DNA of 35,931 bases, from positions 1 through 35,931 of the forward strand of contig JAPKZA010000462.1 of the NCBI GenBank assembly GCA_026394015.1, in the 5' to 3' direction. Positions 1 to 35,931 of the stretch are shown piece after piece (position 1 is the first letter of the stretch; each line of letters starts with the position of its first letter). This DNA comes from Acidobacteriota bacterium (GTDB taxonomy: Bacteria; Acidobacteriota; Terriglobia; Bryobacterales; Bryobacteraceae). Under the pieces are notes generated by a model. It was not told the DNA's origin. It ran no database searches and worked only from the letters and a program-made list of their open reading frames with translations. The translations under genes and the position numbers were made by a program.

Positions 1-1280
1 GCGTCGCGCCGACCCGCTTCGGTCGTCGGTACAGGAACAGTGGGTTCAATCCGCCCAGGAGTTGTCGGATGCATCGGCCGACCCCGATTCATCATCGGAG
101 GGCCGCCGCCCGGACGGCCACCGGAAGGCATTCCAGGGCCAGCGGGGCGCTGCTGCATCGGGCCGCTGCCGCCGGTGCGGCTCGGGCCTTGATAAAGGGG
201 GCGACCAGGCGACGGAGAGCCCGGACGTGCGTTCTGCGGAGGAGCCGGACGGGGAACGCCCGGCGCCGCGGGGGCTTGGCGAAGCTGGTTCAGTCGATTC
301 ACCATGTCCGGCCGAGGCGGGACAATGGGCCGAGCCGTCGGCTGGCCAACCAGCGGACGCTGTGGGTTCGAAATCTGCGCCATCGGCCGACTCGCGGCAC
401 CCGGAGCGGGGCGCGGAGGCGGCGGAGTCGGCATAGCCGGTGCGCCAGGGCGCGCCATGGGAGGCGCGGGCGGCCGCGGAGCCGGCGGGGCGGGCCGAGG
501 GGCCGGATGGCCAAGGATGACAGCCGCCGGCGGCTGCTGCCGGGGCGGAAGCACGACGTTCGGACGCGGGGCGCCCGGTGCGGCCGCCGGAGTCGGGGAC
601 GAAGCAGCGGCCGCACCGGGGAGCGGCTGCCGCGGGCCAGACGCACCAGGAGCAGGCCGCGCGCTGGGAGCCATCGGCATCAGCGGCTTGTTCGCTTGCG
701 GAGCGAGAACCGGTGCCCTCGGCGGGGCAGGGGCGGCAGGCGCGGGCGCGGCGGGCGCCGACGGCGGCACCATCGGCAAAGCCGGGGCACTCGTCACGAT
801 CGGAGGCGTCAGCGGGCCACCACTGGCCAACGGCGGCCGCAGCGGAAACATCGCCCGCGCCGGAGGTGTCGGCGGGGTCGCAGGTGTGGCCGGGGGCGCC
901 GGCTTCGCCACTACTGGAGCAGCGGGAGGAGTTGCCACCGCCACCGGAGCGGCCACCGGAGCCGCAACGACCGGCGCAACTACCACTGGAGGTGGCGGCG
1001 GCGGCGGAGGCGGAGGCGGTGCCGCTGCTCTCGGCTCAGGAATCTCGGGCGCCTCAAAGGGCGCTGCGGCGGGCGGTTCAGCAACAAACAGAAAATCTTG
1101 TTCCTTAGCGAGCGGGCCGAGGCTTGCCAAGCGCTTGCGCAGTGCCAGGGCAACATCCTCGTCAACGGAGCTGGAATGCGTTTTCTTGTCTTCTACGCCA
1201 TACTCCGCAAGCATGTCGAGGATCACGTTTGGTTTCACCTCAAGCTCCCGGGCCAGCTCGTTGATACGAATCTTACTCAT
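1..1280 (-). CDS. infB: Translation initiation factor IF-2, N-terminal part (partial, runs off left edge)
   Basis: IF-2 is the GTPase that brings initiator tRNA to the 30S ribosomal subunit. Only the first 426 codons are in the window; the frame stays open to the left edge, so the G domain is missing. The start is ATG at 1278-1280, giving MSKIRINELARELEV, a typical IF2_N helical domain (about residues 1-50). After that the protein is almost entirely Pro/Ala/Arg/Gly linker up to the edge, including a run of prolines near residues 85-93. Long disordered linkers of this kind are usual in IF-2 of acidobacteria and myxobacteria. The gene follows rimP and nusA on the same strand, the standard order. 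The 184 bp between it and the nusA tail contain no ylxR gene that I can see, and no strong Shine-Dalgarno sequence precedes the ATG. Identity is clear from the N-terminal domain and the neighbours. Confidence 0.93.
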   Translation of the reverse strand, partial: MSKIRINELARELEVKPNVILDMLAEYGVEDKKTHSSSVDEDVALALRKRLASLGPLAKEQDFLFVAEPPAAAPFEAPEIPEPRAAAPPPPPPPPPPPVVVAPVVAAPVAAPVAVATPPAAPVVAKPAPPATPATPPTPPARAMFPLRPPLASGGPLTPPIVTSAPALPMVPPSAPAAPAPAAPAPPRAPVLAPQANKPLMPMAPSARPAPGASGPRQPLPGAAAASSPTPAAAPGAPRPNVVLPPRQQPPAAVILGHPAPRPAPPAPRPPAPPMARPGAPAMPTPPPPRPAPGAASRPMAQISNPQRPLVGQPTARPIVPPRPDMVNRLNQLRQAPAAPGVPRPAPPQNARPGSPSPGRPLYQGPSRTGGSGPMQQRPAGPGMPSGGRPGGGPPMMNRGRPMHPTTPGRIEPTVPVPTTEAGRRD

Positions 1281-1464
1281 AGAGAATCAATAAATGGTCA
1301 AGCGTGTCGAATCTAGCTACATACCGACACTTCTCCTAAAAGCATAGTGAGATCTTGCCCAGAAGCCATAATAACAGATTCCCGTTCAAGTCCCTACCCT
1401 ATCCTGTTCTGGGATAACGGCGAGAACTCTCACGGGGGCCCTGGGCAAGCCTCCTCTCGGTTCA

Positions 1465-1656
1465 CTACTCGGGCTTTGGCTCGGCGATCGCTTCCGCTGG
1501 GGCCTCTGGCTCGGTCGCGGCTGCGGCCTCGCCTTCGGCCGGCACCACTGCTTCGGCCTCGGCGCTCGGTTCGGTGGCGGGCGCTTCGGCGCCCTCCACA
1601 GGCACTTCGGCGCCCTCGGCGGGCACTTCGTACGGCGTTCCATAATACGCGTTCAC
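1465..1656 (-). pseudogene. Displaced C-terminal tail of NusA, out of frame with the main nusA frame
   Basis: This 63-codon frame begins with VNAYYGTPYEVP and continues as an Ala/Glu/Pro-rich acidic tail with repeats such as EGAEVPVEGAEAP. In related NusA proteins a short segment like VNAYYG ends the last helix-hairpin-helix and precedes such a tail, so I read this as the original NusA C-terminus. It overlaps the nusA stop by GTGA (GTG 1654-1656, TGA 1653-1655). It could be translated by termination-reinitiation at that overlap, which would give a separate tail peptide. I infer a deletion of roughly 25 codons with a net frameshift at the junction. A sequencing or assembly error at the junction is the main alternative. 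Confidence 0.6.
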
Positions 1657-2825
1657 CGCCGCACCAATCCAACCGTCGCCACTCCGCCCGCCAGCAACTG
1701 CTCGGCTACCGCTTCCGTCAACCCAAAGTCGATCAGCACCGAAACCGGAGCACCAGATACGGTCAACGCCGCCATCTGCATCTCCACTTCCTGCCGCTTC
1801 TCTTCCTCGCTCTTAATGTCAATCTTCCAGCCGATCAACTTCGCCGCTAAACGGACGTTCTGACCCTTCTTGCCGATCGCCAAAGAAAGCTGGCTGTCAT
1901 CCACGATGACCTCCATGTGCTTGCTCCCCATCTCGACAATCGCCACCCGGCTGATCTTCGCCGGGCTCAGCGCATGCGTCGCAAACGACACCGGCTCCTC
2001 GGAAAACTCAATAATATCGATCTTCTCCCCACGCAACTCGCGGATGATCGACTGCACCCGCATTCCCTTCATGCCGACGCAAGCTCCCACCGAGTCCACG
2101 TCCCGATCCCGCGATGCAACCGCAATCTTGGTCCGCTCACCCGCCTCACGCGCACACGCCTTGATCACAACCGTGTTGTCATAAATCTCAGGCACTTCCT
2201 GCTCAAACAGCCGCTTGACGAACTCGCAATCCGCCCGCGATAAAATCACGCCGGAATTCTTGCCGCTCCGTTCCACGCTCTTGATCACGCACCGCACCCG
2301 GTCGCCCACGTTGAACGACTCCAGCCGCGACTGCTCTTTCTTCGGCATCCGGGCTTCCGTCTTGCCCAAATCACAAATCAGGTCCTGACCCTCAATCCGC
2401 TTCACCGTGCACGTCGCCAACTCGCCCACCCGATTGTGGAACTCGCTGAAAATCGTATCGCGCTCGGCCTCCCGCACCTTCTGCATGATGACCTGCTTGG
2501 CCGTCTGCGCCGAGATCCGGCCCAACGACTCGGTCTTGAGCTTGGTCCGAACCTCGCCGCCCACAACCGCTCGCGGATCACCCTTCAGCGCGTCCGTCAG
2601 GCTGATCTCCCGCGTCTTGTCGGTGACCTCCTCGACAATCTTCTTCACCATGAACAACAGGACCATGCCGGTCTTCTCGTCCATTTCGGCAACCAGTTCA
2701 TCGTTCGTTTTGAACTGTTTGCGCGCGGCGACAAGCATCGCGTCCTTCACGGCGTCAATGATGACTTGCGGATCGATGCCCTTCTCTTTACTGAGCATCT
2801 CGATGGATTGATAAATCGTACCCAA
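1653..2825 (-). CDS. nusA: Transcription termination/antitermination factor NusA, C-terminally truncated
   Basis: NusA binds RNA polymerase and nascent RNA and modulates pausing, termination and antitermination. From TTG at 2825 the protein has 390 residues: the N-terminal RNAP-binding domain (about 1-125), an S1 domain (about 130-200), KH1 with GMKGMRVQSIIREL, and KH2 with IGKKGQNVRLAAKLIGWKIDI-type residues. The first part of the C-terminal helix-hairpin-helix is present (IDFGLTEAVAEQLLAGGVATV), but the frame then reads GLVRR and stops. The usual continuation, of the KLGxMTPEEL..IPGIG type, is missing, and the tail reappears in another frame at 1465-1656. I chose TTG 2825 because AGGAAGGA lies 8-9 bases upstream and the family begins near TIYQSIEML. 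A TTG at 2849 that overlaps rimP is the alternative. All core RNA-binding domains are intact, so the protein may still work. Confidence 0.88.
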   Translation of the reverse strand: MGTIYQSIEMLSKEKGIDPQVIIDAVKDAMLVAARKQFKTNDELVAEMDEKTGMVLLFMVKKIVEEVTDKTREISLTDALKGDPRAVVGGEVRTKLKTESLGRISAQTAKQVIMQKVREAERDTIFSEFHNRVGELATCTVKRIEGQDLICDLGKTEARMPKKEQSRLESFNVGDRVRCVIKSVERSGKNSGVILSRADCEFVKRLFEQEVPEIYDNTVVIKACAREAGERTKIAVASRDRDVDSVGACVGMKGMRVQSIIRELRGEKIDIIEFSEEPVSFATHALSPAKISRVAIVEMGSKHMEVIVDDSQLSLAIGKKGQNVRLAAKLIGWKIDIKSEEEKRQEVEMQMAALTVSGAPVSVLIDFGLTEAVAEQLLAGGVATVGLVRR

Positions 2826-2838
2826 AGTGTTTTCCTTC

Positions 2839-3303
2839 CTACCACTCAAACTTCAAATTCGCTTTGCTAATCAGATCAAACGGGATAGCAACCGTCTTTT
2901 CCGCTGTTTCGAGGGTAACAACCCCCTCGTCAAAGGATGTCAGCGAGCCCTCGTAGCGTTTCGCACCTTCGATCGGCTCCCGCAAACTAACTTTAATCTT
3001 CTGCCCCACGAAACGTTCAAAATCCCGCGGACGACTCAGCCGACGCTCCACTCCCGGGCTACTCACTTCCAACTGATAAGCCGCCTCTCCCGGAATCACG
3101 TCCCCGGCATCAAGCTGCTCGCTCAGTTGGCGCGACACCATCTCGCAGTCGCCATGCGACACCCCGCCCTCTTTGTCGATGTTCACCCGCACCACACGCG
3201 CGGCTCCAGCACCCAGGAGTTCGATCTCCACGATCTCAATTCCCGCGGAGCGAGCTACGCCCTCGGCTATTTCGTAAATTTTATCCAGCAACTCTCGTTT
3301 CAT
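2839..3303 (-). CDS. rimP: Ribosome maturation factor RimP
   Basis: RimP helps assemble the 30S ribosomal subunit. The 154-residue product from ATG 3303 has the two expected parts: an N-terminal alpha/beta domain (ELLDKIYEIAEGVARSAGIEIVEIEL; NIDKEGGVSHGDCE; YQLEVSSPGVERRL) and a C-terminal SH3-like domain (KIKVSLREPIEGAKRYEGSL; VAIPFDLISKANL). The SSPGxxRxL motif is diagnostic. A TTG at 3312 would add three residues, but it falls at the edge of the upstream hairpin's U-tract, so I prefer the ATG. Neither start has a clear Shine-Dalgarno sequence. It is the first gene of rimP-nusA-infB; its stop overlaps the most distal possible nusA start. Confidence 0.93.
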   Translation of the reverse strand: MKRELLDKIYEIAEGVARSAGIEIVEIELLGAGAARVVRVNIDKEGGVSHGDCEMVSRQLSEQLDAGDVIPGEAAYQLEVSSPGVERRLSRPRDFERFVGQKIKVSLREPIEGAKRYEGSLTSFDEGVVTLETAEKTVAIPFDLISKANLKFEW

Positions 3304-3312
3304 CAGGACCAA

Positions 3313-3336
3313 TAAAAAAGTGGGCTTTCGCCCACT
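3313..3336 (-). terminator. Terminator-like hairpin immediately before rimP
   Basis: On the minus strand AGTGGGC-GAAA-GCCCACT (3336 to 3319) forms a perfect 7-bp stem with a GNRA-type tetraloop, followed by TTTTTT. This is a textbook intrinsic terminator. It lies between the two-component operon that ends at 3392 and rimP, and its U-tract ends only about ten bases before the rimP ATG. It may simply end the upstream operon. Because a TACAAT box lies upstream of it, it could also act as an attenuator in the rimP-nusA-infB leader. Confidence 0.7.
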
Positions 3337-3359
3337 GCTCGTCGTTCGTCGACTTTTTC

Positions 3360-3365
3360 ATTGTA
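3360..3365 (-). promoter_or_regulatory. Possible -10 box for the rimP operon
   Basis: TACAAT on the minus strand matches TATAAT at five of six positions and is preceded by GTG, but I see no convincing -35 box. If it is used, transcription would start about seven bases downstream and pass through the hairpin at 3319-3336 before reaching rimP. Confidence 0.3.
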
Positions 3366-3391
3366 CACCCCCTTACCCTCACATGGAGAGC

Positions 3392-4078
3392 TCACACGGA
3401 GAACCGGTAACCCACTCCCCGCACCGTGAAAATGTGGCGAGGGTTTTGAGGGTTATCCTCCAGCTTCTGCCGCAGCCAGGCAATGTGGACATCAATCGTC
3501 CGCGACGACACCGCCGCCTGATACTCCCAAACGTTTTCCAGCAACTCCTCCCGCGGCACCACCTTGCCCCGCCGCTCAATCAAATACTGCAACAACTGCA
3601 ACTCCTTACCGGCCAGATTCACCTCCACCCCACTCTTCACCACATCGCCTTTTTCAAAATCCACCGCCACGTTCCCAAAAGCAAAACTACGCACCGGAGC
3701 CAAGCTCTCCTTATTCACCCGCCGCAGCAACGCCTCGATCCGCGCCACTAGCTCCGCCGGATGAAACGGCTTCGTCAGATAGTCATCCGCCCCCAGCTTC
3801 AGCCCCACCACCCGGTCCACCACCTGTGACTTCGCCGTCAGCATCAAGATCGCCACGTCCCGCCCCTGCTGCCGCAACTCCCGGCACACCTCGTGACCGT
3901 TCTTGCCGGGCAACATCACGTCCAGCACGATCAAATCAAACGCCTCCGACAGCGCTCGCGCCAGCCCCGACGGCCCGTCGGTAGCGGAAAAGACCTCAAA
4001 TCCCTCCGCCGACAGCAAATCCGTCACCGTCAGCACCAGCCCCGGTTCATCTTCAATCAGTAATATTCGTGAACTCAT
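3392..4078 (-). CDS. OmpR/PhoB-family response regulator
   Basis: A 228-residue DNA-binding response regulator. The receiver domain (1-120) has the acidic pair E9-D10, the phospho-acceptor D53 in LIVLDVMLPG, T81 in MLTAK and K103 in LTKPF. A winged-helix OmpR_C domain (about 130-226) ends in the typical HIFTVRGVGYRF. It overlaps the upstream histidine kinase gene by 26 bp, so the two are co-transcribed and almost certainly a cognate pair. Target genes cannot be inferred from the sequence. A terminator-like hairpin follows the gene at 3319-3336. Confidence 0.94.
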   Translation of the reverse strand: MSSRILLIEDEPGLVLTVTDLLSAEGFEVFSATDGPSGLARALSEAFDLIVLDVMLPGKNGHEVCRELRQQGRDVAILMLTAKSQVVDRVVGLKLGADDYLTKPFHPAELVARIEALLRRVNKESLAPVRSFAFGNVAVDFEKGDVVKSGVEVNLAGKELQLLQYLIERRGKVVPREELLENVWEYQAAVSSRTIDVHIAWLRQKLEDNPQNPRHIFTVRGVGYRFSV

Positions 4079-5735
4079 CTTGATACTCCGCCGCCGCGGC
4101 TGGCAGACGGATCAAAAACTCCGCCCCGCCGCCCGGTCCGCTCTTCACTGTAACTGTTCCCCCATGCGCCTCGACGATCCCCCTGACCAGGTTCAGGCCC
4201 AGGCCCGTGCCATGGATCTGTTTCTGCAACGCCTGCCTCCCCCGGAAAAATGCGTCGAAAACGTGGGGTTGCTCATCCACCGGAATCCCCGCCCCACGGT
4301 CCTCCACCCGAATCTCCACCGCCCCGTCCGCCGCCGTTGCCGCCGACAGTCCAACCCACCCATCGCCCTCCGCCCCGTACTTGGCCGCGTTCGAAAGCAG
4401 ATTCTTGATCGCCCGCTCGAGCGACGCCGCGTCCCCCAACACCAGCGGCAGACCCGCCGCCACCTTCATCTCCACCCGGCAACCCGCTTCGCTCATCACG
4501 CTCGCGCTCGAAGCGACGCTCGATTCAAGCAACGTCTCCACCGCCACCGGCTCATGCGCCGCCTGCGTGCTCCGGCCCACTCGCGAACTGGCGTAGTGCA
4601 AAACCTGCTCCACCAGCGCCGTCAGCTTCTCGCTCTCCTGCTGGATCAAAACCCCATACCGTTCCACCTGCGTCGGATTGCTCGCAATCTTCCCCCGCAA
4701 GTTGTACGCTGCCGTGCAAATTACCGCCAGCGGCGTCCGCAGTTCATGAGACACCCCGGCCACAAAATCGATCTGCATCTCCGCCAGTCGCTGCGACTGC
4801 CGTGTCGTATAAACCAAGGTCCAAGCCGTCGCCAGAATCAGCGCCAAGACCCCCGCCATCACCGCCAAATTCCGCCACCGCGTCCGCTCCACCACCGCCT
4901 CCAGCGAACCCGCCTGGTTCCGCACCGCCAGCGTCCACCGCCCCTCCGTCGCCCCCGCATTGCGTCGCCCCGGAGGTCCGCCGCCCCGTCCGCCAAACCC
5001 CATCTCAAACTGCGGCTCGAAAAGCGCCACCTCCGCGTCCGGTGCCGCCAACGCGTCCCCGGCAATCAGCTTCGAAGGATCCCTTCGCGCCGAAACGCTA
5101 TGTCGATACTCCGCCGCGCTCGGCTCTCCCAGATGACGCGCCAAGAGCTCGGGCACCAAAACAGTGGCCAGAAACTGGGCGTCCATCTCCAGCAAAACCC
5201 ATTCCTGCTCCCGCGCTCGAGGTCCGGGCCCCTCCCGCCGAAACCGCGGCAGGTCGATCAGCGTCAGCTCAGCCCGATCCGCTACCCCGCCCCGCCCCCG
5301 CTCCCCCGCCACCCGTTCCCGCATCCGCTCCCGCATCGCCTCCCAATGCTTCGGCCACGCAGTCGGCTCGGCCTTTCCCGTCCGGGGATTCAACCGCTCC
5401 AGCCGCATCTCGCCGGCTTCCGGACGAGCGACAAACGCCTCCCGCAACATCCCGGTATGCCGTCCACTCTCCTCCCAGGCCATCAGCCGCGCCACGTAAT
5501 CCCCATCCTCGCCCCGCATCATCGCCCGACTCAGCACAGAAATCTCTTCGTTGAAATCATGGCTCACCCGCGCCAAACTCCCTTGCAACGTCCGCTGCAG
5601 CCTCTCCCGCTCCGCCACGCTAACTTCGCCAATCCAGCGATACTGCAGCACCCCCAGCAGGCCGCACAGCCCCACCATCGCCCCCACGGCCAGCCCCGCC
5701 TGCCAACTCCGCCGAGTTTGTCGCTTGCCTTGCAT
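4053..5735 (-). CDS. Membrane sensor histidine kinase
   Basis: A 560-residue kinase that autophosphorylates and passes phosphate to the regulator at 3392-4078. There is an N-terminal membrane segment (about 13-34), an extracytoplasmic region of about 250 residues containing a Gly/Arg-rich stretch near 248-262, a second membrane segment (about 289-311), a HisKA dimerisation domain with H330 in FVAGVSHELRTPL, and a HATPase_c domain. The N-box is NLLSNAAKYG (about 446-454), the G1 box DRGAGIP (479-485), the F-box FDAFFRG and the G2 box GTGLGLN (509-515). The extracytoplasmic sensor matches no domain I can name, so the signal is unknown. The gene starts at ATG 5733-5735 and diverges from the dioxygenase gene across about 100 bp. 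Confidence 0.94.
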   Translation of the reverse strand: MQGKRQTRRSWQAGLAVGAMVGLCGLLGVLQYRWIGEVSVAERERLQRTLQGSLARVSHDFNEEISVLSRAMMRGEDGDYVARLMAWEESGRHTGMLREAFVARPEAGEMRLERLNPRTGKAEPTAWPKHWEAMRERMRERVAGERGRGGVADRAELTLIDLPRFRREGPGPRAREQEWVLLEMDAQFLATVLVPELLARHLGEPSAAEYRHSVSARRDPSKLIAGDALAAPDAEVALFEPQFEMGFGGRGGGPPGRRNAGATEGRWTLAVRNQAGSLEAVVERTRWRNLAVMAGVLALILATAWTLVYTTRQSQRLAEMQIDFVAGVSHELRTPLAVICTAAYNLRGKIASNPTQVERYGVLIQQESEKLTALVEQVLHYASSRVGRSTQAAHEPVAVETLLESSVASSASVMSEAGCRVEMKVAAGLPLVLGDAASLERAIKNLLSNAAKYGAEGDGWVGLSAATAADGAVEIRVEDRGAGIPVDEQPHVFDAFFRGRQALQKQIHGTGLGLNLVRGIVEAHGGTVTVKSGPGGGAEFLIRLPAAAAEYQDEFTNITD

Positions 5736-5840
5736 GTACTCCTTTACACTACCTCTCCCCGTGCCGAATCGCCCGTAAAAACATAGTTAAGAACGTTAAG
5801 TTTCAAGGGTATACGACAGACTCTCGCCCTATCATGCCGT

Positions 5841-6467
5841 ATGACTCCTCGTCGCCATTTCCTCTCCGCCCTCCTCACGGTGCCCGGCGCTTTCGCCGAG
5901 CAACTCTCCCTCACCCCCGCCCAAGCCGAAGGCCCGTTCTATCCCGATAAGCTCCCGCTCGATACCGACAACGACCTCCTCGCAGTCAACAAGAACATCA
6001 CCCCCGCCGTCGGCGAAGTGACCTACCTCAGCGGACGCATCCTCGATGCCCGCGGCGAGCCCATCCGCAACGCCCAAGTCGAAATCTGGCAGGTCGACCA
6101 CCACGGAGCCTACCTCCACTCCCGGACCAACAACGCCGACAAACGCGACGTTAACTTCCAAGGCTTCGGCCGCTTCCTCACCGCCTCCACCGGTGAGTAC
6201 CTCTTCCGCACCGTCAAGCCGGTCGTCTACCCCGGCCGCACCCGCCACATCCACATGGCCATCCTGCCTCCTGGCGGCAAGCGGTTCGTCACGCAGGTCT
6301 ACGTGGCCGGCGAGCCCAAAAATGCAAACGATGGCGTCCTCCGCGGCATCCGCGACCCCAAAGCCCGCGAATCCGTTATCGTCCCCTTCGCCCCCCTCCC
6401 TGGATCGAAAATCGGCGAACTCACCGCCCGCTTCGACGTCGTCCTCGGCTTCACCTCTCCCGGTTAG
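5841..6467 (+). CDS. Exported intradiol ring-cleavage dioxygenase-like protein
   Basis: A 208-residue member of the protocatechuate 3,4-dioxygenase/catechol 1,2-dioxygenase fold. The usual non-haem Fe(III) ligands are visible: a Tyr in the DHHGAYLHSR segment (Y91), Y130 in KPVVYPGR, and H136 and H138 in RHIHM. The N-terminus (TPRRHFLSALLTVPGAFA) looks like a signal peptide with an RR pair, so the enzyme is probably exported. Family members cleave catechol-type rings between the hydroxyls; exported single-domain versions are common in soil acidobacteria and often have unknown substrates. The gene stands alone, divergent from the histidine kinase, with no ring-cleavage pathway genes nearby. Annotation as a dioxygenase-like protein is safe; the substrate is not known. 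Confidence 0.85.
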   Translation: MTPRRHFLSALLTVPGAFAEQLSLTPAQAEGPFYPDKLPLDTDNDLLAVNKNITPAVGEVTYLSGRILDARGEPIRNAQVEIWQVDHHGAYLHSRTNNADKRDVNFQGFGRFLTASTGEYLFRTVKPVVYPGRTRHIHMAILPPGGKRFVTQVYVAGEPKNANDGVLRGIRDPKARESVIVPFAPLPGSKIGELTARFDVVLGFTSPG

Positions 6468-6571
6468 AGATCATCTCGGCCAGCCCAGCCGTCTAATCCT
6501 GAGCTTCATTGCGGGAGGGTTTGGATTCGATGCGGTCTTGTAAAAAGCTTACGATGAAAGAAGGATCAGTG

Positions 6572-6817
6572 ATGACGCACACCGACACCGATATCGATTG
6601 GCTTGCTTGCGAACTTATTGAGCAAGTCCCCGGCAAGGTATCGGGCCGACCGATCGTGCGGGGTACGCGCATTCTCCCCGACGCCATCGTGGACAGCTAC
6701 GACCTTGGGGAAACTATTGACGAACTGCTCGAAGGCTTCCCTTCCTTGTCGGTTGTTCAGATCAGACGGCTAATCGAGTTTGCCCACACGCAACGGAGGC
6801 AGCCGCCTAATCCGTGA
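6572..6817 (+). CDS. DUF433 antitoxin (VapB45-like)
   Basis: An 81-residue protein with the DUF433 pattern: GRPIVRGTRILPDAIVDSYDLGETIDELLEGFPSLSV spread over residues 28-66, followed by a helix that includes IRRLIEFAHTQR. In the family this winged-helix protein is the antitoxin/repressor of DUF5615 (PIN-like) toxins. ATG 6572 was chosen because an AAGGA sequence lies about eight bases upstream and the family does not extend further. Its stop overlaps the GTG of the decayed toxin as GTGA (6814-6817). The antitoxin frame is intact although its partner is destroyed. Confidence 0.85.
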   Translation: MTHTDTDIDWLACELIEQVPGKVSGRPIVRGTRILPDAIVDSYDLGETIDELLEGFPSLSVVQIRRLIEFAHTQRRQPPNP

Positions 6818-7124
6818 AGGTGTCGCTCGATGAAAATCTCGATCATGCCTCGCGGCATCTTCGGTAGCGACGATCGCCTACAGTAGGTTCGGCTTCGCTC
6901 ATAAATGGCGAGTTGCCACGGAGAGTGTCGCAAAGCCGAGTGGACCCTTCAGCTACGAGCACAACTTCAGAGGGCTCCGGCTGGCAGTCGTGGCGCTATC
7001 AGCCATTCAGCTCCCCATGAATTCTGTCCCCGGTTCATTTCAGGCGGTCGATTGCGGCACGTTCAGCCGGAAGAAACTGCCCCGGCCAGCAGCGGGAGAA
7101 TGGCGTTGGGCCTTGCGGAGTTAG
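6814..7124 (+). pseudogene. Decayed DUF5615 PIN-like toxin
   Basis: The reading frame starts GTG 6814 with KVSLDENLDHASRHLR, the usual DUF5615 N-terminus including the acidic DEN motif, but TAG at 6865-6867 stops it after 17 codons. Downstream, pieces of the family are still readable in shifted frames: a segment like LINGEL around 6900-6915, and then YEHNFRGLRLAVVALSAI, QLP, PGSF and VDCGTFSR at about 6957-7075. The second fragment matches the C-terminal half of DUF5615 proteins and stays open to TAG at 7122-7124. Several frameshifts and probably an internal deletion have destroyed the toxin, while the antitoxin at 6572-6817 is intact. The identification rests on residue patterns recalled for the family. 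Confidence 0.72.
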
Positions 7125-7328
7125 AGTTTGCGGTTGCCCGCGCGACTTGATCGATCCAGTCTCCTCAAGGGCCGTGGGCGACAGACGGAGCGCACGCCGT
7201 GTAGGAAGTCGGGCGAGTTGCACCTCTGTATCAACCTTGCGATGACCGCTTACACGGTTGAATCTACACCCTCGCGGCCACGAGTACGCCCTCCGGTCAA
7301 GATCTAGTTTGAGGTTCCCTTCGCGACT

Positions 7329-7700
7329 TTGCGGGAGCAGTTTGAGATCTGGCCCCAGTTTTGCGAAGCTTGGACGGTGTCTGACCTGCAAATGGCACCC
7401 GCTGACGTCGTCCAGTGGCTCTGCTTAACGGAGACTATGCTCAGTCCCGGAACCACTATGGCAGGCGTCCAGCAGAGACCTGAAAACTTGCCCTCTGCTT
7501 TTGCCGATTACGACGGACCCGAGAAGATGGGCCGCATTTGCGGCTGGGTGAACGGCTTATTTGATTTTGAGATCATTCGCCACAAGGACGGTGGGCACGT
7601 GTTCTTCCGGCACGTGGAAGCGGAGCAGATCGACAATCCAAGACTCCGTGAAGCGCTCGCAGCCTTTGCGACGGCGCTCGCCGAAACGGCAACCCAGTAA
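7329..7700 (+). CDS. Hypothetical protein
   Basis: A reading frame of up to 123 residues from a TTG at 7329, or 102 from ATG 7392. I recognise no family. The composition is soluble and acidic, with aromatic-rich segments (WPQFCEAW, GWVNGLFDFEII, HVFFRHVEAEQI) and a C-terminal helix of Ala and Leu. No signal peptide or membrane segment is visible. The stretch before it (7125-7328) carries nothing I can identify. The start is uncertain because neither candidate has a clear Shine-Dalgarno sequence. Gene status rests on the plausible amino-acid composition over the whole frame. Confidence 0.5.
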   Translation: MREQFEIWPQFCEAWTVSDLQMAPADVVQWLCLTETMLSPGTTMAGVQQRPENLPSAFADYDGPEKMGRICGWVNGLFDFEIIRHKDGGHVFFRHVEAEQIDNPRLREALAAFATALAETATQ

Positions 7701-7744
7701 CCCGGTTGGATGTTGGTTCCCGATTAACATAATGTTGCCCCTAG

Positions 7745-7954
7745 TCAAGCGACCGGATTCCCAAACGCCTTCATTCCCTTCTCAAGCACCGTCTTCGGAA
7801 ACTGATCGGTGCCGCACAAAATGAAGGAGCCGAAATCCTTGTACCAGTCGCCAGCAGGTGCGACGGGGCCGGTTTTCACCCATTCTTGAAGAGCCAACAG
7901 GTCTGCCACCGAGATGCGTCGCTCATCGACTCGCTGGAGAAGATGCTGCCACAC
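7745..7954 (-). CDS. Small conserved hypothetical protein (DWYKDFG motif)
   Basis: A 69-residue frame from GTG 7954; a CTG a few codons upstream would add the residues LPRP. It contains VWQHLLQRVDERRIS, then LLALQEWVKTGP, then GDWYKDFGSFILCGTD and PKTVLEKGMKAFG. Small proteins with an (E/G)DWYKDFGxFxLCG pattern are familiar to me from many genomes, but I know no function for them. It lies just downstream of the RHH-type gene at 7968-8267 on the same strand, 13 bp away, so the two are probably co-transcribed, and a toxin-antitoxin-like arrangement is possible. That is inference only; nothing in the sequence shows toxin catalytic residues. Confidence 0.62.
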   Translation of the reverse strand: MWQHLLQRVDERRISVADLLALQEWVKTGPVAPAGDWYKDFGSFILCGTDQFPKTVLEKGMKAFGNPVA

Positions 7955-7967
7955 CGGCCGAGGCAGA

Positions 7968-8267
7968 TTAGCGAATTAAATCTTCGGCAATGCAATCTTT
8001 CCCGAAGATCGCGCGAATCAGGTCCTTGCCTGCCTCGTTCTTGCGGGCCGGATCGGTTTCGGTGAGGAAGCAATTATAGGAGGACTTCAAGTGTTCCTTA
8101 GCTTCCACCTCGGCGCGGACGCCGCGCTCTGCGAGGGCGACCAGTGCCCGGCTCATGGTGACGTGCTGTTCCTTAGCCGTACGGCGCACTTCCGGGACGA
8201 GCGTCGCCGGGATCGTAACGCTCTGGCGGACGGATCTCGTGGACCCCGTTTTTCGTACTGCCATCAT
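7968..8267 (-). CDS. Ribbon-helix-helix-type protein, possible antitoxin or regulator
   Basis: A 99-residue protein starting with tandem ATGs (8262-8267). Residues about 13-50 (RQSVTIPATLVPEVRRTAKEQ followed by MSRALVALAERG) have the strand-helix-helix layout of MetJ/Arc-type DNA-binding proteins, including the initial alternating strand SVTIPA. The C-terminal half is helical and charged. Such proteins are commonly antitoxins or autorepressors. It precedes the DWYKDFG gene on the same strand. A perfect 10-bp inverted repeat ends about ten bases before the start codon and could be its operator or a terminator of the upstream operon. Confidence 0.62.
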   Translation of the reverse strand: MMAVRKTGSTRSVRQSVTIPATLVPEVRRTAKEQHVTMSRALVALAERGVRAEVEAKEHLKSSYNCFLTETDPARKNEAGKDLIRAIFGKDCIAEDLIR

Positions 8268-8275
8268 TTAACCCT

Positions 8276-8303
8276 AAAAAACTGCACCAGGGTGGTGCAG
8301 TTT
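8276..8303 (-). terminator. Hairpin with U-tract upstream of the RHH gene (terminator, possibly also operator)
   Basis: AAACTGCACC (8279-8288) and GGTGCAGTTT (8294-8303) are perfect 10-bp inverted repeats around AGGGT. Read on the minus strand the stem is followed by a run of T (8276-8281), as in an intrinsic terminator for the DUF1801/DUF1697 operon ending at 8503. Its position directly before the RHH gene also fits an operator for that protein. Confidence 0.6.
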
Positions 8304-8361
8304 GTTCGCAATAGACCGCACAGCGTACCGGAAACCGGGACCATCGTCGGCCTCCTACCAG

Positions 8362-8377
8362 TGAACGGTGCCGTTCA
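8362..8377. repeat. Short inverted repeat
   Basis: TGAACGG (8362-8368) and CCGTTCA (8371-8377) form a perfect 7-bp palindrome with a 2-bp centre in the 199-bp stretch between the RHH gene region and DUF1697. No T-run follows it. It could be a protein-binding site; nothing else was seen in this stretch. Confidence 0.3.
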
Positions 8378-8502
8378 TCAAGCCCGCCGACCCGTCACGT
8401 TCCATTTCGAGGTTTTCTGCGCGAAGGACCGTTAGCCAACAACACAAGCCACGCGCCGCAGAGCTAAAAGGGTTCAGCTGCCCAGACGGCCCCGAACCCC
8501 GC

Positions 8503-9030
8503 TCAAGAACACAGTTCCCGCGCCAACTCAGTAAGCTTCGCAACCGTATTCATGTTCCGCGCCGTACCCGCCTTCGCCGCCGGAATCGAAAGCCGCGAGT
8601 CCCCCATGCCTTCGCTATAAGCGACGTAGATCTCTCGCGCGCCCAACGCCAGAACTTCGTCTTTTTGATTCTTCACCTCACGGAGCGCATCCGCCGGTGG
8701 CTTCTGATCGAGGAAGATCGCGACCACCCGGTTGCCGGCGCGATCAGGAAATGGGTTGGCCTCCAAAACCGCCGCGATCTCACCGGCGGTCCGGACCAGC
8801 ACCCCGACCGGCTTCCCGGCGTAGACCGCCAGCCGCTTCTCCAGCGCCGTCTTCACACCCTCCTCGTCGAGCTCGCTGACAAACACGACGTTCCCCGAAG
8901 CGATGTACGTCCGCACGCGAGCAAACCCCGCGTCCTCGCACATGGCGGCAAGTTCGCTCATCGGGAGCTTGCCTGTACCCCCTACATTCACGGCTCGCAA
9001 AAGGGCAACATAGGCCCTCGCCTTCGTCAT
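8503..9030 (-). CDS. DUF1697 family protein
   Basis: A 175-residue protein of the DUF1697 family, function unknown. Typical features are the N-terminal ALLRAVNVGGTGKLPMSEL, then AGFARVRTYIASGNVVF, then the EANPFPD segment. I chose ATG 9030 rather than the longer frame to 9078 because the family begins at MTKARAYVALLRAVN and this start overlaps the stop of the upstream DUF1801 gene by four bases (ATGA). It is the last gene of a three-gene operon: ArsR-SRPBCC regulator, DUF1801, DUF1697. Confidence 0.88.
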   Translation of the reverse strand: MTKARAYVALLRAVNVGGTGKLPMSELAAMCEDAGFARVRTYIASGNVVFVSELDEEGVKTALEKRLAVYAGKPVGVLVRTAGEIAAVLEANPFPDRAGNRVVAIFLDQKPPADALREVKNQKDEVLALGAREIYVAYSEGMGDSRLSIPAAKAGTARNMNTVAKLTELARELCS

Positions 9031-9434
9031 CGCTTCTTTCCCCCCACAAACGGCATCGTCGCCGCCTGCTTCATCCATAGCGCCAATTGCCCCTCGTCGA
9101 GATCGGCCAGGGAAGCGATCTCCACCCCGCGCGTCGATTTGCCCATTGCAATCGGTGTCACCGGCGGTTCAGGCCGGATCTCCGTGCCCCTTATAAACAT
9201 CAACTTCACGTGGCCGACGAAGCCGCCGCAAGAAAAGCACCAGCCCCCGTCGACCCCGTAGTACGCCATGCCCCACTTCACCGCGCGCTGGATACCCGGC
9301 AGACTTTCGGCCCCCGGGGCATCGATGCGCTCGGCGATGCCGCGCTGCGGATGCGGCAAACTCGCGATGTACGCGAACACCGGTTTGTCGCCGGCCGCGG
9401 TCTTCGCAGCGCTCCTAGCACCGGGCTGCGTCAC
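9027..9434 (-). CDS. DUF1801 (YdhG-like) family protein
   Basis: A 135-residue protein with the DUF1801 pattern: FAYIASLPHPQRGIAERI, then GIQRAVKWGMAYYG, then WCFSCGGFVGHVKLMFIRG. The fold is YdhG/YjhX-like and the biochemical function is unknown. Members often travel with SRPBCC and ArsR genes, as here. The gene overlaps the regulator gene upstream and the DUF1697 gene downstream by four bases each, so the three are translated as one operon. The WCFSCGGF stretch gives two cysteines, but no metal site can be claimed. Confidence 0.85.
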   Translation of the reverse strand: MTQPGARSAAKTAAGDKPVFAYIASLPHPQRGIAERIDAPGAESLPGIQRAVKWGMAYYGVDGGWCFSCGGFVGHVKLMFIRGTEIRPEPPVTPIAMGKSTRGVEIASLADLDEGQLALWMKQAATMPFVGGKKR

Positions 9435-10060
9435 AGGCTAGCCAGCAGTTCGTCGAGTTGGTCGAGCGTCTCCGTCATCGCGCCCGCCGATCCAGAGTCG
9501 ACCGCCTCCTTCGAGGGATAGAGATCGTGCACAATCACCAAAGTCTTGCCAGCCTTCTCCTCGAAAGTAACCGTCGTCACGGTCATCCCGCTCTCCCCTT
9601 CCTCGTTCGTCCAAACCAGGCGCGAATCCGGTATCACTTCGACGTACGTGCCGAAGAACTCCATCGTAGAATCCTGGTGCTGAAAAACCAGACTATACCT
9701 GCCCCCCACGCGAACATCCATCTCGCAGGAAAGCAGCGTCAACCCATACGACTTCGGCACCCACCACCTTCTGAACAATTCCGCCTTGGTCCACGCCTCG
9801 AACACAAGGCGCGCAGGGGCATTGACGGTTCGAGTGACGACGACTTCGCGATCGGACTTCCGTTTCAATTCTTCGACCACGTTGTCCAACTCGTCGAAGC
9901 GTGCGCTCCAGAGCTGGCGGTACCTCTCGATCCAAGCCGCCTCTTCTTGCAGTCCCCGTACGCCCAGCTTGCAGGTCCGCACGCGCCCCACCTTCTCCGT
10001 CGTCACGAGCCCCGCCTGCTCCAGCACGCCGACGTGCTTCTTCATCCCCGTCAGAGTCAT
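9431..10060 (-). CDS. ArsR-type winged helix fused to SRPBCC (AHSA1-like) domain; original start probably at 10187-10189
   Basis: The frame encodes an ArsR-family regulator fused to an SRPBCC/AHSA1 ligand-binding domain (REVVVTRTVNAPARLVFEAWT, LFRRWWVP, TVTFEEKAGKT). The first ATG is at 10060, which would begin inside the winged helix (MTLTGMKKHVGVLEQAGLV) and lose its first helices. Upstream in the same frame the expected N-terminus is clearly readable: VQYIQPQLDASFGALSDATR, followed by RGVLEQLGREDASITALAAR. The codon where an initiator would be expected (10187-10189) reads AGG, not ATG, and lies in the centre of a perfect palindrome; no ATG, GTG or TTG occurs before an in-frame TAG further upstream. 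Either a CTG in the palindrome starts translation, or the gene lost its start and makes only a truncated product. Confidence 0.82.
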   Translation of the reverse strand: MTLTGMKKHVGVLEQAGLVTTEKVGRVRTCKLGVRGLQEEAAWIERYRQLWSARFDELDNVVEELKRKSDREVVVTRTVNAPARLVFEAWTKAELFRRWWVPKSYGLTLLSCEMDVRVGGRYSLVFQHQDSTMEFFGTYVEVIPDSRLVWTNEEGESGMTVTTVTFEEKAGKTLVIVHDLYPSKEAVDSGSAGAMTETLDQLDELLASL

Positions 10061-10173
10061 CTGGAACCGCGCAGCCAGCGCCGTGATCGAAGCGTCCTCC
10101 CGCCCGAGCTGTTCTAAAACGCCACGTCGGGTGGCGTCCGAGAGCGCACCGAATGACGCGTCAAGCTGCGGCT

Positions 10174-10205
10174 GGATATACTGAACCCTCTGGTTCAGTA
10201 TATCC
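10174..10205. promoter_or_regulatory. Perfect 14-bp palindrome, probable operator of the ArsR-type regulator
   Basis: GGATATACTGAACC (10174-10187) and GGTTCAGTATATCC (10192-10205) are perfect inverted repeats around CTCT. The site covers the expected translation start of the ArsR-SRPBCC gene. ArsR-type repressors bind such dyads in their own promoters, so autoregulation is likely. The symmetry extends unbroken through all 14 positions, stronger than expected for a chance repeat. Confidence 0.75.
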
Positions 10206-10231
10206 CATCGCCGCGTTGTCGCCTATCCACC

Positions 10232-11368
10232 TCACCCCGCAATCAACCCGGCCAACAAAGCCGTCCGATCCGCAATTCGATTCAAAAACAACGACTCATT
10301 CACCGCATGAGCCCCCTCCCCGACGGCCCCCAACCCGTCCAGCGTCGGCACCCCCAACGCCGCCGTAAAGTTGCCGTCCGATCCGCCTCCCGTCGAAGAC
10401 TCCTCCAGCGTCACCCCCATCGCCGCCGCCAACTTCCGCGCCTGCTCATACCAAGCCCCAATCGCCTTCGTCCGCTCCATCGGCGGCCGGTTCAATCCGC
10501 CCGTCACCACCATCGAACACCGTGGGTCCACCACCCGCAGCCCTCGAAACTTCTTCTCCAACGGTCCCGCATCCTTCAGCCGCGCAATCCGAATATCCAC
10601 GTCCACACTCGCCTCCGCCGGCACCACATTGCTCCGCGAACCGCCCCGAATCACCCCCGGGTTCACCGTCAACCCAATCCCCAAATCCGTAAACCCGGCA
10701 ATCTTCTCAATCTGCCGCGCCAACTCCACAATCGCGTTCGCCCCGTTCGTAAAATCCACCCCCGCATGAGCCGCCCGACCCGTCACCGTCACCGCAAAAC
10801 CGCCCACTCCCTTCCGCGCCGTCTTCAGCTTGCCCTCCGGCCCCGTCCCCGGCTCCAGCACCAACACTCCCGCGCTCTTCCGCGCCTGCGCCTCCGTCAA
10901 CGCCCGGGAACTCGGGCTCCCCACCTCCTCCTCGGAGTTCAACTGCAAAACCACCTTCCGCCCCACCGGCACATCCAACTCCCGCAAGGCCTCCATCGCA
11001 TGCAGAAAAAACGCCACCCCGCCCTTCATGTCATAAACCCCCGGCCCCCACAGCCGTCCCTCCGCCTCCCGCCAAGGCATCGTCTTCAGCGTCCCCATCG
11101 GCCAAACCGTATCCGTATGGCCCAGCGCCAGCCACTGCCCCGTCTTCTTCTTGCCCGGCAACTGCATCTCCAGCAGCATATGGTCCCCAAAGCCCTTGGC
11201 CTTCTTCCTGGTGATCTTGGCCATGTGGCCCCACCGGTCGGCAATCTGCTCCACCTGCCGATTCACCGCCATCGCATCGTCGCTCGGCGACTCACACTCC
11301 ACCATTTCACGAATCGTCGAGACTATGCGGCGCTCGTTCGCCCGGGTCCAGGAAAGAAAATTATCCAC
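10232..11368 (-). CDS. M20 family metallopeptidase (carboxypeptidase G2-like)
   Basis: A 378-residue zinc peptidase from GTG 11368. Metal and catalytic residues of the M20 family are visible: H84 and D86 in ALGHTDTVWP, D113 in VYDMKGG, and E147/E148 in NSEEEVGSP. The dimerisation domain in the middle has the usual GRAAHAGVDFTNGANAI. A C-terminal histidine in GEGAHAVNE completes the site. The arrangement is closest to glutamate carboxypeptidase/CPG2-like enzymes, which remove a C-terminal glutamate or related residue; the real substrate is unknown. No signal peptide is seen. The start is uncertain: the frame can extend to 11416, but that would overlap divergent fabZ, and the family begins near DNFLSWTRANE. 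Only 23 bp separate this start from fabZ. Confidence 0.9.
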   Translation of the reverse strand: MDNFLSWTRANERRIVSTIREMVECESPSDDAMAVNRQVEQIADRWGHMAKITRKKAKGFGDHMLLEMQLPGKKKTGQWLALGHTDTVWPMGTLKTMPWREAEGRLWGPGVYDMKGGVAFFLHAMEALRELDVPVGRKVVLQLNSEEEVGSPSSRALTEAQARKSAGVLVLEPGTGPEGKLKTARKGVGGFAVTVTGRAAHAGVDFTNGANAIVELARQIEKIAGFTDLGIGLTVNPGVIRGGSRSNVVPAEASVDVDIRIARLKDAGPLEKKFRGLRVVDPRCSMVVTGGLNRPPMERTKAIGAWYEQARKLAAAMGVTLEESSTGGGSDGNFTAALGVPTLDGLGAVGEGAHAVNESLFLNRIADRTALLAGLIAG

Positions 11369-11372
11369 GTTT

Positions 11373-11383
11373 GTTAGACTAAC
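11373..11383. repeat. Palindrome in the 23-bp divergent gap M20 peptidase/fabZ
   Basis: GTTAG-A-CTAAC is an 11-bp perfect palindrome occupying about half of the 23 bp between two divergent start codons. It could bind a regulator, but there is no room for two complete promoters here, so promoter elements must extend into the coding regions. Confidence 0.3.
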
Positions 11384-11391
11384 TAATTCGT

Positions 11392-11835
11392 ATGGCAATT
11401 CTCGACATAGACGCAATTCGCGACATCCTTCCCCACCGATATCCCTTCCTCCTCGTGGACCGGATCATCGAACTGGAGGAAGAACGCATCGTCGGCATTA
11501 AGAACGTAACTGCCAACGAGCCCTTCTTTGTTGGGCATTTCCCTGATTTCCCCGTCATGCCCGGTGTCCTCATCACCGAATGCATGGCCCAGGTCGCCGG
11601 GGTTCTCGTGCTCAAAAGCATCCCCGATCGCCACTCCAAACTCGTCCTCCTCGCCTCGGTCGACGACGCCAAGTTCCGTCGCCCCGTCCGCCCCGGCGAC
11701 CAACTCCGCATCGAAATGAAAATGGTGAGCCGCAAATCCACCATCTGTAAAATGACCGGCAAGGTCACCGTCGACGGTGTCGTCGTCGCCGAAGCAACCC
11801 TCATGTGCGTCCTCCGCGACAAGCCCTCGGCCTAA
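11392..11835 (+). CDS. fabZ: 3-hydroxyacyl-ACP dehydratase FabZ
   Basis: FabZ dehydrates 3-hydroxyacyl-ACP in fatty acid elongation and competes with LpxA for the hydroxyacyl-ACP pool. The 147-residue protein has the hot-dog fold signature with catalytic H49 and E63 in VGHFPDFPVMPGVLITECMA. The N-terminal ILPHRYPFLLVDRI segment is also typical. It begins the envelope operon, and lpxA starts one base after its stop. The fabZ-lpxA-lpxI order is a common lipid A cluster. Confidence 0.96.
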   Translation: MAILDIDAIRDILPHRYPFLLVDRIIELEEERIVGIKNVTANEPFFVGHFPDFPVMPGVLITECMAQVAGVLVLKSIPDRHSKLVLLASVDDAKFRRPVRPGDQLRIEMKMVSRKSTICKMTGKVTVDGVVVAEATLMCVLRDKPSA

Positions 11836-11836
11836 A

Positions 11837-12613
11837 ATGCCCATCCACCCGACCGCCATCGTTGACCCCTCCGCCCGGATCGACGACACCGCCGTCATCG
11901 GCCCCTTCTGCGTCATCGGTGCCGATGTCTCCATCGGCGCCCATACCGGCCTGAAGGCCCACGTCTACGTCGAAGGCCCCTCCACCATCGGCGAAGAGAA
12001 CATCTTCTACCCCTATACCACCGTCGGCGTCGCCCCGCAGGACCTGAAATACCACGGCGAACGCGCCGAAACCCGCATCGGTTCCCGCAACAAAATTCGC
12101 GAATTTGTCACGATCCACCGCGGCACCGCCGGCGGCGGGATGGTCACCACCATCGGCGATGAAAATCTCCTCATGGCTTACTCCCACATCGCCCACGACG
12201 TCCACCTCGGCTCCCACTGCGTCCTCGCCAACGGCGTCACCCTCGCCGGGCACGTCTTCATCGGCGATTGGGCCGTCATCGGCGCCTTCACCGGCGTCCA
12301 TCAGTTCTGCCGCATCGGCAAACACGCCATGGTCGGCGGCTACAGCGTCATCACCCAGGACGTCATGCCCTTTGCCACCACCGTCTCCAAACGCGAAAAC
12401 TCCGTCTTCGGCGCCAATGCCACCGGCCTCGAACGCCGCGGCTTCGACCCCATTGCTATAGAGCATTTGCAGAACGCGCTCCGCCTCCTCACCCGCGCCA
12501 AACTCAACACCTCCCAAGCCATCGAACGCATCCAGGCCGAAATCCCCCCCACCCCCGAAATCGCCGATCTGCTCGCCTTCATTCAGTCCTCCGAACGCGG
12601 CGTCGTCAAGTAA
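11837..12613 (+). CDS. lpxA: UDP-N-acetylglucosamine O-acyltransferase LpxA
   Basis: LpxA transfers a 3-hydroxyacyl chain from ACP to UDP-GlcNAc, the first step of lipid A synthesis. The 258-residue protein shows left-handed beta-helix hexapeptide repeats from the start (HPTAIVDPSARIDDTAVIGP), the conserved catalytic His region AYSHIAHDVHLG, and the C-terminal helical region with NATGLERRGF. I start at ATG 11837, one base after the fabZ stop; a longer frame from 11777 lies inside fabZ and does not match the family. The C-terminus (about 205-258) is the usual ACP-contacting helical tail. The presence of an oxidoreductase downstream raises the question of whether the acceptor sugar is a 3-amino form, but that cannot be read from the sequence. 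Confidence 0.95.
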   Translation: MPIHPTAIVDPSARIDDTAVIGPFCVIGADVSIGAHTGLKAHVYVEGPSTIGEENIFYPYTTVGVAPQDLKYHGERAETRIGSRNKIREFVTIHRGTAGGGMVTTIGDENLLMAYSHIAHDVHLGSHCVLANGVTLAGHVFIGDWAVIGAFTGVHQFCRIGKHAMVGGYSVITQDVMPFATTVSKRENSVFGANATGLERRGFDPIAIEHLQNALRLLTRAKLNTSQAIERIQAEIPPTPEIADLLAFIQSSERGVVK

Positions 12614-12615
12614 AC

Positions 12616-13428
12616 ATGCCCTACGGTCTCATCGCCGGTAACGGTCGCTTCCCCATCCTCGCGCTCGAAACCGCCCGCGAACTCGGCGAAACCGTCATCG
12701 CCATCGGCATCAAGGAAGAAGCCTCGCCCGAAATCGAAGCCCTCGCCGCCAAAACGTACTGGATCTCCCTCGGCGCCCTCGGCAAGCTCATCGACATCTG
12801 CAAATCCGAAGGCATCACCGAGCTCATGATGGCCGGCCAAGTCAAACACGCCTCCATCTTCTCCTCCATCGCCCCGGACTGGCGCCTCGCCAAACTCCTC
12901 TTCTCCCTCAAAGAAAAAAACACCGAAGCCCTCATCGGCGGCGTCGCCCAGGTCCTCGCCGCCGAAGGCATCCGCCTCGTCGACTCCACCCTCCTCCTCA
13001 AGCCCCTCCTCGCCGGCGAAGGCGTCCTCACCAAGCGCAAACCCAACGCCGACGAAGAGAAGGAAATCCGCTACGGCCGCCGCATCGCCGCCGCCCTCGC
13101 CGATTTCGACGTCGGCCAAGCCGTCGTCATCTCCAACCGCGCCTGCGTCGCCCTCGAAGCCATGGAAGGCACTGACGCCATGCTCCGCCGCGCCGCGGGG
13201 CTCTCCAACGGCCATCCCCTCCGCCTCATCAAATCCTCCCGCCGCCGCCAGCACATGCTCTTCGATGTGCCCGTCGCCGGCCTCGCCACCATCAGCACCA
13301 TGCGCGAAACCAACGCGACCATTCTCGCCTGCGACGCCGGCCGCACCCTCCTCCTCGATAAAGACGAAATGATCGCCCAAGCCAACGCCGCCGGCATCTG
13401 CATAGTAGGCTACAAAGCAGATGAATAA
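12616..13428 (+). CDS. lpxI: UDP-2,3-diacylglucosamine pyrophosphatase LpxI (DUF1009)
   Basis: LpxI hydrolyses UDP-2,3-diacylglucosamine to lipid X and UMP, replacing LpxH in many bacteria. The 270-residue protein begins YGLIAGNGRFPILALETAR, then has ITELMMAGQVKHASIFS, GVLTKRKPN and a C-terminal region including QHMLFDVPVAGLATI and TILACDAGRTLLLDKD. These are typical of the family, formerly DUF1009. The gene starts two bases after the lpxA stop and overlaps the following oxidoreductase gene by eight bases. Confidence 0.93.
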   Translation: MPYGLIAGNGRFPILALETARELGETVIAIGIKEEASPEIEALAAKTYWISLGALGKLIDICKSEGITELMMAGQVKHASIFSSIAPDWRLAKLLFSLKEKNTEALIGGVAQVLAAEGIRLVDSTLLLKPLLAGEGVLTKRKPNADEEKEIRYGRRIAAALADFDVGQAVVISNRACVALEAMEGTDAMLRRAAGLSNGHPLRLIKSSRRRQHMLFDVPVAGLATISTMRETNATILACDAGRTLLLDKDEMIAQANAAGICIVGYKADE

Positions 13429-14383
13429 ACTCCGCCTCGCCGTCGTCGGCGCCGGTGCCTTCGGCCGCAATCACATGCGCGTCATCCGCGCCCTCCCGAA
13501 TGCCGAACTCACCGCCGTCTGCGATTCGAACCCCGAACACGCCCAAGCCGCCGCCCTCGAATTCGAAACCCGAGCCGTCCCCCTCGCAGAACTCGCCGGC
13601 CTCGTCGACGCCGCCGTCGTCGCCGTACCCACCTCCGCCCACGCCGCCGTCGGCTGCGCTCTCCTCGCCGCCGGCATCGACGTCCTCGTCGAAAAACCCA
13701 TCGCCCCCTCCCTCGCCGAAGCCGACGCCCTCGTCGATACCGCCGCCCGCCACGGCCGCATCCTCCAAGTCGGCCACCTCGAACGCTTCAACCCCGCCAT
13801 CACCGCCCTCGCCGAACGCCTCACCGTCCCCCTCTTCTTCGAAATCCATCGCCTCAGCCTCTTCACCCCCCGCGCCCTCGATGTCGACGTCGTCCTCGAT
13901 CTCATGATCCACGACATCGATATCCTCCTCGCCCTCACCGGTAAAATGCCCGAAGAAGTCCGCGCCGCCGGCATCTCCATCCTCTCCGACAAAGTCGACA
14001 TCGCCAACGTCCGCCTCGCCTTCCCCGGTGGCTGCGTCGCCAACGTCACCGCCAGCCGAGTCTACACCGAACGCGTCCGCAAAATGCGCGTCTTCCAACC
14101 CCACCAGTACATCTCCCTCGACTATCACAAGCAGGAAGCCGTCGCCTTCTCCGTCTCCGGCGATCGCCAAATCGGTTACGATCCCTTCCGCATCACGAAA
14201 GCCGAACCCCTCGCTCTCGAACTCGCTCATTTCGTCGAATGTGTAACCACCCGGGCCATTCCCCGCGTCGATGGGGTAGAGGCTCGTAAGGCGCTCGCCG
14301 TCTCGCTCGATATCATGCGCCACATCGCCGCCCACGCCGAAACCATCGCCGCCACCCTCGCCGCCCACCCCAATCTGCCGTGA
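13421..14383 (+). CDS. Gfo/Idh/MocA family NAD(P)-dependent oxidoreductase
   Basis: A 320-residue sugar oxidoreductase. The N-terminal Rossmann fold has VVGAGAFGRNHMRVI, and the conserved catalytic segment DVLVEKPIA is present, followed by LQVGHLERFNPAI. The C-terminal domain contains HDIDILLALTG. The gene overlaps lpxI by eight bases and ends overlapping the tonB start as GTGA. In other bacteria a Gfo/Idh/MocA enzyme next to lpxA (GnnA) oxidises UDP-GlcNAc at C3 so that a transaminase (GnnB) can make a 3-amino sugar for lipid A. No transaminase gene is present here, so that role is possible but unproven. Confidence 0.9.
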   Translation: MNKLRLAVVGAGAFGRNHMRVIRALPNAELTAVCDSNPEHAQAAALEFETRAVPLAELAGLVDAAVVAVPTSAHAAVGCALLAAGIDVLVEKPIAPSLAEADALVDTAARHGRILQVGHLERFNPAITALAERLTVPLFFEIHRLSLFTPRALDVDVVLDLMIHDIDILLALTGKMPEEVRAAGISILSDKVDIANVRLAFPGGCVANVTASRVYTERVRKMRVFQPHQYISLDYHKQEAVAFSVSGDRQIGYDPFRITKAEPLALELAHFVECVTTRAIPRVDGVEARKALAVSLDIMRHIAAHAETIAATLAAHPNLP

Positions 14384-15441
14384 CCCCCCAACCACTCGAC
14401 CTGAAACCCCTTCAAAAAGAGCTGCCCACTCTTTACGGGGTCGATTCTCGTCTCGAACCCCGGCCCTGGCCCCGCATCATCGCCTCCTCCCTCGGGGTCC
14501 ACCTCCTGTTCGCCCTTCTCGCCTGGGACCTGCCGATCTTCAAAGCCCGCTCCCCCCGCGCCGACGAGCAAGTCATCGTCCGTAACGTCACCCCGCTCTA
14601 CCTCCCCTACGTCGAACCCACCCAGCCCGAACCCAGCAAGAAGAAAATCGACCGCTCCTTTGACGAAAACAGCCTGAAACCCCGGCCCAATATTCAAATT
14701 CCCCAGGGCCAGCCCTCCTCCGCCCGCGCCGCCGCCCGCGTCCCCGCCCCCGTCACCGGCCAACCGGAGCCCACCCGCCTCCCCGACCCCCCGAAAATCG
14801 AAACCTCCCCCCAGCCCAATCGCACCCTCGCTTCTGGCTCCCTCGGCCTCCCCTCCGCGCCGCCTCCCGAAACCAAACCGAAAATTCAATTCGAATCTAT
14901 CGGCTCCATGAGCAGCAGCGGCGTCACCCCCGGTTCCGGCGTCGGCACCGTTCCCATGCCCCCCGCCAAGTCCATCACCGAAATCGCCCGCGGCGGCAAT
15001 CGCTCCGGTGGCGGCATCGTGGTCGGCGATGGCGCCGGGGAGGGCATCGGCGGAGTCGGCCCCGGCATCGACCTCCCCCCCTCACCCGGCAAAACCGGCA
15101 GCAACCTCGAACTCCTCAGCGATCCCATGGGAGTCGACTTCCGACCCTACCTCATCCGCATCCTCGCCGCCGTCCGCCGCAATTGGCAATCGGTCATCCC
15201 CGAAAGCGCCCGCCTCGGCCAGCGCGGCCGGGTCATCGTGCAGTTCTCCGTTGACCGCCAGGGGCGTGTGCCGAAACTCGTCATTTCGGCACCCTCCGGT
15301 GCCCCCGCCCTCGATCGTGGCGCGGTCGCCGGGATCAGTGCATCCAATCCCTTTCCGCCGCTCCCATCAGAGTTCAAAGGCGAACAAATCCGGTTGCAGT
15401 TCACCTTCACCTACAACCAGCAAAATAGCGGCATACGCTAA
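14380..15441 (+). CDS. TonB-like energy transducer protein
   Basis: A 353-residue protein from GTG 14380, overlapping the previous stop as GTGA. It has a cytoplasmic N-terminus, one membrane segment (about residues 32-52, IIASSLGVHLLFALLAWDLP), a long Pro-rich and then Gly/Ser-rich periplasmic linker, and a C-terminal TonB domain (about 255-350) with RNWQSVIPESARLGQRGRVI, VQFSVDRQGRV and ALDRGAVAGISASNPFPPLP. TonB proteins pass proton-motive energy to outer membrane transporters; no ExbB or ExbD gene is in the window. The TAA stop at 15439-15441 runs into the first structured repeat, and its last A borders the repeat's first GCGCACA. Confidence 0.9.
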   Translation: MTPQPLDLKPLQKELPTLYGVDSRLEPRPWPRIIASSLGVHLLFALLAWDLPIFKARSPRADEQVIVRNVTPLYLPYVEPTQPEPSKKKIDRSFDENSLKPRPNIQIPQGQPSSARAAARVPAPVTGQPEPTRLPDPPKIETSPQPNRTLASGSLGLPSAPPPETKPKIQFESIGSMSSSGVTPGSGVGTVPMPPAKSITEIARGGNRSGGGIVVGDGAGEGIGGVGPGIDLPPSPGKTGSNLELLSDPMGVDFRPYLIRILAAVRRNWQSVIPESARLGQRGRVIVQFSVDRQGRVPKLVISAPSGAPALDRGAVAGISASNPFPPLPSEFKGEQIRLQFTFTYNQQNSGIR

Positions 15442-15463
15442 GCGCACAGGCCCCGTTGTGCGC
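15442..15463 (+). repeat. GCGCACA repeat, minimal 22-bp form
   Basis: The arms GCGCACA and TGTGCGC enclose only GGCCCCGT. Compared with the 31-bp form it lacks nine bases (GAAGCGAGT). It follows tonB directly and is followed by the family's 3' tail (GTTTTCCACAAA). Confidence 0.8.
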
Positions 15464-15476
15464 GTTTTCCACAAAA

Positions 15477-15507
15477 GCGCACAGGCCGAAGCGAGTCCGT
15501 TGTGCGC
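15477..15507 (+). repeat. GCGCACA repeat, 31-bp short form
   Basis: The arms GCGCACA/TGTGCGC enclose GGCCGAAGCGAGTCCGT, and the tail is GTTTTCCTCAAAACCC. It lies 13 bp after the 22-bp copy, forming a tandem pair between convergent tonB and the small secreted protein gene. The tail reaches the stop codon of that minus-strand gene. Confidence 0.88.
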
Positions 15508-15522
15508 GTTTTCCTCAAAACC

Positions 15523-15831
15523 CTATTTCTTTTGCCCGTCGTGCTTCTGCTTCGCTAAATCCCGGCTAATGTTGTCCTGCCGCGCCTCAATCCGCGCCCG
15601 CTCCACCGCGCTCAGTCCGCCGCCGTCCACCCGATCCTGCTTCACTTTCTGATCCAGGTTCCGCTGCCGAGCCAGTAGCCGAGCCGCTTCCTTATCAGTC
15701 AACTCGCCGCTCTTCCCCCCTTGCCGCGTCCGCGCCTTCTGCCGGTCCTCCCGGTTCTCAATCCGCTGCCCCAAGGCTCCCGTCATTCCGACCGCCAACG
15801 CCAGCGCTCCTGCTAAAAATATAGATTTCAT
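15523..15831 (-). CDS. Small secreted hypothetical protein
   Basis: A 102-residue protein from ATG 15831; a second ATG one codon upstream is also possible. An N-terminal signal peptide (KSIFLAGALALAVGMTGALG) is followed by a mature part very rich in Arg, Lys, Gln, Asp and Glu with repeating helical patterns (ENREDRQKARTRQ, LTDKEAARLLARQRNLDQ, LSAVERARIEARQDN). I associate small secreted proteins of this layout with acidobacteria; no function is known to me. No cysteines are present in the mature part. The mature region is predicted to be mostly helical and soluble. The gene is convergent with tonB, with two structured repeats between them. Confidence 0.72.
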   Translation of the reverse strand: MKSIFLAGALALAVGMTGALGQRIENREDRQKARTRQGGKSGELTDKEAARLLARQRNLDQKVKQDRVDGGGLSAVERARIEARQDNISRDLAKQKHDGQKK

Positions 15832-15887
15832 CATGCTTCCCTAAACGCAAACTCGAAATAAGAGTTGCGGCAGTATCCTGGTATCTG

Positions 15888-16169
15888 ATGTCTGCAAAAC
15901 TTTTTTGGGCCCTCACAGCCTATGCCCTACTCGCCCTCGTCGCGGCCATCGTACTCACCGAACCCCGCCTCAAGGCCGGCGTCCTCGTCCTCATGGCCGC
16001 CCTCGCCGCCAAAACTTGGATAGGGGAACTCAAAAGCGCACAGGCCGCGCAGGAACGGCTCGAGCGGGCGAGGAACTCGCCCATCCTGCCGGGCCGAAGC
16101 GAGTCCGGTGTGCGCGTCCTCAAAAGCCGCTCCGAGCAAAAAGAGCAACAATCCAATCCCCTCGAGTAG
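15888..16169 (+). CDS. Small membrane protein whose C-terminal half is encoded by a structured repeat
   Basis: A 93-residue frame: two hydrophobic segments (LFWALTAYALLALVAAIVL and AGVLVLMAALAAKTWI) suggest two membrane helices. From about residue 49 the protein is encoded by an 80-bp GCGCACA repeat (16036-16115) that reads KSAQAAQERLERARNSPILP and onward without a stop. The original gene was probably shorter, or its C-terminus was replaced by the repeat insertion. I do not recognise a family. Whether the extended protein is made is unknown. Confidence 0.55.
   Translation: MSAKLFWALTAYALLALVAAIVLTEPRLKAGVLVLMAALAAKTWIGELKSAQAAQERLERARNSPILPGRSESGVRVLKSRSEQKEQQSNPLE
16036..16115 (+). repeat. 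GCGCACA repeat, 80-bp long form, inside a coding frame
   Basis: This long form has the outer arms GCGCACA/TGTGCGC, two GGCC boxes, and the inner hairpin GGGCGAG-GAA-CTCGCCC. It reads through in frame in the membrane protein gene at 15888-16169. Its middle stem differs in sequence from the copies at 28546 and 29661 (GCAGG pairing with CCTGC here). Confidence 0.9.
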
Positions 16170-16616
16170 TCCCCTGGGGTCAGTACTCCCCTCATTTGCG
16201 CTATTTTTTGCTCCATCCGGCCTACCATCATCTAGGGTGAAATTGTCCCCTTAAGTCAGCACTCTTGCGGGCAGGGATTCGTCCCCTGAGCTGGTACGAT
16301 CGCCTTAGTTACTGATGTTCCTGTACTGGCTGTTCCGCTTTGAAACTCCGTAGTGCCGATGTGGGATCGAAGTCGGGAGTCGCTGTTCCATCTTGGAACA
16401 GGCTTCCTGTTTTACCTCAGTCCCACCCACGCGCCAGGAATTCTCGTCGGAACTACTAAGTATCGATTTATCAATACGTTGGCATCGACTCCCATGAGCA
16501 CCTTACCTAACTCCCAGCTTTCGACCCTACAGTGGTCCCCCGGATGCACTACAGAAGATGTGCCCGCGCCAGTTCAGCGCAGCAAAAATCCCAATCGAAA
16601 GCCCGAGGAAAGTCCG
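16170..16616 (+). other. Long region upstream of the sigma factor gene, with one hairpin
   Basis: No gene is supported in these 447 bases. There are two loosely similar motifs (GTCAGTACTC near 16190 and GTCAGCACTC near 16255) and a perfect inverted repeat CTGTTCC-ATCTT-GGAACAG at 16383-16401. The sigma factor frame is open leftward to 16353, but that extension has no homology I can recognise and lies before a good Shine-Dalgarno sequence at about 16605. The stretch may be a long leader or a decayed region. Confidence 0.4.
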
Positions 16617-17369
16617 ATGACCACCGCCACCGCTCCCACTGAGCCGATCAATAACGCAAAGCGCGACGCCATCATTCTGGAACACCTGTCGCTCGTCAAA
16701 GCGATCGCTGTTCGCGTTTACGAGAACCTACCCGTCCACGTCGATCTCGATGACCTCGTTCACGCCGGCATCCTCGGCCTCTTCGATGCCGCCACCAAAT
16801 TCGACGACCAAAAGATGGTCTCCTTCTCCAGCTACGCCAAGCATCGTATCAAAGGCGCCATCCTCGACAGCCTCCGCCAGTTGGATTGGGCCAGCCGCGA
16901 CCTCCGACGTCGCCACAAACAAATCGAAAACGCCACTCGGGATTTGACCGGCGAACTGCAGCGCTCTCCGTCGGAAGCCGAACTCGCCCAGCGTATGGGC
17001 GTCGAAGTAGACCGCTGGCGCCAAATGGTGCTCGACCTCAGAAACGTCGGGCTCGTCTCCGCCTCCAGCCGCCCCGCCGAGCAGGAAGACATGCCCGCTC
17101 CTGACTTTCCCGCCAAAGCCGAAAGCCAGCCGGATCGCATCTGCGCCCACGAAGAACTCCGCGGCGTCCTCTCCACCGCGGTGAAAACCCTACCGGAACG
17201 CTATCAGAAGGTCGTCTTCCTCTACTACTCCAACGAACTGACGATGAAAGAGATCGGCGGCATGTTGGGCATCAACGAAAGCCGCGTCTCCCAGATTCAC
17301 AAAACCGCCCTCGAGAAAATGGCCTATGTCCTCCAGGAAGCCGGCATCAGCTCCAGCCGAGCCTTCTAA
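16617..17369 (+). CDS. fliA: FliA/WhiG-type sigma factor (sigma-28)
   Basis: An alternative sigma factor that directs RNA polymerase to late flagellar and chemotaxis promoters. The 250-residue protein has region 2 (SLVKAIAVRVYENLPVHVDL; LVHAGILGLFDAATKFD; FSSYAKHRIKGAILDSLR), region 3 (SPSEAELAQRMGVEVDRW) and region 4 (LPERYQKVVFLYYSNELTM; IGGMLGINESRVSQIHKTAL). The DWASRDLRRR segment is typical of sigma-28. ATG 16617 was chosen for the GAGGAAAG sequence just upstream; the open frame extends to 16353 without family similarity. A FlgM-like anti-sigma factor and flagellar hook genes lie at 23226-26390, consistent with a flagellar role. The gene ends two bases before the convergent sppA stop, with no terminator between. 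Confidence 0.85.
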   Translation: MTTATAPTEPINNAKRDAIILEHLSLVKAIAVRVYENLPVHVDLDDLVHAGILGLFDAATKFDDQKMVSFSSYAKHRIKGAILDSLRQLDWASRDLRRRHKQIENATRDLTGELQRSPSEAELAQRMGVEVDRWRQMVLDLRNVGLVSASSRPAEQEDMPAPDFPAKAESQPDRICAHEELRGVLSTAVKTLPERYQKVVFLYYSNELTMKEIGGMLGINESRVSQIHKTALEKMAYVLQEAGISSSRAF

Positions 17370-17371
17370 AC

Positions 17372-19102
17372 CTACCGCACCGAAATTCGATAAGGCATCA
17401 GCTTCATCATCCCGCCGGTCTGCCATAGTTCCATCGGCAACCCCCCGGTAAACTCCGCCACCACCTTCTTCGCCATCCGGGCTTCACTCGATCCGCTCTG
17501 GCTCTGACTCAACAACTGCTCAAGCAGCGATCGCTTCCGCGGAAACACGACTAACCGCACCTTCTCCGTCTTGGCAATCTTCGCCCGCTCTTTCACCATC
17601 TCTACCGCCCGGTCCAGCCCCCCCAACTCATCCACCAACGAACGGTCCTTCGCCTGGCTCCCCAGCCATACCCGTCCCTGCGCCAACTCGTCAATCTCCG
17701 CATACTTCTTCTTCCGGCTCTCCGCCACAATCCCCACAAAAGTCTTATAAATCTCGTCGACGCCTTCGCGAAGCTTTTTCCGCCCTCCCGGCGTCAGCTC
17801 GTAATACTCAGAATCAATCGCCGCGTTCTGACCCCGCTGAATCAAATCCTTCGTCACCCCCAGCTTGTCGTACAACCCCTTCAGGTTCACCTTCCCATAA
17901 ATCACCCCGATCGAACCCGTAATCGTGTTCGGATACGCCAGCACCGGATCCCCCGTCATCGAGATGTAGTACCCGCCCGACGCCGCCACATCCGACATCG
18001 AAATCACCATCGGCTTCTTCTTGCTCAGCAGCTTCACCTCTCGCAAAATCTCATCGGAAGCCACCGCATCGCCACCCGGCGAATCCACCCGCAAAATCAC
18101 CCCCTGAATCGATTCGTCCGCCCCCACCTCCCGCAAAACCTTCACCGAATTCGCTACCGTGATCGAACTATCCTCTCCAAACGCATCCCCGCTCGATCCC
18201 CCCCGCACAATCGTCCCGTCGCTCACGATAATCGCGATCTTCGTCTTGCCCTCGGCCCCTCCCGCCTTCAGGTAGTCCGTCCAAGCCACCCGTTTCACCT
18301 CCGCCCCACCGATCGCCTTCTTCACCTCGTCAAAAAACTGGTCTTCATAAATTACCCCATCAATCAGCTTCAGCTTCTGCGCCTGCTCGGCCAGAAACGG
18401 ACCCTCGTCAATCACCGCCTTCGCCTGCTCCACGGACATCTTGCGCGCCCCCCCAATCGTCTCCACCAAGTGCCCATACAAGCCGTCCAACACCGAGTTC
18501 AAAACCTCCCGCGTCTCCGGCGTCATCCCCGTTCGGGTATACGTATCCAGCGCGTCTTTGTACTTGCCCGCGTGCTCGGCCTCCATTTTGGCCCCCAACT
18601 TGTCGAGCGCCCCCTTGAAGTACGTCACCTCCGCCCGCACCCCCTTCATGTCCAACATGTCCTCCGGGACCATGTAGATCTTATCCGCGGCCGTCGCCAG
18701 GTAATACTCCGGCGTCCGTGGCGCGCGCAAAAAAACCAGCAGCGGCTTCCCCGACTTCTTGAACTCCAGCAAATCCCCCCGTAACTCCTGTAACTTCGCC
18801 CAACCCACCACCATGCCCCGCGGCATCAAAACCACCGCCTTAATCTTCGGGTCCACCGCCGCCCGCTTCAATCCCTGCCAAACATCAATCACCGTCACCG
18901 AAGGAGCCTGCGGCAGAAACGGCAAGCCCATGTCCAGCCCCGCCTTCTCCGGCAACTCCCCCTCCAACCGCAAAATCAACGTCCCGTCCTTGGCAATCGG
19001 CGGCTTACTGTCACCGAACTTGGCCATCGCCAAAGCGGCGATCACCACAAACATCCCCGCCAGCGCCAAGCCAACCACTAACCCAATAATGAATTTCTTC
19101 AT
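17372..19102 (-). CDS. sppA: Signal peptide peptidase SppA, 67-kDa type
   Basis: A 576-residue membrane-anchored serine protease that degrades cleaved signal peptides and short membrane remnants. The N-terminal anchor is at residues 3-28. Two tandem S49 domains are present; by comparison with the E. coli enzyme the catalytic dyad is K182 (GKYKDALDTY) in the N-terminal repeat and S375 (MSDVAASGGYYIS) in the C-terminal repeat. The conserved VDSPGG segment is at about 339-344, and TGSIGVI follows the serine. Its length fits the long, double-domain form. It is convergent with the sigma factor gene and lies just downstream of the TIM-barrel gene on the same strand (3 bp gap), so the two may be co-transcribed. 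Confidence 0.94.
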   Translation of the reverse strand: MKKFIIGLVVGLALAGMFVVIAALAMAKFGDSKPPIAKDGTLILRLEGELPEKAGLDMGLPFLPQAPSVTVIDVWQGLKRAAVDPKIKAVVLMPRGMVVGWAKLQELRGDLLEFKKSGKPLLVFLRAPRTPEYYLATAADKIYMVPEDMLDMKGVRAEVTYFKGALDKLGAKMEAEHAGKYKDALDTYTRTGMTPETREVLNSVLDGLYGHLVETIGGARKMSVEQAKAVIDEGPFLAEQAQKLKLIDGVIYEDQFFDEVKKAIGGAEVKRVAWTDYLKAGGAEGKTKIAIIVSDGTIVRGGSSGDAFGEDSSITVANSVKVLREVGADESIQGVILRVDSPGGDAVASDEILREVKLLSKKKPMVISMSDVAASGGYYISMTGDPVLAYPNTITGSIGVIYGKVNLKGLYDKLGVTKDLIQRGQNAAIDSEYYELTPGGRKKLREGVDEIYKTFVGIVAESRKKKYAEIDELAQGRVWLGSQAKDRSLVDELGGLDRAVEMVKERAKIAKTEKVRLVVFPRKRSLLEQLLSQSQSGSSEARMAKKVVAEFTGGLPMELWQTGGMMKLMPYRISVR

Positions 19103-19105
19103 GCT

Positions 19106-19981
19106 CTACTCGCCGTTCAAAATCAAATCCACCCGATTGCTCACTTCCCGCAAATACTTCGCATCGCCCCGCGCCAACTCCACCGTCGCGTAGCTCTGGT
19201 AACCAATCTCCCCAAAGGCCTTATGCACCTCCTTCCAATTCAGGTCCCCTTCCCGCAAATCCACAAACTCCGGCACCCGCTTCTTAATCAACACGTTGTT
19301 CTGGTTCTTAAAGTCCTTGAAATGAACCTTCGCAATCCGCTTGCCCAACGTCCGAATCCAATCCTGCGGATACCCGTAAAGCAGAATGTTCCCCACATCA
19401 AAGTAGGCCGCTACATACGGACTCTGAAACCCATCCACGTACTGGGCAAACTCCATCGGAGAAAGCAAAAATTTGTTCCAAACGTTCTCAATGCAGATCT
19501 TCACCTTCAGCTTCTCCGCCTTCGGAATCAGCTTCTTAATCTGCACGACGCTCCGAGCATAGGCGTCTTCGTATCGCACCGTGTCACTCACCACCGCCGG
19601 CACCAGCAACACCGTATCCGCACCCCACGCCGCCGCATTCTCTAAACTCGTCTCCATCCCCTTCATGCTCCGCGCCACCGCCGACGCATCCGGCGACGAA
19701 AGCGGATAGTTCCAATGCGCCATATTCATCACCGAGTGAATCTTCATCCCGGTCTGCTCGGACGCCTTCCGCAACGCATCCACCTCGGCCGGATCTTCCA
19801 GCGTCTGGCCCTCCACCGCATCGAACCCCACGTCCTTCGCCATCTGAAGCTTTTCCCGATAGGTCAGCTTCTCGGGCATCATCGAAACTAAAACACCTTT
19901 CTTGATAGGAAGCCGATTGGCCGCCGCCAACGGAGTCGCGGCCAGAGCCGCCGTCGTGCTGAGGAGAGATCGCCGAGTCAT
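19106..19981 (-). CDS. Exported sugar phosphate isomerase/epimerase-like TIM-barrel protein
   Basis: A 291-residue protein of the xylose isomerase-like TIM barrel family, close to hydroxypyruvate isomerase-like proteins. The N-terminus TRRSLLSTTAALAATPLAAA is a Tat-type signal with an RR pair. Acidic and His residues expected to bind metal occur in FDAVEGQTLEDP, KICIENVWNKF, AAYFDVGN, VHFKDFK and ATVELARGD. I start at ATG 19981. The open frame continues to 20140, but that part only translates the repeat array (periodic NTRTTDP units). Exported proteins of this family are frequent in acidobacteria and planctomycetes; substrates are mostly unknown. The gene diverges from the PmoA-like gene. Confidence 0.85.
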   Translation of the reverse strand: MTRRSLLSTTAALAATPLAAANRLPIKKGVLVSMMPEKLTYREKLQMAKDVGFDAVEGQTLEDPAEVDALRKASEQTGMKIHSVMNMAHWNYPLSSPDASAVARSMKGMETSLENAAAWGADTVLLVPAVVSDTVRYEDAYARSVVQIKKLIPKAEKLKVKICIENVWNKFLLSPMEFAQYVDGFQSPYVAAYFDVGNILLYGYPQDWIRTLGKRIAKVHFKDFKNQNNVLIKKRVPEFVDLREGDLNWKEVHKAFGEIGYQSYATVELARGDAKYLREVSNRVDLILNGE

Positions 19982-20008
19982 GGTTCGATCATATCGCTTC
20001 TGCAGAAA

Positions 20009-20173
20009 GCGCACAGGACGAACCGGGTCCGTTGTGCGCGTGTTCCTCCAAGAGCGCACAGGCCGAACCGGGTCCGTTGTGCGCGTGTTCCTCCAAGAGC
20101 GCACAGGCCGAAGCGGGTCCGTTGTGCGCGTGTTCCTCAAGAGCGCACAGGCCGAAGCGGGTCCGTTGTGCGC
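20009..20173 (+). repeat. Tandem array of four GCGCACA short-form repeats
   Basis: Four 31-bp cores lie at 20009-20039, 20054-20084, 20099-20129 and 20143-20173, with periods of 45, 45 and 44 bp. The spacers (GTGTTCCTCCAAGA and similar) are themselves the family's 3' tail, so the unit being amplified is core plus tail. The array fills the intergenic region between two divergent genes (19981 and 20205). Differences between units are one or two bases (for example AACCGGG against AAGCGGG), suggesting recent amplification. Because the spacers are nearly identical and short, it is not a CRISPR array. Confidence 0.92.
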
Positions 20174-20204
20174 GTCTTACTTAGGAGACATCATCTGTGG
20201 TGAA

Positions 20205-21161
20205 ATGACGGTGATGCATTTCCGTCTCGGACTCCTCGCCCTCGCCCTCGCGGCCGCCTCCTTCGCGCAAGTGAAATTGAAGCAAACCACCGATCGTATC
20301 TCGGTCGAAATCGATGGGAAACCCTTCACTGAATTCTTCATCGGAACAGACGTTCCGAAACCCTACCTCCACCCCCTCCGCACCGCCGGTGGCAAAAACG
20401 TCTCCCGCTCCTTCCCCATGGACGTCGTCGAAGGCGAAGCCAAGGATCACCCCCACCACCGAGGCCTCTGGTTCACCCACGGCCTCGTCAACGAAATCGA
20501 CTTCTGGGCCAACGAAAAAAACCAGAAAGGCGCCGGAACCAACGGCCGGGGCGTCGTCGTCACCCGCCGCATCACCGCCGTCGAAAGCGGCAAAAAGAAG
20601 GGCACCATCGGAGCCAACTTCGCCTGGCAGGATCTCAAAGGCAACACCGTCCTCGACGAAGTCCGCACCATGACCTTCTACTCCCATCCCACCGAACGCT
20701 GGATCGACTTCGACATCACCCTCACCGCCGCCGCCCCCGTCACCTTCGGCGACACCAAAGAAGGGATGTTCGCCATCCGTCTCACCACCGATCTCGAAGA
20801 AAAACACACCGGAAAAATGCGCACCGCGGACGGCAAAATCGGTGAAAAGGCCGTCTGGGGCAAGCGGTCACCCTGGGTCGACTACGCCGGCACCGTCGGC
20901 GGCGAAGCCCTCGGCGTTGCCATTTTCGATCATCCTACGAACCCCCGCCACCCGACATACTGGCACTCGCGCTCCTACGGCCTCTTCGCCGCCAACCCCT
21001 TCGGCGTCCACGACTTCGAAAACGACAAAACCAAAAACGGCGAAATGAAGCTCGCCCCCGGCGAAAAACTCCGCTTCCGCTACCGCCTCGTCATCCACCC
21101 CGGCGACGCCGACTCCGCCAAGTTAGCCGACAACTACAAAAAGTGGGCCGCCGCCAAGTAA
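20205..21161 (+). CDS. PmoA-like protein (DUF6807)
   Basis: A 318-residue exported protein of the DUF6807 family, annotated PmoA-like in many genomes although unrelated to methane monooxygenase. The signal peptide is HFRLGLLALALAAASFA. Family landmarks are EIDGKPFTEFFIG, KPYLHPLRTAGG, DHPHHRGLWFTHG, the acidic NEIDFW, and the C-terminal NPRHPTYWHSRSYGLFAANP. The HPHHRG cluster is strongly conserved, but I know no proven activity. ATG 20205 or ATG 20214 may start the protein; both begin after the repeat array. A longer frame to 19902 only reads through the repeats and is rejected. Confidence 0.87.
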   Translation: MTVMHFRLGLLALALAAASFAQVKLKQTTDRISVEIDGKPFTEFFIGTDVPKPYLHPLRTAGGKNVSRSFPMDVVEGEAKDHPHHRGLWFTHGLVNEIDFWANEKNQKGAGTNGRGVVVTRRITAVESGKKKGTIGANFAWQDLKGNTVLDEVRTMTFYSHPTERWIDFDITLTAAAPVTFGDTKEGMFAIRLTTDLEEKHTGKMRTADGKIGEKAVWGKRSPWVDYAGTVGGEALGVAIFDHPTNPRHPTYWHSRSYGLFAANPFGVHDFENDKTKNGEMKLAPGEKLRFRYRLVIHPGDADSAKLADNYKKWAAAK

Positions 21162-21166
21162 GTAAG

Positions 21167-21802
21167 TCACTCGGGCCGAAGCACCAGCGTCACCACGCCT
21201 CGGCCCTCCACCACTGAACCCGCTGCCAGTCGCAGCGGTTCCCCGAGCAACAACCATTGCGAATCGCGACGCAACCCCCACACCAGCGGCGACGACCCGA
21301 TCCACAGCTTCCCCGGCCTGTCCACTCGCACCGCCACCACCGAAACCGGTCGCCCAATCACCGTCCCAGCCTGCACCACTAAGCTCCCACCCGCCGGACG
21401 CACCCCCGCCCGCCATCGGGAAAACGAAAAATCCGGCGGCTTCAAATACACCGGATCCCCCTCCGGCGCACCCCCCTCCACCCATTCCGCAATCCGTACA
21501 ATCTCCTCCTGAGTCAGCGAAAAATCATTCGAAAATTCGCCATATCCCTTCGCCGCCGGCCACGGAGGCATCTGCCGTTGCAGCACCGCCTCTTTGATCG
21601 CCACCGCCCACGGCTTCACCGCCGAAAAACTGCCCAACGCCATCGGCCCCCTGCCACCTTCCTGATGGCACCCCACGCAACGCTTCTCGAAGATCCGAGA
21701 AATCTCCCGCGTCCACGTCAGCTTCGTCGAAACCACATCGTGGCCCCACAACAGCCCCGTCGACAGAACCGCTCCCACCACCAACCAATAAATCCTAGTC
21801 AC
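21167..21802 (-). CDS. Exported c-type haem protein
   Basis: A 211-residue protein with an N-terminal signal sequence (IYWLVVGAVLSTGLLWG) and one haem c motif C42-V-G-C45-H46. The neighbouring GRGPMALGSFSAVKPWA and RQMPPWPAAKGYGEF segments match those of the larger gene upstream, whose haem motif has the same context (APMSLLSYKG, RRMPPWPAD). The second half is beta-rich with no Cys and ends in a repeating Val/Arg/Gly pattern. The start overlaps the end of the upstream gene by eight bases, so the two are expressed together. It probably works as an electron carrier in the periplasm. Confidence 0.78.
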   Translation of the reverse strand: MTRIYWLVVGAVLSTGLLWGHDVVSTKLTWTREISRIFEKRCVGCHQEGGRGPMALGSFSAVKPWAVAIKEAVLQRQMPPWPAAKGYGEFSNDFSLTQEEIVRIAEWVEGGAPEGDPVYLKPPDFSFSRWRAGVRPAGGSLVVQAGTVIGRPVSVVAVRVDRPGKLWIGSSPLVWGLRRDSQWLLLGEPLRLAAGSVVEGRGVVTLVLRPE

Positions 21803-23099
21803 CCGTCGTCTTCTTCTTCGGCGGCACCATCAAATCTCGTTCCGTCACGCCCGTCTTCACTGCCACGTCAAAGAACCCAATCATCATCTCTTCCCAGCTC
21901 TGCTCCCCAAAACGAACTGCCTTCGTCGGGTCCGGATTCGCCTTATTATTCGCCGAGTTGTCGAAATGCGCAATCGCCTGGATCTTAGTCCCCTTCGGCA
22001 TCACTTTCTCGCCTGCCGGCTCATAAATCAGCTGCCACGCGAAGTCATACCGCGGCACCTTCAGCAGAATCTCGCTCTCCCCGGTCGGATAGATCGCCCT
22101 GAATGCAAAGTCCTTCCCTCGTAAATGCATATGCGGCAGTAAAGAAGAAAGCGTAAATTCCTCATAAAGCGTCACCTCTCCCTTCACCTCATAGTTCGCC
22201 GCATTCGCCGGGATCTCAAATCGAGAATTCTGCGCCGCCAACGTCAAAACCCGCTCCTTCGGCGCCTGCTTCGCGAAAACGAGCCCGACTTTCGACACAT
22301 CTGTCTGCTCCTTCCCATTCGCCGTATAGTGCATTTGCAGAATGATGTCCGAACCCGCCGGCACCAGCCGCGCCTTTCCCGGCTCCAACAGCCGCGGCGG
22401 CATCCCCGGCGAATACGCCGTCAGCCACTGGCCACCAAATCCGTTCTCCCGCCGCTCCCGCCCCTGCGCATCCACCACCACCGGGGGGATATACGCCTCG
22501 CCCGGCTTGGCGTCCTTCAGCCAACGGCTCCCCGGCTGCCGTACAAACGCAATCACATGATGCAGAACCGCGCGGTTCCCCGGCCGTACCTCCGCCTGCT
22601 CCACCCAAACATCTTCTTTGTTCCCCACCGGAATCACGTAGTACGTGTATTCAATCGTCCCTTTGGCCGGAACCGTGATCGGCTTCGCCATCTCCAACAC
22701 CACGTCCGGCTTGCCAATGTTCCAGCCGTCCAAAAACGTCACCGGCTTCGGCGCGTCTTTCGCATTCCCCTCTTTCGCCCCCGCATCCGCCCACGCCACC
22801 AGCGTATCAATGTCGGCCTGCGGCATCGACCGGTCGTTCGCAAATTTGCCGAAATGCGGATCCGCCGGCCAAGGCGGCATCCGGCGGGAAACCACCGCCT
22901 CTTTTATCGCCTTCGCAAAGGGACGCGTACCCTTGTACGACAAAAGCGACATCGGCGCCGCCTCGCCCGCTCGATGGCAACTCTGGCAATTCCGCTGCAA
23001 AATCGGCAGCACATCCTTATGGAACGTCACTTGCTTAGGAATAGTCGCCGCCCAAACAGCGGACGTACCGAAGAGGAAGAGAAAGAGAGATCGCGTCAT
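21795..23099 (-). CDS. Cytochrome c domain fused to a copper monooxygenase-like (PHM/DBM) domain
   Basis: A 434-residue exported protein. After a signal peptide (SLFLFLFGTSAVWAA) there is one haem c motif, C38-Q-S-C41-H42, then RRMPPWPAD. The C-terminal two thirds resemble the copper type II ascorbate-dependent monooxygenase fold: H180-H181 in AVLHHVIAF, H257 in IILQMHYTANG, and H323/H325 in LLPHMHLRGKDF match the positions of copper-binding histidines. Such haem c/monooxygenase-like fusions are common in acidobacteria and planctomycetes, and the substrate is unknown. The fusion suggests that electrons reach the copper site through the haem rather than from ascorbate; that is inference. The gene diverges from flgM. 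Confidence 0.82.
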   Translation of the reverse strand: MTRSLFLFLFGTSAVWAATIPKQVTFHKDVLPILQRNCQSCHRAGEAAPMSLLSYKGTRPFAKAIKEAVVSRRMPPWPADPHFGKFANDRSMPQADIDTLVAWADAGAKEGNAKDAPKPVTFLDGWNIGKPDVVLEMAKPITVPAKGTIEYTYYVIPVGNKEDVWVEQAEVRPGNRAVLHHVIAFVRQPGSRWLKDAKPGEAYIPPVVVDAQGRERRENGFGGQWLTAYSPGMPPRLLEPGKARLVPAGSDIILQMHYTANGKEQTDVSKVGLVFAKQAPKERVLTLAAQNSRFEIPANAANYEVKGEVTLYEEFTLSSLLPHMHLRGKDFAFRAIYPTGESEILLKVPRYDFAWQLIYEPAGEKVMPKGTKIQAIAHFDNSANNKANPDPTKAVRFGEQSWEEMMIGFFDVAVKTGVTERDLMVPPKKKTTGD

Positions 23100-23158
23100 G
23101 AAAACCTACTATCCATCATACGGATGCAACCGACGATTAGTTCTACTGAAAAATACTC

Positions 23159-23185
23159 TCAGTTTTTGTGAGATCCTTCCGATAT
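23159..23185 (+). promoter_or_regulatory. Candidate FliA (sigma-28) promoter for flgM operon
   Basis: TCAGTTTT (23159-23166), an 11-base spacer and TCCGATAT (23178-23185) match the enterobacterial sigma-28 consensus TAAAGTTT-N11-GCCGATAA at 11 of 16 positions with exact spacing. It lies about 40 bases before flgM. A FliA-type sigma gene is present at 16617-17369. The consensus in this phylum is not known to me. Confidence 0.42.
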
Positions 23186-23225
23186 GGGTATTAAGGCGAA
23201 CTGGGTTTCAGCTTCGAGGTGAACA

Positions 23226-23567
23226 ATGAAAATCAATGATCTCTACTCCAGCTCGCAGGCCGCCGCGACCTATCAAAACCAAAACACGCAACGAGCGCAG
23301 GAAGCCGAAGGCGCGCAAGCGGCGAAATCAGCAACAAATACAACGGTTTCCAGCCCGAATTCCGGGTCTGACGAGGTCAGCCTGTCGAGTCTGGCCAACC
23401 TCCTGCAGGACGCCATCACCGAAACCCCCGAGCGGACCGCCTACCTCAAAAAGCTCTCGAGCCAATTCGAGGCCGGGACCTATAAGGTAGACGCTAGGCA
23501 AATCGCCAGTTCGCTGGTCGATGAGACGTTAGGTGCCCGCGGCACCAACGACGCCATCGGCGGCTAA
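23226..23567 (+). CDS. flgM: Anti-sigma-28 factor FlgM
   Basis: A 113-residue protein with a disordered Gln/Ala/Ser/Thr-rich N-terminus and a conserved C-terminal helical region: DEVSLSSLANLLQDAI, then ERTAYLKKLSSQFEAGTYKV followed by DARQIASSLVDETLG. This C-terminal segment is the sigma-binding part of FlgM, which holds FliA inactive until the hook-basal body is complete and FlgM is exported. A Shine-Dalgarno sequence GAGGTGA lies just before ATG 23226. It begins the operon flgM-flgN-flgK-flgL. The N-terminal extension is longer than in enterobacteria. Identity is well supported by domain pattern and neighbours. Confidence 0.85.
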   Translation: MKINDLYSSSQAAATYQNQNTQRAQEAEGAQAAKSATNTTVSSPNSGSDEVSLSSLANLLQDAITETPERTAYLKKLSSQFEAGTYKVDARQIASSLVDETLGARGTNDAIGG

Positions 23568-23587
23568 CCGCCACCCCAACAAAACCC

Positions 23588-23629
23588 GTTACAGGGCCGC
23601 GCCCGGCTTCTGTTACAGAGCCGCGCCCG
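23588..23629 (+). repeat. Tandem GTTACAG...GCCGCGCCCG repeat between flgM and flgN
   Basis: Two 18-base units (23588-23605 and 23612-23629) differ at one base and have a 24-bp period. The sequence after the second unit (TCAGGGAGCGG) partly complements its CCGC start. This is a second, unrelated repeat type in the window; it may be a fragment of a dispersed element. Confidence 0.6.
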
Positions 23630-23689
23630 TCAGGGAGCGGTCTTCCACCACGCGCTCATACCCGACCCGCCAAGCCAGAGGAGGCAACT

Positions 23690-24055
23690 TTGGACCAGCA
23701 AAATCGTTCCACTCCGGTACCCGTTCCCGATTTGGAACCGGTAATTCAGGACTTATCCCACATTGAAACCACTTCGGCCCTGCTCCATCTCCAGACGGCG
23801 CTTGGTGCCCTCAGTAGCCTCGCCGAGGAACTGCACGGCGGCAAGCAGCTCCAACCCGGCCAACAGCGGGCCACCGAACGGGCGTTACTCTCCTTTCAAG
23901 AGCAGTTGCGGGTCGCTAATGTCCTGACTCGGCAGGGGCTCGCCTATTGTAAAGGTTGGTCGGAGGCGCTTGTGCCCTCCGCGGACTCTTATGGCAGCAC
24001 CGGCCAGGAGACCCCCGTTGAACTCGATGTGCACAGCGTAAGGTTGGACGGCTAG
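23690..24055 (+). CDS. flgN: FlgN-like flagellar export chaperone
   Basis: A 121-residue, mostly helical protein between flgM and flgK, the usual place of FlgN, the chaperone that keeps FlgK and FlgL soluble for export. The start is TTG 23690, with a strong Shine-Dalgarno sequence AGGAGG seven bases upstream. Residues about 20-90 are amphipathic helix (SALLHLQTALGALSSLAEEL, ALLSFQEQLRVANVLTRQGL), followed by a short tail. FlgN family members share little sequence, so the name depends mainly on context and helical pattern. The stop is one base before the flgK start. Confidence 0.65.
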   Translation: MDQQNRSTPVPVPDLEPVIQDLSHIETTSALLHLQTALGALSSLAEELHGGKQLQPGQQRATERALLSFQEQLRVANVLTRQGLAYCKGWSEALVPSADSYGSTGQETPVELDVHSVRLDG

Positions 24056-24056
24056 C

Positions 24057-25421
24057 GTGGGCAGCATCTCCACCGCCTTGTTCTCCACCGCCGAGGCGAT
24101 GCGGGTCATCCAGCGGCAGGTCACGGTGGCGCAGAACAACATCTTGAACGCCTCCACCCCGAACTACGCCCGGCTCGACCAGGCGACTCTGGCGAATCGC
24201 TTCAACCCGGATTCGGAATCAACCTCCGGAGGAATCTCCTCCGCGCCGCTGCAATCGGGCCGCAATCGGTTCCTGGAAACCGCGGTCTGGCAACGGCAGA
24301 CCTCCGCCGGATACTCCGAACAGTCGCTCGTCAGCCTCAAAGCCATTGAAGCCGCAGTGCCCGTCACCGCCAACAGTGGCATCCCCGCCGCGCTCGATAA
24401 CTTTTATGGCAGTGCCTCCCAATTGGCCATCGCGCCAAACTCGACCCAGGCGAGGCAGACCGTACTCGACCGCGCGCAGGCCGTTGCCAATACCTTCAAC
24501 CAGGCGGCGAACGAATTCGGTACGCTTACGGCGCGGGCTGGTACGGAACTCACCAATACGGTCAATGAAATCAACAAACTGGCCGGGGAACTCGCGTCGA
24601 TCAACACGGAACGCCGCGCCAATTTTCGCAACGCTGAAGACGCGGGTCTGGACGCTCGCCTTCACTCCACCCTCGAAAAACTCTCGCAGCTTACCGAGCA
24701 CAACACCTTGAGCCAGGAAGATGGCTCCGTCGTCGTACTTCTCGCCGGCCAAACCCCCTTAGTGGTAGGCGACCAAGCCTACCCGATCACCGCAAACTAC
24801 AACAATACCGATTTCAAAATCCTCGACGGTCAGGGCACCGACGTTACCGCCAAGATCACCACCGGAAAGCTGGGCGCGCTGCTCGAAACCCGCAATGTCA
24901 CCTTGCCGGACTACGCGAACCAACTCGACACCTTGGCCACCGGATTCGCCGATCAGGTCAACGGAATCCTGGCCGGCGGTTTGGACCAGAACGGAGCCAC
25001 TCCCACCCAGAATCTTTTCTCCTATAGCGCCGTTCTCGGCGCGGCGGCCACGCTCAAGGTCACCGGCATTACCCCCCCGGAACTCGCCGCGGCGGGTGCA
25101 ACCGAGCCCGGCGGGAACTCGAATGCCAACCGCTTGTCGAGACTATCGAGCACCCCGGCCATCGGCGGACTTACTCTCTCGCAGTATTACGGCTCGCTGG
25201 CCTCCGGTCTCGGGACGAAACTCGACACGATCAAGGGCCGCAGCGTTTCCGATGGCCAACTCCTTCTCCAGGCTCGAAACCTGCGCCAGGAAACCTCTGG
25301 CGTCTCCATCGACCAGGAAGCCGCCAAGCTTCTCGAATACCAACGGGGTTTTCAAGCCGTCGGTCAGGTCTTGGGGATCCTCAATCAAATGTCGGATACC
25401 CTCCTCAGTATTCTTCGATAG
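24057..25421 (+). CDS. flgK: Flagellar hook-filament junction protein FlgK (HAP1)
   Basis: A 454-residue junction protein that sits between hook and filament. From GTG 24057 it has the N-terminal flagellar rod/hook signature (STAEAMRVIQRQVTVAQNNI, LNASTPNYARLDQ) and GISSAPLQSGRNRFLETAVW, a middle region with LDNFYGSASQLAIAPNSTQ, and a C-terminal helical end (QEAAKLLEYQRGFQAVGQVL; MSDTLLSIL). Both termini form the coiled coil needed for assembly. The protein is somewhat shorter than the enterobacterial one, with a reduced variable middle. Its TAG stop (25419-25421) shares its G with the first base of the next structured repeat. Confidence 0.92.
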   Translation: MGSISTALFSTAEAMRVIQRQVTVAQNNILNASTPNYARLDQATLANRFNPDSESTSGGISSAPLQSGRNRFLETAVWQRQTSAGYSEQSLVSLKAIEAAVPVTANSGIPAALDNFYGSASQLAIAPNSTQARQTVLDRAQAVANTFNQAANEFGTLTARAGTELTNTVNEINKLAGELASINTERRANFRNAEDAGLDARLHSTLEKLSQLTEHNTLSQEDGSVVVLLAGQTPLVVGDQAYPITANYNNTDFKILDGQGTDVTAKITTGKLGALLETRNVTLPDYANQLDTLATGFADQVNGILAGGLDQNGATPTQNLFSYSAVLGAAATLKVTGITPPELAAAGATEPGGNSNANRLSRLSSTPAIGGLTLSQYYGSLASGLGTKLDTIKGRSVSDGQLLLQARNLRQETSGVSIDQEAAKLLEYQRGFQAVGQVLGILNQMSDTLLSILR

Positions 25422-25451
25422 CGCACAGGCCGAAGCGAGTCCGTTGTGCGC
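25421..25451 (+). repeat. GCGCACA repeat, 31-bp short form, at the flgK stop codon
   Basis: The core lies at 25421-25451, starting with the last G of the flgK stop codon. The tail GTGTTCCTCAAAACCTAGC follows. It fills most of the 63-bp gap between flgK and flgL. Confidence 0.9.
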
Positions 25452-25484
25452 GTGTTCCTCAAAACCTAGCGATTCCAAACTAAA

Positions 25485-26390
25485 ATGATCAGTAATCTCA
25501 CCAACCGAAACGAGCAGTTCCTTGCCAACATGGACCGGATTCAAGCCCGCATCGACAAGGCGAACGCCCAAGTCTCGAGCGGCCTCCGCATCACCACCGC
25601 CTCGGATGCTCCCGACGAAATCGGCCCTTTGTTGCAGAGTCGAGCGGAACTTGCGGTTGCCGAGCAGTCGAAATCGAATCTGAATCGAGTGAAAGGCGAA
25701 GTGGACTCGGCGGAGAATGCCTTGCAAAGCGTCGTCAAATTGGCCGAAAGAGCCCGCGTTCTCGGAGCGCAGGGACTCACCGGGACGCAGACCGCTGCCA
25801 CGAGAGCCTCGATTGCAGCGGAGTTGGAGGGGGTTTTCCGTCAGATCGTCGGGGCGGCCAACGCGAACTTCGACGGCCGATTCCTGTTTGCCGGTAACAA
25901 CGATCAGGTCCAGCCTTTCACCCTCGATTTCAGTCAGCCAGATGGCGTGGTCCCGTACACCGGAACTGCCGCCACGCGCACGGTCGCGGATTCTAACGGC
26001 ATTCTCATCCCGGTTGCCCGGAGCGGCCAGGAGATCTTCACCTCGCCGACTCCCTCCGAAAATCTCTTCGGTGCGCTCAACTCGCTGCGCAGTGCGCTTT
26101 TGGCTAACGACGAAACGGCTCTGGCGAACGCCAATCAGACGCTCGGTTTGGCTCTTGGGCATGTCAACAACCAGTTGACTCGTTACGGGCATTCTCAGAA
26201 CGATCTCACGACGGCCATCGACATCGCGGAAAAGAAGACGCTCGATCTCAAAACCACGATCTCCAACACCGAAGGCGCCGACCTCGCCGACGCGATTCTG
26301 GAGCTACAGACCGGCCAGACGGCCCGCCAGGCAGCCCTCCAGGCCAAGGGCCAGGAAGACCGTCGAACCCTCTTTGACTTCATCCGCTAA
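25485..26390 (+). CDS. flgL: Flagellar hook-filament junction protein FlgL (HAP3)
   Basis: A 301-residue flagellin-type protein. The N-terminal flagellin domain is clear (NEQFLANMDRIQARIDKANA, QVSSGLRITTASDAPDEIGP), as is the C-terminal one (LTRYGHSQNDLTTAIDIAEK and ALQAKGQEDRRTLFDFIR). The middle carries GRFLFAGNNDQVQPFTLDF, the FLFAG pattern typical of FlgL. Its length matches the junction protein rather than filament flagellin, and it follows flgK. It is the last gene of the flagellar operon; after its stop the sequence becomes decayed. Confidence 0.92.
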   Translation: MISNLTNRNEQFLANMDRIQARIDKANAQVSSGLRITTASDAPDEIGPLLQSRAELAVAEQSKSNLNRVKGEVDSAENALQSVVKLAERARVLGAQGLTGTQTAATRASIAAELEGVFRQIVGAANANFDGRFLFAGNNDQVQPFTLDFSQPDGVVPYTGTAATRTVADSNGILIPVARSGQEIFTSPTPSENLFGALNSLRSALLANDETALANANQTLGLALGHVNNQLTRYGHSQNDLTTAIDIAEKKTLDLKTTISNTEGADLADAILELQTGQTARQAALQAKGQEDRRTLFDFIR

Positions 26391-26407
26391 CCGCGTCCGC
26401 GGATTCA

Positions 26408-26528
26408 ATGGATCCCCCGAGCCGCCTGAAGACTCGTCGAGTGGGTCGGATCCCACTTTGTGAGGCTCTATCTGTTCGGCTCGGCTGCCCGAGGTGCTGG
26501 ACGGTCCGACCGCGATCTCGAGTTCTGT
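26408..26528 (+). pseudogene. Fragment of an MNT-type nucleotidyltransferase gene
   Basis: From about 26430 the frame reads RLVEWVGSHFVRLYLFGSAA, then RGAGRSDRDLEFC, the N-terminal nucleotidyltransferase core with its GSAARG motif and a DRDLE variant of DSDLD. It is very similar to the gene at 27726-28049. The start (ATG 26408) is in another frame, so a frameshift lies near 26437. After the active-site motif the gene is cut off abruptly at the copy of a 40-bp repeat starting at 26528. No HEPN partner is left. The broken piece is best seen as the remnant of a toxin-antitoxin module. Confidence 0.75.
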
Positions 26529-26577
26529 GCCAAGCCCCCGAAACCCTCCCCGGCGCCGTCACCGCCGGGTTCGCCAC
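26528..26577 (-). pseudogene. C-terminal scrap of an exported-protein family (VSGAW end), copy A
   Basis: On the minus strand a short segment reads AVTAPGRVSGAWH, matching the end of the larger fragment at 27326-27640 (AVTAPWRVSGAWQVPP). The DNA at 26528-26567 is 39 of 40 bases identical to 27339-27378. Nothing else of the gene is left here. The stretch from 26578 to 26734 shows no recognisable feature. Confidence 0.6.
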
Positions 26578-26734
26578 CCCCCATTCGGCTCAGAACACCG
26601 AGGCATCCCCAACGCCCTCCGAAGGTCCAGTTGCCCCGAATGTTTCCAAGCCGAACGCTGTTTGCTACCTGCAACCAACTCCGAACCGCTCCCTCTCCCG
26701 CTCGATAACATTGCGACATAATGAAAGCGTACCC

Positions 26735-27049
26735 ATGCCCACCAGCATCCCATTCGACGCCACTCTAGTCGACGCCTTGGCGCTGGCCGAACTCTGCCGT
26801 CGCTCCGACGTCAAGGAGCTTGTCCTTTTCGGATCGTCCGCCCGCGGCCAGATGCGCCCCGATAGTGACGTCGACCTCCTCATCGAATTCGCCCCCGGCG
26901 TACGCACGGGTCTCATCAAGTTCCAATCATTAGTCGAGGAACTGGAATCGCTCATCGGCCATCCAGTGGACCTCGTAACCAAACGCGGGCTTAAGCCTTG
27001 GGTCAGTTCCGAAGTACTCAAAGACGCCCGCCTCCTCTATGCGGCATGA
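26735..27049 (+). CDS. MNT-type nucleotidyltransferase antitoxin (MntA-like)
   Basis: A 104-residue minimal nucleotidyltransferase starting at ATG 26735. The active-site pattern is complete: LFGSSARGQMRPDSDVDLLI has the GS motif, then DSDVD with both aspartates. The C-terminal half has LVEELESLIGHPVDLVTKRG and KPWVSSEVLKDARLLY. In MntA/HepT systems this enzyme AMPylates a tyrosine of the HEPN toxin and so neutralises it. It overlaps the HEPN gene by 11 bases. The frame is open leftward to 26408, but that part belongs to an older broken copy. Confidence 0.86.
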   Translation: MPTSIPFDATLVDALALAELCRRSDVKELVLFGSSARGQMRPDSDVDLLIEFAPGVRTGLIKFQSLVEELESLIGHPVDLVTKRGLKPWVSSEVLKDARLLYAA

Positions 27050-27329
27050 GTCTTCCTCCGAAGCGGATCTCCTTCAGGAAGAGATTCGATCCGGTGCCAC
27101 GCTCCCTCATCTGACGGTGATTGGCGAAGCCATCAGCCGATTGTCGGTTCCCCTCCGCGACAGCCACCCGGCGGTCCCGTGGAGAAAGATCATCGCCGTC
27201 CGCCATCGCATCGTCCACGCCTATTTCGAATTGGACTGGCAAATCCTTTGGGATGCCGCTATCGAAGACATCCCGCTCCTACGGCAACAGATCCTTGCCA
27301 TCCTCGTTCAGGAATTCCCTCTCCACTAA
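27039..27329 (+). CDS. HepT-like HEPN toxin, N-terminally shortened
   Basis: A 96-residue protein with the HepT-type core: LTVIGEAISRL, then AVPWRKIIAVRHRIVHAYFE. The catalytic RNase motif is present as R-H-R-I-V-H followed by A-Y, the tyrosine being the usual AMPylation target. The C-terminal helices (WDAAIEDIPLLRQQILAIL) are normal. The family is usually about 110-115 residues; here the first helix is missing, and the N-terminus (RHESSSEADLLQEEI) enters directly at the second helix. The toxin may therefore be weakened. It overlaps mntA-like 26735-27049 by 11 bases, and its stop overlaps tail-to-tail the stop of a minus-strand remnant. Confidence 0.78.
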   Translation: MRHESSSEADLLQEEIRSGATLPHLTVIGEAISRLSVPLRDSHPAVPWRKIIAVRHRIVHAYFELDWQILWDAAIEDIPLLRQQILAILVQEFPLH

Positions 27330-27640
27330 GGCGGCACCTGCCAAGCCCCCGAAACCCTCCACGGCGCCGTCACCGCCGTCACCGTCTGCAGCGCCAGCCA
27401 AACCGCCTTTGACCCTGCAAACCCTGGCTTAAACGTCATAATCAGATTCACCGTCAGCCTCCCACCGCTCCGCACCTCGCTCGACCCCTGCGCATTCACC
27501 CGACACTGGCTATGCTCCAAACTCGCCGTCCTCGCCAGCATCATATTCGTCAACCCCGCCGCGTCCCCATCGTCAATAAACAGAAGTAGAATGTTCCCCG
27601 GAGCAAGATAAGCCGTCAAGCTTGTTGCGGAAACACGAGG
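27326..27640 (-). pseudogene. C-terminal remnant of a large exported protein (VSGAW end), copy B
   Basis: On the minus strand the frame encodes LAPGNILLLFIDDGDAAGLT, then SLEHSQCRVNAQGSSEVRSG, then LTVNLIMTFKPGFAGSKAVW and VTAPWRVSGAWQVPP before TAG 27326-27328. This pattern (a C near the start, then alternating polar/Ser region, LTVNL..TFKPxFAG.K, and a final W) is the C-terminal module found on large exported proteins of acidobacteria. The N-terminal extension of the frame up to 27760 shows no homology. Only the module is left, so I call it a gene remnant. Its end overlaps the end of the HEPN gene. Confidence 0.65.
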
Positions 27641-27725
27641 AACGCCTGCCAATCGCCGCGTCAACCGACTCCTAACCCACCGCGGCCTTCCCCTCGGCCT
27701 ATTCAAATAGTGAAAAAATAGGATA

Positions 27726-28049
27726 GTGATAGCGCCAGACGCAGCGATCGAGGAAATCACGCGGCGGTTGGTCGATTTCTACCACCCAGTCCGAATCTAT
27801 CTCTTCGGCTCCGCAGCCCGCGGCGATGGCGGGCCCGACAGCGACCTCGACTTCTGTGTCGTGGTTCCGGATGCGACCCCCGATCAACTCCTCCGCCCCG
27901 GAGCCACCCGCCAGGCGCTCCGAGGAATAGCCGTAGCCAAAGACGTTCTCCCCTGGCGCCAAACCGATTTCGAACAACGCGCCGCATGGGTAGCGGCATC
28001 TCTACCGGCCACCGTCCTCCGAGAGGGCCGCCTCCTCTATGAATCCTAA
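27726..28049 (+). CDS. MNT-type nucleotidyltransferase antitoxin, second module
   Basis: A 107-residue nucleotidyltransferase from GTG 27726. The motif YLFGSAARGDGGPDSDLDFC has GS and DSDLD with both aspartates, so the active site is intact. The C-terminal part (RGIAVAKDVLPWRQTDFEQR) ends in REGRLLYES. It overlaps the HEPN gene by 11 bases. The partner toxin is interrupted by a stop codon. The broken piece at 26408-26528 resembles this gene more than the one at 26735, suggesting a local duplication. Confidence 0.87.
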   Translation: MIAPDAAIEEITRRLVDFYHPVRIYLFGSAARGDGGPDSDLDFCVVVPDATPDQLLRPGATRQALRGIAVAKDVLPWRQTDFEQRAAWVAASLPATVLREGRLLYES

Positions 28050-28446
28050 TGCGCTCCGAACCCGCGAAACTAGCGAATGGCTAGCCAAAGCGGACGAAGA
28101 CCTCGCTGCCGCAAACCTACTCGCCAACGCAGGTCTCGACCAAAACGCCCTCTATCATTGCCAACAAGCCGTCTAAAAGGCTCTCAAGGCCTTCTTGGTC
28201 TGGCATCAACAACCGTTCCGACGCACCCACGACCTCGAAGAGATCGGCCAAGCGGTTACGAACCTCGATATCTCCCTCGGTTCCATAACCCTCGAAGCGG
28301 ACGCCCTCACTGATTTCGCTTGGCGCGCCCGTTACCCGGGAAATTCGTACACCCTGGCAGCCGGAGAAGTGACCGCAATGCTGGAACTGGCACAAAGAGT
28401 CCTCGCGGAGATTAAATTAAGGCTCTCTCGTCCTCCCCAGCCCTGA
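28039..28446 (+). pseudogene. HEPN-domain toxin gene with an internal stop codon
   Basis: The frame from ATG 28039 reads RTRETSEWLAKADEDLAAAN, then GLDQNALYHCQQAV, then TAA at 28174-28176, then KALKAFLVWHQQPFRRTHDL and on to a natural TGA at 28446. The part before the stop carries the usual HEPN start (AKADEDLAAANLL and the YHCQQAVEKALKA box, where the E codon GAA has become TAA). With the stop ignored the protein would have 135 residues, a full-length HEPN protein of the HEPN/MNT type. A single substitution explains the lesion. The antitoxin partner at 27726-28049 is intact. Confidence 0.85.
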
Positions 28447-28545
28447 AGCGGCACGGCCACGCCCCCGAAACTTGATCAGCCCGAAGGCTACATCGAAGGA
28501 CGAGCGCCCACCGTACCTGGCTGCCTCGTACCCTCCGGCGGTGAA

Positions 28546-28625
28546 GCGCACAGGCCGCGCAGGCCCGGCACCGACGGGCGAGGAACTCGCCCATCCTGCC
28601 GTGCCGAAGCGAGTTCGTTGTGCGC
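28546..28625 (+). repeat. GCGCACA repeat, 80-bp long form
   Basis: A long form with outer arms GCGCACA/TGTGCGC, inner hairpin GGGCGAG-GAA-CTCGCCC, and a middle stem pairing GCAGG with CCTGC. Instead of a second GGCC it has GTGCC. It lies 100 bp after the HEPN pseudogene in the 28447-28706 gap. A minus-strand segment reading DQVSGAW near 28470 may be a third scrap of the exported-protein family. No gene was found in this gap. Confidence 0.9.
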
Positions 28626-28706
28626 GTGTTCCTTAGATGAAAGGATGTGGATCCACAAAGTCAGGCTCCCGAAACGGTCGCTCTCTGAGGCTGCCATCTC
28701 CAAGCG

Positions 28707-28874
28707 GTGTTCGGCCACCGCGTCTTGCCCGGCTCAAATTCAAATATAGCGGCTCCTTTCGAATGGTGCGCCACTGAGGACGTGGATCGTGTCGCCTTCG
28801 ATGGACCCGCCGCCGGCGATTTCGAGACCCTCAAGCGCGAATGGATCTCCTGCTTAGGACGGAAGTTATACTGA
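28707..28874 (+). CDS. Short open frame, possible gene remnant
   Basis: A 55-codon frame from GTG 28707 reads, toward its end, DRVAFDGPAAGDFETLKREW, followed by ISCLGRKLY and TGA. The composition is like real protein, and its stop is only six bases before the start at 28881, which suggests an operon with that gene. I recognise no family; it is probably the end of a larger gene whose beginning has decayed. A chance frame cannot be ruled out. Confidence 0.3.
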   Translation: MFGHRVLPGSNSNIAAPFEWCATEDVDRVAFDGPAAGDFETLKREWISCLGRKLY

Positions 28875-28880
28875 AGTTCG

Positions 28881-29549
28881 ATGAAGCCAGCCACTTGGAG
28901 TCTAGCGGACCTGGAGATCATCGGCTATGCCGATGATCGGGATCAGACCATGCTCCCGGCGATTGTACCTCCGGTCTTTCGGTCCATCAGCAATCCCGAT
29001 GTCGTGCTTGTGCCGCCCTTCGCTGTCCGTTTTGACGTTGTCGCCCGTGCCACCGAGTTATCGTTCGCTGAGGCAGAGTCCCTCCCAGATCGTCGAGAAG
29101 TAACGCTGTTTTTTGGGGCGCCTCTCGTCGCTCAGCCCGACCACGAGTTGTGGCTCCGTCGAAACGGCGAAGTCGTCTATCAACCCGCCCTCGAAGCCCG
29201 CCGCGAGCTCGATCATCTCTGCAAGCTCGCTACCCAGCGGGCGCGAATCGCGCTGGCCGCCGGAGATATGGCGAGTGCGGAGGCCGCCGCCTCGAAAGCG
29301 ATTTTGAGCAACGATCGCTCCGTAGCGGCCTTTGCCATAAAGGCGGCGATTCGCCGGAAACTCGGCAAGCCAGCCGGGGAACGTCTGATGGCCGAATTGG
29401 CGGGTGACCTTCTCGATTTGGCTGCTTTCCACTGTCTCGTGAACCATTATCGTTCCAGCGTGCCCGCCCTCAGCGCGCCTCCTGTCGAGCCCTTATTGGG
29501 TCGCCGCTCGCCTATGAAAGACATGGCGACCTTCTTGCCCCACCAGTAA
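28881..29549 (+). CDS. Hypothetical protein upstream of the broken ATPase gene
   Basis: A 222-residue protein of unknown family. The N-terminal half is mixed beta/alpha (SLADLEIIGYADDRDQTMLP, AIVPPVFRSI); the C-terminal half is helical with a TPR-like stretch (RARIALAAGDMASAEAAASK, then RSVAAFAIKAAIRRKLG). No signal peptide or membrane segment is visible. It lies 19 bases before the start of a broken KGGVG-type ATPase gene on the same strand, so it was probably its operon partner. The frame is intact from ATG 28881 to TAA 29547-29549. Function cannot be inferred. Confidence 0.6.
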   Translation: MKPATWSLADLEIIGYADDRDQTMLPAIVPPVFRSISNPDVVLVPPFAVRFDVVARATELSFAEAESLPDRREVTLFFGAPLVAQPDHELWLRRNGEVVYQPALEARRELDHLCKLATQRARIALAAGDMASAEAAASKAILSNDRSVAAFAIKAAIRRKLGKPAGERLMAELAGDLLDLAAFHCLVNHYRSSVPALSAPPVEPLLGRRSPMKDMATFLPHQ

Positions 29550-29568
29550 GTCGCTTAGCCCAACGACC

Positions 29569-29850
29569 ATGCCAGCTCCCAAGTTTCCTCAAATAGGCAC
29601 GTTCTACGGCGACAAAGGTGGCGTCGGTCTGAGTAGGGCCCTCGTGAATGTCGCTTAGAAGCGCACAGGCCGCGCAGGCACGGCACCAACGGGCGAGGAA
29701 CTCGCCCATCGTGCCGGGCCGAAGCGAGTCCGTTGTGCGCGTGTTCCTAAAAGCTAGCCAGTTGGGGTAGGCACGTACTGATGGTCGACTTGGATCTGGA
29801 GGCCCCAGTCATCAGCGGCTTCTTAGAAAGGAATCAGGAGTCGGGAGCCT
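29569..29850 (+). pseudogene. KGGVG-type P-loop ATPase gene interrupted by a structured repeat
   Basis: From ATG 29569 the frame encodes PQIGTFYGDKGGVG, then LSRALVNVA, which is the start and deviant Walker A motif of a ParA/MinD-related family whose members usually read FYSYKGGVGRSMALVNVA. TAG at 29656-29658, in the flank of the repeat, stops it after 29 residues. After the repeat (core 29661-29740) the same protein continues in a shifted frame with HVLMVDLDLEAPVISGFLER at about 29772-29831, the next conserved motif. The rest is missing; by about 29850 no homology remains. The repeat therefore sits inside a gene, between two motifs that are normally about ten residues apart. The Walker A region also carries changes (GLSR for GRSM). 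Confidence 0.8.
29661..29740 (+). repeat. GCGCACA repeat, 80-bp long form, inside an ATPase gene
   Basis: A long form with all elements: outer 7-bp arms, GGCC/GGCC, a middle stem GGCACG (29677-29682) with CGTGCC (29710-29715), and the inner hairpin GGGCGAG-GAA-CTCGCCC. It is flanked on the left by GTCGCTTAGAA and on the right by GTGTTCCTAAAAGCTAGCC; GCT occurs at both sides and might be a short target duplication. Confidence 0.92.
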
Positions 29851-30001
29851 CGGCTTCCCGGTGCAAAGGACGTCCCTACCCTACTAGCGGAAGTAAACCG
29901 GCTTTCGAACTCCCTTGCCCCCCGAAGTGTTGGCCGAACAACGCCCTCCCACCGTTGCCCTCACTCCCGCAAACCAAGCAATAATAAGATCAGACTAGCC
30001 T

Positions 30002-30307
30002 ATGACCTTGGCCTCAGGTTTATCGATCCCCGAAGAACGACTCGCCGAAATCTGCCAGCGCTACGATGTACGTGAATTGGCCATCTTCGGCTCGGCCGCT
30101 CGGGAAGACTGGGGGCAGCACTCCGACGTCGATGTCATGGTGGAATTCATGCCTGACCGCCATCCCGGCCTAGCCTACTTCACCCTGGAAACTGAACTCG
30201 GACAGTTGTTCGACCGGCGTGTGGACTTGGCCACCAAAAAGTGGATCTTGCCACAATGGCAGCAAAGAATCCTTCCCGAGGCCCGCGTTGTCTACTCTGC
30301 GCGATAG
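30002..30307 (+). CDS. MNT-type nucleotidyltransferase antitoxin, third intact copy
   Basis: A 101-residue nucleotidyltransferase from ATG 30002. The motif LAIFGSAAREDWGQHSDVDV has GS and the aspartates of SDVDV; the first of the usual DSDVD residues is replaced by H (HSDVD), but the two metal-binding aspartates remain. The second half includes LETELGQLFDRRVDLATKKW and ILPEARVVYSAR. It resembles the gene at 26735 more than that at 27726. The partner HEPN gene downstream is broken by a frameshift and a stop codon. Confidence 0.85.
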   Translation: MTLASGLSIPEERLAEICQRYDVRELAIFGSAAREDWGQHSDVDVMVEFMPDRHPGLAYFTLETELGQLFDRRVDLATKKWILPQWQQRILPEARVVYSAR

Positions 30308-30642
30308 CGATCGGATAGCCCATATCCTTAGCTGCCACCGAGCGTATTCACTCCTACCTCGACGGACGCACGTTCGAACACTTTTGCCAAAAGGCCCTTT
30401 TGCAGGACGCCGTACTGCGGCAGTTGATGATTGTCGGAGAAGCAGCCTCTCGGCTCACTCCCGAACAAAAGCGACTGATCCCCGAAATTCCCTGGGCGGC
30501 CATCATCGGCTTCCGGCATAGAATCGTCCACGACTATCTTGGGATGGACCTGGAACTGGTCTGACTGGTCGTCAGCAATCATTTGCCTTTCCTCGCCGAA
30601 CGGTTGCGCACAGAACTCGCCCGCGAGGAGTTAAACCCCTAG
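30308..30642 (+). pseudogene. HepT-like HEPN toxin gene, frameshifted and with a stop codon
   Basis: An N-terminal piece (SDRIAHIL) is in one frame; after a shift near 30330 the next frame reads ERIHSYLDGRTFEHFCQKAL, then LQDAVLRQLMIVGEAASRL, then EIPWAAIIGFRHRIVHDYLG, then MDLELV and TGA at 30562-30564. In-frame after the stop comes LVVSNHLPFLAERLRTELAR, then EELNP and TAG 30640-30642. The RHRIVH RNase motif and its tyrosine are still present. The TGA most likely replaced a Trp codon (TGG), as in relatives with VW at this place. No start codon is evident for the first piece except possibly TTG or CTG inside the preceding gene. The antitoxin before it is intact. Confidence 0.82.
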
Positions 30643-30741
30643 CCCTCATTCGGCCCCCCCCCAACGACCATAAGCTCCTCCGTGAAGTTTATTCCTACCG
30701 CCATGCCCGTAATCCTCCGCAGTTTCCGCCTCTATCAGTAG

Positions 30742-31023
30742 ATGAACCTCACCGCCGCCATAATTGCCGGGATCTACTGCCTGATCACCTCGGGTATCGC
30801 CCTCGACACCGTCCTCAGACCCCCGACCGGATTTGCTAGTGCTAGTGGCCTCAAACACATGCTCACCTTCTTCGCAACGGCACCAATCTCGGTTCCCCTC
30901 TCGATCCTGGGCATGGAGCCGAACTTTAACCGCCCCTCCACCGTCGTCCTCGTCATCCTCGCCGCCACCGCCGTCGTCTACGGCCTCGTCGCGCTGATCA
31001 CCTGGATCTTCGGGAAATTCTAG
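30742..31023 (+). CDS. Small membrane protein of unknown function
   Basis: A 93-residue protein from ATG 30742. Three hydrophobic stretches (LTAAIIAGIYCLITSGIAL, LTFFATAPISVPLSILG, TVVLVILAATAVVYGLVALI) could form membrane helices. I recognise no family. No Shine-Dalgarno sequence precedes the start. The codon bias, C-ending like its neighbours, supports a real gene. The segment 31024-31279 after it has no gene. Confidence 0.55.
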   Translation: MNLTAAIIAGIYCLITSGIALDTVLRPPTGFASASGLKHMLTFFATAPISVPLSILGMEPNFNRPSTVVLVILAATAVVYGLVALITWIFGKF

Positions 31024-31179
31024 CCGACTCCCCGCACCGTCCAACGGAAGATTGCTGATTCGCCGAAGACCTCCCGCAGCATGCCTAATATGGAGGCGAT
31101 TATCTTCGCCGAAACGGCACCCGAACTCTTCACCAACCGTGCTTTATCCACGGCTCGCATCTGATCCAGTTAACCCACC

Positions 31180-32843
31180 TTTCCATTTTGACCTTGACTC
31201 GTGAATCTTCGGATAGGCGTCATCATCAATATCCATAGGAGTTTGGACGTGATGAAGACGCTCCGGAGGACGACACCCAATGGGTGAGAAATAGAATCAG
31301 CCCTTTCAACTCTCTTTTGATGCTTCTCTGAAGATTGATTTCCAGGGATCGCGGATCACCTCGGATGGCGGTCTGATCCTGGTGCGTGAGTTGGACGAGC
31401 CGCTGGGCTTCGGTGATCTCATTGCCCAACACCTGGCCGACTCACGGCGCGGCAAGAATACTCAGCTTCCGATGGGGGACCTACTGCGTCAGTCCGTCTA
31501 CAGCCGGATTGCCGGCTACGAGGATGGGAACGATGCCGAGCGTCTCTCGCAGGATCCGACCTTCCGGCTGATCGGTTCCGAAAAGATCTGGGAACGTGGC
31601 GCAGCCTTGACCTCGCGGCTGCAATCGTTCGAGACCGAGGTGCTCGGGCAGGAAGAAAACTTCGTGGGTTTGGCGGCGATCAACCGGGAGTTGATTGCCA
31701 GAGCGGAGAGCCTCGGCTCTCATCAGCGTGTCGTGCTGGACATGGACTCGACCGAGATTCCGGTCTCCGAGCACCAGGAGAACAGCGCCTACAAGGGCCA
31801 CTTCGAGTCCATCTGCTCTCACCCGCTGTTGCTGTTCAATCGAGAGGGTGACTGCCTGACGGCGAAGTTGCGGGCCGGCAACGTGCATAGCGCCGACGGC
31901 TGGGAACAGATGCTGCTACCGGAGATCGAACGGCAGCAGAAGGCCGGCAAGGAGGTGGTGTTTCGTGCTGACGCCGCGTTCGCCAAGCCGGCGATCTACG
32001 AAGCGCTGGAGGAGCGCGGCGTGAAGTATGCCATCCGCATCCCGGCCAACGACAGTCTGGAGCGGGACATTGCGGAGTTGTTGACAAGGCCGGTGGGAAG
32101 ACCGAGTCATAAGCCGGTGGTCCAGTACAAGAGCTTCCTCTACCGGGCGGCCAGTTGGAAGACGGCGCGCAGGATGGTGGCGAAAATCGAGTTCCACTGC
32201 GGCGAGTTGTTCCCACGGGTGGGCTTCATTGTGACAAACCTGGAGACGGACAGCCGGGGGCTGGTGCGGTTCTACAACAAGCGGGGTACAGCGGAACAGT
32301 GGATCAAGGAAGGCAAGCAGGCCGCGAAGATGACCCGCTTGTCGTGCCACCGCTTCCACGCCACCGAGGTGCGGCTATGGCTGCGTTTCATCGCCTACAA
32401 CTTGGGCAACCTGTGGAGGCGGTTGGTGCTGCCGAAGAGGCTCGACAAATGGTCGCTGACCAGCCTGCAACATCGGTTGGTGAAGACCGCCGCCAGGTTG
32501 GTCAAGCATGCCCGATACTACTGGCTGATGCTGGCCGAGAGCCATCTGACACGGCGGCTGTTCGGGAGCATGGTACGGCGCATCGACGCGCTGGCACTGG
32601 CCAGTGGGTAAGGAGAGGCGATCGGAACGGCGAAATCAGGTGACCACGGAGGTGAGGGTGAGAGAGGTGTTTATGGCAGGCGCTGAAAAGACGGAGTTTC
32701 CGGGATTTCGAGTTTTGCCGCCGGTCCAAACCGCGCCCTCCGGAGACGAACACGGCTCCCGAAGGATAAGAACCGACCATGGAGGATCGCAGGAAGGCGA
32801 GTTGGGGTATACTCATCTTATCCAGGAAGCCAAAACGAAATTT
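31180..32843 (+). mobile_element. IS1380-family insertion sequence, ends tentative
   Basis: The transposase frame at 31280-32611 is flanked by weakly similar inverted segments: 31180-31196 (TTTCCATTTTGACCTTG) and, inverted, 32822-32843 (AAATTTCGTTTTGGCTTCCT), alike at about 13 of 17 positions with gaps. No target duplication could be seen, so the boundaries are only a suggestion. The downstream part (32612-32840) has no gene, which fits the long non-coding end of some such elements. Confidence 0.5.
31280..32611 (+). pseudogene. IS1380-family transposase with an amber codon at position 5
   Basis: ATG 31280 is preceded by GGAGGA about ten bases upstream and reads MGEK, then TAG at 31292-31294, then NQPFQLSFDASLKIDFQGSR and ITSDGGLILVRELDEPLGFG. 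Relatives begin MGExQNRPFQLSF, so a Gln codon (CAG) has become TAG. After this the frame is open to 32611 and gives a full-length DDE transposase of 443 codons, with landmarks RLSQDPTFRLIGSEKIWERG, VVLDMDSTEIPVSEHQ (catalytic aspartate region), FRADAAFAKPAIYEALE and YNKRGTAEQWIKEGKQA (E region). A shorter product could start at GTG 31382, but it would lack 34 residues. The element may be inactive, or it may rely on readthrough or reinitiation. Confidence 0.85.
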
Positions 32844-33109
32844 CTGTGGAACGGTACAGTACCGATAGCCAACAGCCGATTAACCCCTAGGGATGTAATG
32901 TTTCTCCATTTCCATGAGTATCCCAATCGAGTAGCAGATTCCCGGAGCGAAAGCCGTGCCGCATCGGCCTTTGCCGTGGCTCTTTCCGTGCAGGGCCAGC
33001 AGGGAATCAGTCTGCCCACTCGTGGCACCGCGCGAACAAGACGCAAAACCCCGGAATCCATCGAGACGGCTTTGGGCCTCGCCCCCTCCGTCCCTGAGGT
33101 CGAGTAGAC
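32612..33109 (+). other. Stretch without a recognisable gene
   Basis: Between the transposase and the methyltransferase gene I find no supported gene. A 167-codon frame (32604-33107) overlaps the transposase end and has a low-complexity, charged composition without homology. The first part belongs to the IS end. Confidence 0.5.
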
Positions 33110-33832
33110 ATGAGCCTTGCAAATTCCCTCCGCGTTCGAGGAATCGGGGGCACGGTTGAGCTGGCGCTGCGCCGCGCCTTCAATTTTGACCACGTACCCG
33201 AACATCTTCTCAGCCGAATGGTCGACCTGCGCCGCTACGACCGGAAACATCATGTGAACACCGCCGGCCTGGTGGAACTTGACAAGCTGGACATCGACAG
33301 CCCCAGCAAGGCTCACGGCACCCGTTACGGCGGCGCGTCACCGTGGCAGTTCCGTGACCTTCTGGAACGGCTTCCGATCGATGCTTCGAAGTACACATTT
33401 ATCGATATCGGCTCCGGAAAAGGCGCAGCTCTCTTCCAGGCTTCCGACTTCCCTTTCCGTGAAATCATTGGCGTGGAGTTCTCTCCCGCCCTTCACGATG
33501 ATGCGGTGCGGAACTTGAAGACGTTCCGCAGCGACACGCAGAAGTGCTACAAAATCACGCCGGTCTGCGCCGACGCCACCCAATATGTCCTTCCGGAGGC
33601 TCCTTGGGTGCTGTTCTTCAACTGCCCCTTCGACGCGACGATTTGGAAGCCCGTCGCCGAGAGTCTGGCGCGAACGCCCAGAGGCACGGAGACGAGTTAC
33701 CTTATCCACATGAGCCCGGGATTCCTGCCGGGAGTCCGTGAGTTCGTTGAAAATCTCTACTTTCTTAAGTTGAGCTCCCGCGTGGAGCACGCCGACATTT
33801 TCGAGTTTCGCGCCGGGCCCGGTCCGCAATAG
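33110..33832 (+). CDS. Class I SAM-dependent methyltransferase-like protein
   Basis: A 240-residue protein from ATG 33110. Motif I of the Rossmann methyltransferase fold is clear (TFIDIGSGKGAALFQAS, residues about 95-111), followed by EIIGVEFSPALHDDAVRNL and the acidic motif VCADATQYVLPEAPWVLFFN. A GTRYGGASPWQFRDLLERL segment before motif I is typical of a group of methyltransferase-like proteins of unknown substrate. It is followed immediately by an ATP-grasp gene (1-bp overlap), so the two probably act together. The substrate is not known. Confidence 0.85.
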   Translation: MSLANSLRVRGIGGTVELALRRAFNFDHVPEHLLSRMVDLRRYDRKHHVNTAGLVELDKLDIDSPSKAHGTRYGGASPWQFRDLLERLPIDASKYTFIDIGSGKGAALFQASDFPFREIIGVEFSPALHDDAVRNLKTFRSDTQKCYKITPVCADATQYVLPEAPWVLFFNCPFDATIWKPVAESLARTPRGTETSYLIHMSPGFLPGVREFVENLYFLKLSSRVEHADIFEFRAGPGPQ

Positions 33833-34950
33833 TGTCCCGGCTCATATTGGGACTGAGCATCGACGCCTTGGGGGCCTCCCGGCTACCGGAACTGATGGCA
33901 GCCGCGGGATGCGAGATCACTCTGGTTTGCGGCCGTGGCCTGGCAATCAGTTCCAGCGGCGATGTATCCCACCGCATTCTGACGGAGCGTTCCGCTACGG
34001 CGGTTCGCGATGCGATCGAACGGACCGTGGCAAGCGATCCGCAGGGCTACGATCGTGTGATCCTGGCCGACGAACCCCTTTTGCGCGCCTTTGTCGACAG
34101 GCCGCCCTCCCCGGCGCTGGCGCGCATCACCCCGCAGGTGGCCTCGATTCCGCGCCTGGAGCGGCAGCTCTCGAAAATCTCCTTCTCCATTGACGCGGCG
34201 GACGCCGGTATCCCCGTCCCGGACTATCGCGTCCTCGAGAACCCGGCCGAACTCGCTACGGAAAAGTGGGACGGAAAACCATTTGTCGTGAAGCGCGACC
34301 ATGGCTTTTCCGGCGGGGGTGTTTTCGTCATCAGGAGTAAGGCCGAACTTGAGGAGGCAAAGGCGGGCATCGGCTCGGGCCGCCTCCTGCTGCAGGAGTT
34401 CGTGGCGGGCCGGGTAGGCGCCACGGCCATCCTGATGGACCACGGCAGGCCCTCCGCTTGGTACAGCTACTATCTCTGCCGCAACTGGCCCAACGGAATC
34501 TCACCCGCGAGCGCCCTCGAGCCTTGCTGGCAGCCCGGTATGGAAGCGATTCTCGTGAAGCTGGGAAAGATGACCGGCTTCGACGGGCTTTGTGGCATCG
34601 ATTGGGTGTTCGATGAATCGTCTGGGCGGCTGTTGGTTCTGGAGCTGAATCCGCGCCCCACGCCCGGAATGAACGCCTCCCGTCTTGTTGGAGTCTCCTT
34701 CCCCTCAGCGCTGGCGCACTGGTTGAAAGGCGAACTGTTCCGGCAAGCCCCAACCCAAGCGGGCACACCGATGTACCGCCTGTTTCCCCAGAACCTGTTC
34801 CGCTCCATCGCCGACCGCGATATCGTCGAATTCTTCCGGACCTGGAAAGACGCTCCGTTTCGTTCGCCCATGCTGCTGTTCGCGCTTCTGCGCCGGGTAC
34901 TGACGCACCACCTCCCCCCAGCCCTCCGCCGTTCCCATACATCCAACTAA
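33832..34950 (+). CDS. ATP-grasp domain protein
   Basis: A 372-residue protein from GTG 33832, overlapping the methyltransferase stop by one base. The N-terminal part resembles a Rossmann-like pre-ATP-grasp domain (LILGLSIDALGASRLPELMA). The ATP-grasp core has PFVVKRDHGFSGGGVFVI and LLLQEFVAGRVGATAILMD, and the metal-binding segment GLCGIDWVFDESSGRLLVLE followed by LNPRPTPGMN. Such enzymes join a carboxylate to an amine or thiol, forming peptides or modified amino acids. With the methyltransferase it may form a small biosynthetic pair; no other pathway genes are seen. Function beyond this is inference. Confidence 0.87.
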   Translation: MSRLILGLSIDALGASRLPELMAAAGCEITLVCGRGLAISSSGDVSHRILTERSATAVRDAIERTVASDPQGYDRVILADEPLLRAFVDRPPSPALARITPQVASIPRLERQLSKISFSIDAADAGIPVPDYRVLENPAELATEKWDGKPFVVKRDHGFSGGGVFVIRSKAELEEAKAGIGSGRLLLQEFVAGRVGATAILMDHGRPSAWYSYYLCRNWPNGISPASALEPCWQPGMEAILVKLGKMTGFDGLCGIDWVFDESSGRLLVLELNPRPTPGMNASRLVGVSFPSALAHWLKGELFRQAPTQAGTPMYRLFPQNLFRSIADRDIVEFFRTWKDAPFRSPMLLFALLRRVLTHHLPPALRRSHTSN

Positions 34951-35148
34951 GCCCACCGGGACTGACTCCTTTCTTAGCCCAACCCACACCCAGCCCTTCC
35001 GCCCAGCCCCACCGCGAAAAAGGCTGTTCTGCCTTCAAGCCGCTTGCGGTTGCCTTCGGATTTGCGGGCAAGGGTGAGTACCGGCACTGGGGCTGAAACT
35101 GGCGCCCGCGCCGAACGCCGTCGAATCCGGTATCTCGGAAGTGTAGCG

Positions 35149-35352
35149 TTAAATCACCCCCCGCCAGTCAGAGACCATTTCAATTTGAAACGGTGCTGAT
35201 CGGCTCTTCATTGTCATCGGTGCCACAATCACCGTTCGAAGCTCACCGCGTATCTCGACAGGCGACACCACCACGCACGGCCTTGACTTCTTGACCTCAC
35301 CCCCATCCGTTGGATCGAAATTGCTAAGCCAGATTTCCTCGCGCGTCACCAA
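35149..35352 (-). pseudogene. MazF-like toxin, C-terminally truncated
   Basis: From ATG 35352 the frame has the MazF N-terminus (TREEIWLSNFDPTDGGEVKK, SRPCVVVSPVEI, LRTVIVAPMTMK) and then ends after SDWRGVI, giving 67 residues. MazF proteins are usually about 105-115 residues and continue with a DQIRTVD-type segment that contributes to the dimer and active site. No such sequence follows in any frame, so the gene is truncated. The preceding MazE-type gene overlaps it by seven bases and is complete in its conserved part. Confidence 0.75.
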
Positions 35353-35699
35353 TTCAAATCCTTGTCATCCCAGTTGCCGAACTCCCCCATCGTTAGCTTA
35401 TCGTCGCCACATTCCGCAATCTGTCTCGCCACCTCCGCCCAACCATGGCGCGGCGGGCTAGCCGGACGACCCAAAACCAGGGCGTCTCCTTCTATGGTCA
35501 TCTCCGCACCCGTCTCTGCACTCAACCCCAACTGAAGAAGAAGGGTCTTGGGGATCACCACTCCCGCCGAGTTGCCAATCCGTCGGACACTGACTCGTAA
35601 TGCCTTCTTGATAGGAACAGTGTTATTCCGGTGGACCGCCGTGTCAAGTGCCTCCGCGGACGAACCCCCGATCCCCTCGAGGATCCAAAAACCGACCAC
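35346..35699 (-). CDS. MazE/AbrB-type antitoxin
   Basis: The conserved SpoVT/AbrB swapped-hairpin domain is KKALRVSVRRIGNSAGVVIP, then KTLLLQLGLSAETGAEMTIE and GDALVLGRP, followed by a C-terminal part (GWAEVARQIAECGDDKL, FGNWDDKDLNW) that binds MazF. The domain should start near I30 (ATC at 35610-35612), where relatives have Met; no ATG, GTG or TTG is available there. The only canonical start in this frame is GTG 35699, which would add a 29-residue extension with no homology. The real start is therefore unclear. A TTGACA box lies just before the conserved region on the same strand (about 35643-35638). Confidence 0.78.
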   Translation of the reverse strand: MVGFWILEGIGGSSAEALDTAVHRNNTVPIKKALRVSVRRIGNSAGVVIPKTLLLQLGLSAETGAEMTIEGDALVLGRPASPPRHGWAEVARQIAECGDDKLTMGEFGNWDDKDLNW

Positions 35700-35835
35700 G
35701 GAAACCCAAGTTCTTCACTATTCTGCCCTCCCCCAAAGCCCTCGTTCACAAGGTATCCATATTTATTTTCTACCCGCAACTAATTCATTCTAATAGCATC
35801 ACCGCGCTCCCCGCCCCAAATCAACAGCAAAAAGC

Positions 35836-35841
35836 TTGACA
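35836..35841 (+). promoter_or_regulatory. Strong -35 box with a dyad in the spacer
   Basis: TTGACA at 35836-35841 is a perfect -35 box. An inverted repeat GATAGA-TTT-TCTATC (35849-35863) lies where the spacer and -10 region should be; TATCGA at 35860-35865 is the only candidate -10 (spacer 18). The dyad could be an operator. The promoter points rightward, to the hairpin at 35865-35915 and beyond the window. Confidence 0.5.
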
Positions 35842-35864
35842 CCCCTGTGATAGATTTTCTATCG

Positions 35865-35917
35865 AAGGCGCTAGTCTGCGTCGGTCCCAATTAGGGCCGA
35901 AGCAAACAGCGCCTTTT
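35865..35917 (+). ncRNA. Nested hairpin after a promoter: small RNA or leader, possibly terminator-like
   Basis: AAGGCGCT (35865-35872) pairs with AGCGCCTT (35908-35915), and inside it TCGGTCC (35881-35887) pairs with GGGCCGA (35894-35900) with one G-U pair. A short T-run (35914-35917) follows. No coding frame occupies it. It may be an independent small RNA or a structured 5' leader for a gene outside the window. I do not recognise a known RNA family. Confidence 0.45.
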
Positions 35918-35931
35918 CCATTTCCACAGGA

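Follow-up and report, generated by a model that had tools for sequence, protein, structure and literature searches.

A conserved terminator-like hairpin ahead of rimP-nusA-infB in Bryobacteraceae, with predicted feedback control by NusA

What does a terminator-like hairpin do between a possible promoter and rimP-nusA-infB, an operon that encodes NusA, itself a modulator of such hairpins? The question was raised by an earlier note on a 35,931-nucleotide stretch of Bryobacteraceae DNA (contig JAPKZA010000462.1 of assembly GCA_026394015.1; hereafter the window), which suggested that the arrangement would allow NusA to feed back on its own operon. On the minus strand, read 5' to 3', the stop codon of a response regulator gene (3394–3392) is followed by the box TACAAT (3360–3365), 23 nt, the hairpin, its T run, the bases ATTGG (3309–3313) and the rimP ATG (3303–3301). 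The upstream gene (3392–4078, minus strand) is of OmpR/PhoB type by domain match and lies outside the element. The hairpin proper, AGTGGGCGAAAGCCCACT at 3336–3319, is a 7-bp stem with a GAAA loop (AGTGGGC-GAAA-GCCCACT), and together with its T6 (3319–3314) it occupies 3314–3336, as delimited by a terminator scan, folding and comparison with relatives. The T6 stops ten bases short of the rimP ATG, as the earlier note had said and as the coordinates in the sequence bear out, and because this gap is ten bases long it leaves no room for the downstream promoter that the note had named as the arrangement speaking against its idea.

The operon itself is read from the same strand. The rimP gene (2839–3303, placed by its open reading frame end; RimP_N 8.5e-21, DUF150_C 7.7e-20) is followed by nusA (1653–2849, its start placed provisionally; NusA_N 1.7e-34, KH_5 4.4e-28, TIGR01953 5.5e-118) and by the N-terminal part of infB (1–1280; IF2_N 9e-11), which runs off the contig end. 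Compared with its relatives, nusA appears to be cut short at the C-terminal end by a change of frame: in the stretch 1270–1760 (minus strand) the frame meets an early stop after ...GGVATVGLVRR, giving 381 codons from MLSKEKGID, and the genes of L002–L005, L007–L009 and L137 are longer, at 431–464 (L012 was not found by the search word used). The relatives' C-terminal sequence (AVNAYYGTPYE...) resumes in a different frame of the window, and the early stop may be either a real shortening or an assembly error.

The window alone offers modest evidence for the element. In a terminator scan of positions 1–12000 the rimP hairpin tops the list, the total of 13 hairpins being near the 10.7 expected by chance, so that the scan by itself is weak evidence. 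Folded in isolation the hairpin reaches −12.6 kcal/mol, and the RNA fold of a 102-nt stretch includes it (z = −1.65), with 12 of 200 shuffles equal or better; taken alone, this region folds no more stably than would be ordinary. A sigma-70 scan of the window did not report the TACAAT promoter, and the best −35 match upstream of the box, TCTCCA, agrees at 3 of 6 positions. It is the comparison with relatives that decides the matter.

RimP was matched in 55 of 61 genomes, own included. The search returned 30 rimP loci, one from the window itself and 29 from relatives, and every one of them has the stem GTGGGC/GCCCAC with T6. A wider set of 125 rimP loci, again own included, was made up of these 30, 25 further relatives' genomes and 30 plus 40 loci from a phylum search, all of them from related genomes and hence not independent of one another; a terminator-like hairpin preceded rimP in 122. 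Dinucleotide shuffles gave one in 79 of 625 cases and the antisense strand in 15 of 125, which puts the hairpin above chance. The three others (L244, L258 and L269) gave no terminator-like hairpin in the rimP upstream stretch examined. The phylum sample, drawn from 208 genomes with RimP, comprised 30 loci returned by the search and a further 40 chosen manually, as a rule one per family still unrepresented (its first listed place), with three extra from family f8; the RimP-bearing families f18, f29, f44 and f53 fall outside it.

A conservation profile was built from 29 of the 30 returned loci, L029 with its 5-nt loop being excluded. The hairpin and T6 averaged 1.89 bits per column and the 60 nt before them 0.34. 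Behind the T run, the first five positions (ATTGG in the window) averaged 1.47 bits and the next 35 nt 0.27. The rows of this profile were chosen by the stem pattern, which all 30 loci have; those five positions lay outside that pattern. The loops are GNRA tetraloops in 28 of 30 loci (counted by eye), and the six inner stem pairs are invariant within the family (9 distinct hairpins). Outside the family other standard pairs occur, stem pair 2 being TA in 43, GC in 8 and other pairs in the rest of 65 distinct phylum hairpins, a covariation that is no independent proof because the hairpins were selected by a pairing rule. We regard the terminator-like hairpin ahead of rimP-nusA-infB as confirmed, both as real and as conserved.

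The motif is also tied closely to rimP. The strict form GTGGGC-N(3–8)-GCCCAC-T6 occurs once in the window's genome; of 61 genomes, 49 have it, at 50 places in all. By coordinates 49 of these places are at rimP, and the reversed control gave 0. Across the order it was found in 216 of 257 genomes, one copy each except G023 with two, and the reversed control gave none; these places were partly listed, and the linkage to rimP covers those shared with the 61-genome set. A form restricted to a 4-nt loop was found across the phylum in 37 of 247 genomes at 38 places, all 37 genomes having it at rimP (30 by HMM, 7 by coordinates); the 38th place is a site in G173 matched a second time, on its other strand. 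The form's reversed control matched in 1 of 247 genomes (G137). The strict motif was absent from 12 of 61 and 41 of 257 genomes, and its 4-nt-loop form from 210 of 247, some of these having variant stems and some having no rimP match. Scanning the genomes of 84,980 species gave at least 115 motif loci, at least 94 of them with rimP within 300 nt downstream. Among the 80 titled loci listed, the rimP-linked records include Alphaproteobacteria, Deltaproteobacteria, Nitrospira, Aquificota, Calditrichaeota, KSB1 and Lachnospiraceae. The remaining 21 of the 115 loci include L069 and L147, in which the sequence covered past the motif is 33 and 192 nt long, and sites clearly elsewhere than at rimP.

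Several of the motif loci have features of their own. Four from Nostocales (L064, L112, L126, L138), in which no rimP match was seen, carry GTGGGC-loop-GCCCAC-T6-ATT, and in L112 and L126 the motif lies about 10 nt past a 402-codon open reading frame, like an ordinary 3' terminator. A similar longer stretch, again with no rimP match, is shared by Oscillospiraceae SIG642 (L071, L128), Clostridia RGIG1744 (L080) and L152, in all of which GGCRAGYARCTTCGA stands immediately ahead of GTGGGCGTTGCCCAC-T6. In Lactobacillus laiwuensis (L131) and the similar L150, the motif is at the end of a short open reading frame, ahead of one that we named by eye as an ABC-type ATPase.

We predict TACAAT to be the −10 box of the rimP operon promoter, with a weak −35, from its near-fixed spacing to the hairpin in relatives and from hexamer enrichment. 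Defining a −10-like hexamer as one with at least four of six matches to TATAAT, A at position 2 and T at position 6, we asked how often one ends 15–35 nt ahead of the hairpin. It does so in 30 of the 32 loci of the family (the window's own included); among other relatives the count is 23 of 23, and in the phylum sample 40 of 67, with L215 counted in both the family and the other-relative groups and 121 of 122 hairpins anchored. At a control distance of 45–65 nt the same hexamer was present in 1 of 32, 3 of 23 and 15 of 67 loci; the −10 signal is weaker beyond the family. Within the 30 returned loci the box is present in 29, with none in L019. From 118 of the 122 leaders, reduced to 94 non-redundant ones, the most enriched hexamers included TATAAT (10 seen, 0.8 expected), TACAAT (8 against 0.4) and TATACT (6 against 0.3), and milder enrichment was seen for CTTTC (13 against 3.7), TTCGGC (7 against 1.2) and TGGCGA (6 against 1.0). 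In four rimP leaders (L061, L077, L100, titled Bryobacter, and L172), GAGAGTTCTTTTA lies between box and hairpin, a stretch which we take to resemble boxA.

The order of promoter-like box, hairpin and rimP-nusA-infB described in the earlier note is present, and it is kept in relatives even where the upstream gene is different, which supports the note's reading. In 9 of the 30 returned loci, from the window's own (L001) to L009, the next gene upstream, in the same orientation, is a response regulator whose match ends 45–58 nt from the hairpin, which would fit a hairpin that is merely the 3' terminator of a sensor kinase-response regulator operon, rimP being reached by leaky readthrough with no control involved. 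This seems to us quite improbable, as no response regulator was matched upstream in the remaining 21 loci and yet all 21 have the hairpin, four of them (L012, L021, L022, L025) having instead a tRNA-Val on the same strand 73–87 nt before it with a −10-like box in between, and the hairpin goes with rimP throughout the phylum sample. Since the upstream gene varies whilst box and hairpin stay, we read the element as the operon's own leader.

The explanation that we consider probable as a whole joins a predicted promoter, a terminator hairpin in the leader and negative feedback by NusA on rimP-nusA-infB; we infer promoter activity, start site and termination, and, by analogy with other bacteria, NusA as the effector. 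Transcription would start at about base 3353, from a sigma-70-type promoter lying some 30 nt ahead of the hairpin, and after a poorly conserved predicted leader of some 16–17 nt (3337–3353, assuming a start about 7 nt past the −10 box) the polymerase would make the GTGGGC-GAAA-GCCCAC hairpin followed by six U residues, which may act as an intrinsic terminator or a termination-prone pause. Some transcripts would end at the hairpin, as an RNA that with the same assumed start is predicted to run for about 40 nt to the end of the T run, and the remainder would read through into the operon, reaching the rimP ATG about 50 nt from the start. NusA, the product of the second gene, would stimulate hairpin-dependent pausing and termination, so that high NusA would mean less readthrough and low NusA more, closing a negative feedback loop. 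Against this reading stand the weak −35 and the promoter's absence from the scan, the fainter −10 signal beyond the family, the ordinary folding energy, the apparent disruption at the C-terminal end of NusA, the three rimP loci with no hairpin in the stretch examined and the genomes that lack the strict motif.

Leader terminators are frequently part of riboswitches, and a further candidate for the control of this operon is a leader of the riboswitch or T-box kind, in which an RNA antiterminator would form. We hold it to be very improbable: the RNA predicted ahead of the hairpin is about 16 nt long and unconserved, too short for an RNA antiterminator, a protein effector being compatible with it, and no Rfam family matched the window at gathering score. 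Two Rfam hits obtained in E-value mode, SNORD74 and Bp1_162, were far below gathering and were taken as chance. A small open reading frame from an ATG overlapping TACAAT (MKKSTNDEQWAKAHFFIG...) is preceded in the window by a purine-rich stretch and might be read as a leader peptide, with the conservation being coding. Many family loci have no ATG between box and hairpin, however (for example L004–L006, L010 and L011), and where an ATG exists the frame through the hairpin differs (L001, L003, L012); with neither start nor frame conserved we rejected this frame and give the leader peptide practically no credence. A closer rival keeps the hairpin as a regulatory site but supposes that its main role is to pause polymerase or to be recognised by a different factor, such as RimP, NusG or a sequence-specific RNA-binding protein, which would stop polymerase or let it pass, NusA then not being the sensor. 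Conservation of the stem, and of the positions behind the T run, does go beyond the needs of a generic terminator, and RimP is also named as a possibility in a passage of Naville and Gautheret (PMC2965389). Even so we think it unlikely, as passages of PMC2965389, PMC4448216 and PMC6511841, in one case a reference title, mention feedback by NusA on the operon in E. coli, and a 2025 review (PMC12288461, citing Mondal 2016) states in the passage concerned that B. subtilis NusA is autoregulated through NusA-stimulated termination in its leader. It is because of this B. subtilis report that we take NusA to be the best candidate for the effector.

NusA feedback is a published proposal for the rimP-leader element in general (passages of PMC2965389 and PMC4448216). 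As described in the relevant passages of Naville and Gautheret (2010, PMC2965389), where it comes first in the list of attenuated genes, the general rimP-leader is a GGGc...gCCC hairpin with a T run, with no visible antiterminator and with NusA as the favoured effector; the same passages give almost none of the predicted attenuators in Acidobacteria an associated function. The window's element resembles that description in its stem and T run directly before rimP-nusA-infB (here GTGGGC-GAAA-GCCCAC-T6), in the gap from hairpin to gene (4–130 nt there, 10 nt here) and in having no larger conserved element around it, as the low information content of the 60 nt ahead of the hairpin (0.34 bits) indicates. 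It differs in the stem GTGGGC/GCCCAC fixed across the family with mostly GNRA loops, in a very short predicted leader and in the conserved bases after the T run. The Rfam model for the rimP leader, RF01770, concerns the same gene and position, but it is a 102-position model which among 14 control genomes matches E. coli alone, and it gave 0 matches in the window's genome at E ≤ 0.001 and none for 3250–3450 up to E 10. We conclude that the window's element belongs to the known general rimP-leader and is missed by Rfam's model.

The B. subtilis nusA operon leader likewise has an intrinsic terminator, and NusA control of the operon is reported there and predicted here, but it is 180 nt long (PMC2965389) compared with the roughly 50 nt predicted from start to rimP ATG in the window. 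For the rimP-nusA leader of S. agalactiae, a passage of PMC4448216 reports from RNA-seq a short RNA ending 31 nt from the start together with a long transcript from the same start, so that the short RNA is measured there, whereas that of about 40 nt is predicted here. The earlier note had appealed to attenuators in the E. coli rimP-nusA-infB leader, and this comparison holds good: a passage of PMC6511841 places two terminators, t1 and t2, ahead of rimP, and we see two terminator-like hairpins in the sequence. One of these, GGGCTTTAGGCCC followed by T7, stands 17 nt before the annotated rimP start, and by our own reading it would be one of t1 and t2. Unlike the window, the E. coli metY-rimP-nusA-infB operon has two tandem terminators, with metY and several promoters upstream (PMC6511841, same passage).

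Termination by itself would not require a stem whose sequence is so nearly fixed, and the plain NusA model leaves this unexplained; it is because that model does not cover the fixed stem that we propose sequence-specific recognition. The invariant hairpin may be a sequence-specific signal, in which a factor, NusA or a NusA complex, would read the GTGGGC/GCCCAC duplex together with the nucleotides that follow the U tract, defining a tiny regulon controlled in trans. We put this forward tentatively, as a possibility on the doubtful side. The second motif copy of G023 bears on it: this 50th place is on contig C131, with an IF2_N match beginning about 118 nt further on, and rimP-nusA is on contig C278. 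Two records of Bryobacterales UBA10490, L110 and L137, seem to be the records of these two contigs and have identical motifs. The infB copy of the hairpin is at 3796–3821 (minus strand) of L110, corresponding to G023:C131:27799–27821 (minus strand), and the rimP copy at 2112–2136 (plus strand) of L137. Within the 8 kb examined in each, L110 has infB without a rimP or nusA match, and L137 has rimP, nusA and then another long open reading frame, without an infB match. The −10-like boxes are TAAACT in the infB leader and TACACT in the rimP leader; infB in UBA10490 appears split over two frames. Because G023 is a metagenome assembly, its split operon may be a misjoin.

The rimP-leader headed the attenuated genes of the 2010 survey, yet Rfam's model misses it here. 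The sampled relatives of this bacterium nearly always have the hairpin (122 of 125 loci), and its stem is so fixed in the family that a specific reader is called for. If that reader defines a sequence-specific regulon, G023 would offer a natural example in its split operon, where infB has a −10-like box and a hairpin to itself. The minimal form of the leader, a predicted promoter, about 16 nt and a hairpin, may serve as a simple template for testing NusA feedback.
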